Origin: Lysobacterales bacterium
GTDB taxonomy: Bacteria; Pseudomonadota; Gammaproteobacteria; Xanthomonadales; Marinicellaceae
Direction: 5' to 3'
Assembly (NCBI GenBank): GCA_026982315.1
Contig: JALSHI010000065.1
Coordinates: forward strand, 1 to 42,028
Length of the DNA stretch: 42,028 nucleotides
Shown here: one piece after another, positions 1 to 42,028 of the stretch
How the letters are laid out: each line of letters starts with the position of its first letter
How positions within the stretch are numbered: position 1 is the stretch's first letter
Made by a program: the position numbers and the translations under genes
Notes under the pieces: generated by a model
Seen by the model: only the letters and a program-made list of their open reading frames with translations
Told to the model about the DNA's origin: nothing
Databases searched by the model: none

Positions 1-2
1 CT

Positions 3-1253
3 GACGCATCCGGTTTTCTGGTCGCCTATAGCGGCGGCGCAGACTCCACCGCATTGCTCCATGCGTTGCGACAGGCGAACATGTCCTATCCGATTCGGGC
101 GATTCATTTTAACCATCACTGGCACGCTGAAGCCGACGCCTGGCAAGAACACTGCCAACGGCAATGCCAGCATCTGGATATCCCCCTCACCTGTGTGGAC
201 TTACACTTGCCAGACAAGTCAGAAAATACCGCCCGCATAGCCCGATACCAAAATCTGCAACACATGTTGCGAAGCAAAGAAATTCTCCTGACGGCACACC
301 ACCGGGGCGATCAGGCCGAAACCATGCTGCAAAAAATCCTGCGGGGCACCGGCCTGGCTGGCATGGGTGGAATCCGCCCCATGCGCCAATACGGCCCTGG
401 GTGGCTGGCGCGCCCATTATTGGCTTTTTCTGCTGCAGACCTGAAAAATTGGTTACGACACAACGATATTGACTGGCTCGAAGACCCGAGCAACGAAAAC
501 ACCCGCTATGCGCGCAACTATCTTCGTCATACCGTCTTGCCTGGCATTCAATCGCGATGGCCACAGGCTGAGTCCCGCCTGGCCGCCACTGCCGAACATG
601 CCCAATCTGCCTGGGATTTACTGCATCATTTTTATCAACAGCACGGCCCGATGGCTGGGCAGCCACTGCCTGTAAACAGTTTTTCACCTTTACCAGCCAA
701 CACCCATACCACCTGGCTGGCTCTCTGGTTGAATGCCAATCAGCAACATGTGCCAGAAAGCGCGCGGCTCAAGGAATTTTTGCGCCAATGCCTGTACGCT
801 GCCGATGACAAAGCGCCAGAGCTGTCACTGGGTCATATCCGCATAAGGTGCTGGCATCAGCATATTTATCTGGTCAACAACCAGCCCGTGCCGGCAAACT
901 GGGAATCCCCATGGGATGGCATCACTCCCCTGATTTTACCGGCTGAACTGGGAACGCTACGGCTCAAAACCACCACGACAGAAACGCCATTGGCCCTGAA
1001 AGTGCGCTTTTACCAGGGCGGAGAGCGTATTTTGTTGCCTGGACAAAAGCACCATAAACGGCTGAAAAAAATTTTTCAGCAGCAATCCGTGCCTCCCTGG
1101 CAACGCCGCTTGTGGCCATTGGTGTTTTCTGTCCACAGTAAACAGCCAAAACTGCTGGCTGTAGGCGATTGGCTGATGACGCCAGCGGCGCCATTCGAGG
1201 GCATCATCTGGCAAAGATCGCGCCAAGACGCGCCAACGGCTGTGGTAAAATAG
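3..1253 (+). CDS. tilS: tRNA(Ile)-lysidine synthase TilS (5' end outside window)
   Basis: TilS attaches lysine to the wobble cytidine of tRNA-Ile(CAU) using ATP, so the tRNA reads AUA instead of AUG. It acts in the cytoplasm and is essential in most bacteria. The reading frame is open from the window edge and shows the PP-loop ATPase motif SGGADS at bases 30-47, so the first ATG in the window (base 54) is internal and the true start lies upstream. The N-terminal ATPase domain continues through HHRGDQAET and GTGLAGMGG. The C-terminal part, with KHHKRLKKIFQQ, fits the TilS substrate-binding and C-terminal domains. About 417 residues are visible, close to the usual 430 or so. In many gammaproteobacteria tilS follows accA, which cannot be checked here. 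Identification is confident; the start cannot be given. Confidence 0.95.
   Translation, partial: DASGFLVAYSGGADSTALLHALRQANMSYPIRAIHFNHHWHAEADAWQEHCQRQCQHLDIPLTCVDLHLPDKSENTARIARYQNLQHMLRSKEILLTAHHRGDQAETMLQKILRGTGLAGMGGIRPMRQYGPGWLARPLLAFSAADLKNWLRHNDIDWLEDPSNENTRYARNYLRHTVLPGIQSRWPQAESRLAATAEHAQSAWDLLHHFYQQHGPMAGQPLPVNSFSPLPANTHTTWLALWLNANQQHVPESARLKEFLRQCLYAADDKAPELSLGHIRIRCWHQHIYLVNNQPVPANWESPWDGITPLILPAELGTLRLKTTTTETPLALKVRFYQGGERILLPGQKHHKRLKKIFQQQSVPPWQRRLWPLVFSVHSKQPKLLAVGDWLMTPAAPFEGIIWQRSRQDAPTAVVK
1246..1251 (+). promoter_or_regulatory. Candidate extended -10 element upstream of xseB
   Basis: TAAAAT preceded by TG and one base (1243-1251) matches an extended sigma-70 -10 element. 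It lies over the last codons of tilS and about 30 bases before the xseB start. No convincing -35 is present at 17 bases, as is tolerated with extended -10 elements. It could drive xseB-ispA-dxs. This is a motif match only. Confidence 0.35.
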
Positions 1254-1279
1254 CGACTTCACCAACTTTTTTCCATACC

Positions 1280-1522
1280 ATGGCCAAAACACCTGATTCC
1301 AGTCACGCCCATACAGACAAAAACGCTCAGCCAGCTTTTGAGGCTTTACTCAAAGAACTGGACGAAACCGTCAAGAAAATGGAATCCGGCCACTTGTCTC
1401 TGGAAGAATCCCTGCACTGTTTTGAAAAAGGCATTGCCCTGACGCGTCAATGCCAGGCCATTCTGGATAAAGCCGAAAAGCGGATTGAAGCGCTTATGCA
1501 GGATTTGCCGAATGAAGAATAA
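1280..1522 (+). CDS. xseB: Exodeoxyribonuclease VII small subunit XseB
   Basis: XseB is the small subunit of exonuclease VII, a cytoplasmic enzyme that degrades single-stranded DNA from both ends; several XseB chains pack against one XseA. The 80-residue product has the typical helical signature: FEALLKELDETVKKME, then SGHLSLEESLHCFEKGIAL, then CQAILDKAEKRIE. The ATG at 1280 gives the family's usual length of about 80. The open frame extends upstream to 1169, but that part overlaps tilS and does not resemble XseB. The gene begins 26 bases after tilS and sits before ispA, the common xseB-ispA-dxs arrangement. The large subunit xseA is not in the window. Confidence 0.93.
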   Translation: MAKTPDSSHAHTDKNAQPAFEALLKELDETVKKMESGHLSLEESLHCFEKGIALTRQCQAILDKAEKRIEALMQDLPNEE

Positions 1523-1583
1523 AACAATCTCAAAACAGTGCTTTCCAGGCTGGCCGGCTCGATACTTTCAGGCCCGTTAAACC

Positions 1584-2471
1584 ATGCAACATAAAAACCG
1601 GCACTACCAGGCACGCATCAATGGCTGGCTGGAAAGCTTTTTGCACACCCATTACCCGTCTTCTGAAACCGTAGCAAGCCGGTTAATGGATGCGATTCGC
1701 TATAGCCTGCTTGCTGGTGGCAAGCGTATTCGCCCCTTGCTGGCCTATGCAACCGCCGAGGCCATAAATCTGCCTGCAGACTCCGTCGACGCCATTGCTG
1801 GCAGCGTGGAAATGATTCATGCCTACTCATTGATCCATGATGACCTGCCAGCCATGGACGATGATGATTTGCGCCGTGGTCAACCCACCTGCCATGTCGC
1901 TTTTGACGAAGCCACAGCGATCCTGGCCGGCGACGCCTTGCAGGCCATGGCTTTTGAGGCCCTGAGCCAGGCTAAAACCGAAGCCCGTGTCACAGTCAAA
2001 CTAATACGCACGCTGGCACGCGCCTGCGGCGTCTGCGGCATGGCCGGTGGCCAGGCCCTGGATTTACAGAGTGAAAACCGTCGCCTGGAAGTGGAAGCCC
2101 TGAACCAGGTTCACGCACTCAAAACCGGCGCCTTAATCTCGGCCGCCATGGAGATGGTTGCCGCCATGCAGCCACACCTTTCTTCACAGCACAAAGCGGC
2201 CGTTGGCGCCTTTGCCCGCCATTTCGGGCTGGCTTTTCAAATCATGGACGATATTCTTGATGTCACTGGCGATACCACCACATTAGGCAAGCCTGCCGGT
2301 TCCGACGAGAGACAAAACAAGGCCACTTATCCGCAACTGCTGGGCCTGTCCGGCTCCGCCAACAGTGCGGCTGACCACATTACCCACGCTCTGGAAAATC
2401 TGGCCAATTTACCTGGCGATACCAGTTATCTGCAGCATATCAGCCAATGGGTGCTGAATCGCCAGCACTAA
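1584..2471 (+). CDS. ispA: Farnesyl diphosphate synthase (short-chain trans-prenyltransferase)
   Basis: IspA condenses isopentenyl diphosphate with dimethylallyl and geranyl diphosphate to make farnesyl diphosphate, the precursor of quinone side chains, undecaprenyl phosphate and heme O. The 295-residue protein has the first aspartate-rich motif DDLPAMD at residues 86-92 and the second, DDILD, at 222-226. It also has GGKRIRP at 45-51, which binds the homoallylic diphosphate, and KTGALI in the middle. Length matches E. coli IspA (299). It lies 61 bases after xseB and 87 before dxs, so two steps of isoprenoid synthesis sit together and are probably co-transcribed. Chain length (C15 or C20) cannot be fixed by reading, but the genomic context favours C15. 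Confidence 0.94.
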   Translation: MQHKNRHYQARINGWLESFLHTHYPSSETVASRLMDAIRYSLLAGGKRIRPLLAYATAEAINLPADSVDAIAGSVEMIHAYSLIHDDLPAMDDDDLRRGQPTCHVAFDEATAILAGDALQAMAFEALSQAKTEARVTVKLIRTLARACGVCGMAGGQALDLQSENRRLEVEALNQVHALKTGALISAAMEMVAAMQPHLSSQHKAAVGAFARHFGLAFQIMDDILDVTGDTTTLGKPAGSDERQNKATYPQLLGLSGSANSAADHITHALENLANLPGDTSYLQHISQWVLNRQH

Positions 2472-2558
2472 TGCTGTCACCCTGCGTGATGCATACACAC
2501 TGATTTGACCCACTAAACGCTTTAGCCGATAATAAAAGACTTACCGAAAAAAACGACC

Positions 2559-4460
2559 ATGACCACCACGGCCTTTCCTTTACTAGACAAAATCGATTTG
2601 CCGGCTGATTTGCGCCAGCTACCGCCAGAACAGTTGCGGCAAGTGGCTGATGAATTGCGCGCCTACCTGATACAGTCCGTATCACGCTCTGGCGGTCATT
2701 TCGGCTCAGGGCTTGGCACGGTGGAACTCACTGTGGCCCTGCATTATGTGTTCAACACGCCCCATGACCGCATCGTCTGGGACGTCGGTCACCAGGCCTA
2801 CCCGCACAAAATCCTCACCGGCCGCAAGCATCGCATCGAAACCATCAAGAAAAAAGGCGGCTTGACGCCCTTCCCCAAACGCTGTGAAAGTGAATACGAC
2901 GCTTTTGGTGTGGGGCATTCATCCACCTCAATTGGCGCGGCCCTGGGAATGGCCATTGCCGCTGAGCGCCAGGGGATAGACCGCAAAACCATCGCAGTCA
3001 TTGGCGATGGCGCCATGACCGCAGGTATGGCTTTTGAAGCCTTGAATCATGGCGGTGAACTGGCTCCGGATATGCTCGTTATTCTGAATGAAAACGAAAT
3101 GTCCATTTCGCCGAACGTGGGTTATTTGACCAAAATGCTGGCCAAAATCGTCAGCGGCCGTTTCTACAACCGCCTGCGGGAACAGTCCAAGCGAATGATG
3201 CGCCGCGACTCCTGGCTCTGGCGTTTTATGTCCCGCTGGGAAGAGCATACCAAAGGCATGGTCATGCCCAATACCCTCTTTGAAGAACTGGGCTTTCATT
3301 ATCTGGGCCCCATCGATGGCCATGACGTGGATCAGTTGGTCAAAACCTTGCAGGTGATAAAGGGCATGAAAGGGCCCAAGTTTTTACACATCATCACCCG
3401 CAAGGGCAAGGGCTACAAGCCCGCCGAAGAGGATCCGGTCAAATACCATGCGGTCTCGCCTTTTGATCCACAAAAAGGTGTGCTGCCTTCATGCAAACCC
3501 AAGCCAGTCACCTACACACAGGTGTTTGGTGACTGGCTGTGTGACATGGCCCGCCTGGACAAAAAACTCCTGGCCATTACTCCCGCCATGCGGGAGGGTT
3601 CGGGCATGGTGGAATTTCACAAACAATTCCCCTCCCGCTATTTTGATGTGGGCATTGCCGAGCAACATGCCGTCACTTTAGCCGCTGGCATGGCCTGTGA
3701 GGGCATGCATCCGGTAGTGGCCATTTACTCCACCTTTCTGCAACGCGCCTATGACCAGCTGATTCATGATGTGGCGCTGCAAAATCTGCCCGTTTTGTTT
3801 GCCATTGACCGGGCCGGAGTTGTGGGTCCTGATGGCCCCACACATGCAGGCAGCATGGATTTGAGTTTTTTGCGCTGTGTGCCGAATATGACGATTATGG
3901 CGCCCAGCGACGAAAACGAATGTCGGCAAATGCTCTATACCGGACATACCTTGAACGCACCGGCGGCGGTTCGCTACCCACGGGGCAGCGGCCCGGGAGT
4001 GCCTGTCAAAAAAACCATGCAGGCAGTGCCTGTGGGACGTGGTGAAATTCGCCGCCATGGCGCTGATCTGGCCTTGTTGGTATTCGGTTCTCCCCTGCAC
4101 GATGCCCTGACTGTGGCCGAATCACTGGATGCCACTGTCGCCAACATGCGGTTTGTGAAACCGCTGGACATCGACCTCATACGCCAGCTGGCGGACAGTC
4201 ACCGGGCATTGGTCACCATTGAAGACAATGTCATCGCCGGTGGCGCAGGCAGTGGTGTCAATGAGGCCCTGCAGGCCATGGGCATTCAAATTCCGGTACT
4301 GAATCTGGGCCTGCCCGACGCCTATCAGGAGCACGGCAGCCGCGAGGAACTGCTGGCAGAAGCAGGCATTGACCACGACGGCATTCAACGCCAGGTCAGC
4401 GCGTTTCTGAAACGCCGGGCCAATTCGCCAAAGCACTGGAAAAAAGCCTCCGGCGCTTAA
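2559..4460 (+). CDS. dxs: 1-deoxy-D-xylulose-5-phosphate synthase
   Basis: Dxs joins pyruvate and glyceraldehyde 3-phosphate, with thiamine diphosphate and magnesium, to give 1-deoxy-D-xylulose 5-phosphate, the entry step of the MEP pathway. The 633-residue product matches the family's 620-640. The thiamine-diphosphate motif GDGAMTAG starts at residue 149 and its distal asparagine is N163. The transketolase motif GIAEQH at 365-370 contains the catalytic glutamate E368. [17 protein letters not shown] near the N-terminus carries the active-site histidine. Its product feeds the route that supplies IspA, encoded just upstream. The gene ends 34 bases from the convergent c-di-GMP gene. No truncation or missing catalytic residue was seen. 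Confidence 0.97.
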
Positions 4461-4483
4461 TTACCACAAAAGACAACCACAGA

Positions 4484-4505
4484 CCGGCGCTGTCTCAAGC
4501 GCTGG
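4484..4505. terminator. Hairpin between converging dxs and c-di-GMP gene
   Basis: Bases 4484-4491 pair with 4498-4505 (8 bp including one G-U) around a 6-base loop. It lies just past the dxs stop and overlaps the last codons of the opposing gene. It could help end transcription from either side, but neither side has a clean run of T, so an intrinsic terminator is not proven. Confidence 0.35.
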
Positions 4506-7500
4506 CCTGTTTGTCGGAAAAAACATGATGGGGGCTAACGGGCCGTTGAAAGAAATAACCCTGAAATAATGTGCAGCCGGTGTTGCGCAAGAACTCAAAT
4601 TGTTCAGCCGTTTCCACGCCCTCGGCCACCACTTCCAGGTCAAGATGACGCCCCATATCAATAATGGTTTCAATAATCACCCGGGCGCTTTTATCATCCA
4701 TGGCATCGCGCACAAAACTCTTATCGATTTTCAGTTGATTCAGCGGCATTTGCCGCAGATAAGCCAAAGAAGAATAGCCTGTTCCAAAATCGTCCATGGC
4801 CAATTGGACGCCCAGCAGTTTTAGCCGGTTCATTTGCGCCAGAGCGGTTTCCAGATCATCGATGGCCGTACCCTCAGTGATTTCGACTGTCAAATGCTCT
4901 GGCAACAAGCCATGGGATTCAAGCAACACCTGAACTTCCTCACAAAAACCCGGATTGTGAAACTGCTTTGAGCTGACGTTAATGGCGATGGACTGCACCG
5001 GCTGTCTTCCATCCTGCCAAAGCCGCATCTGGGCGCAGGCCTCGTTTAACACCCACCCGCTCACTTTATCAATCAGACCCATTTCTTCAGCCAGGGGAAT
5101 AAAAACCTCCGGGTTGATATAGCGGTCACTGGCAATCTTCCAGCGCGCCAGGGCCTCCATGGACACAACGTTTCGATCCCTGTCAACAATGGGTTGATAA
5201 TGCAGCTCCAGATTATTTGCTGCCACAGCCTTGCGCAATGAGTCTTCAATATGAAGGCGCGCATTGGCGTCGCGTATCATTTCTTTCTCAAAGAATGTAA
5301 TACGGTTACGGGCCTGCTTGGAGCGATACATGGCCGCATCAGCCTGTTGCAGAATCACTTGCGGGGTTTCTTCAAAAAAGTTAAAAACCCGCACCCCCAG
5401 ACTGGCACTGCTGTGATGCTCATAGCCCTGTATCATAAATGGCTCATTCAACTGCTCCCGGATAATGTCCGCCAGGTGGCGAGCATAGGCTCTGGCCGAA
5501 CGTTCCAGTTCAAAAGAATGAGTCAGCACCACAAATTCATCACCGGCCAGTCGGGCGGCAATATCCTGACTGCCCAGCGCCTTGCGAATGCGCCGTCCGG
5601 CTTCCTGTAAAAAACGATCTCCAAAATGGTGCCCCTTGGAGTCATTCAGGACTTTAAACCGATCCAGATCAATATAAATAATTGCTGCATAAGGGGACGC
5701 TTGTTTCCGGCCCGTACACAACCTTTCAAGCTTTTCCTGAAAATACTGGCGATTGGGCAACCCGGTTAAGGTATCGGTATAGGCTAGTTTACGGATTTTA
5801 TTCTCGGCGGCTTTCTTTTCGGTCACGTCTGAGAAAACAGAAACATAGTGAGTGACCTGCCCGTGCTCATCTTCAACGCCGGTGACGGTGTGCCAGGCCA
5901 GGAAACGGGCGCCATTTTTCTTTTGGCACCAGACTTCACCTTCAAAACGGCCTTGTGTCTGTATTTTCTCAAGAATGGAAGCCGTGTCAGAGCTTTTCTC
6001 CTCAGGCAATAATAAATTGAGAGCCCGTGTACCCACAGCCTCTTGTTCACTGTATCCGGTCATTTGGCAAAAAGCCTGGTTAACCTGGAGTGTCTTGCCC
6101 CGGGTGTCCGTGATAATAATTGCATCATGGGTTTGAAAAGTCGTGGCGGCGATACGTAGCCTTTCTTCGAACTGACGGCGTTTGGTGATATCAAAAACAC
6201 TGCCTCGAATCAGGTTCTTTCCAGCCGAAGGCATATCCACCAGGTTCACCTCACATAAAATTTCTTCACCATGGGCGTTCAGATGTAACCACTCAAACTG
6301 CACATGCCCCTTTTCCTTGACGCTGATCATGTATTTTTCCGCAAGCACTCGGCTGGGTTGCCCGTCAGGCTGCAAGGGCGGGCTGAAATGCAAGGGACCT
6401 TTCGTACCCAGGTCATCCATACTCATGCCATATAATTTCATGGCCTTTTCATTGGCCTCGACAAATACCCGGCTTTCCAGGTCAATAATCACAATGGCTT
6501 CATAGGCATAATCAAACAAGGTACGAAAGCGCTGTTCGGAAATTTCAAGCTGTTTCTGCGCTTCTTTTTCCTGGGTAATGTCAATCATCAGCCCCACCAG
6601 CTCAACCGGCACCCCGTGCTCACGAATCACGCGAATGACATTCCTGATCCAGCGGACATCACCAAACCGGTCGTAAACCCTGTGCTCCATCGTAAACTGG
6701 GTTTTGTGCGCAATGCCTTCGGCAATAATTTTCTCGCACTCAAAACGATCGTCTTCATGGGTGATTGTCATCCAGAAGCGAGGCACCGAGAACCAGTCCT
6801 GAATGTCATAGCCCAGAACCCGTTGCGCTTCATTACTGACAAAAATGAACTTATCCTGCTTGACATCCACCCGCCACAGAATAACCGGCTGGGTTTGCAC
6901 CAGAGACTCGTATTTATCCCGGCTCAACGCCAACGCCTTGTTGGCTTCGTCCAATTCTTGCGTGCGCTTTTTGACTTCTTCTTCAGTGAGAAAGGTTCGG
7001 CCAGTACTGCCCAGCAAGCCAATGCCCAGCACACTGGCGAAAATCAACCCTCCGGCCAAAATGCCCCAGGCCGACCAGGAAAAATTTTTCTTGAAATAAT
7101 TCACATGGGGAATCAGTTTGACCTCCCACGGGCTTTCGAAGTCGGTCTTAAGTGGCTTGATGACACGCATATTACTTAACTGAGAGTCGTCAAAGGCCGG
7201 AGTACGCTGGTACAAAAGCTCCCCGGTTCCCTTGTCCGTCACGAGGATGGACACATCCGATAAACCCACCATGCCAATCGCTTCTTCAGCCAGGGCCTTC
7301 AAGTCAAATATGCTGAGCAACTGCCCGACGGCATGGTCCTGGTCATGTTGGTAGATGGGCAGCACAGATAAATACACGTGGGGGAAGCCGGGCACTGACA
7401 TGGCCCTTTTGGCCAATATACCTTTTTGCTTTTTGCCAGACCCCATATCCAGGGCCTGTTTAATGAGTTTCAGGCTGTCGTCCGAGCTTGACAAAACCGA

Positions 7501-8424
7501 TGCCTGGTGACTCGCCAGGCCCGCAAACACCGGTGTTTTACCAGGAACCAACTGATCTCCACTGGCCACCGGTATCCACATTAATTCTTTTAGGGCCGGA
7601 ATTAAACTCATGGCTCTGTGGGTAAAACGGGTAAAGGCTTTAGCATTCGGGATCTGGTGATTCGACCCCGGAAAGTGGCTTTTGAACAGATAAAGCAGCT
7701 CACTGTTCCAGTTGAGTTTCTGCTCCAGCGCCCGCGCCAGGAAAGTCGTTTTGATTTTCAGGGTATCAACAATACGGTTTTCTTCCTGGCTTCTGACCAC
7801 TTGTAACAACACCACCATCAAGCCCAGAACCAAAGCAATGGGAATGGCCACTGGAACCACCCGCGGTCGCCAGATGCGCCGTGGCCTGGCAAAAAACAGC
7901 AACATTAGCGAGGCAAACAGCAAAACACCCACAGCATCGCCTATCCACCATAAAAAGAAATTCTTTGGCAGCGAGTCCGGTGGTAAATTATTGGTGAAAT
8001 AGCGCAGCAACACATACAGCACTGTTGAAAAGGCGGTGGCCACGACACCGCCGCTCAAGAAAAACAGAAAAACGTTTTTGTAGCGAATCAGTGGATCAGG
8101 GAATTTGACAAATCGCGTTGCCAGCCAGGCGGCAAAAACAGAACGAAACAGGGCAATCCCCAGCAAAATCAGCTCTATCCAAAATGAGGGAGTGGCTGGG
8201 TTTAACCATTGGTGTCCAGAAAGATAGAGGCGCAACAAGATCTCACCCAGAAGAATACCGGGTATCGCCTGCTTACCCCACAGCACCACGGCTCCCATGC
8301 CAATACCGGCGGCCGGCCAAATGGCCGCTGACAGGGACGGTTCGTCAAAAACATTCAGAACAATAACGCTGGAAAGAAAATACAGCAGCGTAATAATAGC
8401 GGTTTTGGCCCAAACTCCCCTCAT
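4495..8424 (-). CDS. Membrane sensor c-di-GMP cyclase/phosphodiesterase (MASE1-CHASE-PAS-PAS-PAS-GGDEF-EAL)
   Basis: A predicted inner-membrane protein of 1309 residues that should make and/or break down c-di-GMP in response to a signal. Order: a MASE1-like block of membrane helices (about 1-210), a periplasmic CHASE-like sensor (about 215-445), one membrane helix (about 455-475), a short coiled coil, three PAS domains (about 500-880), GGDEF, then EAL. The cyclase signature is AGDEF at 960-964, a variant compatible with activity. The inhibitory I-site reads GSQD where RxxD is expected, so product inhibition is probably lost. The EAL domain looks complete: EAL at 1090-1092, then INVS, VEITE, DDFGTG, LKIDKSF, VAEGVET and QGYFF. 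It is transcribed alone, divergent from the Crp/Fnr gene and convergent with dxs. The ligand and net activity cannot be told. The start lacks an obvious ribosome binding site. Confidence 0.9.
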   Translation of the reverse strand: MRGVWAKTAIITLLYFLSSVIVLNVFDEPSLSAAIWPAAGIGMGAVVLWGKQAIPGILLGEILLRLYLSGHQWLNPATPSFWIELILLGIALFRSVFAAWLATRFVKFPDPLIRYKNVFLFFLSGGVVATAFSTVLYVLLRYFTNNLPPDSLPKNFFLWWIGDAVGVLLFASLMLLFFARPRRIWRPRVVPVAIPIALVLGLMVVLLQVVRSQEENRIVDTLKIKTTFLARALEQKLNWNSELLYLFKSHFPGSNHQIPNAKAFTRFTHRAMSLIPALKELMWIPVASGDQLVPGKTPVFAGLASHQASVLSSSDDSLKLIKQALDMGSGKKQKGILAKRAMSVPGFPHVYLSVLPIYQHDQDHAVGQLLSIFDLKALAEEAIGMVGLSDVSILVTDKGTGELLYQRTPAFDDSQLSNMRVIKPLKTDFESPWEVKLIPHVNYFKKNFSWSAWGILAGGLIFASVLGIGLLGSTGRTFLTEEEVKKRTQELDEANKALALSRDKYESLVQTQPVILWRVDVKQDKFIFVSNEAQRVLGYDIQDWFSVPRFWMTITHEDDRFECEKIIAEGIAHKTQFTMEHRVYDRFGDVRWIRNVIRVIREHGVPVELVGLMIDITQEKEAQKQLEISEQRFRTLFDYAYEAIVIIDLESRVFVEANEKAMKLYGMSMDDLGTKGPLHFSPPLQPDGQPSRVLAEKYMISVKEKGHVQFEWLHLNAHGEEILCEVNLVDMPSAGKNLIRGSVFDITKRRQFEERLRIAATTFQTHDAIIITDTRGKTLQVNQAFCQMTGYSEQEAVGTRALNLLLPEEKSSDTASILEKIQTQGRFEGEVWCQKKNGARFLAWHTVTGVEDEHGQVTHYVSVFSDVTEKKAAENKIRKLAYTDTLTGLPNRQYFQEKLERLCTGRKQASPYAAIIYIDLDRFKVLNDSKGHHFGDRFLQEAGRRIRKALGSQDIAARLAGDEFVVLTHSFELERSARAYARHLADIIREQLNEPFMIQGYEHHSSASLGVRVFNFFEETPQVILQQADAAMYRSKQARNRITFFEKEMIRDANARLHIEDSLRKAVAANNLELHYQPIVDRDRNVVSMEALARWKIASDRYINPEVFIPLAEEMGLIDKVSGWVLNEACAQMRLWQDGRQPVQSIAINVSSKQFHNPGFCEEVQVLLESHGLLPEHLTVEITEGTAIDDLETALAQMNRLKLLGVQLAMDDFGTGYSSLAYLRQMPLNQLKIDKSFVRDAMDDKSARVIIETIIDMGRHLDLEVVAEGVETAEQFEFLRNTGCTLFQGYFFQRPVSPHHVFSDKQASA

Positions 8425-8430
8425 GGATTG

Positions 8431-8439
8431 ATTGTATCA
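8431..8439 (-). promoter_or_regulatory. Candidate extended -10 for the c-di-GMP gene
   Basis: Read on the minus strand, TGATACAAT is an extended -10 element (TG, one base, TACAAT). It lies only 7 bases before the ATG at 8424, and no Shine-Dalgarno sequence precedes that ATG. If used, the mRNA would have almost no leader. Alternatively the true promoter lies further upstream. Motif-level evidence only. Confidence 0.3.
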
Positions 8440-8489
8440 TTAACAAAGAGATACGGCAGGCACGTATCCCCATGTAAAAATACAGCCGC

Positions 8490-8520
8490 GTCAGACCCGG
8501 CCAACTAACACCTGACACCT
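8490..8520. repeat. Short inverted/direct repeat in the 219-base divergent gap
   Basis: GTCAG (8490-8494) is inverted relative to CTGAC (8512-8516), and ACACCT occurs twice one base apart (8508-8513 and 8515-8520), followed by a run of T. The arrangement recalls REP-like intergenic elements or a mobile-element remnant. Only one copy was noticed in this window, so repeat status is unproven. Confidence 0.25.
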
Positions 8521-8609
8521 TTTTTATGATCGTTTTACAACAAAAACCTATCCGAAGCCATTCCGACAACAAAACAGCCTGTCCGTGGCCAAAACCTTCT
8601 TCATGAGTT

Positions 8610-8615
8610 TATAAT
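8610..8615 (+). promoter_or_regulatory. Candidate -10 (TATAAT) for the Crp/Fnr regulator gene
   Basis: A perfect TATAAT lies 29 bases before the ATG at 8644. No good -35 is seen at 16-18 bases, which would suit an activator-dependent or weak promoter. No FNR-type box was found between the two divergent genes. Confidence 0.4.
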
Positions 8616-8643
8616 TGAGCCACCTCTTGCAATCCAGTTATCC

Positions 8644-9357
8644 ATGGCGCCACAGCTTTCCGAGAACCAGGAACACACATCCTTGCGGGATTGTCTTTTA
8701 TTTTCAGCCATGCGGGACGATCAGTTTTCGCAACTGAAAAAACACTGCCACCGGATCACTCTGGACAGCGAACAGGTTGTCTTCCAGCAAGGGGCGGATC
8801 TCACTCACATCTACTTTGTTGAACAAGGAGCCATCAAGCTGGCACACACCTCGCTCAATGGAGACGAAAAAATCATTGAAGTAGCCACAGCGGGAACCTC
8901 TTTTGCCGAAGGCGTCCTTTTTGCCGGCGCACCACGCTATCCTGTTACCGCCATCGCCATCAAACCCTCAGTGGTGATTGCCATCAGCGCCAGCCACTAC
9001 CTGACTATTCTGTCTGGCGACACGGCTTTGTGCATAAAAATGCTGGGACACCTGTCCCAACGTCTGCACTGGATGCTGAAAGAACTGGATAAGCAGACCT
9101 TGCATAACGCATCTTTTCGCATCGTGGACTATTTTGTTTCTCTGGCCGATAACAGCGCCACTGCCGACCCCACTTTCGACCTGTGTCTGAGCATTCCCAA
9201 ACGGGACATTGCCTCCCGCCTATCCATTAAACCGGAAACCTTCAGCCGCGCACTTAAACAACTGCGGCAACGTGGCCTGCTGGAGCTCGAAGACAACCAC
9301 GTCATCCTTAAAAACCTCCCCAAATTGCGGCGGATGCTGGCACTGGAGCAAATCTAG
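8644..9357 (+). CDS. Crp/Fnr-family regulator, DNR-like (probable nitric-oxide-responsive activator)
   Basis: A 237-residue transcription factor of the Crp/Fnr family: N-terminal cyclic-nucleotide-binding-like beta-roll (about 15-130), dimerisation helix (about 135-165) and C-terminal winged helix-turn-helix. The recognition helix contains E198, S201 and R202 (ETFSR), the residues FNR and DNR use to read TTGAT half-sites. The N-terminal cysteine cluster that holds the iron-sulfur centre in true FNR is absent, so this is not an oxygen-sensing FNR. DNR-type proteins are thought to sense NO through heme; that is inferred here from the family and from position. An FNR/DNR box and the nor genes follow directly, making them the likely target. 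Which subfamily (DNR, NnrR, other) needs a tree. Confidence 0.82.
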   Translation: MAPQLSENQEHTSLRDCLLFSAMRDDQFSQLKKHCHRITLDSEQVVFQQGADLTHIYFVEQGAIKLAHTSLNGDEKIIEVATAGTSFAEGVLFAGAPRYPVTAIAIKPSVVIAISASHYLTILSGDTALCIKMLGHLSQRLHWMLKELDKQTLHNASFRIVDYFVSLADNSATADPTFDLCLSIPKRDIASRLSIKPETFSRALKQLRQRGLLELEDNHVILKNLPKLRRMLALEQI

Positions 9358-9391
9358 AGCAACCTGCCAGGATGACGACCTCCCACTCCGC

Positions 9392-9405
9392 TTGATGTAA
9401 GTCAA
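9392..9405 (+). promoter_or_regulatory. FNR/DNR-type operator upstream of the nor operon
   Basis: The 14-base site TTGATGTAAGTCAA matches the consensus TTGAT-N4-ATCAA at 9 of 10 defined positions. Its centre (9398.5) is 41.5 bases from a start site predicted at about 9440 from the downstream -10, the class II spacing typical of FNR/DNR activation. The upstream regulator has the matching recognition-helix residues. Confidence 0.8.
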
Positions 9406-9426
9406 AGCATTATCACCGGTTATCGC

Positions 9427-9432
9427 TACACT
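9427..9432 (+). promoter_or_regulatory. -10 element of the nor operon promoter
   Basis: TACACT lies 21 bases after the FNR-type box. The box occupies the -35 region, as in class II activated promoters, so no -35 hexamer is expected. The predicted leader is roughly 23 bases before the ATG at 9463. Confidence 0.6.
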
Positions 9433-9462
9433 GGTGATATTAAACAGCGGAGACACGGCAAC

Positions 9463-9813
9463 ATGACCGAACCTGTGTTTGCAGCACATATCATGCTGGC
9501 GACTTTGTCCGGAGCCATGATTATTCTGTTTGGCGCCTTTTATGCTTTCTTCTTTGCCTGGTCGCGTTTGAAAAATAGCGCTTCCCATGCACTCCTTGCT
9601 TATGCCAGCTACGCCGTTTTTGCTGTTTTTACACTCGTTCTGGCGCGAGCCCTGCATTTATCCGGTCATTGGCACATCCTTATCGGTCTGATTTTACTGG
9701 GTTACTGGCTCGCTCCTTATGGCGTGTGGCGTCTGTGTGTGAGCACGCATGCCCATGAAAAAACACAAGCCACCACACGAACACGGCAGACGAGAAACTA
9801 TAAGTTTCACTGA
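9463..9813 (+). CDS. Small membrane protein, first gene of the nor operon; function unknown
   Basis: A 116-residue protein not assigned to a known family. It has three hydrophobic segments at about residues 8-33, 43-65 and 70-90, separated by short polar turns, and a basic, histidine-containing tail (about 95-116). There is no cleavable signal peptide, heme motif or cysteine pair. It is the first gene after the FNR-type promoter and ends 14 bases before norC, so it should be made together with NO reductase. It is much shorter than NorE, the subunit-III-like protein of some nor clusters, and does not obviously resemble it. A role in assembly or stability of the reductase is a guess from position. 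Confidence 0.75.
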   Translation: MTEPVFAAHIMLATLSGAMIILFGAFYAFFFAWSRLKNSASHALLAYASYAVFAVFTLVLARALHLSGHWHILIGLILLGYWLAPYGVWRLCVSTHAHEKTQATTRTRQTRNYKFH

Positions 9814-9827
9814 ATAGGAGAGCTGTT

Positions 9828-10430
9828 ATGAACAAATCACCATGGTGGGCCAGTGAATCATTCTGGCGCAAAACCGCCGTCTGGGTAACCGCTGGCATGC
9901 TGGTGGTTCTTATCTTTCTGACTTTCGATACTGTCAAAAAAATCACTGCTGGCTCCCAACGTGTTCCACCTTATAGCGTCATCAACAAGCGCATCTATTA
10001 CCGGCTGAATCCCAAACGGGGATTTATGGAGCCGATTATTGGCGATGATGCGCCGCTATTCGGTACCCGTCTTGATGAAGTGGAAGCAGAAAAACTCGTA
10101 TCATCGGGAAAAATGACCATCCAGGCAAAAAACTGCATGAACTGTCACACCCTGCTGGGAAATGGCGCCTATTACGCACCAGACCTGACCAAGGCGTGGC
10201 TGGATCAGGGTTGGGGCTCTGAATTGGTAAGAGAACAAATGATGGTTCGTTTTCTTATGGATCCCAAAACCAACGGACGCGGCTATGGCACCATGCGCCG
10301 GATGCCCAATCTGAATATCACCGAAAAAGAAGCCAGGGGCATTGTGGCTTTCCTGAAATGGATGGCTTCCATTGACACCAATGGTTTTCCGCATAATTTC
10401 AAAACCATTCCACAGGAGGGCGACCAGTGA
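9828..10430 (+). CDS. norC: Nitric oxide reductase subunit C (membrane-anchored cytochrome c), long variant
   Basis: NorC is the cytochrome c subunit of the cNOR nitric oxide reductase; it passes electrons from periplasmic donors to NorB. The 200-residue protein has one N-terminal membrane anchor (about 15-35) and a periplasmic domain. The heme c motif CMNCH is at 103-107 and the likely axial methionine is M159 in RRMPNL. The stretches NCHTLLGNGAYYAPDLT and AFLKWMASIDTN are typical NorC. Classical NorC is about 146 residues with the heme motif near residue 61; here about 42 extra residues lie between the anchor and the heme motif, including VPPYSVINKR and a GFMEPIIGDDAP segment. A good ribosome binding site (AGGAG) precedes the ATG. 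The last 3 bases overlap norB. Confidence 0.93.
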   Translation: MNKSPWWASESFWRKTAVWVTAGMLVVLIFLTFDTVKKITAGSQRVPPYSVINKRIYYRLNPKRGFMEPIIGDDAPLFGTRLDEVEAEKLVSSGKMTIQAKNCMNCHTLLGNGAYYAPDLTKAWLDQGWGSELVREQMMVRFLMDPKTNGRGYGTMRRMPNLNITEKEARGIVAFLKWMASIDTNGFPHNFKTIPQEGDQ

Positions 10431-11887
10431 AATACAGTAAAACTGATTACTCCACCCTGAGCCCAGGCAAAAAACTGGCCGTCAAGTATTTTGTCGTTGC
10501 CATCATTCTGTTTGGCGCCCAGTTATTGTTTGGCGCTATCGCCGGAGCCCAGTATTTGCACCCAGGCTTGTTTTACAACACCCTGGACTTCAATGTAGTC
10601 CGCATGGTGCATATTAACGCCATGGTTGTCTGGATGCTGTACGGGTTTATCGGCTCGGTATACTGGTTAATTGAAGACGAAGCACAAACCGAACTGGTTG
10701 GCTATACACTCGGCAATCTCGCCTTTTGGATATTGACCCTGGCGGTCACTGTTGTGGTAGCGGTTTACCTGCTGGTGCAAATTGGCCCGGGAAACCAGCT
10801 CAGTCTATGGCTGATTAACGAAGGACGGGAATATATCGAGGCCCCGCGCTGGGCGGATATTGGCATTGTCATCTGCATGCTGATTTTCTTCTATAACGTC
10901 TCGGCCACCTTTATGAAAGGTCGCTGGACCGGAATTGCTGGCGTGCTGGTGCTGGATCTGGTGGCATTGGCCGGCCTGTATCTGGCCGGTATGTTTTACA
11001 CTCCCAATATTTCCATTGACCAGTACTGGTGGTGGGTGATCCACCTGTGGATAGAGGCCACCTGGGAAGTGCTGGTGGGCTGTATCATGGCCTGGGCGTT
11101 GATGCATCTCCTGGGAACACCCAGAAGAATCGTTCAAACCTGGCTGTATATCGAAGTCGCCCTGATGTTTGGCCCAGGCATTCTGGGCCTTGGCCACCAC
11201 TATTTCTGGATTGGCACACCGGAATACTGGCTCACCATCGGTGGATTCTTTTCCGCTCTGGAACCCATCCCGCTGGTGGCCATGGTGGTTCACGCCGTTT
11301 ACGATGCTGGCAAGCACGATTTCAAAAACCGTAATCACCCGGCCATGGCCTGGTTAATCGCTCATGCCTTTGGTAATTTTTTTGGCGCCGGTGTCTGGGG
11401 TTTTATGCACACACTGCCCCAAATCAATCTTTACACCCACGGCACCCAGTGGTCGGCATCCCATGGACACCTGGCCTTCTTCGGCGCATATGCTTCCATC
11501 AACATCGCCATGTGGTACATTGCGGTGCAAAAATTGCGTGGTGATGTGCCGTTTGATAGCCGCCTCCCCCATGCCTGGCGCTGGAAATGGGCGCTGGCGC
11601 TATTGAATATCGGCGTGTTGGGCATGACTCTGGCCCTACTGGTCTCCGGCTATGAACAGTCCTTTATTGAGCGTGCTATTGAAGGCAGCACTTGGGCCGG
11701 CTACTTCAAGGCGCAAACAGCCAAATGGTTTGTGCAAGGCATGTGGTGGCGGCAATTCTTCGGCTACGCGACGATTGCCGGCTATCTCTTGCTGGTCTGG
11801 GATTTAGCCACCATCGGCAAAACTGTCTCGCAACCTGCCAGCGGTGCCGATAAACTCCCGGCCCACCAGCCAGCGGTTTCCCGATAA
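10427..11887 (+). CDS. norB: Nitric oxide reductase subunit B (heme-copper oxidase family)
   Basis: NorB is the catalytic subunit reducing two NO to N2O at a heme b3 / non-heme iron site in the inner membrane. The 486-residue, multi-helix protein keeps the expected ligands, each offset by only one or two positions from the Pseudomonas numbering: H62 (heme b), H206 with H257-H258 (FeB), H346 (heme b3) and H348 (heme b). The NorB glutamates E210 and E214 follow H206 in HLWIEATWE. It lacks the extended N-terminal domain of quinol-dependent qNOR, and NorC is present, so this is a cNOR. Translation starts at GTG (10427), overlapping the norC stop, with a strong AGGAGG site upstream, implying coupling. 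The usual maturation genes norD and norQ do not follow. Confidence 0.96.
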   Translation: MKYSKTDYSTLSPGKKLAVKYFVVAIILFGAQLLFGAIAGAQYLHPGLFYNTLDFNVVRMVHINAMVVWMLYGFIGSVYWLIEDEAQTELVGYTLGNLAFWILTLAVTVVVAVYLLVQIGPGNQLSLWLINEGREYIEAPRWADIGIVICMLIFFYNVSATFMKGRWTGIAGVLVLDLVALAGLYLAGMFYTPNISIDQYWWWVIHLWIEATWEVLVGCIMAWALMHLLGTPRRIVQTWLYIEVALMFGPGILGLGHHYFWIGTPEYWLTIGGFFSALEPIPLVAMVVHAVYDAGKHDFKNRNHPAMAWLIAHAFGNFFGAGVWGFMHTLPQINLYTHGTQWSASHGHLAFFGAYASINIAMWYIAVQKLRGDVPFDSRLPHAWRWKWALALLNIGVLGMTLALLVSGYEQSFIERAIEGSTWAGYFKAQTAKWFVQGMWWRQFFGYATIAGYLLLVWDLATIGKTVSQPASGADKLPAHQPAVSR

Positions 11888-11921
11888 TAACCGCTAACTG
11901 CAGACACCCCCTCTGGCAGCC

Positions 11922-11953
11922 ATCACCCGGATTGAACCTACAATCCGGGTGAT
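11922..11953 (+). terminator. Intrinsic terminator of the nor operon
   Basis: A perfect 13-bp stem (11922-11934 with 11941-11953) around a 6-base loop, followed by TTCTCT, starts 34 bases after the norB stop. It marks the end of the operon. The T-run is modest. Confidence 0.75.
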
Positions 11954-12232
11954 TTCTCTGCATTCACACACGCTTTTCCAGAAGCACCTGAATCACAATA
12001 ACCGCGTTCTCCGCCGCCCCTTTACAACGCCACATTGCTCACACATGCCGTGAAGGGACGTTTGTGACCCAAAACACCTGCCTGATCGACAGCATTAGAC
12101 GTCCGATTGTCACCAATGCTAAAATGTCTGCGCGGCAATTCGTAACGACAAGCAAGCGGCCTCCAGCGCACGCGAATCATTAGCAAAACCCAGCGAGCCG
12201 GCCGATTAACAAAAAACAACAAGGGGACAACT
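11954..12232 (+). promoter_or_regulatory. Leader and promoter region of the acyl-CoA ligase gene
   Basis: No credible gene lies in this stretch. The best promoter match is an extended -10, TGCTAAAAT, at 12117-12125, without a clear -35, which would give a leader of roughly 100 bases. A purine-rich ribosome binding site (AAGGGGA) precedes the ATG at 12233. No FadR- or PsrA-like palindrome was recognised by eye. Confidence 0.4.
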
Positions 12233-13900
12233 ATGAATATAGACAGAGTCTGGCTGAAATCCTATCCACCGGGCATTCCTGCTGATATTGGCCCGTTGGA
12301 ATTCTCCTCAGTGGCTGACATGATCATCCAGTCCTGTCGCAAATATGCCGACCAGACATCGTTTATCAATTTTGGCAGAGCCATCACCTACGGCGAACTG
12401 GACAAACTCAGTCGCAATTTTGCCGCCTGGTTACAGAACAACTTGCCAGCAGGTTCAACTGTCGCAGTGATGATGCCCAATTTACTGCAATACCCGGTGG
12501 TCGTCACCGGCATTTTGCGTGCTGGTATGGTGGTCAGCAATGTCAATCCCCTGTATACCCCGCGCGAACTCCGGCACCAGCTTAATGATGCCGAAGCCCG
12601 AGCGATTGTGATTCTTGAGAACACCGCTCATACACTGGAAAAAGTCTTGCCGGAAACCGGGGTGGAAAAAGTCATCATCACCACCATTGGCGATATGCTG
12701 GGCCCTGTCAAAGGCCGCCTGATGAATTTCGCCATTCGGCATGTCAAAAAAATGGTGCCAGCCTTCCAGCTTCCCGCGGCCGAGGACTTTAAACAGGTTA
12801 TGCGCGCAGGCAAATTCCTGCCCTATTCCGCCCCGGATATTGATCTGGATGACACCGCCTTCTTGCAATATACTGGCGGTACCACAGGTGTTTCCAAGGG
12901 CGCTGTATTGACCCACCGCAACCTGGTGGCCAATGTTCAGCAAGTTAAAACATGGCTGAAAAACGTCCTGCACGAAGGGAATGAGGAAGTGGTCATCACT
13001 GCCTTGCCGCTTTACCATATTTTTGCCCTGATGGCCAATTTCCTGATGTTTTCCCAATTTGGCGCCCGGAACGTGCTCATTACCAACCCACGCGACATGA
13101 AAGGTTTTGTCAAGGAACTGAGTAAACACCAGTTCACCCTGATGACTGGTGTCAACACCCTCTTTAATGGCTTATTGAATACACCTGGATTTACCGATCT
13201 GGACTTTTCCAAATTCCGCTTTTCCTTGGGCGGCGGCATGGCGGTGCAACGCGCCACTGCGGAAAAATGGAAACAGGTCACCGGTGTGACCCTGGTCGAG
13301 GCCTATGGGCTAACCGAAACCTCTCCGGCGGCCTGTATCAACCCGGTTCCCCTGCCGGAATACAATGGCAGCATCGGCCTGCCCATTCCCAGCACGGACT
13401 GCATCATTCTGGATGAAGATGAGAACCCTGTGCCTGTTGGTGAGGCGGGCGAATTATGTATCCGCGGCCCCCAGGTCATGAAAGGCTATTACAACCGGCC
13501 CGAAGAAACCGAAAAAACCTTTACCCGTGACGGCGAGTTTCTCAAAACCGGCGACATTGCGGTGATGGACGAAAAAGGCTTTTTCTTTATTGTTGACCGC
13601 AAAAAAGACATGATTCTGGTGTCCGGATTCAATGTATACCCCAATGAAATCGAGGACGCCGCCTGCCTGCATGAGGACATTATCGAAGCGGCAGCCATCG
13701 GTGTTCCTGACGAAAAATCTGGTGAAGTGGTCAAGCTATTCGTGGTCAGCAAAAACCCGGATTTGACTGAAGAAGACGTACGCCACCACTGCAAACAGCA
13801 CTTGACCGGTTACAAGGTGCCCCGTGTGGTGGAATTCCGGGATGAACTGCCCAAGTCCAACGTTGGCAAGATTCTGCGCAAGGACTTACGCGACGCATAA
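12233..13900 (+). CDS. fadD: Long-chain fatty acid--CoA ligase (FadD-like)
   Basis: An AMP-forming acyl-CoA synthetase of 555 residues, which activates fatty acids to acyl-CoA with ATP, normally at the inner face of the inner membrane, for beta-oxidation or lipid synthesis. The P-loop-like motif [11 protein letters not shown] is at 213-223. YGLTETSP binds the adenylate, and [24 protein letters not shown] is the hinge region. [11 protein letters not shown] follows, and the C-terminal [14 protein letters not shown] carries the catalytic lysine. Length and motifs match E. coli FadD (561) well. It stands alone with its own leader, 38 bases before tdh; no other beta-oxidation gene is nearby. Substrate chain length is inferred from family resemblance, so the symbol is likely rather than certain. 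Confidence 0.88.
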
Positions 13901-13938
13901 ACCCTGTCTCATCATCACTCAAGGATAAGCGCTTCATC

Positions 13939-14964
13939 ATGAAAGCACTGGTAAAACAGCAGCCGCGCCCGGGCATCTGGATGCAAGATGTGCCAGCGCC
14001 TGAAATGGGCCACAATGATGTCCTCATCAAGGTGGAAATGACCGCCATTTGCGGCACCGATTTGCACATTTACCAATGGGATGACTGGGCCGCCCGTACC
14101 ATCAAGCCGCCACTGGTCATTGGTCACGAATTTGTCGGCACCATCGTTGATAAAGGCGTGGAAGTCACGGACTACCACATTGGCCAGCGTGTTAGCGCCG
14201 AGGGGCATATCACCTGTGGCGTCTGCCGCAACTGCCGAGCTGGTACGCCGCACTTATGCCCAAACACCATTGGCATTGGCGTGAACCGCCATGGCGCTTT
14301 TGCTGAATATATCAGCATGCCCGCCAGAAATTTATGGCCGGTTCCCGAGGCCATTCCTTCGGAACTGGCGGCTTTTTTCGACCCTTTCGGCAACGCCGCG
14401 CATTGCGCGCTGGAATTTGACGTGGTGGGTGAAGATGTCCTCATCACTGGCGCCGGCCCCATCGGCATCATTGCTGCGGGTATCTGCCGTCACATTGGCG
14501 CCCGCAATATCATCATTACCGATGTTAATGATTACCGCCTGAAATTGGCTGCCGACATGGGCGCCACCCGCACCATCAACGTGCAGCGGGAATCTCTGAA
14601 GAAAACCCTTACTGACATGGGCATTACAGGCATTGACGTAGGACTGGAAATGTCCGGACACCCACAAGCCTTTAACGACATGCTGGATGTCATGTATCAT
14701 GGCGGCAAAGTCGCCTTGCTGGGTTTGCTGCCGGAATCCACGACCATTAACTGGGACAACGTCATCTTCAAAGGTCTGGATCTGAAAGGCATTTATGGTC
14801 GCAAAATGTTTGAAACCTGGTACAAAATGACCCAGATGCTGTTGACCGGCTTCCCTTTGCAAAAAGTTCTTACCCATGTGATTGATATTGAAGACTACGA
14901 ACACGGGTTTTCGCTGATGAAATCCGGCCAGTGCGGCAAGGTTGTCTGCCGCTGGAACACATAA
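13939..14964 (+). CDS. tdh: L-threonine 3-dehydrogenase
   Basis: Tdh oxidises L-threonine to 2-amino-3-oxobutanoate with NAD+, the first step of threonine breakdown to glycine. This is a 341-residue zinc-dependent medium-chain dehydrogenase, the same length as E. coli Tdh. Catalytic zinc ligand C38 lies in AICGTDLH, with GHEF downstream. The structural zinc is held by the cysteines in [15 protein letters not shown]. The Rossmann motif GAGPIG lies in the middle. The C-terminal [11 protein letters not shown] segment is characteristic of Tdh. The next gene, kbl, encodes the enzyme that consumes its unstable product, 43 bases downstream, so the two almost certainly form an operon. The GGATAA before the ATG is a weak ribosome binding site. 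Confidence 0.96.
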
Positions 14965-15007
14965 AGCCATCGCAGCACTCACTCTCTCAACGCACAAGAA
15001 TAATTTT

Positions 15008-16204
15008 ATGGAAAAAACAGCACTCAAAGCCTTTGCCGAACAGCTTCAAGCCATACAGGAAGAAGGCCTGTACAAAAAAGAGCGGGTGATTACCAGCCCG
15101 CAATCCGCTCACATTGCCCTTCCCGAAGGCAAGGAAGTCATTAACTTCTGCGCCAATAACTATCTTGGCCTGGCCAATCATCCGCACATGATTTCTGCGG
15201 CGCGCCAGGCGCTGGACGAAAAAGGCTTTGGCATGGCTTCGGTGCGGTTTATCTGCGGCACCCAGGACAGCCACAAACAGTTGGAAAAAACCATCAGCGA
15301 CTTTTTCGGCAGTGACGACACCATTCTCTATTCCTCCTGTTTTGACGCCAATGGCGGCCTGTTTGAAACCCTGTTGGGCCCGGAAGATGCAGTTATCAGC
15401 GATGAATTGAATCACGCCAGTATTATCGATGGCATCCGGCTGTGCAAGGCCAGGCGCTTTCGCTACAAAAACAATGACATGGCCGACCTGGAAGCCAAAC
15501 TGGCCGAAGCCCAGAATTGCCAAAAGCGCTTGATTGCCACCGACGGGGTCTTCAGCATGGACGGCACCATTGCCCGTCTGGACGAAATCACCCGACTGGC
15601 TGAAAAATACGATGCGCTGGTCATGGTGGATGACAGCCATGCCACCGGTTTTGTCGGCCCAAGTGGACGTGGCTCTGCAGAGTTATTTGGCGTGATGGAC
15701 AAAGTGGACATTTTTACCTCCACCCTGGGCAAGGCTTTAGGCGGCGCCTCCGGCGGCTTCACCACCGGCCGTCAGCCCATTATCGATTTGTTGCGGCAGC
15801 GCTCCCGGCCCTATTTGTTTTCCAATACCTTGCCGCCGCCGCTGGTGGCCGCCGCCATTCAGGCATTCACCATGCTGGAAACATCGACCGCATTGCGTGA
15901 CAAGCTGGAAGAAAACACCCGGTATTTCCGCCAGCGCATTCAATCCCTGGGCTATACCATCGCCGGCGACGAACACCCCATTGTCCCGGTGATGCTGGGC
16001 GATGCCGCCCTGGCTACCGCCATGGCCGACAGATTGCTTGACTACGGCGTTTATGTGATTGGCTTCAGCTACCCGGTGGTCCCCAAAGGCAAAGCGCGCA
16101 TCCGTCTGCAAATCTCAACCGCCCACAGCCGGGAGGATCTTGATCACACCCTGGACGCTTTCGCCCGGGTCAGGGAGGAGTTTTTTGCAGACTCCACAGC
16201 CTAA
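15008..16204 (+). CDS. kbl: Glycine C-acetyltransferase (2-amino-3-ketobutyrate CoA ligase)
   Basis: Kbl splits 2-amino-3-oxobutanoate with coenzyme A into glycine and acetyl-CoA, using pyridoxal phosphate, completing the pathway begun by Tdh. With the ATG at 15008 the protein is 398 residues, identical in length to E. coli Kbl. The open frame runs upstream into the end of tdh, but [13 protein letters not shown] is the family's usual start. Recognisable blocks are [53 protein letters not shown] and STLGKALGG, where K242 is the expected Schiff-base lysine (K244 in E. coli). Related alpha-oxoamine synthases (KAS, BioF, ALAS) share the fold, but the tdh neighbour settles the assignment. Confidence 0.96.
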
Positions 16205-16407
16205 AGCACCGTTTATCCCAATCAGAAAGTGGCAAAATTTGTCCAGACATGACGCTTTTTGTCAGTCTTGTTAAAAAACCGTAGAACAATAGCCCTGAAA
16301 CAGGCTCAACATGCCCCGGAAATCTCCTGATTTCCGCCCACCAACAGTCAATTTTTTGCGCAATTGTAAACCTGTGTAACACACCCATACCGGAGTGTAC
16401 TTCGACC
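16205..16407. other. Non-coding gap after kbl with several small inverted repeats
   Basis: No gene is seen. Small potential hairpins occur in series: 16291-16306 (loop AAA, one bulge), 16318-16335 (perfect 7-bp stem, 4-base loop) and 16349-16366 (5-bp stem spanning a T-run). None is a textbook terminator for kbl, though together they could end transcription or form a short structured RNA. Confidence 0.35.
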
Positions 16408-16436
16408 TTGTTTTACCCTGATTTCGTCAGCATAAT
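16408..16436 (+). promoter_or_regulatory. Sigma-70-type promoter of the small exported protein gene
   Basis: TTGTTT (16408-16413) and CATAAT (16431-16436) are separated by exactly 17 bases. The -10 matches 5 of 6 consensus positions and the -35 matches 3 of 6. The start codon lies 30 bases after the -10. Confidence 0.55.
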
Positions 16437-16465
16437 TACGGACACTTACTGAATGGGGATTCGGG

Positions 16466-16840
16466 ATGAAAAGAATCAATACATTACTGCTTCTGGCAAG
16501 CCTGACATTTGCAGGCAATGCCGGAGCGCAAATAGACGCCAACAAATATCTGGACATGCTGGAAGCGGAGGGCGAAATCGAAGCGCCGGCCGAGCATCTA
16601 CCCACGCATAGCGAGCTGATTAATAAGGCACCGGGCACCCCTGCGGTCCACCAGTATATCGCCTTTAAAAATACCCGGGAGTTCGAGAGCTATCTGTCCC
16701 AAAACATGCGTGGCACCTGGATGTTCTTTAACAAGCTGGATGCAGCTGGCAAACAACTGGTTTTCAACAACTACCGCAAAAAGCGCAACCTTAACGAAGT
16801 CTCGCACATGATCCAACAGGTTTACAAAATGACTCGCTAG
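16466..16840 (+). CDS. Small exported protein of unknown function
   Basis: A 124-residue protein not recognised as any family. Residues 1-21 form a clear Sec signal peptide (MKR, hydrophobic core, small-residue end NAGA before Q22), so the mature protein of about 103 residues should be periplasmic or secreted. No lipobox cysteine is present; the mature part has no cysteine at all. After an acidic segment (EAEGEIEAPAE) comes a mixed, helix-prone region ending in a basic stretch (NYRKKRNLNEVSHMIQQVYKMTR). It has its own promoter and a strong terminator, so it is a single-gene transcript between kbl and the convergent cmoB. Nothing in the neighbours suggests a role. Confidence 0.8.
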   Translation: MKRINTLLLLASLTFAGNAGAQIDANKYLDMLEAEGEIEAPAEHLPTHSELINKAPGTPAVHQYIAFKNTREFESYLSQNMRGTWMFFNKLDAAGKQLVFNNYRKKRNLNEVSHMIQQVYKMTR

Positions 16841-16856
16841 CCAAACGAGCAGGGTT

Positions 16857-16887
16857 AAAAGCCGGCTGTTAAACAGCCGGCTTTTTT
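16857..16887 (+). terminator. Intrinsic terminator after the small exported protein gene
   Basis: An 8-bp GC-rich stem (16861-16868 with 16874-16881), 5-base loop and six T at 16882-16887, preceded by four A. The A/T flanks also allow it to serve the opposite strand, where cmoB ends at 16914. Confidence 0.88.
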
Positions 16888-16913
16888 ATTGCCGCTATTT
16901 TGCCATATGCTTT

Positions 16914-17915
16914 TTACAAACTGGCAGAAATGATTGCTCGCCGTGGCCGCGGCAACCCCTCTACCGTAGCCTGGCCATCGGCTTGCAGAAATTGCGGCAA
17001 AGAGTGAAACCGCATCCATGGCGTTTGCCGCTGCTCAGCAAACGTGGTGACAGATTCATCCAGACACCGCACCTGACGAAAGCCGGTTTTTTCCAACAGA
17101 TTCACCAACCAAGCCACGCTGGGAATCAACCAGACATTCCGCATTTGCGCATAGCGCCCCGCTGGCAACAGACAGGTCATGGCGTCGCCTTCAACCACCA
17201 GGGTTTCCAGAATCAACCGCCCACCGGGCGCCAAATATTGTTTCAAACCCAACAGATGGCCGACTGGATCTTTCCGGTGGTAAAAAACCCCCATGGACAA
17301 CACCAGGTCGAATACCGGCATACTCGCTGGCAACTCCTCCATGGCCAGCGGCAAGACACAAGCGCCGCTGCGGGCATACTTTTCCACTGCCCAAAATTGC
17401 ATCATTGGCATGAGACCGGGATCGGCGCCGAGCAAAAGCGCCGGTTTTTGCGCCGCCATGCGCATCAGATAATACCCATTGCCACAGCCAATATCCAAAA
17501 CACGCCGTCCAGTCAGATCAGGCAAATGCGGCGCAAGCCGCTGCCACTTCATCCAGCTTTGCCATTCGCTGTCGATAAAAACACCAAACAAATCAAACGG
17601 CCCTTTGCGCCAGGGATGCAACTCCATCAGACGCGCATGTAAATCCTTTTGCTGTTGCGGGCTGATGTGACCGAGCACCGTCACCGCTGGCGTGTCAAAG
17701 CGCACCGATTGCACAGGCAGTTCCGGCATGTTCTGGTAACTGGCGAACCAGCGGGGGAAATCACCCTGGCGGTGTGTAGCCAGCCGATGACATGTTCTGG
17801 CAAACAAATCCGGCACAAAGCGGCCCACAGCCGCATCGTGCTGCATTTTGGCCAAACAGGCCTGATATTCAGCCAGCATGGGTGGCTGTTGTTCAGTGTC
17901 CGGGCATTCAGTCAT
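16914..17915 (-). CDS. cmoB: tRNA U34 carboxymethyltransferase CmoB
   Basis: CmoB transfers a carboxymethyl group from carboxy-S-adenosyl-methionine to 5-hydroxyuridine at position 34 of several tRNAs, giving 5-carboxymethoxyuridine (cmo5U), which widens wobble decoding. The 333-residue protein (323 in E. coli) has a class I methyltransferase core with DIGCGNGYY from residue 141. Family blocks include LMELHPWRKGPFDLFGVFIDSEW, where the lysine region binds the carboxylate of the cofactor, and LSMGVFYHRKDP. Its first codons overlap the end of cmoA by 8 bases, so the two are translated together. The cofactor is made by CmoA, encoded immediately upstream. Confidence 0.95.
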   Translation of the reverse strand: MTECPDTEQQPPMLAEYQACLAKMQHDAAVGRFVPDLFARTCHRLATHRQGDFPRWFASYQNMPELPVQSVRFDTPAVTVLGHISPQQQKDLHARLMELHPWRKGPFDLFGVFIDSEWQSWMKWQRLAPHLPDLTGRRVLDIGCGNGYYLMRMAAQKPALLLGADPGLMPMMQFWAVEKYARSGACVLPLAMEELPASMPVFDLVLSMGVFYHRKDPVGHLLGLKQYLAPGGRLILETLVVEGDAMTCLLPAGRYAQMRNVWLIPSVAWLVNLLEKTGFRQVRCLDESVTTFAEQRQTPWMRFHSLPQFLQADGQATVEGLPRPRRAIISASL

Positions 17916-18681
17916 GCGCGGTAACCCCTGCCTTTTCCACTGGCTGCTTAATGGCGATTAACGAAACGAAATTAAAACACTGAAACCACTGATGCACTTC
18001 AGAAAAGCCGGCCTTATGCAATCGCTGACGCCAGTCTGCCAGTGAATCCGGCTGCAAGACATTTTCCAGCGCCTTGCGCTTGCGGGCGATTTCTTCATCG
18101 CTGTAGCCATTGATTTTTTTGTAGCCGTGATAATGATCCACAAGAAAGGCATTATCGGCTTCTTCCGGCGCCCGTATTTTCTCGGACAACACAAAGACCC
18201 CGCCATCAACCAGACCAGCATAAATTTTCTCAACCAGCGCCTTGCGCTTTTGCCGCTGGATAAATTGCAGGGTAAAGTTGCTGACCACCACACTGGCGTT
18301 ATGAATCGGTGTCACTTCCAGGTCTTCATGGCGTACTTGCACCTGCGCGGCGACTCCTTGTTCGCGCAAGCGGCGGATACACGCTTCGACCATGGGTCGG
18401 GAATTATCCACTGCCACAACGGTACAATTCCGGTCTTCTGTGGCCCGGGCCAGCACGTAGGCCACGGCCCCCAGCGATGTGCCCAAATCATATAATTGTG
18501 TCTGCGGCTGGGCATAGCGCATGGCAAATACGCCAATGGCCCGCAACATGGTTTGATAACCCGGCACAGAGCGGGAGATCATGTCCTGAAAAACCGGCAC
18601 CACCTGCTCATCAAAAGCAAAGGCCCGGATTTTTTCCAATGGACCGGCGTCATCGCCTGCGTAAATCTGGTCTTTTTTCAT
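17908..18681 (-). CDS. cmoA: Carboxy-S-adenosyl-L-methionine synthase CmoA
   Basis: CmoA converts S-adenosylmethionine and prephenate into carboxy-S-adenosylmethionine, the donor used by CmoB. The 257-residue protein (247 in E. coli) carries the expected blocks: FQDMISRSVPGYQTMLRAIG, YDLGTSLGA (SAM binding), AVDNSRPMVEAC, SNFTLQFI, and near the end LHKAGFSEVHQWFQCFNF. All align with E. coli CmoA from memory with no gaps in the core. It is the first gene of a cmoA-cmoB operon, diverging from a short-chain dehydrogenase with 77 bases between their starts. Confidence 0.96.
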   Translation of the reverse strand: MKKDQIYAGDDAGPLEKIRAFAFDEQVVPVFQDMISRSVPGYQTMLRAIGVFAMRYAQPQTQLYDLGTSLGAVAYVLARATEDRNCTVVAVDNSRPMVEACIRRLREQGVAAQVQVRHEDLEVTPIHNASVVVSNFTLQFIQRQKRKALVEKIYAGLVDGGVFVLSEKIRAPEEADNAFLVDHYHGYKKINGYSDEEIARKRKALENVLQPDSLADWRQRLHKAGFSEVHQWFQCFNFVSLIAIKQPVEKAGVTAHD

Positions 18682-18758
18682 GGGGCTGGTATTTTAACGA
18701 AGATTCACCGACAATGGGCGGATTTAGACGCGCGCCTTGTCGGCACAGGTGAATGCTT

Positions 18759-19571
18759 ATGACCCAACATCATCAATCCGAACCTTATGCCCTGATTACC
18801 GGCGCATCCGCCGGACTGGGGAAAGAATTTGCCCGCCAACTGGCCGCCTCCGGCCTTAACCTGGTGTTAACAGCGCGCCGGGAAGAACAATTACACGAAC
18901 TGGCCCGGCAGTTACAGCAGACTCATGGCATTCAGGCCCTGGTGTTCCCCGGAGACCTTGCCAACGAAGATGAGCCACAACGCATCTTTAATTTCTGCCA
19001 GCAAAACGGCATTGTCATTGAATGGCTGGTGAATAACGCCGGTTTTGGTCTGCCAGGCGAGTTTGATACGCATCCATGGGACATGCACAAGCGCACCCTG
19101 CAGGTCATGCTGACCGCACCGGTTCACCTCTGCCACCTGTTTTATCCGGGCATGAAAGCCCGGGGGAAAGGCTATATCCTGAATATCGCTTCCCTGGCGG
19201 CTTTTGCACCACCCACTGCCGGTCACACCCTGTATGAGGCCATTAAATCGTTTCTGGTCAAGTTTTCCCAATCCCTGCATCTGGAAGGGAAAGACCATGG
19301 CGTACATGTGACTGCCGTGTGTCCTGGCTTCACTTACACAGAATTTCACGATGTGAATGGCACCCGCGAGATGGTCTCGCGCCTGCCAAAATCCATGTGG
19401 ATGCATGCCGATGAGGTGGTGCGACTCGGTATTGCCGCGGCGCAGGCCAATCAGGATGTCTGCGTCACTGGTGGAAAAAACCGTTTTATCGCCTGGCTAA
19501 GCAGTGCCTTGCCGGATCGCTGGATGCGGAAACTGGCGGGCAAGCAGATTCAGAAGTACCGCAAACGCTGA
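18759..19571 (+). CDS. Short-chain dehydrogenase/reductase, substrate unknown
   Basis: A 270-residue NAD(P)-dependent oxidoreductase of the classical SDR family. The cofactor motif TGASAGLG is at 14-21 and NNAGFG follows strand 4. A serine occurs in NIASLAAF, and the catalytic tyrosine and lysine are Y159 and K163 (YEAIK). The basic residues after the second strand (TARREEQL) favour NADP(H). The ATG at 18759 is preferred over the one at 18753 because the AGGTGA site at 18747-18752 has proper spacing only to the second. No signal peptide or membrane helix is evident. It sits alone, divergent from cmoA and convergent with sulP, so the substrate cannot be guessed from context. Confidence 0.85.
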   Translation: MTQHHQSEPYALITGASAGLGKEFARQLAASGLNLVLTARREEQLHELARQLQQTHGIQALVFPGDLANEDEPQRIFNFCQQNGIVIEWLVNNAGFGLPGEFDTHPWDMHKRTLQVMLTAPVHLCHLFYPGMKARGKGYILNIASLAAFAPPTAGHTLYEAIKSFLVKFSQSLHLEGKDHGVHVTAVCPGFTYTEFHDVNGTREMVSRLPKSMWMHADEVVRLGIAAAQANQDVCVTGGKNRFIAWLSSALPDRWMRKLAGKQIQKYRKR

Positions 19572-19585
19572 CCATACCCGGAACA

Positions 19586-19608
19586 AAAATCAGGCAGTCC
19601 CTGATTTT
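19586..19608. terminator. Bidirectional terminator between the SDR gene and sulP
   Basis: A 9-bp stem (19586-19594 with 19600-19608) around a 5-base loop, with A on one flank and T on the other, between two converging genes. It resembles a two-way intrinsic terminator; the T-run is short (four). Confidence 0.65.
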
Positions 19609-19657
19609 CATATCGCCAGGTTTATGGGCCATACAGCGCCCAAGCCGCCATGCAACT

Positions 19658-21220
19658 TTAACGCGCTGCCGGCTCCTTCTGCAGCCGCTCGGCGGCCTTG
19701 TCCACCACCAGATGATAAGTCGGGTCCTCCACCACATTGACTTCGACCAGATCACCGGCCGTTTTCAACAGGCTGCGGCATTCCGGGCTCAGGTGAACCA
19801 GGTGCAGACGCTTTCCGGCCCGTTTATAACGCTCGGCCAGCTTGTCAATGGCCTCCAGGGCGGAATGATCCACTACCCGGGAGTTCTGAAAATCCACAAT
19901 CACTTCATCAGGGTCGGCCCTGGGCGTAAACAATTCCTGAAAGTTCTGGGTTGAAGCAAAAAACAACGGCCCACTCAAGGCATAGACCTTGCCGCCTTTT
20001 TCATTGAAATATACCCGCACGCCAATATGCTTGGCATGTTGCCAGGCAAACACCAAAGCAGAAAGAATCACACCAGTGACCACCGCCACAGCCAAATCAA
20101 AGAATACCGTCACCACAGCCACAGTGATACCAATGACCACATCCGGCCAGGGTACTTTGCCAAAGAGTTTGAAACTACCCCACTCAAAAGTGCCAATCAC
20201 CACCATAAACATCACACCAATCAACACGGCAATCGGAATGCGCTCTATCAAAGGCGAGCCCACCAGAATAAAAAGCAACAAGAACACACCTGTGGCAATT
20301 CTGGAAAGACGCCCTCGCCCGCCCGATTTGATATTGATCATGCTCTGCCCGACCATGGCGCAACCACCCATACCACCAAACAGCCCTGTGACCGTATTGG
20401 CGACACCCTGGCCGATACATTCCTGATTCGGGCGCCCCACCGTTTCCGTCAACTCATCCACCAGGTTCAACGTCAACAGACTTTCAATCAGACCCACCAG
20501 CGCCATCACAAAAGCATAGGGAAAAACAATCGTAAACGTCTCCCAATTCCACGGCACATCCGGTATGTGGAAACGGGGTAAATCGCCAGCGATAGACGCC
20601 ATATCTCCCACTGTTTTGGTATCAATGCCCAGCCCCATCACCAGCACAGTGCCAACCACGATGGCCGCCAATGTGGAAGGAATCGCCTTGGTGAGCCTGG
20701 GCAGAAACTGGATAATGGCCATGGTGACAATCGCTAAAACGGCCATCACAGCCATCGACTCCACACTCATCCAGTGTTTGTGGCCAGTTGCATCTGTTAC
20801 CTTGAAATGTTCCAGCTGCGCCAGAAAGATCACAATGGCCAGACCATTAACAAAACCCAGAAAAACCGGATAAGGCACCAGCCGAATAAACTTGCCCAGC
20901 CGCAACAGACCAAAGAGTACCTGCAAAATGCCCATTAATATCACCGCAGCAAACAAATACTCGATGCCATGCTGCATCACCAACGCCACAACCACCACGG
21001 CAATGGCGCCGGTGGCCCCTGAAATCATGCCGGGCCGCCCGCCCAGCACAGCCGCAATCAACGCCATCATAAAGGCCGCATACAAGCCCAGCAACGGGTG
21101 CACATGGGCCACCAGGGCAAAGGCCACGGCTTCTGGCACCAAAGCCAGCGCCACGGTCAGGCCAGAGAGGATGTCGTTTTTTGCATTGTCAGGAGAATGG
21201 CGGGAAATCAGGTTAAACAT
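19658..21220 (-). CDS. SulP-family anion transporter with C-terminal STAS domain
   Basis: An inner-membrane carrier of the SulP/SLC26 family, 520 residues from the ATG at 21220. The N-terminal two-thirds is a transmembrane domain with the family blocks DILSGLTVALALVPEAVAFALVA, GLYAAFMMALIAAVLGGRPGMISGATGA and GGMGGCAMVGQSMIN. The last 115 or so residues form a STAS domain (VIVDFQNSRVVDHSALEAIDKL). Members move sulfate, bicarbonate or other anions; the substrate is not readable here, and bacterial SulP proteins with this look may be sodium-dependent bicarbonate carriers. A longer frame opens at 21298, but its extra 26 codons run through a terminator-like hairpin, which argues for the start at 21220. 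No carbonic anhydrase or sulfur gene adjoins it. Confidence 0.9.
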   Translation of the reverse strand: MFNLISRHSPDNAKNDILSGLTVALALVPEAVAFALVAHVHPLLGLYAAFMMALIAAVLGGRPGMISGATGAIAVVVVALVMQHGIEYLFAAVILMGILQVLFGLLRLGKFIRLVPYPVFLGFVNGLAIVIFLAQLEHFKVTDATGHKHWMSVESMAVMAVLAIVTMAIIQFLPRLTKAIPSTLAAIVVGTVLVMGLGIDTKTVGDMASIAGDLPRFHIPDVPWNWETFTIVFPYAFVMALVGLIESLLTLNLVDELTETVGRPNQECIGQGVANTVTGLFGGMGGCAMVGQSMINIKSGGRGRLSRIATGVFLLLFILVGSPLIERIPIAVLIGVMFMVVIGTFEWGSFKLFGKVPWPDVVIGITVAVVTVFFDLAVAVVTGVILSALVFAWQHAKHIGVRVYFNEKGGKVYALSGPLFFASTQNFQELFTPRADPDEVIVDFQNSRVVDHSALEAIDKLAERYKRAGKRLHLVHLSPECRSLLKTAGDLVEVNVVEDPTYHLVVDKAAERLQKEPAAR

Positions 21221-21236
21221 GGGCTCGGCAAAATCG

Positions 21237-21302
21237 GGAAAACAAAAACCCGCGCATCCGGAGATGAACGGATAACGCGGGTGACACGAGGCTGGCATTA
21301 TA
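21237..21302 (-). promoter_or_regulatory. sulP promoter and leader with terminator-like hairpin
   Basis: On the minus strand TATAAT (plus positions 21302-21297) would start transcription near 21290. Soon after, a two-part stem forms: 7 bp (21276-21282 with 21248-21254) and 5 bp (21269-21273 with 21256-21260), with an 8-base loop and a small internal loop. A tract of five T, G and four T follows. This looks like an intrinsic terminator placed between the promoter and the sulP ATG at 21220, as in attenuators and riboswitch expression platforms. No aptamer or leader peptide was recognised. Confidence 0.55.
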
Positions 21303-21595
21303 CACGCGTATGCGCCCGGATAAGCGGACTTCTTGCGTATTCGGACAGAGCCATGACCTGTGATTTGGCTGCGATATTTATTGATACAGGGCCAGATTGT
21401 GATGTGACAAAATTTTTCACCCCATGATTGTGACCTTAACGTCTGTTTTACATGGCAGGGCTATAGTTGAGAAATTTCCGTGACTGGCTGAAAACAATCA
21501 TTACACCCCTATAGAAACGCGTCAAATTGCGATGTTAATCACAGAACCCGTTGCCCCAGGGGTGTATGACCATTGGCTAAAACAGGAGATCAGCC
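21303..21595. other. Divergent intergenic region between sulP and the DUF1800 gene
   Basis: No gene is credible here. TATAGT at 21462-21467 and TATAGA at 21510-21515 are possible -10 elements for the DUF1800 gene, but neither has a good -35. A strong ribosome binding site (AGGAGA) lies 7 bases before the ATG at 21596. Confidence 0.4.
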
Positions 21596-23437
21596 ATGTA
21601 TCTGGATTACAACAAGAAAAACGATGCGTTTGTCCAACGCAGTCAACCTTTTGCCAAAAAGCTTCAGCAGTTAATTGCCGGGCCGGTCAGTCAGGTTCCT
21701 GCCTCGACAAAAAAACACTTTCAGGCACTGGCCACTGACCATGAAAAAAGCGCCAATGGAGCCCTGCCGTCCCTGACATACCGCGTCCTCAGCAAAATGG
21801 CCTTTGGGCCTTCTCCGGCGGATATGGACTGGATAGCAAGCTTACCCGGCGCCACTGAACAGGACCGAGTGCTGGCGTATATCGACCAACAGCTAAACCC
21901 GGCGGGTATTGACGACTCAGCCCTGGAAGCCCTGTTGGCGACGGATTTTCCAACCTTGAACAAAAGCCGGGCGCAACTGTGGGCGGAGCACTACATGGTC
22001 GCAGATACTGCTCCCAACTTCTGGGAAATCCGTACTCAACCAGCCTGGGAACTGGGGCAGGCCACTTTTGCTCGCGCCCTGAAAAGCAAACGGCAACTGG
22101 AACATGTGCTCAGTGATTTCTGGTTTAATCACTTTAATGTCTATGCCGATGACACCCCAATCTTATCCATGTTGGTGCACTACGAACGCGATGTTATCCG
22201 GCAACATGTGTTGGGCAATTTTCGCGATATGCTAATGGCTGTCACACGCTCTGTGTGCATGGGGTTCTACCTGGATAATGCCACCAGCAATCAATACGGA
22301 CCTAACGAAAATTATGCTCGTGAGCTGCTGGAGCTGTATACCCTGGGTGCTGGCAACTATTACCAGCACCTGCCCTGGGACCAGGTGCCTGTAGACGGAC
22401 AAGGGCGGCGTGTCGGCTATGTGGAAGCGGATGTCCTTGAATTTGCCCGCGCCCTCACCGGCTGGTCCTACGATGGCGCCATGTGGGAAGATTATCAAAA
22501 TGGCAACACTCCCACCGGCGCGTTTTTATTCCGTGACGGCAACAGTTGGCCCATGGATTTTCATGACCGGGGGCAGAAACGCGTGCTGGGACAATACTTT
22601 GATTATGACCCCAATAACCCGCAAAAAGACCTCACCGATATTATCGACATGCTCTGCGAACACCCGGGAACCGCCGGATTTATCGCCCAAAAACTGTGTG
22701 TGCGTTTTGTCAGCGACAACCCGCCCCAAAGCCTGGTGGATCAAGTGGCCGCCACCTTCCAACAAAACTGGCAAGCGCCGGATCAATTAAAACAGGTGAT
22801 GGACGTGATTTTAAAGTCGCCGGAATTTCTTAACACCTGGGGCGAAAAGGTTAAACGCCCATTTGAAAAAGTCATCGCCTCCATGCGTGCGGTTGAATTC
22901 GACCATAGTTTTTATCCTGGCTTCCCTGGCATCCCAGACACCCATCCACGCTACCAGGAGCTGTATTACACCAACTGGATATCCTGGACGTACCTCAACT
23001 CTGGCCAGCGTTTGTATCACTGGGCGGCGCCCAATGGCTTTCCTGACAAAAAGGGTGCCTGGCTGGGCGCTTCCAGCCTGATGGCCACCTGGAATACCCA
23101 GGAGTTATTTTGCCAATTGCCCCTTGATGACGCGTTGCCGGAAATGGCGCCGATTGTCACTCGCACCATGGCGCACTTCAACACCACGGGGCAAACAGTC
23201 TCCGCCGAAAACCTGGTGAATTACTGGTATCCGAAAATTTGTGATGTGCCCGCCACTGGCGCAGTGCGCCAGACGCTCATTGATTTTATGAGTATGGCTG
23301 ACAGCAGTAACCCGGTTCCCGGAAATCCCACTGACCCCATTGACCTGACCACCAATGAATGGCCTTCCTACAACCAGGCACGATTACGCACCATGGTGTC
23401 CATGATTACCATGTCACGTGACTTTATGAACCGCTAG
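21596..23437 (+). CDS. DUF1800 family protein
   Basis: A 613-residue member of the DUF1800 family, a widespread group of unknown biochemical function nearly always encoded beside a DUF1501 gene, as here. The family signature NYARELLELYTLG begins at N239, and FWFNHFNVYAD and ALTGWSYDG flank it. The C-terminal region carries VKRPFEKVIASMR, GQRLYHWAAPNGFPDKKGAWL and a closing MVSMITMSRDFMNR. Unlike many relatives, the N-terminus (MYLDYNKKNDAF) shows no Sec or Tat signal. The start is fixed by a good AGGAGA site at proper spacing, and no in-frame start lies upstream. It ends 13 bases before the DUF1501 gene, so the two are co-transcribed. Role unknown. Confidence 0.87.
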   Translation: MYLDYNKKNDAFVQRSQPFAKKLQQLIAGPVSQVPASTKKHFQALATDHEKSANGALPSLTYRVLSKMAFGPSPADMDWIASLPGATEQDRVLAYIDQQLNPAGIDDSALEALLATDFPTLNKSRAQLWAEHYMVADTAPNFWEIRTQPAWELGQATFARALKSKRQLEHVLSDFWFNHFNVYADDTPILSMLVHYERDVIRQHVLGNFRDMLMAVTRSVCMGFYLDNATSNQYGPNENYARELLELYTLGAGNYYQHLPWDQVPVDGQGRRVGYVEADVLEFARALTGWSYDGAMWEDYQNGNTPTGAFLFRDGNSWPMDFHDRGQKRVLGQYFDYDPNNPQKDLTDIIDMLCEHPGTAGFIAQKLCVRFVSDNPPQSLVDQVAATFQQNWQAPDQLKQVMDVILKSPEFLNTWGEKVKRPFEKVIASMRAVEFDHSFYPGFPGIPDTHPRYQELYYTNWISWTYLNSGQRLYHWAAPNGFPDKKGAWLGASSLMATWNTQELFCQLPLDDALPEMAPIVTRTMAHFNTTGQTVSAENLVNYWYPKICDVPATGAVRQTLIDFMSMADSSNPVPGNPTDPIDLTTNEWPSYNQARLRTMVSMITMSRDFMNR

Positions 23438-23450
23438 GCGGAGTATCCCC

Positions 23451-24794
23451 ATGAAAAAAATCAATCGACGACAGTTTCTGCAAACCGCCGGCCTGGGCAC
23501 CCTGGCCTCAATGGGAGGCATCCAAATGGGCTTTGGCAGTCAATTGTTTGGCACCCGTGGTCTCACCAATGGCCGAGACATTCTGGTTTACGTGTTCCTC
23601 TATGGAGGCATGGATGGCCTCAACCTGTTACCACCCCGCACCGGCACTCATGCCGCCAATTACCAGGATTTGCGTCCCTCCATTCAGGTGCCCAATAGCC
23701 AGATTTTGCCTCTAACTAATAGTGATTTTGGCTTTCACCCGCAGGCCGATGGACTGCAAGCCCTGTTCAATAGCGGAAAAATGGCCATTGTCCATGCCTG
23801 TGGCATGCTCCAGGCTAACCGCTCTCATTTTGACTCCATTACCTATCTGGAACTGGGCACCCCCGGCAATAAAAACACCCCTACCGGCTGGCTGACACGT
23901 TATTTTGAGTCGTCCCTGGCCACCCCGGCTGACAGCCCCATCCCCTTAATGGTGCCAAACTGGAATTCACCGAACAGTGTGCTGGGCTCCCAAAAAGCCG
24001 TTGTGGTGGGTAGCCCCGAGGAGTTCAAACTTACCGCCGGCCACTGGGCCTGGACAGAAACCTCGCAAACGGCCATGGAAGGCATGTACAACCCGGCAGG
24101 CGATGTGGCTGACCGGGCCGGTTCCCTGGCCTTGAGCGCTTCGGCCACATTGCAGGCGGTGTTTGACCCCAACAACCCGTATGTGCCGGAAAACGGCGCC
24201 GTTTACCCAACGGACTCCTATTTCGGCGACCGCTTGCGGAGCCTGGCACAGATTATCAAGGCAGACATCGGTATGGAAGTCGCATACGTGCCATTGGGCG
24301 GCTGGGACACCCACGCCGCCCAGGACAGCTTTGCTGACCCGGCCAATCCGGGGGAGTTTGGTGGTCTGGTACGGGAACTGTCCCAGGGGTTAATGGCGTT
24401 TTATACCGACCTGAGCGTGTCTCATGCAGGCCGAATCACCATTGTGGTCCAAAGTGAATTTGGCCGCCGCGCCTACGAAAACGCTGACGGCGGCACCGAT
24501 CACGGCTATGGCAACCCGTTACTGGTGATTGGTGATAACGTCAACCCCGGCTTCTTCGGCAGTTTCCCTGGCCTGGGGGCCGGTGAACTCTATGAAGATC
24601 AGGATGTGGCTGTCACCACCGATTACCGCCAGGTAATCAGCGAAATTCTGATTCGCCGCACGAAAAACCGTTTTCTGGGGCATGTTTTCCCGGGTTTCAG
24701 CAATTACACGCCACTGGGCGTGGTTCAGGGCCAGGACATGCCGCCGGTCTATGACTTCAATTTCGATAACATTTATGCAGCCGGTTTTGAGTAG
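23451..24794 (+). CDS. DUF1501 family protein with Tat signal
   Basis: A 447-residue DUF1501 protein. This family belongs to the alkaline phosphatase/sulfatase-like fold by known classification, but its reaction is unknown. The N-terminus has a twin-arginine motif (RRQFLQ, R6-R7) followed by a hydrophobic stretch, so export by the Tat system in folded form is expected. Family blocks are LVYVFLYGGMDGLNLL (early), HACGMLQANRSHFDS, PLGGWDTHAAQ and QSEFGRRAYENADGGTDHGYGNP, with conserved H and D residues that may bind metal. The protein ends in DFNFDNIYAAGFE, an acidic-aromatic tail beyond the conserved domain. It follows the DUF1800 gene and ends 4 bases from the convergent epmA. Confidence 0.88.
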   Translation: MKKINRRQFLQTAGLGTLASMGGIQMGFGSQLFGTRGLTNGRDILVYVFLYGGMDGLNLLPPRTGTHAANYQDLRPSIQVPNSQILPLTNSDFGFHPQADGLQALFNSGKMAIVHACGMLQANRSHFDSITYLELGTPGNKNTPTGWLTRYFESSLATPADSPIPLMVPNWNSPNSVLGSQKAVVVGSPEEFKLTAGHWAWTETSQTAMEGMYNPAGDVADRAGSLALSASATLQAVFDPNNPYVPENGAVYPTDSYFGDRLRSLAQIIKADIGMEVAYVPLGGWDTHAAQDSFADPANPGEFGGLVRELSQGLMAFYTDLSVSHAGRITIVVQSEFGRRAYENADGGTDHGYGNPLLVIGDNVNPGFFGSFPGLGAGELYEDQDVAVTTDYRQVISEILIRRTKNRFLGHVFPGFSNYTPLGVVQGQDMPPVYDFNFDNIYAAGFE

Positions 24795-24798
24795 GCCA

Positions 24799-25749
24799 TC
24801 AGGCTTTTTCCCAGGGAAACCACAACACGTCCTGAATATGGCTGGCGCCGGTAACCAGCATCAACAACCGGTCCAGCCCCAAGGCCACGCCTGAGCACTC
24901 CGGCAATCCGGTTTCCAAGGCTGACAGAAGTTGCCGATCCATGGGCACTGGCGGCAAACCCCGTTGTTTTCGGGTATTGATATCAGCGGCAAAGCGCCGG
25001 GCTTGTTCGGCGGCATCGGTCAGCTCCTGGTAACCATTGGCCAGTTCCATGCCATCCACAAAACACTCAAAACGCAGCGCCTGCCGCGGGTCATTGGCAT
25101 CAATTTGCGCCAAAGCCGCCTGGCTGGCCGGATAGTGGCTGACAAAAACCGCCCGGGACTTTTCCAGTTCGGGCTGCACCCGCAGCGAAAACAGCAAATC
25201 CAGACAGGCGTCCCGACTCAGTGGCTCACCCTGGTACCCCGTCTTCAGACAGGCGTCCTGCAATGTGCGCAAAGGCGCTGAAAGCGCTGACAGGCCTGTG
25301 TATTGCTGAAAAACATCATCATAACGCCAGAAAACCGGGGTGCGCAGACGCTGCCCAAAACCGGCGTAAACCGCATGCAACAATTGCGCCACTTCCTGCA
25401 TGAGTTCGTCCAGTGTGTAATCCAGACGATACCACTCCAGCAAAGAAAATTCAGGATTATGCCTGGGGCCACTTTCACCTCGGCGAAACACCTTGCCGAT
25501 TTCAAACAGGTCAAAGCCTTGTTCGGCCAGCAGGCGCTTGTGAAAAAATTCCGGCGAGGTCCGCAGCCATTTGGGCGGGTCATCCGCCGTGTGAAAACTT
25601 TCAATGGCCGGGTCCGTATTGCCTGCCACCGAAAGCAGCGGCGTTTCCACCTCAAGCACCTGGCGCTGGCGAAAAAAGTCCCGAATAATCTGGTATAAAA
25701 AAGCCCGCGATATGGCCGCGGGCTGGGGTGTCTCTGTCACGGGTTTCAT
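24799..25749 (-). CDS. epmA: EF-P lysine lysyltransferase EpmA (GenX/PoxA)
   Basis: EpmA is a LysRS-like class II synthetase that activates (R)-beta-lysine with ATP and attaches it to lysine 34 of elongation factor P. The 316-residue protein (325 in E. coli) is a catalytic core without the tRNA anticodon-binding domain. It shows motif 2 (FEIGKVFRRGESGPRHNPEFSLLEWY) and motif 3 near the end (GLPECSGVALGLDRLLML). The ATG at 25749 is chosen for its GAAGG ribosome binding site and family length; the frame opens at 25941 but that part overlaps efp. It lies 25 bases after efp on the same strand, and the aminomutase gene epmB diverges just beyond efp. Confidence 0.95.
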   Translation of the reverse strand: MKPVTETPQPAAISRAFLYQIIRDFFRQRQVLEVETPLLSVAGNTDPAIESFHTADDPPKWLRTSPEFFHKRLLAEQGFDLFEIGKVFRRGESGPRHNPEFSLLEWYRLDYTLDELMQEVAQLLHAVYAGFGQRLRTPVFWRYDDVFQQYTGLSALSAPLRTLQDACLKTGYQGEPLSRDACLDLLFSLRVQPELEKSRAVFVSHYPASQAALAQIDANDPRQALRFECFVDGMELANGYQELTDAAEQARRFAADINTRKQRGLPPVPMDRQLLSALETGLPECSGVALGLDRLLMLVTGASHIQDVLWFPWEKA

Positions 25750-25774
25750 GATTGCCTTCGTTTTTTGACGGCCA

Positions 25775-26344
25775 TCAGGATTTAACCCGCCCCACATATT
25801 CACCGGAGCGCGTGTCAACCTTGATGATCTCACCTTCTGGCACAAACAAGGGCACCCGCACCACAGCGCCGGTTTCCAGGGTCGCCGGCTTGCCGCCGCC
25901 GCCGGACGTGTCCCCGCGAACCCCCGGATCGGTCTCCACAATTTTCAATTCGACAAAATTGGGTGGCTCAACAATCAAAGGCACATTGTTCCACAACACC
26001 ACGGTACACACAGCCTGTTCCTTGAGCCATTTGGCATTGTCTCCCACTGCTGACGCCGGTGCTTCAAACTGCTCATAATTGCTGGGATCCATAAAATGGT
26101 AAAACTCACCATCGGTATACAGGTATTCCATCTCCCGCTCCATGACATCAGCCACTTCCACAGACTCACCTGATTTGAAGGTTTTTTCCAGAACACGACC
26201 GGTTTTCAGATTACGCAGCTTGACGCGATTAAAAGCCTGACCCTTGCCCGGTTTGACAAATTCATTTTCAATAATGGTGTAAGGGTCGCCATCCAAAAGT
26301 AATTTGAGGCCGCTGCGGAATTCATTGGTGCTATAGGTTGCCAT
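25775..26344 (-). CDS. efp: Translation elongation factor P
   Basis: EF-P binds ribosomes stalled at proline runs, between the P and E sites, and promotes peptide bond formation. The 189-residue product has the usual three beta-barrel domains. The modification site is lysine K34 in the loop VKPGKGQAF, the residue that EpmA/EpmB convert to beta-lysyl-lysine. The C-terminal blocks [16 protein letters not shown] and [21 protein letters not shown] are typical. The ATG at 26344 has a perfect AGGAG 7 bases upstream and starts with [14 protein letters not shown]; the longer frame to 26446 is not used. Substrate and modifying enzyme genes are in one operon. Confidence 0.97.
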
Positions 26345-26387
26345 GCAAGCTCCTGAGTGATAATTCAACGAAATAAACTGACCGTCA

Positions 26388-26393
26388 ATTATA
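26388..26393 (-). promoter_or_regulatory. -10 element of the efp-epmA operon
   Basis: Minus-strand TATAAT about 44 bases before the efp ATG. No good -35 is seen at 16-18 bases. Confidence 0.5.
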
Positions 26394-26480
26394 ACCGATT
26401 CGTCATCCGGAACACTGACTTCATCGGCCAAGACAGGCAATACCACCCTGATTTCATTACAGCAGGGTAAATAACGCGAC

Positions 26481-26486
26481 TATAAT
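26481..26486 (+). promoter_or_regulatory. -10 element of epmB
   Basis: A perfect TATAAT 42 bases before the ATG at 26529, with TTACAG (26457-26462) as a weak -35 at 18-base spacing. It lies back to back with the efp promoter. Confidence 0.5.
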
Positions 26487-26528
26487 GCCCACTGTTTCCT
26501 TTTGATTCCCTTAAGGTCTGGTTCCCTT

Positions 26529-27566
26529 ATGTCCCAGAATGCAAAGCCTCAACAATCACCTGACAATGCGCCTTTGTCAACAGCCGAGACGCGTGCTGAC
26601 ACCGCCATTCCTGCAGATAGCCACTGGCGCGCTGTACTCCGGCAACAGGTCAGGATTGATGCGGGTCAGTGGCCTGCTGTTCACAACCACCCGGATTATG
26701 ATGCCCGCGCCGAGCAACTGTTCGCCCTGAGAGCGCCCAGGTCTTTCCTGGAGCATGCACATCCGGCGTTGCTTGGACAAGTCCTGCCACACAAACAGGA
26801 GCTGGTAGACACCAGCGGCGCCGCTGATCCGGTGGGTGATGCTGACTCCACGGTCGCCCCCGGCGTTATTCACAAATACCAGGGACGTGTTTTACTGATC
26901 GCCAATGGCCTGTGCGCCATTAACTGCCGGTACTGTTTTCGCCGCCACTTTCCCTATGCCAAGCAATATGCCAGTCACAACAACTGGCATCAGGCCATCA
27001 CATACTTGCGCGCACAAACAGATGTTCACGAAGTCATTCTCAGCGGTGGTGATCCACTCACTTTGTCCACCAAACAATTACGCGCTTTGACACAGCAACT
27101 GGAACAGCTACCCCATATCAGCACACTCCGTATTCACAGCCGGGTGCCGGTGGTTTTGCCCGAGCGCATCAATGCCAATCTGCTTCAGTGGCTTCAGGCG
27201 CTTCCCCTGAACAAAGTCCTGGTGATTCACGCCAACCACGCGGGCGAATTCCAGCCTGTTCACCCCAAAATTTTCCAGCAGCTGCGCATGGCCGGAGTCA
27301 CCCTGCTCAACCAGAGCGTGCTGCTAAAAGGCATCAATGACACCACGGAAGACCTGAGCACATTGTCCCGCACACTCTTTGATCTGGGTATCCTGCCTTA
27401 CTACCTGCACCAACTGGATCGCGTCACCGGCGCGGCGCATTTTGCGGTGGACGATGAAGTTGCCGTACAACTGCACCAGGAACTACAAAATGCCTTGCCT
27501 GGTTACCTGGTGCCCAGGCTGGTTCGGGAAATTCCGCAAAGACCGGCAAAAACCTTGCTTTTTTAA
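26529..27566 (+). CDS. epmB: EF-P beta-lysine aminomutase EpmB (radical SAM)
   Basis: EpmB (YjeK) converts (S)-alpha-lysine to (R)-beta-lysine, the substrate EpmA loads on EF-P. It is a lysine 2,3-aminomutase relative. The 345-residue protein (342 in E. coli) carries the radical-SAM cysteines C129, C133 and C136 (CAINCRYC), and ILSGGDPLTL and HANHAGEF, where PLP and substrate bind. YYLHQLDRVTGAAHF is also typical. The PLP lysine is expected near the C-terminus and is not pinned here. The ATG at 26529 is preferred over a TTG at 26502, which would add nine residues without a ribosome binding site. Divergence from efp-epmA completes the modification set. Confidence 0.94.
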   Translation: MSQNAKPQQSPDNAPLSTAETRADTAIPADSHWRAVLRQQVRIDAGQWPAVHNHPDYDARAEQLFALRAPRSFLEHAHPALLGQVLPHKQELVDTSGAADPVGDADSTVAPGVIHKYQGRVLLIANGLCAINCRYCFRRHFPYAKQYASHNNWHQAITYLRAQTDVHEVILSGGDPLTLSTKQLRALTQQLEQLPHISTLRIHSRVPVVLPERINANLLQWLQALPLNKVLVIHANHAGEFQPVHPKIFQQLRMAGVTLLNQSVLLKGINDTTEDLSTLSRTLFDLGILPYYLHQLDRVTGAAHFAVDDEVAVQLHQELQNALPGYLVPRLVREIPQRPAKTLLF

Positions 27567-27686
27567 TTTTGTTTGACTACATTCAGACAAGCCTTGAAAT
27601 CTGTAAATTTGTGACCAATTTGGCGAACAAAAAACAACCAGGCAGGTACACTTTCCCCTATTCAGCGGCTCGCACAGGAGAACCTT

Positions 27687-29747
27687 TTGCGCACAGATAA
27701 CACCACCCACCTACTCATTGTGCACGAATCGGAAGAAGATGCCGAGCGCATTTTATCCATCCTGAGAAACGCCCAGATCGCCGTTCGGCCCACCCGGGTC
27801 ACCGACGAAGAACAGTTGGCCAATGTGCTGGAGCGTCAACGGTTTGACCTGGTTTTATGCCAGGACCAGCAAGAAAGCCTGCCCCTGACACGCGTCATCG
27901 AGGAAATCGAACGCAGCGGCAAGGATATCCCGGTTATCGCTTTGCTGGACAGCTTTGATGAGGAGCGCATCAACCAGGCCATTGAAGCCGGCGCCAGCAA
28001 CATCTGTAATGGCAACCTGTCCGAGCACCTTCGGCATATCATCCGCAGGGAAAAGAAAACCCTCGAAGAACGCCGCCGCTTGCGTTTTCTTGAGTCGGAA
28101 CTGCACGAAGCCGAAAAACGCACTTCGGCTCTGCTGGAGAATTCCAAGGATGCCATTGCCTATGTGCATGACGGCATGCACGTCTATGCCAACAAAGCCT
28201 ATCAGGAATTATTTGGCTATGACGACCCGGAAGAGCTGGAAGTGACCCCCTTTCTGAATCTGGTCAGCAAGTCTCACGTCCCGGAAACCAAAAAACTGCT
28301 CAAACAAATCAGCAAGAATATCCTGCCGAAATCGGATTTATCCTTTACCTTCCAAAATGCCCGCGGCGAGGAGTTTAAGGCTGACGTCACGATTCAACGG
28401 GCCACAGTGGATGGCGAGCCCTGCGCCCAGTTCATGATTCGCCCGCCTGCGGTCAATCCGGAAGCCGAAAAGCAATTGCAGGAACTCAAGCACAAGGACA
28501 TTGTGACCGGCTTTTACAACCGCCGCCACTTCAACGAGCAGCTAAAAGACCAAATTGCCAACGCGCGCGCCGGAAAGCCTGGCGCTTCTCTGGCCATATT
28601 GCAGCTCGACAAGGAAGATGACCTGGAAAAACAACTGGGTAAAACCGGTGTGGATTTACTCATGGCCAGTCTGGCTGAATACCTGCGAGACAAATTGCCG
28701 GATAACGCCACACCGGTGCGCTATAGTGATACCAGCTTTATCATCTCGGCACCGATAAAAATCGAGGCCATGGCCAAGCACATGGAAAACATTGTGCGAG
28801 ATGTCAGTGAACAGATTTTTGAAGCCGGTGACGATTCCATTTCGACAACGATCAGTGTCGGCGTGACTCAACTGGTAGAACGCACCGATAGCGCCAAGGA
28901 TGTCATGAAAAACCTGCACGCCCAGGTCGCTTCGGCCCAACAAACCGGTGGCAACCGGGTATGCGTTTTTGATCCGGCCGAAGAAGAAAAAAGAATTCGG
29001 GCAGAAAACCAGCAATGGATTGACCTCATTGAAACTGGCCTGCAGAACGATCAGTTCGTTTTGCATTACCAGCCTGTCGTCCATCTGCACGGTAACACCG
29101 GCATTGAACATTATGAATCGCTTGTCCGCCTGAAAGATGGCGACAAACTGGTCTACCCGGGCGAGTTTCTTCCCATTGCCAACCGCCACGGCTACATGCC
29201 AAAAATCGACAAGTGGATCACCCGGAGAGTGCTGGACGAAATCAAGAAATATCCGCAAAAAGCCAATATATTCCTCAAGCTTTCCCCCACCAGCTATGAG
29301 GATATCAGCTTTCCGGCCTGGTTGGCCAATGAACTGAAACAGCGTAATATGAGTGGCGAACACCTGATATTGCAAATCCCTGAAAGTGAGCTGGTGACCC
29401 GCTCGGCCAAGGTTAAACCGGTCATTTCGGCATTAAAAAACCTGCATTGCAAATTTGCCGTGGAAAAATTTGGTTCCGGCCTGAACTCCTTTATGCTGCT
29501 GAAACACTATCCCATCGATTTACTCAAGTTTGATCCCAGCTTCATGGAAAACCTGGCCGAAGACGAAGACAACCAGAAGCAAATTATGGAAATGACCGAA
29601 AAAGCCCATGCCCAGGGCAAACAAGTGGTCTGCGAACAGGTAGAAGATCACCTGAGCATGACCGTATTGTGGAAAAGCAAGGTCAATTTCGTCCAGGGAA
29701 ACTTTATCTCGCCCCCCAATGAAACCCTGGTCATGCCGGATCTGTAA
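27687..29747 (+). CDS. fimX: FimX-like c-di-GMP effector (REC-PAS-GGDEF-EAL, degenerate)
   Basis: A 686-residue cytoplasmic protein with the architecture and length of FimX, the c-di-GMP receptor that controls type IV pilus assembly through PilZ and PilB. Order: REC-like domain (about 8-125), PAS (about 135-260), GGDEF-like (about 275-430) and EAL-like (about 445-680). All catalytic signatures are broken. The REC phospho-acceptor position is Q59 (CQD). The GGDEF motif reads SDTSF at 347-351 and EAL reads ESL at 477-479. The INVS asparagine is lysine (LKLS), and DDFG reads EKFG. So it should bind, not make or cleave, c-di-GMP. Translation starts at TTG 27687 with AGGAG seven bases before it. 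No pilus gene is adjacent, so the pilus role is inferred. Confidence 0.82.
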   Translation: MRTDNTTHLLIVHESEEDAERILSILRNAQIAVRPTRVTDEEQLANVLERQRFDLVLCQDQQESLPLTRVIEEIERSGKDIPVIALLDSFDEERINQAIEAGASNICNGNLSEHLRHIIRREKKTLEERRRLRFLESELHEAEKRTSALLENSKDAIAYVHDGMHVYANKAYQELFGYDDPEELEVTPFLNLVSKSHVPETKKLLKQISKNILPKSDLSFTFQNARGEEFKADVTIQRATVDGEPCAQFMIRPPAVNPEAEKQLQELKHKDIVTGFYNRRHFNEQLKDQIANARAGKPGASLAILQLDKEDDLEKQLGKTGVDLLMASLAEYLRDKLPDNATPVRYSDTSFIISAPIKIEAMAKHMENIVRDVSEQIFEAGDDSISTTISVGVTQLVERTDSAKDVMKNLHAQVASAQQTGGNRVCVFDPAEEEKRIRAENQQWIDLIETGLQNDQFVLHYQPVVHLHGNTGIEHYESLVRLKDGDKLVYPGEFLPIANRHGYMPKIDKWITRRVLDEIKKYPQKANIFLKLSPTSYEDISFPAWLANELKQRNMSGEHLILQIPESELVTRSAKVKPVISALKNLHCKFAVEKFGSGLNSFMLLKHYPIDLLKFDPSFMENLAEDEDNQKQIMEMTEKAHAQGKQVVCEQVEDHLSMTVLWKSKVNFVQGNFISPPNETLVMPDL

Positions 29748-29792
29748 GCTCAAGCCTTCAGCCGGGTCATACCTGCTGTCGGGGCCAAGGCC

Positions 29793-30725
29793 ATGAAGCA
29801 AAAAGATTGCACACCGGTGTCTTCACCGCGTCAGGACAATTATGTGGGCCGTTTCGCGCCTTCCCCCAGTGGCCCGCTCCATTTTGGCTCACTGGTCGCC
29901 GCCGTGGCCAGCTACTGCGATGCCCGGGCCCACAATGGCCGCTGGCTGGTGCGCATGGAAGACATCGACCAGCCCCGCTGCATGCCCGGCGCCGATCGCA
30001 TCATTATCAACACACTAAAACGCTTCGGCTTTATTTTTGACGAGCCGGTTTTATACCAAAGCTATGCCGAACGCCAGCGCGCCTATACCCGCGCCCTGGA
30101 GCGTTTGCAAAGCCAAAACCGGCTCTTTTACTGCACCTGCACCCGCAAGCAGATCAAACCATTTCCGCTTTATCCGGGCACGTGCCGCCAACAACGGCAA
30201 CCACCCAATGGAGAATACGCCATCCGCATACAGGTGCCACATGAGGTTTTCGGCCTTAAGGATCGCATCCAGGGACCTTATCAACAAAACCTTGCGACCG
30301 ACTGTGGCGATTTTATCGTATTCCGCAAGAACGGTTATTTTGCCTACCAACTGGCCGTGGTGGTTGATGATGCCGAGCAGGGAGTGACCGATATCGTTCG
30401 GGGTATTGATATCCTTGACTCAACGCCCAGACAACTGTTCTTGCAGCGCCAGCTAGGCTTAACCACGCCACGCTACGCCCATATTCCGGTTGTGGTTGAC
30501 GCCAATGGCCACAAATTGAGCAAACAGACCTTTGCCAAAGACATCTCCCGTGAAGATCCGCACACACTGATTCGCTTCGCCCTCTCAGCCCTGGGACAAC
30601 AAACGCCTCCCCGGCACACATCCTTGAGTGCCCTGTGGCAATGGGCCATTGATCACTGGGATATTCAACGCATTCGGGGCGCTGTGGTAAAGCAAGACGC
30701 CCTGAATGCGTCCAGTCCGCTCTGA
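29793..30725 (+). CDS. gluQ: Glutamyl-Q tRNA(Asp) synthetase
   Basis: GluQ-RS activates glutamate and attaches it to queuosine at position 34 of tRNA-Asp, a modification and not an aminoacylation of the 3' end. The 310-residue protein (308 in E. coli) is a GluRS catalytic core without the anticodon-binding domain. The HIGH-type motif is PSPSGPLHFGSL and the KMSKS-type motif is HKLSKQTFAK. The zinc site fits C-T-C in FYCTCTRKQI plus Y and C in YPGTC. GIDILDSTPRQLFL is a further family block. In several gammaproteobacteria gluQ follows dksA; here it follows the FimX-like gene by 45 bases and precedes mfd. Confidence 0.95.
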   Translation: MKQKDCTPVSSPRQDNYVGRFAPSPSGPLHFGSLVAAVASYCDARAHNGRWLVRMEDIDQPRCMPGADRIIINTLKRFGFIFDEPVLYQSYAERQRAYTRALERLQSQNRLFYCTCTRKQIKPFPLYPGTCRQQRQPPNGEYAIRIQVPHEVFGLKDRIQGPYQQNLATDCGDFIVFRKNGYFAYQLAVVVDDAEQGVTDIVRGIDILDSTPRQLFLQRQLGLTTPRYAHIPVVVDANGHKLSKQTFAKDISREDPHTLIRFALSALGQQTPPRHTSLSALWQWAIDHWDIQRIRGAVVKQDALNASSPL

Positions 30726-30859
30726 GGCAATCCGCGCAGCCCGCCTCATGGCCATGATGCAGCCGCGGTTTTCCTCATGCACCACCGTGGCGCACTGGTC
30801 ATCCATAACACTCAGCCCCACCACGATTACACCTGTTTTCAATCCCAAAAACCGTCCTG

Positions 30860-30868
30860 TGCTAAAAT
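30860..30868 (+). promoter_or_regulatory. Candidate extended -10 upstream of mfd
   Basis: TGCTAAAAT lies 32 bases before the TTG at 30901. It has no clear -35. The same TGNTAAAAT form occurs before xseB (1243) and the acyl-CoA ligase gene (12117), suggesting a local promoter style. Confidence 0.4.
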
Positions 30869-30900
30869 GCCGCCCCCGTTAAAACACATGTTGCTGTCCA

Positions 30901-33900
30901 TTGACTGATGCCATTACCACCCTTAATACCATGTTGCTGACCCCCCCGATTCCAGAGCCATCCTGTCGTTTGAAATGGAGCCAGTTATACGGATTCGCAC
31001 AACCACTGGCTGTGGCCGAAGCCGCCCAGAAGCACAACGGGCTGACCGTGGTCGTGACCGAAAGCAGTCACGACGCCACGGTGTTTGAAGAGGAACTGAA
31101 TCACTGCCTCAAAAACAGCCATGGGCAGTCTGACGTTCCTGTTTTGCATTTTCCAGCCTGGGACACACTGCCTTATGATGTGTTTTCTCCCCACCCGGAC
31201 ATTGCTTCCCAACGGCTGGCCTTTCTGTATCAGGTTTCGCTGAAACCACGACATGGCGTGGTTATCATTCCTGCGGCCAACCTGATGCAGCGCCTGCCCC
31301 CGGCAGAATACGTTCTGAGTCGCTCTCTGGTATTAAAAGTTGGCGATCATTTTGACCTGCAAAGCCAGCGATTACGGCTGGAAACCAATGGTTATCTACA
31401 CGTCAACGAGGTTTCCCAACCTGGTGAATACGCGGTTCGCGGCGGTGTCGTGGATATTTTTCCCACGGGCAGCGACCAGGCCTGTCGCATTGAATTGTTT
31501 GACGATGAAGTGGAGTCCATACGCCTGTTTGATGCAGAAACCCAGCGTTCTATACGCCCGGTGGAAGCCATCAAAATTTTACCCGGACGCGAATACCCAT
31601 TTGACAAATCCGCCCGTGACCATTTCCTGCAAGCCTTTCGCGACCGTTTCGACGTCGACACGCGAAAATCACCCATCTACCAGGACGTCCGCAAAGGCGT
31701 GCGTTTTTCAGGCATTGAGCAGTATTTACCGATGTTTTTTGACAAAACCGCCACGCTGTTTGATTTTTTACCCACCGAAACACTGTTCATTCATCAGGGA
31801 AACACAGTCAACACGCTGGCCACCTTGTACAAACAAATACAGGCGCGTTATGAGCAACGCAAACACGATTTGCAACGCCCTGTTCTGGCCCCGGCGGATT
31901 TGTATCTGGATCAGGACACTATCTCTGCGGCACTAAACGCCCATGCCCAGATTGAGATTGACAGCGGCCACAGGAAGACAGGCGTTGAGGACACGCCAAC
32001 ATACCCATTCAATACACACCAGCCGCCACGCTATGACCAGTCCCGGCACGGATCACTGGGAACCTTTCTGCAACAGCACAAAGCCCGTATGTTTATTGCC
32101 GCAGACTCACCCGGGCGGCAGGAAGTTATTCGCAACCTGCTCCAGAAAGAAGGGTTGAACGCGCCTATTGCCGACTGTTTTCAGGATTTTCAGCAGGCCG
32201 ACGCCCCAATTATGGTGACCATTGCGCCACTGGAAAACGGTTGCTGGCTGAAATCGCACAACATACTGGTTTTTGATGAGAATAGTCTGTTTGGACGCCG
32301 GGCCAACCGGCGCACACGGCAGCGGCGATTCAAAGCCAGCGCCGAAGATGTCATCAGCAACCTGACCGACCTTCATCCAGGCGCGCCCGTGGTTCATATC
32401 GATCATGGCATTGGCCGCTATCGCGGGCTGGAAAAGCTCGACTACGAAGGCGAAGCCGAATACCTGGTCATTGAATATGCCGGTGGTGACAAACTGTTTG
32501 TGCCCGTGGCCTCCCTGCATCTGGTGTCACGCTATACCGGCGCCAGCGAAGAGAATGCGCCCTGGCACAGCATGGGCAGCGACCGCTGGAAGAAAACCCG
32601 GGAAAAGGCCGCCCGGGCCGTGCGCGATGTGGCGGCGGAATTATTGGACCTGCATGCCAAGCGCGCCGCCAGGCCCGGCCAGCGGATTAACCTGGATGAA
32701 AACGATTACCTGCAATTTTGCCAGGGCTTTCCGTTTGAAGAAACCGAAGACCAGGCTAAAGCCATTGCCCAGGTTTTGAAAGACCTGCAATCGCCACACA
32801 GTATGGATCGTGTGATTTGCGGCGATGTGGGCTTTGGCAAAACCGAAGTGGCCTTAAGGGCCGCCTTTGCCGTGGCCAATGCCGGCAAACAGGTGGCCTT
32901 GCTGGTTCCCACCACCTTGCTGGCCCAGCAGCATTACGACAACTTCCTCGACCGTTTTGCCGCCTTTCCGTTCCGGATTGAACTATTGTCCCGCTTTGTC
33001 AGCAAAAAACAAACGGACAAAACCCTGCAGGGCATAGCCGATGGCACTGTCGATATTGTGATTGGCACACACAAATTACTGCAAAAGGACATCCGTTTCA
33101 AAAATCTCGGCCTGGTAATTATTGACGAAGAGCACCGCTTTGGCGTGCGCCAAAAAGAAAAACTGAAAAAACTGCGGGCTGAGGTGGACATTCTCACATT
33201 GACTGCAACGCCCATTCCCAGAACCCTCAATACCGCCTTGTCCGGCTTGCGCGAATTGTCCATTATGACCACCCCGCCCAAGGCCAGACTTTCGGTCAAA
33301 ACCCAGGTGCTGGAGTGGGATAACAGCATTATTCGCGAGGCCTGCCAGCGGGAAATCCAGCGCGGCGGACAAGTCTATTTTCTGCATAACGATGTCCAGA
33401 CCATCGAGCAAATGGCCGAAACCATTCAACGCCTGAACCCGGAAGCCCGGGTGCGCGTGGCTCACGGACAAATGAATGAGCATGAGTTGCAGCAGGTGAT
33501 GCTGGATTTTCACAAACAGCGTTTCAATATCCTGGTGTGCACCACCATTATCGAAAGCGGCATCGACATTCCCAATGCCAACACCATTATCATCAACCGG
33601 GCCGACAAGCTGGGCCTGGCACAATTGCACCAATTACGCGGACGGGTGGGACGCTCCCATCACAAAGCCTTCGCCTACTTGCTTATCCCGGGAAAGAACA
33701 GCATTAGCAAAGACGCGAGAAAACGCCTGGAAGCCATTGAATCTCTTGAAGAATTGGGTTCTGGATTTACCCTGGCCACGCACGATCTGGAAATCCGCGG
33801 CGCCGGTGAACTGCTGGGTGACGAACAAAGCGGCCAGATTCATGCCATTGGCTTTAGCCTTTACTGCGAGCTCCTGGAAAGAGCGGTCAATGCGCTGAAA

Positions 33901-34392
33901 AATGGCGAGGAAATCGATACTCTCGAGGCTGACAAGCACCACATCGAAGTGGATTTGAATATACCGGCGCTCATCCCTGATGACTACATACCGGATGTCT
34001 TTACCCGCCTGCAGTTTTACAAAAAGCTGAATAGCGCCCAGAATCAAGAAGCCCTGGACCACATCCGGGCTGAGCTCATTGACCGCTTTGGCCTGCTGCC
34101 TGATGCCAGCAAGAACCTGTTTGAGATCATGCGATTAAAAACCCAAGCCGGGCCGCTGGGCATCCAGTCCATCCACATGGACGCCGAAGGCGGCAGCATC
34201 CGCTTTGGCGACAATCTGCCCTTTGCCCCGGAGCGGCTAATTACCCTGATACAAAATCAGCCCCAACGCTACCGGCCTGCACCCAATAACGGCCTGAAGA
34301 TTCATGGCGATTTCAGTCAGCCCGCCGACCGCATCACCGCAGTGGATGAGTTGCTAATATGGTTGAAACAAGCAGATGGTACACCCACTTAA
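30901..34392 (+). CDS. mfd: Transcription-repair coupling factor Mfd
   Basis: Mfd is a large DNA translocase that removes RNA polymerase stalled at lesions and recruits UvrA for nucleotide excision repair. The 1163-residue protein (1148 in E. coli) has the UvrB-homology region, then the RNA-polymerase-interacting region around LHPGAPVVHIDHGIGRYRGLEKL. The translocase follows, with Walker A GDVGFGKT at 641-648 and the Walker B box DEEH at 742-745. TATPIPRTLN and HQLRGRVGRS are helicase motifs, and the TRCF C-terminal domain ends the protein. The start is uncertain: TTG at 30901 fits the upstream promoter, whereas ATG at 30931 would drop ten residues; neither has a clear ribosome binding site. 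Confidence 0.97.
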   Translation: MTDAITTLNTMLLTPPIPEPSCRLKWSQLYGFAQPLAVAEAAQKHNGLTVVVTESSHDATVFEEELNHCLKNSHGQSDVPVLHFPAWDTLPYDVFSPHPDIASQRLAFLYQVSLKPRHGVVIIPAANLMQRLPPAEYVLSRSLVLKVGDHFDLQSQRLRLETNGYLHVNEVSQPGEYAVRGGVVDIFPTGSDQACRIELFDDEVESIRLFDAETQRSIRPVEAIKILPGREYPFDKSARDHFLQAFRDRFDVDTRKSPIYQDVRKGVRFSGIEQYLPMFFDKTATLFDFLPTETLFIHQGNTVNTLATLYKQIQARYEQRKHDLQRPVLAPADLYLDQDTISAALNAHAQIEIDSGHRKTGVEDTPTYPFNTHQPPRYDQSRHGSLGTFLQQHKARMFIAADSPGRQEVIRNLLQKEGLNAPIADCFQDFQQADAPIMVTIAPLENGCWLKSHNILVFDENSLFGRRANRRTRQRRFKASAEDVISNLTDLHPGAPVVHIDHGIGRYRGLEKLDYEGEAEYLVIEYAGGDKLFVPVASLHLVSRYTGASEENAPWHSMGSDRWKKTREKAARAVRDVAAELLDLHAKRAARPGQRINLDENDYLQFCQGFPFEETEDQAKAIAQVLKDLQSPHSMDRVICGDVGFGKTEVALRAAFAVANAGKQVALLVPTTLLAQQHYDNFLDRFAAFPFRIELLSRFVSKKQTDKTLQGIADGTVDIVIGTHKLLQKDIRFKNLGLVIIDEEHRFGVRQKEKLKKLRAEVDILTLTATPIPRTLNTALSGLRELSIMTTPPKARLSVKTQVLEWDNSIIREACQREIQRGGQVYFLHNDVQTIEQMAETIQRLNPEARVRVAHGQMNEHELQQVMLDFHKQRFNILVCTTIIESGIDIPNANTIIINRADKLGLAQLHQLRGRVGRSHHKAFAYLLIPGKNSISKDARKRLEAIESLEELGSGFTLATHDLEIRGAGELLGDEQSGQIHAIGFSLYCELLERAVNALKNGEEIDTLEADKHHIEVDLNIPALIPDDYIPDVFTRLQFYKKLNSAQNQEALDHIRAELIDRFGLLPDASKNLFEIMRLKTQAGPLGIQSIHMDAEGGSIRFGDNLPFAPERLITLIQNQPQRYRPAPNNGLKIHGDFSQPADRITAVDELLIWLKQADGTPT

Positions 34393-34493
34393 CCGCCTTT
34401 TTGTTTTTATCGGCTTTCTGCGCTACCATGCACAGGGAATGTATCCAAAGATATTGTTGCCTCGACAACCAAGCATGAGAAACCAGTAATCCT

Positions 34494-35408
34494 ATGGCTC
34501 ACACCGAAAAACACAGCCACACAAACCCATGCTGTGAGACCCCGAAAAAAGTGAAACCTCGAGTCATCTGCGCGGCTCTGCTAGCCCTGTGTGGCAGATT
34601 CCTGGTCGCATATGCCGAAGACATCCGCCTGCCCCACTATATCCCGTTGCAAAAACATGGCGCCTATGATGTAGAAGTGCTGGTCTTTTCCCGCGGAACC
34701 CATATCGCCACCGAACCTGTCGATAACATTCAGTGGCTAGACACCACAGGCGCCATTCAACTTCAGCAAAAACCCGCTGACTGGCCGGAATGGCGCTGGC
34801 CTTCCACCGACCCCAGCCAGCACGAAGACGAGCAACAGGCGGAAGACAACAACATACCCCCCTCACCTGAGCCACAAAAACCCCAGGTGTTGGTGGATTA
34901 CCAGCGTGATGACCTGTTTTTACAGAAAACGGCCAGCAAACTGGCCAACCAGCCAGGCTGGCGTGTCCTGCTTCACCGCAAATGGCGGTTGCAGCCCAGT
35001 GACTTCAAGCAGCCAGTGTATCTGGATGTGTCCACAACCATTCCCTTCCCGGCACAGCTCGGTGAGTCTTCCTCACCCGCTTCCGAGGTGAACCTGAGTT
35101 CGCATGTTGATACGGCGGTGACGGAAGATCCGCTGCCTGCAACTTCCCCTACCATCATGCCCGGCCTTTACGGCAAGCTGGCCTTTTCCAAAGGCCGCTA
35201 TTTGCATATTGACGCCCGTCTACAACGCATCACCACAGAGCCATACCCACAGGTGGCCACGTTGACAGAAAAACGCCGTGTCCACAGCAATGTATTACAA
35301 TATTTCGACCATCCAGATTTCGGCATACTGGTGCGAATAACGCCGATTGAGGAACCGCCTCAACCGTTACCGGCCGAGTCGAATCATCCTGAACAGCGAG
35401 GGTTATAG
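34494..35408 (+). CDS. csiV: CsiV-family exported protein
   Basis: A 304-residue protein of the CsiV family, known from Shewanella/Vibrio-type gammaproteobacteria as a peptidoglycan-related periplasmic protein. The family's opening block is present, YDVEVLVFSRG near residue 57, along with GLYGKLAFSKGRYLHIDARL and YFDHPDFGILVRITPIE near the C-terminus. An uncommonly long polar n-region (MAHTEKHSHTNPCCETPKKVKPR) precedes the hydrophobic signal segment VICAALLALCGRFLVAYA; a later start is possible but no better site is seen. A proline- and acid-rich linker (SQHEDEQQAEDNNIPPSPEPQKP) splits the domain. It sits after mfd, as in many gammaproteobacteria, and ends 2 bases before the YceI-like gene. 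Confidence 0.8.
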   Translation: MAHTEKHSHTNPCCETPKKVKPRVICAALLALCGRFLVAYAEDIRLPHYIPLQKHGAYDVEVLVFSRGTHIATEPVDNIQWLDTTGAIQLQQKPADWPEWRWPSTDPSQHEDEQQAEDNNIPPSPEPQKPQVLVDYQRDDLFLQKTASKLANQPGWRVLLHRKWRLQPSDFKQPVYLDVSTTIPFPAQLGESSSPASEVNLSSHVDTAVTEDPLPATSPTIMPGLYGKLAFSKGRYLHIDARLQRITTEPYPQVATLTEKRRVHSNVLQYFDHPDFGILVRITPIEEPPQPLPAESNHPEQRGL

Positions 35409-35410
35409 CC

Positions 35411-36037
35411 ATGCAGAGAAAAACCGTGTTACGTCTTGGCTGGCTTGGCGCCATAGCCATGCTCGCCATTTCCCTTTCTGCCTGTCAGCAACTGGCCAAG
35501 CCGATTAAAAACTGGCGTGTTGCCAGCAACGACAGCCGCATTTATCTGGTTACCACCAAGAAACTGCATGTGGCTGAGGTTATGCAGATAACGGGTTTAT
35601 CCGGGCACTACGATGGGCAGCGTTTTACCCTGAAAATCGACCTCAACCGCATTAACAGTGGCATCCCCGTGCGCGACGAACGCATGCGGAAGCACTTGTT
35701 TGAAACCGCTCAATACAACGAAGCCGTTTTACAGGCAGAACTTCCGCTTGCCAGCCTCAATGGCGGCAAGCACAGCGTCCAGTTCCAGTTAGCATTGCAT
35801 GGCAAACAACAACAATACCAAGCCCAGATTTGGGTGAGCCAGCTGCCAGACAACAAACGATTGATTTCATTGGCACAGCCGATTCTGATACGCGCCGAGG
35901 ATTTTGGCCTGAAAGCAGGCATTGATATGCTGGCTAAACTGGCCAAACTGGCCAATATCAGCTACACCGTGCCAGTGACTGCGGAAATTGTCCTGGAACC
36001 TGCCAAAATAGACTCAACAGGCTCCGAAAAAAAATAG
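35411..36037 (+). CDS. YceI-like lipoprotein
   Basis: A 208-residue predicted lipoprotein. Residues 1-25 are a type II signal peptide ending in the lipobox LSAC, so the mature protein would be anchored by the cysteine in a membrane facing the periplasm. The rest resembles the YceI lipocalin-like beta-barrel: a SRIYLVTTKKLHVAEV opening, FTLKIDLNRINSGIPVRDERMRKHLFET (the most typical block) and a later strand region with EDFGLKAG. YceI-fold proteins bind polyprenoid-type lipids; the ligand here is not known. It follows csiV almost without gap, so the pair is co-transcribed, and its stop lies one base from the convergent serS stop. Confidence 0.8.
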   Translation: MQRKTVLRLGWLGAIAMLAISLSACQQLAKPIKNWRVASNDSRIYLVTTKKLHVAEVMQITGLSGHYDGQRFTLKIDLNRINSGIPVRDERMRKHLFETAQYNEAVLQAELPLASLNGGKHSVQFQLALHGKQQQYQAQIWVSQLPDNKRLISLAQPILIRAEDFGLKAGIDMLAKLAKLANISYTVPVTAEIVLEPAKIDSTGSEKK

Positions 36038-36038
36038 C

Positions 36039-37316
<1,278 letters not shown>

Positions 37317-37352
37317 TCAGCCATTCAAAGAGGTTGCACATTTTACCGCCTG

Positions 37353-38057
37353 TTATGAGTTTTTCGATACCTTTTGCCACAAAAACGGTTCACCCCGACT
37401 CTGACTGGCGGCTTCCAGCCAGTCCTCGTGCGCCTGACACTCCCGGGAAGTGGCGGTTACTACCGGAATCTCCGCCAGACCGTCAAAATCCAGTTGCAAT
37501 TCACCAATATCATCCCGGTGTGCATCCAGAGACAAGCTAACCTGCCCGCCTGTCATGGCCAGATAAACATCCGCCAGTAACTGGGCATCCAGCAAGGCCC
37601 CGTGCAAGGTTCGATGCTCATTGCTGATGCGGTAGCGTTTGCACAACGCATCCAGGCTGTTACGGGCGCCCGGGTGCTTTTGACGCGCATATTCCAGCGA
37701 GTCGGTAATGCGGCACATATCCTCCAGCCGCTGGGAATAGCCTGCCAACGCCAGCTCGTTATTCAAAAAGCTCACATCAAAAGGCGCGTTGTGTATCACC
37801 AGTTCCGCATCGGCGATAAAAGCCAGAAAATCCTCAGCCACATCCGCAAACAGGGGTTTGTCCGCCAGAAACTCGGCATCCAGTCCATGCACTTCCAATG
37901 CGCCGGCATCAATATCACGCTGGGGATTCAGGTACTTGTGCCAGGTGCGCCCGGTCAACTGCCGGTCATTGACTTCCACACAACCGATTTCAATCACGCG
38001 ATGGCCTTCACTGACCTTGATACCCGTGGTTTCGGTGTCAAGCATGATTTGTCGCAT
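37353..38057 (-). CDS. dnaQ: DNA polymerase III epsilon subunit (3'-5' proofreading exonuclease)
   Basis: DnaQ proofreads for the replicative polymerase. The 234-residue protein (243 in E. coli) has the three exonuclease motifs: DTE at residues 7-9 (LDTETTG), HNAPFDVSFL, and HGALLDAQLLADVY with the histidine and last aspartate of the DEDDh class. The C-terminal tail, which binds the polymerase alpha subunit, is present but diverged. The ATG at 38057 is chosen for its AGGAG site; the open frame extends to 38381 inside rnhA and is not used there. It follows rnhA in the same direction, unlike E. coli where they diverge. Confidence 0.95.
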   Translation of the reverse strand: MRQIMLDTETTGIKVSEGHRVIEIGCVEVNDRQLTGRTWHKYLNPQRDIDAGALEVHGLDAEFLADKPLFADVAEDFLAFIADAELVIHNAPFDVSFLNNELALAGYSQRLEDMCRITDSLEYARQKHPGARNSLDALCKRYRISNEHRTLHGALLDAQLLADVYLAMTGGQVSLSLDAHRDDIGELQLDFDGLAEIPVVTATSRECQAHEDWLEAASQSRGEPFLWQKVSKNS

Positions 38058-38136
38058 AATGGCTCCTGTAAATGTTTTGTTGGCCAGCCCCTGGATAATC
38101 AGCGAAAAAGCCGTTGATATTTTCCAGCAATGACAG

Positions 38137-38610
38137 TCATGATGCGCCACTGACGATTTTTTCCCGTAAGGCTTCGGCGGACTGACGGGCCAGTTGATCC
38201 ACGCGCTCGTTTTCCGCATGGCCGGCATGGCCCTTGACCCAATGCCAACGGATATGGTGGCGCGATGCGGCTTCGTCCAGCGCCTGCCAGTAGGACTGAT
38301 TTTTGACCGGCTTTTTGGCTGCGGTCTGCCAGTTGTTTTTTTTCCAGTTCGGCAGCCATTTTTCAATGCCGTCGAGCACATAGCGCGAATCGCTATACAA
38401 GTCTACCTCGCAAGGCCTTTTCAGCGCCTGCAAGGCGCGAATCACCGCCTGCAACTCCATCTGGTTATTGGTGGTCTCTGCATGACTGCCATGTAATTCC
38501 TTTTCCGCGCCAGAGGCGGACACCAGCAACGCGGCCCAGCCGCCCGGGCCAGGATTGCCCAGACACGCGCCATCGGTATAAATCTTTACCCGACTTTTCT
38601 TTTGTGGCAT
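38137..38610 (-). CDS. rnhA: Ribonuclease HI
   Basis: RNase HI cuts RNA in RNA-DNA hybrids such as R-loops and primers. From the ATG at 38610 the protein is 157 residues (155 in E. coli). The four catalytic acidic residues are in place: D13 in [16 protein letters not shown] in [10 protein letters not shown] in LYSDSRYV and D in NERVDQLAR. The handle region [17 protein letters not shown] is intact. A start at 38646 would add twelve residues; the shorter form agrees with the family, but neither start has an ideal ribosome binding site. It diverges from gloB by 44 bases and leads into dnaQ after 79 bases. Confidence 0.95.
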
Positions 38611-38654
38611 CCTTGAACCATCCCAGTCACTGTACAAGCCTGTCATTTTACCCC

Positions 38655-39416
38655 ATGAAACTCATTCCCATTCCGGCTTTTTCCGACAATTACCTGTGGT
38701 TACTCGAACACAATGAACACACCCTGGTGGTGGATCCCGGTGACGCCCGGCCGGTGCTTGAATACCTCAACCACCATCACCGCAGTCTCGATGCCATTCT
38801 GATCACCCACCATCACCCCGACCATATCGGTGGCGTGGCCGAGTTGAAGCGGCGCTTTGACTGCCCTGTTTATGCGCCTGCAGACGACAGAATTCCGATT
38901 CGGGACATAACCGCCACTGACGGCGATCAATTATCAGTTCTGCCTGATGCGCCGGCTTTTCAAGTGCTTCATGTGCCAGGACACACGTTGACTCACGTGG
39001 CCTATGTCCATGACAACCGGCTTTTTTGCGGAGACACGTTGTTCAGCATTGGTTGTGGTCGTTTGTTTGAAGGCACACCTGAGCAAATGTGGCAGTCTCT
39101 ACAACGTCTGGCCGCGCTGCCGGATGAGACCCGCATTTACTGTGCCCATGAATACACCCTGAGCAACCTTGATTTTGCGTTGGCTGTCTTGCCAGAACAC
39201 CCGGATTTGCTGGCCTACAAACAAAAAGTACAGGATCGCTTGCAATCAGGGCTGCCATCGTTGCCATCCATCATGGCTATCGAGCGCAGACTCAACCCTT
39301 TTCTCAATTGCCATCGGCAGGATATCCGTCAGGCTGCGGAAAAACACTGTGGCATGCAGCTTGACAGCGAAGTGGCCGTCTTCGCCTGTTTGCGCCAGTG
39401 GAAGGACAACTTTTAA
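38655..39416 (+). CDS. gloB: Hydroxyacylglutathione hydrolase (glyoxalase II)
   Basis: GloB hydrolyses S-lactoylglutathione to lactate and glutathione, the second step of methylglyoxal detoxification. The 253-residue protein (251 in E. coli) is a metallo-beta-lactamase-fold enzyme with the motif THHHPDH giving H52, H54, D56 and H57 as metal ligands. Further ligands lie in [31 protein letters not shown] and [14 protein letters not shown]. The ATG at 38655 starts [15 protein letters not shown], the family's usual opening; the frame upstream to 38604 is not supported. Grouping with rnhA and dnaQ is common in Pseudomonas-like genomes, though the methyltransferase gene often found between gloB and rnhA is absent. 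Confidence 0.96.
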
Positions 39417-39548
39417 CCGGCCCGGCCAGGCACAGGCATGCGAATATCCAGCCACAGAAAACCGCAATCGATGGTTTTTTTCATTCTCTTGTTGCCCGAC
39501 TCAGGCTATCATAGCGACGTTTGTCGACACTAAAAACGAGGACGAATC

Positions 39549-40322
39549 ATGGGGATACTTGATAATAAAAAAGCGCTGATTGTGGGCGTGGCCAGCAACC
39601 GTTCCATCGCCTGGGGCATTGCCGAAGCATTACACCGGGAAGGCGCTGAACTGGCTTTTACCTATCAGAATGACAAGCTGAAAAAACGCGTGGATAAAAT
39701 TGCCGAAGCCACAGGCTCTTCTCTGGTCTTGCCATGTGATGTCAGCAGCGACGAACAGATTAATGCCGTTTTTGACGCCATCGGGCAGCAATGGGACGGG
39801 TTGGACATCATAGTCCATTCAGTGGGCTACGCCCCTAGGGAATTGCTGCAGGGCAACTATGTGGATAGTGTCACCCGTGAAGGCTTTCTAACCGCCATGG
39901 ATATCAGCGCCTACAGTTTTGTGGCGCTGGCCAAAGGTGGTCGGGAGTTAATGCGGGGACGCAATGGTTCCTTGCTGACCCTTTCCTACCTGGGCGCTGT
40001 GCGCGCCATGGATAACTACAATGTCATGGGTGTGGCCAAAGCGGCTCTGGAAGCCAATGTGCGTTACATGGCCTACAGCCTGGGGCCGGAAGGCACCCGT
40101 GTTAATGCCATTTCAGCCGGTCCCATCAAAACCCTGGCCGCCTCCGGCGTTGGTGATTTCAGAAGAATGCTGGAAAATTCAACTGCCAAAGCGCCCTTGC
40201 GACGGAATGTGACCCAGGAAGATGTGGCCAATTCCGCTGCATTTCTTTGTTCAGACTGGGCCCGTGGCGTCACCGGCGAAATTCTGTATGTGGATTCCGG
40301 TTACAACATTGTGGGTAACTAG
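39549..40322 (+). CDS. fabI: Enoyl-[acyl-carrier-protein] reductase (NADH) FabI
   Basis: FabI performs the last reduction in each round of fatty acid elongation, turning trans-2-enoyl-ACP to acyl-ACP with NADH. It is the target of triclosan and diazaborines. The 257-residue protein (262 in E. coli) is a divergent SDR with the FabI nucleotide motif [13 protein letters not shown]. The catalytic pair is Y157 and K164 in the Y-x6-K spacing (Y156 and K163 in E. coli). [13 protein letters not shown] and [12 protein letters not shown] are further family blocks. A GAGGA site precedes the ATG. It is a single gene between gloB and the palindromic terminator. Confidence 0.97.
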
Positions 40323-40340
40323 GGATTCACGCTGATTCAG

Positions 40341-40386
40341 CGGAGATGTAAAAAAGCCACCTGCAGGTGGCTTTTTTACATCTCCG
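40341..40386. terminator. Perfect 46-bp palindrome, bidirectional terminator between fabI and ppiD
   Basis: Bases 40341-40363 are the exact reverse complement of 40364-40386, 23 bp per arm with no unpaired spacer. A GC-rich core around CTGCAG is flanked by six A on one side and six T on the other, so on either strand the transcript would form a strong hairpin followed by a U-run. It lies between the converging stops of fabI (40322) and ppiD (40425) and so should end both. Confidence 0.9.
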
Positions 40387-40424
40387 TGTCACAGTTCTGG
40401 CTGATCGCCAGACTCGCACGCTTT

Positions 40425-42028
40425 TTACTGGTTAAACTTGTCCTCGAAAACCACAATATCCGCATCATTTTTCATTTGCTGTAATACCGCCTGTAAATCA
40501 TTTTGAGCGGAATTACGCTGGATTTGGGCTTTTACAGCAGCCAGTTCGGCATCTGTCAGGGCGGATTCATCAGGTTCTTTAACACCTTGTAATTCAATGA
40601 CGGCCACTTGACCCTGACTGAGGGGCACGACTTTGACCACCGGCTGGTCTGCCGCCGGCAGATCAAAAGCCTTGATTAACAGCTCCCGAGGGATATCCGT
40701 TTGTGTGCGAGATGCGGCTTTGACGCTATGCGCTTTCAAATTTTCTGTGGCTGCCAGTTTCAATAAATCTTTTCCTGACTTTATGGAGTGGGCCATTTTT
40801 TCACCAGCCGCCACAGCCAGTTCCTGCCCCTTGCGAGCTTTCAACGCCGCTATGATGGTGTTCCTGACCTCCGCCAGCGGCTTTTTGGCGGCTGGTTTGT
40901 GTCCAATCAGCTTGACAAAAGCGATATGGTTATCACCCAGGTCAATTACGTCGGAATTACGGCCATCCTCAAGCACTTCTGTGGAGAATGCCGCATTCTG
41001 AAAATTCGGGTGCGCTGCTATCCCGGTGGCGCTTTGCCGGTCAAAATAACCAGTTTGCTGAATTGGCACACCGGCTTTCTTGGCAGCCTCATCCAAGCTG
41101 TCATAAGATTCCAGCACTTGCGTTTCCAGCTCGTTGGCTTTATCAAGAAAGGCTTCATCCGCCTTGTTCAAGCGCAACTCCTGAGCCAACGCATCCTTGA
41201 CTTCGGCATATTCCGGGTAAGGCGGAGTTTTAATAATGTGGTAACCAAACTGGGTTTTGACCGGTTCGGATATTTCATCATAACCCATGCTGAACAGGGC
41301 CTCGTCAAATTCCGGCACCATTGTGCCCTGAGCCACAAGGCCCAGATCACCACCTTTAGCCGCCGAGCCCGGGTCCTGTGATTCTGCTTTGGCCAAGGCG
41401 GTAAAATCAGCGCCATCCTTGAGTTTCCGGTATATTTCCTGAGCCTTTTGCAAGGCTTTTTCATCAGCTTCCTTGCTGTCATTCTCTGCTGTAATCAAAA
41501 TATGCGCCGCACGCCGCTCTTTGGCGGCAGCCGGATTGGCTTTGCGTTCGTTATACAAATCGCGGATTTCATCGTCACTGACTGGCATATTTTTGGCCAG
41601 GTCATCCAAACTCAGTTCAATGTATTCCACATTGACTTGCTCTGGTTGCTGAAACTGATCACCAAATTCCTTGTAATAAGCTTCGATATCCGCCTCTGTT
41701 GGCTGATAGTCACCGGTAAATTTATCGGGCGATAATAGTACATAATCAAAATCCCGGGTTTGTCTGGCCAGCTTCCAGATCTGCCGGGCTTCTGTATCCG
41801 TGGCGAAAGCCGATGCCCGGATCAAATCCGGGATGGCGCCTGCGGCCATGTCGTCACTAAGTGTCTGCTCGAAAACCCGGGCGCTTTGACCGCGGTTACG
41901 CAGGAAATTGGCATAGGCTGCTTTGCTGAACTGGCCGTCCACCTGAAAAATCGGGGCCTGCTGGATCACATCGCGCAACTGCTGCGGGGTAATAATGAAT
42001 CCGTCCTTGGCCGCTTGTTGGCGTAACA
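40425..42028 (-). CDS. ppiD: Peptidyl-prolyl isomerase/chaperone PpiD (5' end outside window)
   Basis: PpiD is an inner-membrane-anchored periplasmic chaperone near the SecYEG exit that helps fold outer-membrane and exported proteins. About 534 residues are visible; the frame is open to the window edge (LRQQAAKDGFIITPQQLRDV), so the cytoplasmic start and N-terminal membrane helix lie outside. SurA-like N-terminal helices are followed by a parvulin domain: RAAHILI, then AKGGDLGLVAQGTMVPEFDEALFSM and VKTQFGYHIIK. A long C-terminal chaperone region follows, with repeated Q- and A-rich helices. The TTG at 41978 is internal. In E. coli ppiD follows hupB; the upstream gene is not visible here. Confidence 0.93.
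   Translation of the reverse strand, partial: LRQQAAKDGFIITPQQLRDVIQQAPIFQVDGQFSKAAYANFLRNRGQSARVFEQTLSDDMAAGAIPDLIRASAFATDTEARQIWKLARQTRDFDYVLLSPDKFTGDYQPTEADIEAYYKEFGDQFQQPEQVNVEYIELSLDDLAKNMPVSDDEIRDLYNERKANPAAAKERRAAHILITAENDSKEADEKALQKAQEIYRKLKDGADFTALAKAESQDPGSAAKGGDLGLVAQGTMVPEFDEALFSMGYDEISEPVKTQFGYHIIKTPPYPEYAEVKDALAQELRLNKADEAFLDKANELETQVLESYDSLDEAAKKAGVPIQQTGYFDRQSATGIAAHPNFQNAAFSTEVLEDGRNSDVIDLGDNHIAFVKLIGHKPAAKKPLAEVRNTIIAALKARKGQELAVAAGEKMAHSIKSGKDLLKLAATENLKAHSVKAASRTQTDIPRELLIKAFDLPAADQPVVKVVPLSQGQVAVIELQGVKEPDESALTDAELAAVKAQIQRNSAQNDLQAVLQQMKNDADIVVFEDKFNQ

Follow-up and report, generated by a model that had tools for sequence, protein, structure and literature searches.

Textbook cases of transcription termination in the leader of a gene have a long sensing leader. 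The available portion of a report on Escherichia coli describes premature termination in leaders as widespread (PMC7815308). According to the portions of two further reports available to us (PMC7969949, PMC9371919), AlpA of Pseudomonas aeruginosa is a factor loaded at the promoter that allows RNA polymerase to pass a terminator located close to the start; at PA0807, this terminator was predicted from 26 bp downstream of the start. Here we analyze a leader from a Lysobacterales bacterium (genome G000) in which a terminator-like hairpin stands between a predicted promoter and the start codon of sulP. The window, i.e., the whole stretch of DNA that was analyzed, comprises 42,028 nucleotides. We consider it probable, at roughly two-thirds (0.66), that an intrinsic (Rho-independent) terminator in the 5' leader limits transcription of sulP and releases an RNA of ~50 nt.

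Layout of the sulP leader

The features of the locus are as follows.

21303..21319, minus strand: 17-nt stretch upstream of the -10 box; 11/17 identical in the relative G001, with GGGCG and GTG kept
21302-21297, minus strand: -10 box TATAAT of the likely (predicted) sulP promoter; identical in G001 (L032)
21290..21293, minus strand: expected transcription start, placed by the usual distance from -10 to +1
21248..21282, minus strand: predicted terminator stem-loop including the outer A-U pair; 12 core pairs, one bulge, 8-nt loop
21281-21249, minus strand: 33-nt stem-loop without the outer A-U pair, read from the sequence
21281-21275 and 21273-21269, pairing with 21260-21256 and 21255-21249, minus strand: stem arms
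21274, minus strand: bulged T that interrupts the 5' stem arm
21282/21248, minus strand: outer A-U pair
21268-21261, minus strand: hairpin loop, 8 nt
21248-21239, minus strand: T-tract T5GT4; T8 in G001
21220-21218, minus strand: sulP start codon ATG, 18 nt beyond the T-tract
21241..21308, minus strand: block conserved between G000 and G001; 70.6% identity over 68 nt, E 1.2e-5 (BLASTN of the intergenic gap)
19658..21220, minus strand: sulP, 520 amino acids, SulP/SLC26-type anion transporter with a STAS domain
21596..23437, plus strand: divergent neighboring gene, presumably DUF1800-like; no NCBIfam match

On the minus strand, the 17-nt stretch with its GGGCG is followed by TATAAT, GCC, a 12-nt tail, the 33-nt stem-loop, T5GT4, 18 nt, and the ATG, which confirms the order of TATAAT, two-part hairpin, and T-tract given for this leader in the preliminary description. 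The predicted terminator is thus in sense orientation between the predicted promoter and the gene start, and about 9 to 12 nt separate the expected transcription start from the stem. The T-tract is separated from the ATG by only 18 nt, and the neighboring gene points away; polymerase from this promoter would therefore have to pass the terminator to reach sulP.

The domain search identified the sulP product as a SulP transporter with a STAS domain. The protein scored below the cut-offs of the NCBIfam models for sulP, DauA, and BicA, and its best match among solved structures was 5da0, annotated as "Sulphate transporter" (E 9e-123). An ATG, GTG, or TTG was present at the aligned start in 78 of 108 sulP leaders, the window's own included, and by this comparison the ATG at 21220 is the family start of sulP. 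The preliminary description had also held that a longer open frame, reaching to 21298, does not mark the real start, and rightly so: in G001, a TGA in the sulP frame precedes the corresponding ATG by 9 nt, and the ATG contained in TATAATG is out of frame, 74 nt away from that of sulP.

A simple promoter scan listed no minus-strand promoter at the TATAAT at 21302, and there was no -35 element near consensus. The -10 box is followed by GCC in both G000 and G001, and these nine positions are identical (9/9). The identity of 11/17 upstream of the -10 box corresponds to a binomial P of 0.0013 at a background of 27% or 0.012 at 35%, for a stretch picked after the alignment had been seen; no second copy of this stretch was found within 2 mismatches in G000 or G001. 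A pattern of the sulP promoter, searched with up to 3 mismatches, matched 9 sites in G000, 4 in G001, and 5 in G002, the third genome of the genus, versus 4, 1, and 1 sites, respectively, for the reversed pattern. Among the 10 of these 18 sites that were inspected by eye, a terminator follows only the two sulP ones.

Predicted strength of the hairpin as an intrinsic terminator

The GC-rich stem is followed directly by a U-tract, and the hairpin is stronger than expected by chance under a terminator score after d'Aubenton Carafa. (i) The score is 38.4 in G000; the 156-nt leader was shuffled 500 times with dinucleotides preserved, and the best shuffle scored 12.9. (ii) The G001 hairpin scores 41.8, which was likewise matched by 0/500 shuffles. 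(iii) A 56-nt piece folds with -21.5 kcal/mol (z -4.8), and 0/200 shuffles were as good. A 78-nt piece was less striking (z -2.4; 2/200 shuffles as good), and the fold of the whole last 80 nt is modest, with z -1.87 in G000 (12th of 108 leaders) and z -2.27 in G001 (7th). (iv) Under the hairpin limits of our genome scan, the score is 36.6, which puts the hairpin 17th of the 231 terminator-like places that the scan listed over 307,886 bases of the G000 genome. A simple terminator scan did not list the hairpin at 21281-21249, perhaps owing to the bulge.

In the same 307,886 bases, a near -10 sequence within 32 nt upstream accompanied 11 of the 231 places, a frame of at least 120 amino acids starting within 90 nt accompanied 88, and both were present at 8; by eye, most such frames are chance occurrences or lie inside genes. 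One promoter- and terminator-like layout precedes a 278-amino-acid frame on contig C17 of G000 (L128:160-245); its stem is preceded by TAAAAT at a distance of 25 nt and by TATAAT at 1 nt. Another strong terminator-like hairpin (-21.4 kcal/mol; L112:13791, minus strand) has a T-run that starts 62 nt before a gene that resembles a response regulator by eye.

The position of the stem near the expected 5' end, where it could protect sulP mRNA, also fits an element that mainly stabilizes the 5' end of the mRNA and offers a ribosome stand-by site, with little termination. By eye there is no good Shine-Dalgarno sequence before the sulP ATG in either species, so that initiation might benefit from a U-rich stretch near -20. 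However, in both species the T-tract directly adjoins the base of the stem, and the hairpin scores as a strong terminator, neither of which is needed for stability alone, and we regard this alternative as unlikely. Binding of CsrA, the motif of which we take to be GGA, was considered and dropped, since the GGA of both hairpins lies in the stem (3' arm) and not in the loop.

Conservation in the close relative G001

The only close relative found with sulP was G001 (contig C315, evidently the same as L032, WGBZ01000315.1), the SulP of which is 90% identical; the next best SulP matches were at most 75% identical. The leaders of G000 and G001 were aligned without gaps, anchored on TATAATGCC. The T-tract is identical at 7/8 positions, the stem-loop at 22/33, with a diverged loop, and the 5' tail at 5/12. 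Upstream of the 17-nt stretch, identity amounts to 2/6 in the adjoining hexamer, 6/20 in the next 20 nt, and 21/100 in a further 100 nt. Third codon positions of sulP are 52% identical, indicating a strongly diverged background. In the BLASTN search over the intergenic gap, the second match below E 0.01 was the start of the divergent gene (E 5e-4), and other matches had E values of 0.95 or weaker; the upstream gene is divergent in G000 and, judging by its start MYLD, in G001.

The distance from the -10 box to the stem is 15 nt in both genomes, and all 12 stem pairs are kept despite 5 stem substitutions. Four pairs differ between G000 and G001, one of them on both sides (G-C to U-A). In simulations that assume two-thirds transitions, 5 random stem substitutions kept all 12 pairs in 3,093 of 200,000 trials (1.5%), and 11 substitutions placed anywhere in the 33 nt kept all pairs in 720 of 200,000 (0.4%). 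A covariation control by pair shuffling, with only two sequences to draw on, was uninformative in that 237/500 shuffles did as well. The two species differ in tail and loop but share the pairing; the structure, rather than a bound sequence, appears to be under selection in this leader.

Joint absence in G002 and searches for other copies

No SulP match was obtained at E 1e-5 in G002 (assembly completeness ~90%, contamination 6%). In this genome, the SDR and DUF1800-like matches share a contig, and the gap of 248 nt between them, which includes the SDR stop codon, contains neither sulP nor a comparable hairpin, the best one having -11.2 kcal/mol and reaching into the SDR gene. The DUF1800-like side of the gap matches G001 (72% over 156 aligned positions). 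At this locus (L140; G002:C85:8200-8700), the genomes of the genus differ in whether sulP, with promoter and hairpin, stands between its two flanking genes, SDR and DUF1800-like. The joint absence of sulP, promoter block, and hairpin indicates that the element goes with sulP. Taken together with the conservation of -10 box, spacing, stem, and T-tract in G001, this supports the attenuator-like layout proposed in the preliminary description.

An RNA model of the element (R1) gave, at E 1, one match in G000, one in G001, and none in G002. At E 0.01, a search of 299 genomes of the order, which had been taken from a larger group under stricter filters, gave matches in three, namely, G000, G001, and G137. 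The G137 match covers the hairpin only, and its 27.9 bits (E 0.009 per genome) would be expected by chance over 299 genomes.

A further possibility is that the leader encodes a short trans-acting small RNA (~50 nt), with sulP merely carried along by read-through; IspZ, made from the ispU leader of E. coli, is an example of such an arrangement. The leader has its own -10 box and terminator, and the available portion of the E. coli report provides a precedent with transcripts of 60 and 81 nt (PMC7815308). However, the parts capable of pairing, the tail (5/12) and the loop, have diverged while the structure is kept, and the hairpin is missing together with sulP in G002. Of the suggestion in the preliminary description of a very short stand-alone RNA, the RNA of ~50 nt stands as the expected product of termination, but no conserved single-stranded seed for pairing was seen in the comparison of G000 with G001. 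A regulatory role in trans is thus quite doubtful.

Leaders of sulP in other clades

We scored 108 sulP leaders from L001 to L111, excluding L022 (cut off) and L001 and L003, the only duplicates removed. In 30 of the leaders, the aligned position holds no start codon, and distances for these are approximate. A terminator-like hairpin in the last 140 nt was present in 46, 26, and 17 of the 108 leaders at -6, -10, and -15 kcal/mol or better, respectively, compared with 62, 14, and 0 of 324 shuffled controls under the same energy rule. Many of these hairpins before sulP probably end upstream genes. Eight leaders (L002, L032, L059, L066, L069, L075, L080, and L105) had a terminator with a score of at least 10 no more than 60 nt from the aligned start, and a loosely defined -10 sequence lay upstream of the scored terminator in four of them (L002, L032, L066, and L080); in the two Pseudoalteromonas cases among these four, a likelier -10 (TAGAAT) sits inside the hairpin. 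The 106 other leaders, whose SulP proteins are at most 75% identical, all lacked the exact layout of TATAAT, hairpin, and T-tract. Lack of conservation of the hairpin in relatives had been named beforehand as evidence against the element; it does apply to distant sulP genes but not to the close relative G001.

Several of these leaders have arrangements of their own. (i) In Pseudoalteromonas (L066, L069, L075, and L080), a terminator-shaped inverted repeat 33 to 38 nt before sulP encloses the likely -10 sequence (TAGAAT/TACAAT) and is followed by a T-run. (ii) In UBA652 (L059:2861-3001), a tRNA-Leu gene is followed by a terminator, and the sulP ATG stands 22 nt beyond the point where the T-run of this terminator starts, with no near-consensus -10 in between; this sulP may also depend on terminator read-through. 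(iii) In a Massilia MAG (L105:395-462), sulP is separated from an upstream gene, cytochrome-like by eye, by a very strong terminator (about -34 kcal/mol), the T-run of which begins ~33 nt before the aligned start. (iv) Some Sedimenticola-like leaders among L033 to L040 have a small hairpin without a T-tract, e.g., ATTCTCCAC..GTGGGGAAT in L036 and L038.

Terminators that seem to end upstream genes thus precede sulP elsewhere, as behind the tRNA-Leu gene of L059, and the hairpin of the window might likewise be the terminator of an upstream transcript unrelated to sulP, or a chance structure. Against this, the layout is conserved in G001, the terminator score was reached by 0/500 shuffles in each genome, the next gene upstream is divergent, little is conserved above the promoter block, and G002 lacks both sulP and the hairpin; such an origin is very unlikely.

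Least probable of all is a riboswitch or a ribosome-dependent (leader-peptide) attenuator that senses sulfate, bicarbonate, or an amino acid: a terminator before a gene is the usual riboswitch expression platform, but the ~9 to 12 nt from the expected start to the stem hold no sequence for an aptamer or antiterminator, Rfam gave no match at gathering score across the window, tail (5/12) and loop are unconserved, the DNA upstream of the promoter block is not conserved, and possible short reading frames differ by eye between G000 and G001. The Rfam result agrees with the preliminary description, which had recognized no known aptamer, and leaves its proposal of a riboswitch expression platform unsupported. 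At E 10, Rfam returned over 21100-21650 a single chance match below gathering score, to a lncRNA model (E 1.2).

Discussion

In the reading that we favor, a promoter-proximal intrinsic terminator, polymerase would start at the predicted promoter with its -10 box at 21302, the hairpin and U-tract would be made within the first ~50 nt of the transcript, the short RNA would mostly be released at the U-tract, and sulP would be transcribed by those polymerases that read through. We infer promoter use, termination efficiency, and limitation of sulP by read-through from the sequences, and a fixed brake and a regulated one would both fit. Several points count against this reading. So close to the promoter, a strong terminator would keep sulP largely silent if nothing relieved it, and no relieving factor was found; there is one independent relative; a -35 near consensus and occurrence of the layout among the 106 other leaders are lacking; and, across clades, terminator-like hairpins ahead of sulP are no rarity.

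Since there is no space upstream for an RNA sensor, any regulation would act via the polymerase or directly on the hairpin; candidate routes via the polymerase would be antitermination, NusA/NusG-type effects, or an antiterminator loaded at the promoter. By analogy with AlpA and Q, the conserved 17-nt stretch upstream of the -10 box is suggestive of a promoter-loaded factor. That a cellular factor loads through this stretch and lets polymerase pass the terminator at ~+45 is nevertheless a long shot; if true, an anion transporter could be switched by Q/AlpA-like antitermination without any RNA sensor. Of the Q families, PF03589 had no match in the 3 genomes of the genus at E 1, and PF06530 had none over cut-off, with weak matches at 3 places in 2 of the 3 genomes (best E 0.01); the best of these seems by eye to be an ECF sigma factor. 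A second NusG-like protein (RfaH/LoaP type) was not seen with PF02357, which gave one match in G000, one in G002, and none in G001 (87% complete).

Comparison with the known systems places the leader as follows. (i) Classical leader attenuators and riboswitch platforms likewise have a terminator between promoter and gene, but the sulP leader is too short for a sensor, and neither an alternative antiterminator hairpin nor a conserved leader peptide was seen by eye. With a conserved terminator about ten bases after the expected start, the polymerase or the hairpin itself would be left as the control point. (ii) AlpA-controlled promoters of P. aeruginosa and those of phage Q likewise have an intrinsic terminator shortly after the promoter, as far as the available portions of the reports describe them (PMC7969949, PMC9371919). 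The AlpA motif GGGACGN5GGTA is not present as such at the sulP promoter by eye, and no -10-like pause hexamer occurs at the same place in G000 and G001 (by eye, in the alignment); the conserved stretch between -35 and -10 at sulP could be a loading site. (iii) IspZ, the 5' untranslated region RNA of ispU (uppS) in E. coli, differs in gene and organism, and it pairs with OxyS, whereas tail and loop of the sulP leader are unconserved; in the available portion of the report, it is likewise a short RNA (60 and 81 nt) thought to be ended by an intrinsic leader terminator, and its downstream gene needs read-through, as proposed here for sulP (PMC7815308). Among the matches listed in our literature search, no title reported such a leader terminator on a SulP gene. 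The sulP leader is thus a known type of element in a new place, a conclusion based on two sequences, and it would provide a small, easily tested case of promoter-proximal termination on a SulP transporter.
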